From Candidatus Sumerlaeota bacterium (lineage in GTDB: Bacteria > CG03 > SLGR01), in the NCBI GenBank assembly GCA_007136585.1, contig SLGR01000236.1, forward strand, positions 1-6,231: a stretch of 6,231 nt of DNA. The letters run 5' to 3'. The notes below the pieces were generated by a model. It ran no database searches and had not been told where the DNA came from. It was given only the letters and a program-made list of their open reading frames with translations. The position numbers and the translations under genes are program-made. Positions 1 through 6,231 of the stretch are shown in pieces (position 1 is the first letter of the stretch; the number at the start of each line of letters is the position of its first letter).

Positions 1-1041
1 ATTTTCCTTGGCGTAGAATGTCTTTGAGAGCACCCCGAGTATCTGGTGAGGGGATTTGCAGGAGGAGAAATGTTCTATCATATCCGGGTAAAACTTCTCC
101 ATGAACTCCACCCAGGCGGGGCAGCAGGAAGTAATAAGGGGGAGCGAGCCGGGGTCCTTGCTGAGTTTTTCACTGAACTCCGTAGCCTCTTCCACTATTG
201 TAACATCCGCTCCGAAACTTGTATCAAATACAGCTTTAAAACCTATTCTCCTCAGAAGTGTATAAAGTTTTCCCGTCAGGTTTTCACCCGGGCTGAAACC
301 GAAAGCCTCACCCACAGTAACCCTGACAGCCGGGGCGATCTGGACTACGCAGTGTTTCTCCTCATCCATCAGGGCCTCCCAGGCTTTACGGGTCTCGTCG
401 TGCTCAAATATGGCCCCGGTCGGGCAGTGCGCGCTGCACTGGCCGCACCTTATACAGGGGGATTCCCTGAGCTCTATATCTCCAGCGGCGGAGATCCTGG
501 TATAAAACCCCCGCTCAAGAAATGAAAGAGCCCATACGTCCTGCATCTGCTGACAGGCCTCTATACACCTGCCGCAGAGGATACACTTCTGCGGGACAAG
601 CTCTATGTTCTTTGTTGATTTATCCTCCGGCAGGTCTCTCAGGTGTTTTTCAAATTTATCCTCCCGTATACCGAAATCAGCGGCAAGTTTCTGAAGCTCG
701 CATACGTTGTTCCTGCCGCACTTAAGACAGTCATTGGGGTGATTTGAAAGTATCAGTTCCAGTACCCCTCTCCTTATCTCAATAATCTCCGGGTCCTGGG
801 TTATTACCGACATACCCTCCTCTATGGGTGTGCAGCAGGCTCTCAGCATACGGGCATCCCCTTCTATCTTTACCAGGCATATGCCGCAGGCGGCCGAAGG
901 AGGAAGGTCACGGTGCTTGCAGAGCGTAGGTATGGTGACCTGGACTTCTCTCGCGGCCTCAAGGATCGTAGTTCCCTCAGGAACGCTGACCGGAAGCCCG
1001 TTTATCCTGGCGCTTATTTTTTTTATTTTATTCTCTTTCAT
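1..1041 (-). CDS. hndD: [FeFe] hydrogenase catalytic subunit, group A bifurcating type (partial; 3' end outside window)
   Basis: Catalytic subunit that interconverts protons and H2 at the H-cluster, taking electrons from an iron-sulfur chain fed by HndABC. The first 347 residues are visible. A plant-type [2Fe-2S] domain has Cys41, Cys52, Cys55 and Cys69. A His-ligated [4Fe-4S] site follows (His101, Cys105, Cys108, Cys114). Two ferredoxin-type [4Fe-4S] sites come next (Cys153/156/159/163 and Cys196/199/202/206). The H-cluster domain then shows its first motif, TSCCPAW, at 304-310; by family knowledge Cys306 is the proton relay and Cys307 a cluster ligand. SCKSPHQ follows at 327-333. The later MPCxxKxxE and ExMxCxxGCxxGG motifs lie beyond base 1, so activity cannot be confirmed. 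The ATG overlaps the hndC stop as ATGA, implying translational coupling. The equivalent Thermotoga-type name is hydA. Confidence 0.96.
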   Translation of the reverse strand, partial: MKENKIKKISARINGLPVSVPEGTTILEAAREVQVTIPTLCKHRDLPPSAACGICLVKIEGDARMLRACCTPIEEGMSVITQDPEIIEIRRGVLELILSNHPNDCLKCGRNNVCELQKLAADFGIREDKFEKHLRDLPEDKSTKNIELVPQKCILCGRCIEACQQMQDVWALSFLERGFYTRISAAGDIELRESPCIRCGQCSAHCPTGAIFEHDETRKAWEALMDEEKHCVVQIAPAVRVTVGEAFGFSPGENLTGKLYTLLRRIGFKAVFDTSFGADVTIVEEATEFSEKLSKDPGSLPLITSCCPAWVEFMEKFYPDMIEHFSSCKSPHQILGVLSKTFYAKEN

Positions 1042-2783
1042 CGCACTTTTACGGCATCAAAACGGCATACCCGGAAACATTCTCCGCATTTAATACACTC
1101 ATCACTGGATATCGTAAACCCTTCTTCCCTGCTTCCCTTTACGGCGTTTACAGGGCATTTTTTGAAACATATTGAACAGCGGGTGCATTTATCAGGGTCT
1201 ATCCTGTAGCTGAGAAGTCCGGAGCATTTTCCGGACCTGCATTTTTTATCATTTATATGCTCAAGGTATTCTTCGGTAAAATACTTCAGGGTGGAGAAGA
1301 CCGGGTTGGGAGCCGTCTGGCCCAGGCCGCAGAGCGAGGCCTTGGCCATTATATTGGATATCTCATTTATCTTTTCAATATGTTCCGGGGTACCGCTGCC
1401 CTTGGCTATATGATTGAGTATCATCAGTAGCTGGTACCCTCCTATCCTGCATGGCGGGCATTTCCCGCAGGACTCGTCAACGCAGAACCTCAGATAGAAC
1501 CGGGCGACATCAATCATACAGTCGGAGGAATCCATTACTATCATCCCGCCGGAGCCCATTATTGAACCAAGGTCCTGCAGATGCTCATAATCTACCGGCG
1601 TATCCAGGTGATCCGCCGGGATAACCCCGCCTGAGGGGCCGCCGGTCTGCACCGCCTTTAACTCCATTCCGGTCTCCAGCCCTCCGCCTATCTCATAGAC
1701 TATCTCACGGAGAGTTGTCCCCATGGGCACCTCAATGAGTCCGGAACGCCTTACTTTTCCGGTGAGGGCAAAGACCTTTGTGCCGGCTGACTTCTCGGTT
1801 CCTATTTCCGAGAACCACTTCCCACCTCTTTCCATGATGGGAGGGATATTCGCCAGGGTCTCCACGTTATTTATTATAGTAGGTTCATCCCAGAGACCCC
1901 GTAAGGAAGGATACGGAGGCCTGGGACGGGGAGTGCCTCTTTTTCCCTCAATGGATGCCGTAAGGGCCGTCTCCTCCCCGCATACAAAAGCCCCGGCTCC
2001 CAGGCGTATACCCAGGTGGAAACTGAACCCGCTTCCCAAAATATCATCTCCCAGGAGCCCGTATTCATAAGCCTGGTTTATCGCTTTACGAACCCGCTCA
2101 ATAGCTATCGGGTACTCCGCGCGAATGTATAAGTAGCCATTTTGCGCCCCGGAAGCATACCCCCCCGTTATCATACCCTCTATTACGGAATGAGGGTCGC
2201 CTTCAAGAATACTCCTGTCCATATAGGCCCCCGGATCTCCTTCATCGGCGTTACATATGATAAATTTTTCTTTACCCTGAGCCTGGCGGGTAAAGTTCCA
2301 CTTCATCCACGTGGGGAACCCCCCTCCCCCTCGCCCCCGGAGACCGCTTACCTTCAGTTCCTCAATCACCTCCTCCGGGCTCATATCTTTCAGTATCCTG
2401 TTAAGGGCCCCGTACCCGCCCGCGGCGATATATTCTTCTATGCACTCGGGGTCTATCTTTCCGCAGTTCCTGAGAACCACCCTCAGGGATTTGGGTTTTT
2501 CAGTGTAGCGGAGCTCTTCAATAACCTCCCCGCTAATTATGGTTCGCTCAATTATCTCGTCTATCCGGGATTCCGGAACATCCCGGTACATAACCCCGCC
2601 GGGCCATATCCTTAGGAATATACCCTTATCGTATATCCCCGAAAACTCTGTTCTGACCAGTTGGACGCTATCCTGAAGGTTTCTCTCCCTTACCCGGCTC
2701 AGGAAAGCGGCGTAGAAGTCCTCTGTCCGGGACGGACCTTTTACTCCTGTATCTGCTATAAAAACTGCTTTTATCCCACTCAT
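1038..2783 (-). CDS. hndC: NuoF-like NADH/FMN subunit of the hydrogenase, with a cysteine-free N-terminal thioredoxin-like domain
   Basis: Flavin subunit of 581 residues that exchanges hydride with NAD(P)H and passes electrons to the iron-sulfur chain. The NuoF core shows the glycine-rich GRGGGGF nucleotide/FMN segment (150-156), the NADEGDPGA motif (178-186) and GAGAFVCGEETAL (262-274). The cluster site is SCGKCPPCR (Cys439, 442, 445) plus Cys485. A Cys515/Cys520 pair follows, and then two C-terminal ferredoxin-type [4Fe-4S] sites (Cys533/536/539/543 and Cys563/566/569/573), an arrangement typical of bifurcating HydB/HndC. Residues 1-100 align with HndB in fold-defining positions, for example IIERTIISGE versus IIKEHIIGGR, but hold no cysteine; the first is Cys107. 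This subunit therefore probably lacks the N-terminal [2Fe-2S] cluster. The start lies 5 bases after the hndB stop and follows a weak GAG-like ribosome site; the stop overlaps hndD. Confidence 0.96.
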   Translation of the reverse strand: MSGIKAVFIADTGVKGPSRTEDFYAAFLSRVRERNLQDSVQLVRTEFSGIYDKGIFLRIWPGGVMYRDVPESRIDEIIERTIISGEVIEELRYTEKPKSLRVVLRNCGKIDPECIEEYIAAGGYGALNRILKDMSPEEVIEELKVSGLRGRGGGGFPTWMKWNFTRQAQGKEKFIICNADEGDPGAYMDRSILEGDPHSVIEGMITGGYASGAQNGYLYIRAEYPIAIERVRKAINQAYEYGLLGDDILGSGFSFHLGIRLGAGAFVCGEETALTASIEGKRGTPRPRPPYPSLRGLWDEPTIINNVETLANIPPIMERGGKWFSEIGTEKSAGTKVFALTGKVRRSGLIEVPMGTTLREIVYEIGGGLETGMELKAVQTGGPSGGVIPADHLDTPVDYEHLQDLGSIMGSGGMIVMDSSDCMIDVARFYLRFCVDESCGKCPPCRIGGYQLLMILNHIAKGSGTPEHIEKINEISNIMAKASLCGLGQTAPNPVFSTLKYFTEEYLEHINDKKCRSGKCSGLLSYRIDPDKCTRCSICFKKCPVNAVKGSREEGFTISSDECIKCGECFRVCRFDAVKVR

Positions 2784-2788
2784 TGCTC

Positions 2789-3142
2789 TTATTTTAAGGG
2801 TTCAGAAGTTCTCAAGTGATATACTCCGGAATCAAGGATGCGGCCCCCGATTATGTGCTCCTTTATTATGCGCAGAGCCATTTCTTCATTCACGTTACCG
2901 TAAAGCACACGGGGCATCCCTTCAACCTCTACTTCAACCAGGGGTTCGGCGTAGCAGGCTCCCAGGCATCCGCATTTCCTCAGGTTAATATCCAGCCTGT
3001 TCTTTTTCAGATGCTCCCCGAGGAAACCGTATATCCGGTCTGCCCCCGCCGCTATACCGCAGGTGCTCATACCTACCCGCACCCATCCGGAGGATAGTTT
3101 CTCCTGTCTCTCTTTTATCTTCTCAAAGTCAGGTTTTTTCAT
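2789..3142 (-). CDS. hndB: HndB-type thioredoxin-like [2Fe-2S] ferredoxin subunit
   Basis: Small electron-transfer subunit of 117 residues in the tetrameric Hnd hydrogenase. Residues about 20-100 form a thioredoxin-like [2Fe-2S] domain with STCGIAAGA (Cys28), KCGCLGAC (Cys57, 59, 63), AEPLVEV and YGNV, all typical of the family. Residues 1-19 are a charged helix-like lead-in. The usual family pattern, from memory, has Cys28 plus a CxxxC pair; Cys57 is an additional cysteine that could serve as a fourth ligand. The ATG lies inside the end of hndA (14-base overlap), with a GGGA/GGG purine patch upstream. The stop is 5 bases from the hndC start. It is related to the cysteine-free N-terminus of HndC and may carry the cluster that HndC has lost. 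That division of labour is inference. Confidence 0.92.
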   Translation of the reverse strand: MKKPDFEKIKERQEKLSSGWVRVGMSTCGIAAGADRIYGFLGEHLKKNRLDINLRKCGCLGACYAEPLVEVEVEGMPRVLYGNVNEEMALRIIKEHIIGGRILDSGVYHLRTSEPLK

Positions 3143-3608
3143 TTACCCGGTCCCTGCTTTCAGTGTACTCGGAAAGAATATCCGCAACCTGCGCCTTATC
3201 CACCTTTCCGTAAACCTTGCCGTTAACGGTCACAGCCGGGGCTATGCCGCAGCACCCCAGGCACCTTACTGTTACCAGGCTGAAATTCCCGTCCTGGGTC
3301 GTCTCCCCTTCATTGATGTTCAGTATCTCCCGGAACTCCTTTAGAACCTCGCCCGCCCCTTTAAGGTAACAGGCCGTTCCCATACAGATGGAGATGGTGT
3401 GTTTTCCGGGCTTATTAAGGTTAAAGTAATTATAGAAAGTAAGCACCTCGTAAATCCTGGCAAGAGGAACATCCAGGATTTCGGAAAGTTTTAAGGATAT
3501 ATCCCTCGGAACATACCCGTACCTGTTCTGAATCTCATGGAATATCATTATGAGGTTCCCGCGGCGACCTTCCCATTTTTCAATTAAATTTTTCAGTTCT
3601 TTTTCCAT
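3129..3608 (-). CDS. hndA: NuoE-like [2Fe-2S] subunit of the hydrogenase
   Basis: A 159-residue NuoE/HydC-family protein that holds a thioredoxin-like [2Fe-2S] cluster next to the flavin subunit. An N-terminal helical bundle contains HEIQNRYGYVP (24-34) and the VYEVLTFY-like segment YEVLTFYNYF (53-62). The cluster ligands are CMGTAC (Cys75, Cys80) and RCLGCCG (Cys116, Cys120); Cys119 is extra. Length is normal for the family. An in-frame TAG lies only 12 bases upstream of the chosen ATG, so no longer start is possible with a standard codon. The next Met (21) would remove a conserved helix. No Shine-Dalgarno sequence precedes the ATG, and the predicted promoter puts the transcript start within a few bases of it, so it may be translated from a nearly leaderless mRNA. 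It begins the tightly packed hndABCD block. Confidence 0.95.
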   Translation of the reverse strand: MEKELKNLIEKWEGRRGNLIMIFHEIQNRYGYVPRDISLKLSEILDVPLARIYEVLTFYNYFNLNKPGKHTISICMGTACYLKGAGEVLKEFREILNINEGETTQDGNFSLVTVRCLGCCGIAPAVTVNGKVYGKVDKAQVADILSEYTESRDRVNEKT

Positions 3609-3617
3609 TGGAGCTAC

Positions 3618-3646
3618 AATCTATTTAAATATAATTATTATGTCAA
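3618..3646 (-). promoter_or_regulatory. Predicted sigma70-type promoter for hndABCD
   Basis: On the minus strand, a perfect TTGACA (3641-3646) is followed by a 17-base AT-rich spacer and TAGATT (3618-3623), a 4/6 match to TATAAT. The predicted start is near 3611, about 3 bases before the hndA ATG. The spacer contains a 10-base perfect palindrome, TATTTAAATA (3622-3631), which could be an operator or simply AT-rich DNA. This would let hndABCD be expressed apart from larE. I see no terminator in the 54-base gap, so read-through from larE also remains possible. Confidence 0.6.
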
Positions 3647-3662
3647 TACCGGCGCGGCTTCC

Positions 3663-4496
3663 TTACGTATTTTCAGAAGACCGCATACGGTCATCATTAA
3701 GACTGCCCTGCCTGTACCCCTCTAGGTCCGCCGTTACGTGCCTGTACCCCAGCTCCCGCAATTTTCTTACGATATTATCCCTGTTCTCATTCCGGGTGAG
3801 TATTTCCAGATCGCGCGCGCTCACCTCTATCCTTGCACTCTCCCCGTGATGCCGGACCCTGACCTGCCATACTCCCAGACCTCTCAGAAAATCCTCTGCC
3901 CGGCCTATCATCTTTAACTTCTCCGGGGTTATTTTCTCTCCGCAGGGGACCCTGGAGGCAAGGCAGGCCCCGGGTGGTTCCTCCCAGAGAGATATATCAA
4001 GGCTCCGGAGCGCGGCGCGGATATCGTCCTTGCCGAGCCGGGCCTCTATCAGGGGGTGCCTTATCCCCAGCTCTTTTGCGGCTCTCATCCCCGGTCTGAA
4101 ATCATTCAGATCGTCGCAATTGGAGCCGTCTGCCACGAACCTTATACCCTCTCTGCGCGCGATCTCCAGGAGCTTTCCGAAAAGCGACCTCTTGCACAGG
4201 TAACACCGGTCAGCGGGGTTATCCGTAAAGAGGGGGTCTTTAAGTTCCGCGGTATCTATGACTATATGCCTTACCCCTGTTTTCTTCGCAAACTTGCGGG
4301 CTCTCTCAAGCTCGGCCCACGGAAATATTTCCGAGCGGGCCGTAACGGCGACAACCTTCTCTCCCAGGGCATCCTTTGCCGCCCGGAGAAGCAGGGTACT
4401 GTCAACTCCTCCGGAGTAGGCTATAAGCAGACTCTCCATCTCTCTCAATATGCCTCTCAGCCTCTCCAAAGCAGGGCTTATTATATCATCCTGCAT
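3663..4496 (-). CDS. larE: LarE-family ATP-dependent sulfur transferase (three-cysteine, probable [4Fe-4S] type)
   Basis: A 277-residue PP-loop enzyme. In characterised members it adenylates the carboxylates of a pyridinium nucleotide and inserts sulfur while making the nickel-pincer nucleotide cofactor. The PP-loop SGGVDST is at 28-34, ARSEIFP at 53-59, RCYLCKR at 97-103, GSNCDD at 124-129 and PGACLASRVPCGE at 175-187. Cys178 matches the sacrificial cysteine of the Lactobacillus enzyme. Together with Cys98 and Cys101 it gives the three-cysteine set that family knowledge links to a [4Fe-4S] cluster in the Thermotoga enzyme. Cys127 and Cys185 are extra. The ATG has an AGGA site (4506-4509) at a 9-base spacing. 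No larB, larC or larA is visible here. It lies 54 bases upstream of hndA on the same strand. A different thiolation role cannot be excluded. Confidence 0.93.
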   Translation of the reverse strand: MQDDIISPALERLRGILREMESLLIAYSGGVDSTLLLRAAKDALGEKVVAVTARSEIFPWAELERARKFAKKTGVRHIVIDTAELKDPLFTDNPADRCYLCKRSLFGKLLEIARREGIRFVADGSNCDDLNDFRPGMRAAKELGIRHPLIEARLGKDDIRAALRSLDISLWEEPPGACLASRVPCGEKITPEKLKMIGRAEDFLRGLGVWQVRVRHHGESARIEVSARDLEILTRNENRDNIVRKLRELGYRHVTADLEGYRQGSLNDDRMRSSENT

Positions 4497-4672
4497 ATAT
4501 ATTTTTCCTGTATTCCATCAATATTTCCGACCCTTCCTCCCCTGTTCTTCTGCCCCCGCTTTATGAGCCCTCTCCGAAACCGCGAAAAAACGCATCTTTA
4601 CAGGCGAAACCCCGCATATTTTCTTTACGCCTTATCTGAAACGGAGTATGCTGCGCCGCTCCCCGAAACCTG

Positions 4673-4706
4673 AAAAATTTTGTTTCTCTGATTATAACAA
4701 ATTTTA
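4673..4706. repeat. Imperfect palindrome over the predicted larE -10 box
   Basis: The left arm AAATTTTGTT (4675-4684) and the right arm AACAAATTTT (4696-4705) are reverse complements at 9 of 10 positions, with TTTGTT/AACAAA exact and an 11-base spacer between them. The right half overlaps the predicted minus-strand -10 element, which suits a repressor operator. The TTGTT...AACAA ends recall Rex sites, but the total length is 21 rather than 18 bases, so a Rex assignment is not supported. Confidence 0.45.
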
Positions 4707-4718
4707 TTTTTATGTATA
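4691..4718 (-). promoter_or_regulatory. Predicted extended -10 promoter for larE
   Basis: On the minus strand, TGTTATAAT (4691-4699) is a perfect extended -10 element (TGnTATAAT). A TATACA (4713-4718), a 4/6 match to the -35 consensus, lies 16 bases upstream. The predicted start is near 4684, giving larE a leader of about 190 bases. The element overlaps the palindrome at 4673-4706. Confidence 0.5.
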
Positions 4719-4773
4719 ATTCCGCCATACTCCGCATAATCAGAAACCCGGAGTAAGAAAGAAGGTGGTTTTC

Positions 4774-4801
4774 TTGACTTTGCAGACCAGGATTTTATAA
4801 T
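4774..4801 (+). promoter_or_regulatory. Predicted sigma70 promoter for the propeller gene
   Basis: TTGACT (4774-4779, 5/6 match) and a perfect TATAAT (4796-4801) are separated by 16 bases. This is the strongest rightward promoter in the region. The predicted start near 4808 leaves a leader of about 175 bases, and a terminator-like hairpin begins about 20 bases into it. Confidence 0.6.
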
Positions 4802-4827
4802 ATGTTCCCGTCAATTTGGCACCCTTT

Positions 4828-4865
4828 ACAGGCGTTTTTTCAGACGGACTCCTGTTTTTATTTTT
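4828..4865 (+). terminator. Terminator-like hairpin in the leader (possible attenuator)
   Basis: ACAGG (4828-4832) pairs with CCTGT (4851-4855). An inner CGT/ACG pairing extends the stem across a 4-base bulge. TTTTTATTTTT follows (4855-4865). The stem is short, so termination would be weak or conditional. There is no rightward gene upstream for it to end, so it probably acts within the leader of the propeller gene. The same ACAGG can also pair with a second CCTGT at 4953-4957 near the ribosome site. Confidence 0.35.
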
Positions 4866-4888
4866 ATGGTTTTGCATTATAAACTTCG

Positions 4889-4937
4889 GTTTCCCGCTTT
4901 TATCAGATGCTTTTTATCTACGGGATAATCAGGAAAC
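4889..4937 (+). other. Potential leader hairpin GTTTCC / GGAAAC
   Basis: GTTTCC (4889-4894) and GGAAAC (4932-4937) are exact complements. Inner pairings TTATC (4900-4904) with GATAA (4924-4928), or CCCG (4893-4896) with CGGG (4921-4924), are possible but partly exclusive. It lies between the terminator-like hairpin and the ribosome site, and its right arm includes part of an ATAATCAG motif copy. Confidence 0.3.
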
Positions 4938-4982
4938 TTTCAACTTTGGCAACCTGTTACGGATCTTTAAGGAGAGCTTCTT

Positions 4983-6231
4983 ATGACTAACAGAAAAGAA
5001 TACGTTAAATATTCATTGACTGCGGCGGTTCTGATACTGCTCTTTTCTTCTTCCGGCTTCTCTGAAACCGGGCGTAACTGGGCCGAGTGGCGGGGCCCGA
5101 ACCATAACGGTATTTCCGATGAGACCGGATGGGACCCTGAGGCCCTGAAAAGACCGTTACGGGTTAACTGGAATATAAACGTTGGCGAAGGGTACTCCAG
5201 CGTTTCCGTAAAAGGAGATTACCTTTATACAATGGGGTATGACCAGTCATCCGGAGAAAATATTCTTTACTGCCTGAAAGTTGACACCGCCGAAGAGGTC
5301 TGGAGATACACCTACGAAGCTCCAAGAGGAAGGTACGCGGGACCCAAATGCACCCCCGTGGCACATAACGGGTTTGTCTACACTTTCGGGCAGGGCGGAT
5401 GGTTTAAATGTAACGACGCCCGGACAGGAGAACTTATATGGAAACGCCATGCGGTTGAAGAACTCGGCGCAAGGAGACCGCACTGGCAGTTCCCTTCTTC
5501 CGTAAGAGTACACGGGCGCAAGGCTATTGTGAACGCGGCCGAGTCAGGCGTGGCTCTGGACAGGGAGACAGGTGAGGTTATATGGGTAAGCCCGCCTGGA
5601 ACCGGCAACTATGCGACCCCCGTGCTTTATGAGGATAACGGGAGAACCCTGGCAGTTATTGTGGGGCGCGACCGGCTTTACAGCGTTGATGCGCGCACGG
5701 GGGAGACCGTATGGGTCTATCCCTGGAGTACTCCCAGGTCCATAACGGCGGCGGACCCTTTTATTTATAACGGGTTGCTTTATATCTCAAGCGGGTATCG
5801 TCACGGGGGAGCTCTCCTTGATATCAGCGGATCCGAACCGGAACTTTTATGGCAGAACAGAGATCTCTGTTCTCATTTCACATCTCCGATCATAATGGAC
5901 GGACACATCTACGGGGTCAACGGTAACGCGGGAACTTCAGCCAACCTTAAATGCCTGGATATTGAAGACGGTTCGGTAGTATGGAGTAAAGAGCTCGGGT
6001 TCGGGAACATGATGGCCGCCGCAGGCTACATTATTCTGGTAACCGAAAACGGGTCGCTATACATAATAGAGGCTGACCCGTTGGGGTACAAAGAGGTTTC
6101 AAGCGCCCATAACCTGCTTGACAGGCTCTGCTGGACCGCCCCTGTCCTTGTGCGCTCTACGGTATACCTGAGAAACGACAGGGGAGATATTATCAGCATA
6201 GATCTCTCCCGGGAAAATAATTCAGAAAACA
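4983..6231 (+). CDS. Exported PQQ-like beta-propeller repeat protein (partial; 3' end outside window)
   Basis: The first 416 residues are visible and open to the window end. Residues 1-27 form a Sec signal peptide: a basic start (RKEYVK), a hydrophobic core (LTAAVLILLF) and a likely cut after SSSGFS or the next residue. The mature protein opens with WAEWRGPNHNGIS (33-45), a hallmark of the PQQ-like/BamB-like propellers abundant in planctomycete-type bacteria. Blades follow with 'D-x-x-T-G-E-x-x-W'-like ends at Trp107, Trp153, Trp201, Trp244, Trp290 and Trp334, spaced 43-48 residues apart. These repeats mark the fold; PQQ binding or dehydrogenase activity is not shown, and many members are non-enzymatic scaffolds. 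The start is supported by AAGGAGAG (4969-4976) at good spacing. It is transcribed away from larE, and no functional link to the hydrogenase is visible. Confidence 0.9.
   Translation, partial: MTNRKEYVKYSLTAAVLILLFSSSGFSETGRNWAEWRGPNHNGISDETGWDPEALKRPLRVNWNINVGEGYSSVSVKGDYLYTMGYDQSSGENILYCLKVDTAEEVWRYTYEAPRGRYAGPKCTPVAHNGFVYTFGQGGWFKCNDARTGELIWKRHAVEELGARRPHWQFPSSVRVHGRKAIVNAAESGVALDRETGEVIWVSPPGTGNYATPVLYEDNGRTLAVIVGRDRLYSVDARTGETVWVYPWSTPRSITAADPFIYNGLLYISSGYRHGGALLDISGSEPELLWQNRDLCSHFTSPIIMDGHIYGVNGNAGTSANLKCLDIEDGSVVWSKELGFGNMMAAAGYIILVTENGSLYIIEADPLGYKEVSSAHNLLDRLCWTAPVLVRSTVYLRNDRGDIISIDLSRENNSEN

Follow-up and report, generated by a model that had tools for sequence, protein, structure and literature searches.

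A flavin subunit of a putative electron-bifurcating [FeFe]-hydrogenase whose N-terminal thioredoxin-like domain has probably been kept without its [2Fe-2S] cluster

The window, that is, the whole 6,231-nt stretch of DNA analysed here, is an entire contig of a Candidatus Sumerlaeota draft genome in 257 contigs. Its minus strand carries the following genes and features, given by window position.

1–1041, minus strand: hndD (hydA), [FeFe]-hydrogenase catalytic subunit; the start is normal and the contig end cuts the gene after 347 aa
1038–2783, minus strand: hndC (hydB, bfuB), NuoF-like flavin subunit of 581 aa, with Pfam domains Complex1_51K, SLBB, NADH_4Fe-4S and Fer4
1047–1205, minus strand: C-terminal 2x[4Fe-4S] ferredoxin domain of HndC (B3, B4), residues 527–579, intact by Fer4 matches and alignment A4
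1224–1520, minus strand: HndC residues 422–520, with the B1 and B2/zinc ligands intact in the 30-sequence alignment A4 (roles from PMC9304861)
2484–2783, minus strand: N-terminal thioredoxin-like domain (NTD) of HndC, residues 1–100, cysteine-free, from sequence matches and an AlphaFold2 model
2631–2645, minus strand: former second ligand loop of the NTD, residues 47–51, with Phe47 and Tyr51 on cysteine columns of the NTD alignment
2739–2756, minus strand: former first ligand loop of the NTD, residues 10–15, with Ala10 and Lys15 on cysteine columns of the NTD alignment
2789–3142, minus strand: hndB, separate thioredoxin-like ferredoxin-type subunit of 117 aa, with Cys28, Cys57, Cys59 and Cys63
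3129–3608, minus strand: hndA (hydC), NuoE-like subunit, with C1 ligands Cys75, Cys80, Cys116 and Cys120

As read from the translations, a PP-loop ATPase resembling LarE is encoded upstream of hndA (3663–4496, minus strand), and the opposite strand encodes a PQQ-type beta-propeller protein (4983–6230, plus strand). The same genome holds two further [FeFe]-hydrogenases and a HydF-like gene, whose score of 284 bits falls short of the curated cut-off of 326. One of its clusters (L185, contig C149) combines a HydF-like gene, two [FeFe]-hydrogenase genes and two flavin subunits, one of 1053 aa with an HndB-type NTD and one without an NTD. Another locus (L184:3566-5339, contig C240) encodes a paralogous NuoE-NuoF-NuoG-like module, the NuoF of which retains one of the four NTD ligand cysteines (VLVCAGTSG, TGDRGLF).

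HndC has a NuoF-type FMN/NADH core (Pfam PF01512, E = 8e-43) and the PDB entries that it matches best are B subunits of bifurcating enzymes. It matches HydB of the T. maritima, T. kivui and A. woodii HydABC enzymes and of NiFe-HydABCSL over the full length, and shares with HydB (BfuB) the order of thioredoxin-like NTD, FMN/NADH core, B1/B2 helical bundle, zinc hinge and 2x[4Fe-4S] domain. Across the 30 homologues of alignment A4, the B1 ligands (Cys439, Cys442, Cys445 and Cys485), the B2/zinc ligands (Cys422, His509, Cys515 and Cys520) and all eight cysteines of B3 and B4 are invariant; the B1 and B2 ligand roles, including that of the bifurcation-specific histidine corresponding to His509, have been described (PMC9304861). 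Ala186 and Met188, also invariant in A4, match bifurcation-specific residues of the same study when mapped by eye. HndA carries the four C1 ligands, and the N-terminal 347 aa of HndD match [FeFe]-hydrogenase models. Of the features that characterize BfuB/HydB, the FMN/NADH core, the B1–B4 ligands and the HydC (C1) and HydA partners are present and the B5 ligands are not; because all four ligand positions of the NTD are substituted, we class HndC as a B5-less variant and not as a canonical five-cluster member. Judged by sequence, HndC probably serves a tetrameric electron-bifurcating [FeFe]-hydrogenase (HndABCD/HydABCD) as its BfuB-type flavin subunit, an assignment that forms part of the joint explanation favoured below, and the enzyme of its clade would be expected to bifurcate electrons.

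A preliminary description of this DNA had held that residues 1–100 of HndC form a thioredoxin-like ferredoxin domain devoid of cysteine. The translation agrees on the second point: residues 1–106 are cysteine-free (window 2478–2783 on the minus strand encodes residues 1–102), and the first cysteine is Cys107. A Pfam search of HndC returned no domain within residues 1–102. The NTD does match NCBIfam 2Fe-2S ferredoxin models (E = 3e-9 to 7e-9, under their curated cut-offs), the solved N-terminal domains of HydB (9mqx, E = 9e-5; 7t2r, 2.5e-4; 7p5h, 3.5e-4) and, among PDB sequences, the thioredoxin-like 2Fe-2S ferredoxins of Azotobacter and Aquifex (overall E of about 1e-4 to 5e-3). An AlphaFold2 model of HndC built from a 30-sequence alignment (mean pLDDT 82) gives the NTD a beta-alpha-beta-beta-beta-alpha order with pLDDT mostly 71–95 (strand 5–11, helix 16–33, strands 40–44, 55–60 and 64–66, helix 71–83). 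Because the NCBIfam and PDB matches and the model agree, we regard the claim of a thioredoxin-like ferredoxin domain as sound. Foldseek aligned HndC over its full length at 10 Å rmsd, presumably because the domain placement differs, and the VIA structure comparison covered mainly residues 94–522 and barely sampled residues 1–93.

The same description had aligned the NTD with the neighbouring HndB. Direct pairwise proof of this homology fails, with a non-significant BLASTP E of 1.1, and profile comparison by hhalign recovers the relationship over residues 20–97 (probability 82%, E = 1e-5). When about 105 related N-terminal domains are aligned to define the ligand columns, the cysteines of HydB-type NTDs (VLVCGGTGCESS and KTGCFGFC) align with Ala10, Lys15, Phe47 and Tyr51 of HndC. 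Phe47 and Tyr51 had been named correctly as ligand equivalents, whereas Thr12 and Thr45, named beside them, are neighbours, the true columns being Ala10 and Lys15. In HydB the NTD is of a cluster-binding type, and the A. mobile structure places the B5 [2Fe-2S] in it (PMC8880783), whereas HndC has none of the four ligands of such a site and its NTD would lack the cluster.

The absence of cysteine from about 100 residues is unremarkable alone, as we estimate that it would arise by chance roughly one time in three at 1% Cys. We do not attribute the loss to chance because all four ligands are lost, with conserved replacements, in 23 of the 27 members of the clade surrounding HndC. Eighty relatives and further genomes gave 168 non-redundant flavin-subunit entries, a partial sample centred on the relatives of the window and drawn mostly from metagenome-assembled genomes (the phylum of genome G252 counts only 5 genomes). 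In a maximum-likelihood tree built by a quick search from the flavin core, with the NTD excluded (LG+G4, with SH-aLRT as sole support and long branches flagged at L012 and L161), HndC falls in this 27-member clade (SH-aLRT 96), in which the other four members have a fused HndB-type domain where the NTD would be. The members include Omnitrophota, Auribacterota, Elulimicrobiota, Fibrobacterota (Chitinispirillaceae), Verrucomicrobiota and Melainabacteria; the nearest tree row outside the clade, L065 from a Nitrospiraceae genome, is likewise Cys-less. Most simply, these sequences would be explained by a single loss of B5 in the ancestor of the multi-phylum clade.

Within a 12-sequence sample of the Cys-less clade, Asp11-Thr12, Tyr51, Gly54 and Tyr66 are invariant, and position 47 is Asp in most clade members and Phe in HndC of the window. 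For unsaturated sequence pairs, dN/dS is about 0.10–0.18 in the NTD and about 0.03–0.08 in the core; between the window and L037, identity is 45% in the NTD and 77% in the core. By these ratios the NTD is under purifying selection, less tight than that on the core. The contention that the domain has been kept without [2Fe-2S] ligands, unlike in Thermotoga-type HydB, is upheld by the loss of all four ligands together with the low dN/dS and the invariant residues.

The explanation we favour, and hold to be the probable one, is that the NTD lacks the B5 [2Fe-2S] cluster and is kept as a cluster-free structural domain of the bifurcating hydrogenase. B5 would have been lost from HndC in the clade ancestor and the domain then retained cluster-free. 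As in NiFe-HydABCSL, the NTD would pack against the C1-bearing NuoE-like subunit, on its mobile C-terminal domain, and may help to hold or release that domain during bifurcation, possibly as a gate; bifurcation would proceed through FMN, C1, B2, B3 and B4, with B5 omitted. The structural role is suggested by analogy with NiFe-HydABCSL, where the HydC C-terminal domain owes its stability to the NTD, which turns flexible on FMN/NADH binding, and where B5, 11 Å from C1, is termed a dead end for electron transfer (PMC8880783). We favour a structural, possibly gating role because the clade is without B5 ligands but has kept all else. Both this role and B5-free bifurcation gain support from D. fructosovorans Hnd, which is reported to bifurcate although its HndC is without the N-terminal cluster (PMC7483475). 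Against them stand a bifurcation model built on a C1–B5 unit, in which B5 is stated to be conserved in all Bfu (PMC9304861), and the report that B1–B5 appear necessary (PMC11406978). The structural need for the NTD is not absolute, because the domain changes more quickly than the core and three hndB-bearing relatives (L151, L178 and L180) do without it.

An alternative, which we consider unlikely but the strongest of those weighed, is that HndB does the job of B5 in trans, with its own [2Fe-2S] cluster near C1 and docked on the degenerate NTD. HndB of the window has Cys28, Cys57, Cys59 and Cys63, with Gly24 at the classical first cysteine and Cys57 at an unusual place, and among solved structures it is closest to the NTDs of the B subunits StnB and Nfn-ABC B (E = 1e-17 to 2e-14, with a fold match too). 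Among 120 systems with a scorable NTD and HndB, both sets of cysteines are kept in 72, only those of HndB are lost in 21, only those of the NTD in 26 and both in one (L161). The losses thus rarely coincide and are anti-associated when kinship is ignored (Fisher one-sided p = 0.018), but a kinship-aware test of the same losses, with only 3 usable pairs, shows nothing. Because of L161 and because only 3 pairs are independent, we keep reciprocal loss as a description only; the rule that HndB and NTD never lose their cysteines together is broken by L161, which also tells against HndB acting in place of B5. L161 belongs to genome G183, and its HndB and its HndC NTD have each lost their cysteines.

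Cys57 of HndB occurs in 16 of the 26 Cys-bearing partners of a Cys-less NTD and in none of the 72 such partners of a four-cysteine NTD. It recurs in the fused HndB-type domains of L093, L100, L101 and L112, which replace the degenerate NTD at at least three spots in the clade (L100; L101; L093 with L112). In L011, from a genome of the same order, HndB is fused ahead of a degenerate NTD. These arrangements favour HndB standing in for B5, and the fusions fit a shared location of HndB and NTD in the putative complex, where, in the preliminary description, the NTD might be a structural dock for HndB. The correlation of Cys57 with NTD loss may, however, be ancestry, because Cys57 tracks one clade and the other 10 of the 26 partners have three cysteines only, as does HndB in most systems. 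Two Spirochaete pairs (L080/L092 and L114/L116) likewise have an HndB-type domain where the NTD would be, which also favours a shared position. In several Spirochaete HndBs (L052, L057, L058, L059, L062, L067, L094 and others), the three conserved cysteines have jointly become Ser, Ser and Asp, and the partner HndCs, where the NTD is complete, retain all four NTD cysteines.

Published accounts also weigh against a redox role of HndB. HndB of S. fructosivorans is said to be probably without a redox centre (PMC10084766) and HydD of A. woodii is predicted to be cofactor-free (PMC6288185); StnB has glycine in place of two of the four ligand cysteines of its HndB-type domain (PMC7483475), and its structure paper, in which this domain was docked without side-chain refinement, lists no cluster there (PMC10482914). 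For Nfn-ABC structures, we found no open paper stating the cluster status of the HndB-type domain. The proposal in the preliminary description that HndB supplies the electron relay is thus a possibility that we rate as unlikely. Its further suggestion that cysteine loss is tied to a separate hndB does not hold: hndB stands beside a four-cysteine NTD in 93 of the 120 systems and beside a Cys-less NTD in 27, so that, being commoner beside four-cysteine NTDs, it does not explain the loss, even though it is adjacent or fused in nearly every Cys-less clade member. The refuting case named in that description, hndB-bearing homologues in which the cysteines are routinely retained, is in part borne out by these counts. 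A more specific version, in which B5 moved in trans across the whole multi-phylum clade, the NTD serving as a cluster-free dock with a rebuilt pocket and HndB, its four-cysteine site completed by Cys57 as a relocated ligand, as an electron store, appears somewhat less likely again.

That the NTD is a decaying vestige, its cluster gone, its fold drifting and its function none beyond not unfolding, we judge improbable. Its faster evolution relative to the core, its absence from L151, L178 and L180 and its replacement in L093, L100, L101 and L112 would be in keeping with decay, but it persists in 23 members of the 27-member clade, which spans several phyla, with new invariant residues at the former cluster site and with the dN/dS given above. 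That the loss stems from faulty assembly, a frameshift or a wrongly placed start, as might be suspected because the window is one whole contig of a 257-contig draft, is refuted by homologues and can be given almost no weight, as the frame is open, HndC matches homologues in independent assemblies from residue 4–7 onwards and a similar Cys-less domain occurs in more than 20 other genomes.

The favoured reading of a cluster-free structural NTD has precedents. A cluster-less thioredoxin-like NTD is already known in FdsB (PMC7171172), and a cysteine-poor one in StnB; HndC of Desulfovibrio is a partial precedent. In Rhodobacter capsulatus FdsB, the N-terminal 100 residues form a ferredoxin domain that is thioredoxin-like, as is the HndC NTD, and is unable to bind a cluster (PMC7171172), but FdsB has one [4Fe-4S] cluster and FMN only, whereas in HndC the remaining bifurcating cluster set is intact. 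StnB and Nfn-ABC B (8oh5, 9bov, 9n5u) likewise join a BfuB core to a thioredoxin-like NTD that has fewer ligands; there the NTD is itself HndB-type and keeps three cysteines, whereas the window encodes HndB separately and has another, Cys-less domain as the NTD. HndABCD of Solidesulfovibrio (Desulfovibrio) fructosivorans is likewise laid out as four genes, one of them for a separate HndB, and its HndC is reported to be without the N-terminal [2Fe-2S] (PMC7483475), which may mean loss of the whole domain or just of its cysteines.

A second, separate NuoF-like group, mostly of 530–560 aa, was seen alongside (L200, L201, L206, L208, L209, L211, L213, L214, L217, L218 and L221). Its NTD is without ligand cysteines (LISVDANSIIAG, VVETGTLGIIGKG), its core match ends before the B3/B4 domain and its members often occur in genomes that also hold a full bifurcating system; they are perhaps non-bifurcating partners. 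L012 and L161 resemble this group.

Within the literature searched, what is new is a motif-conserved, cluster-less NTD on an otherwise complete bifurcating subunit, found in several phyla beside a separate HndB. The role of B5 is disputed, one model building on a C1–B5 unit (PMC9304861) and the first structure paper calling B5 a dead end (PMC8880783). At the sequence level, a clade that has the ligands of every cluster except B5 contradicts the published claim of B5 conservation throughout the Bfu enzymes (PMC9304861), and the multi-phylum loss of these ligands suggests that B5 may not be needed for electron splitting. If a member of the clade bifurcates, B5 in the NTD would be dispensable, and HndB would be a candidate substitute for test.
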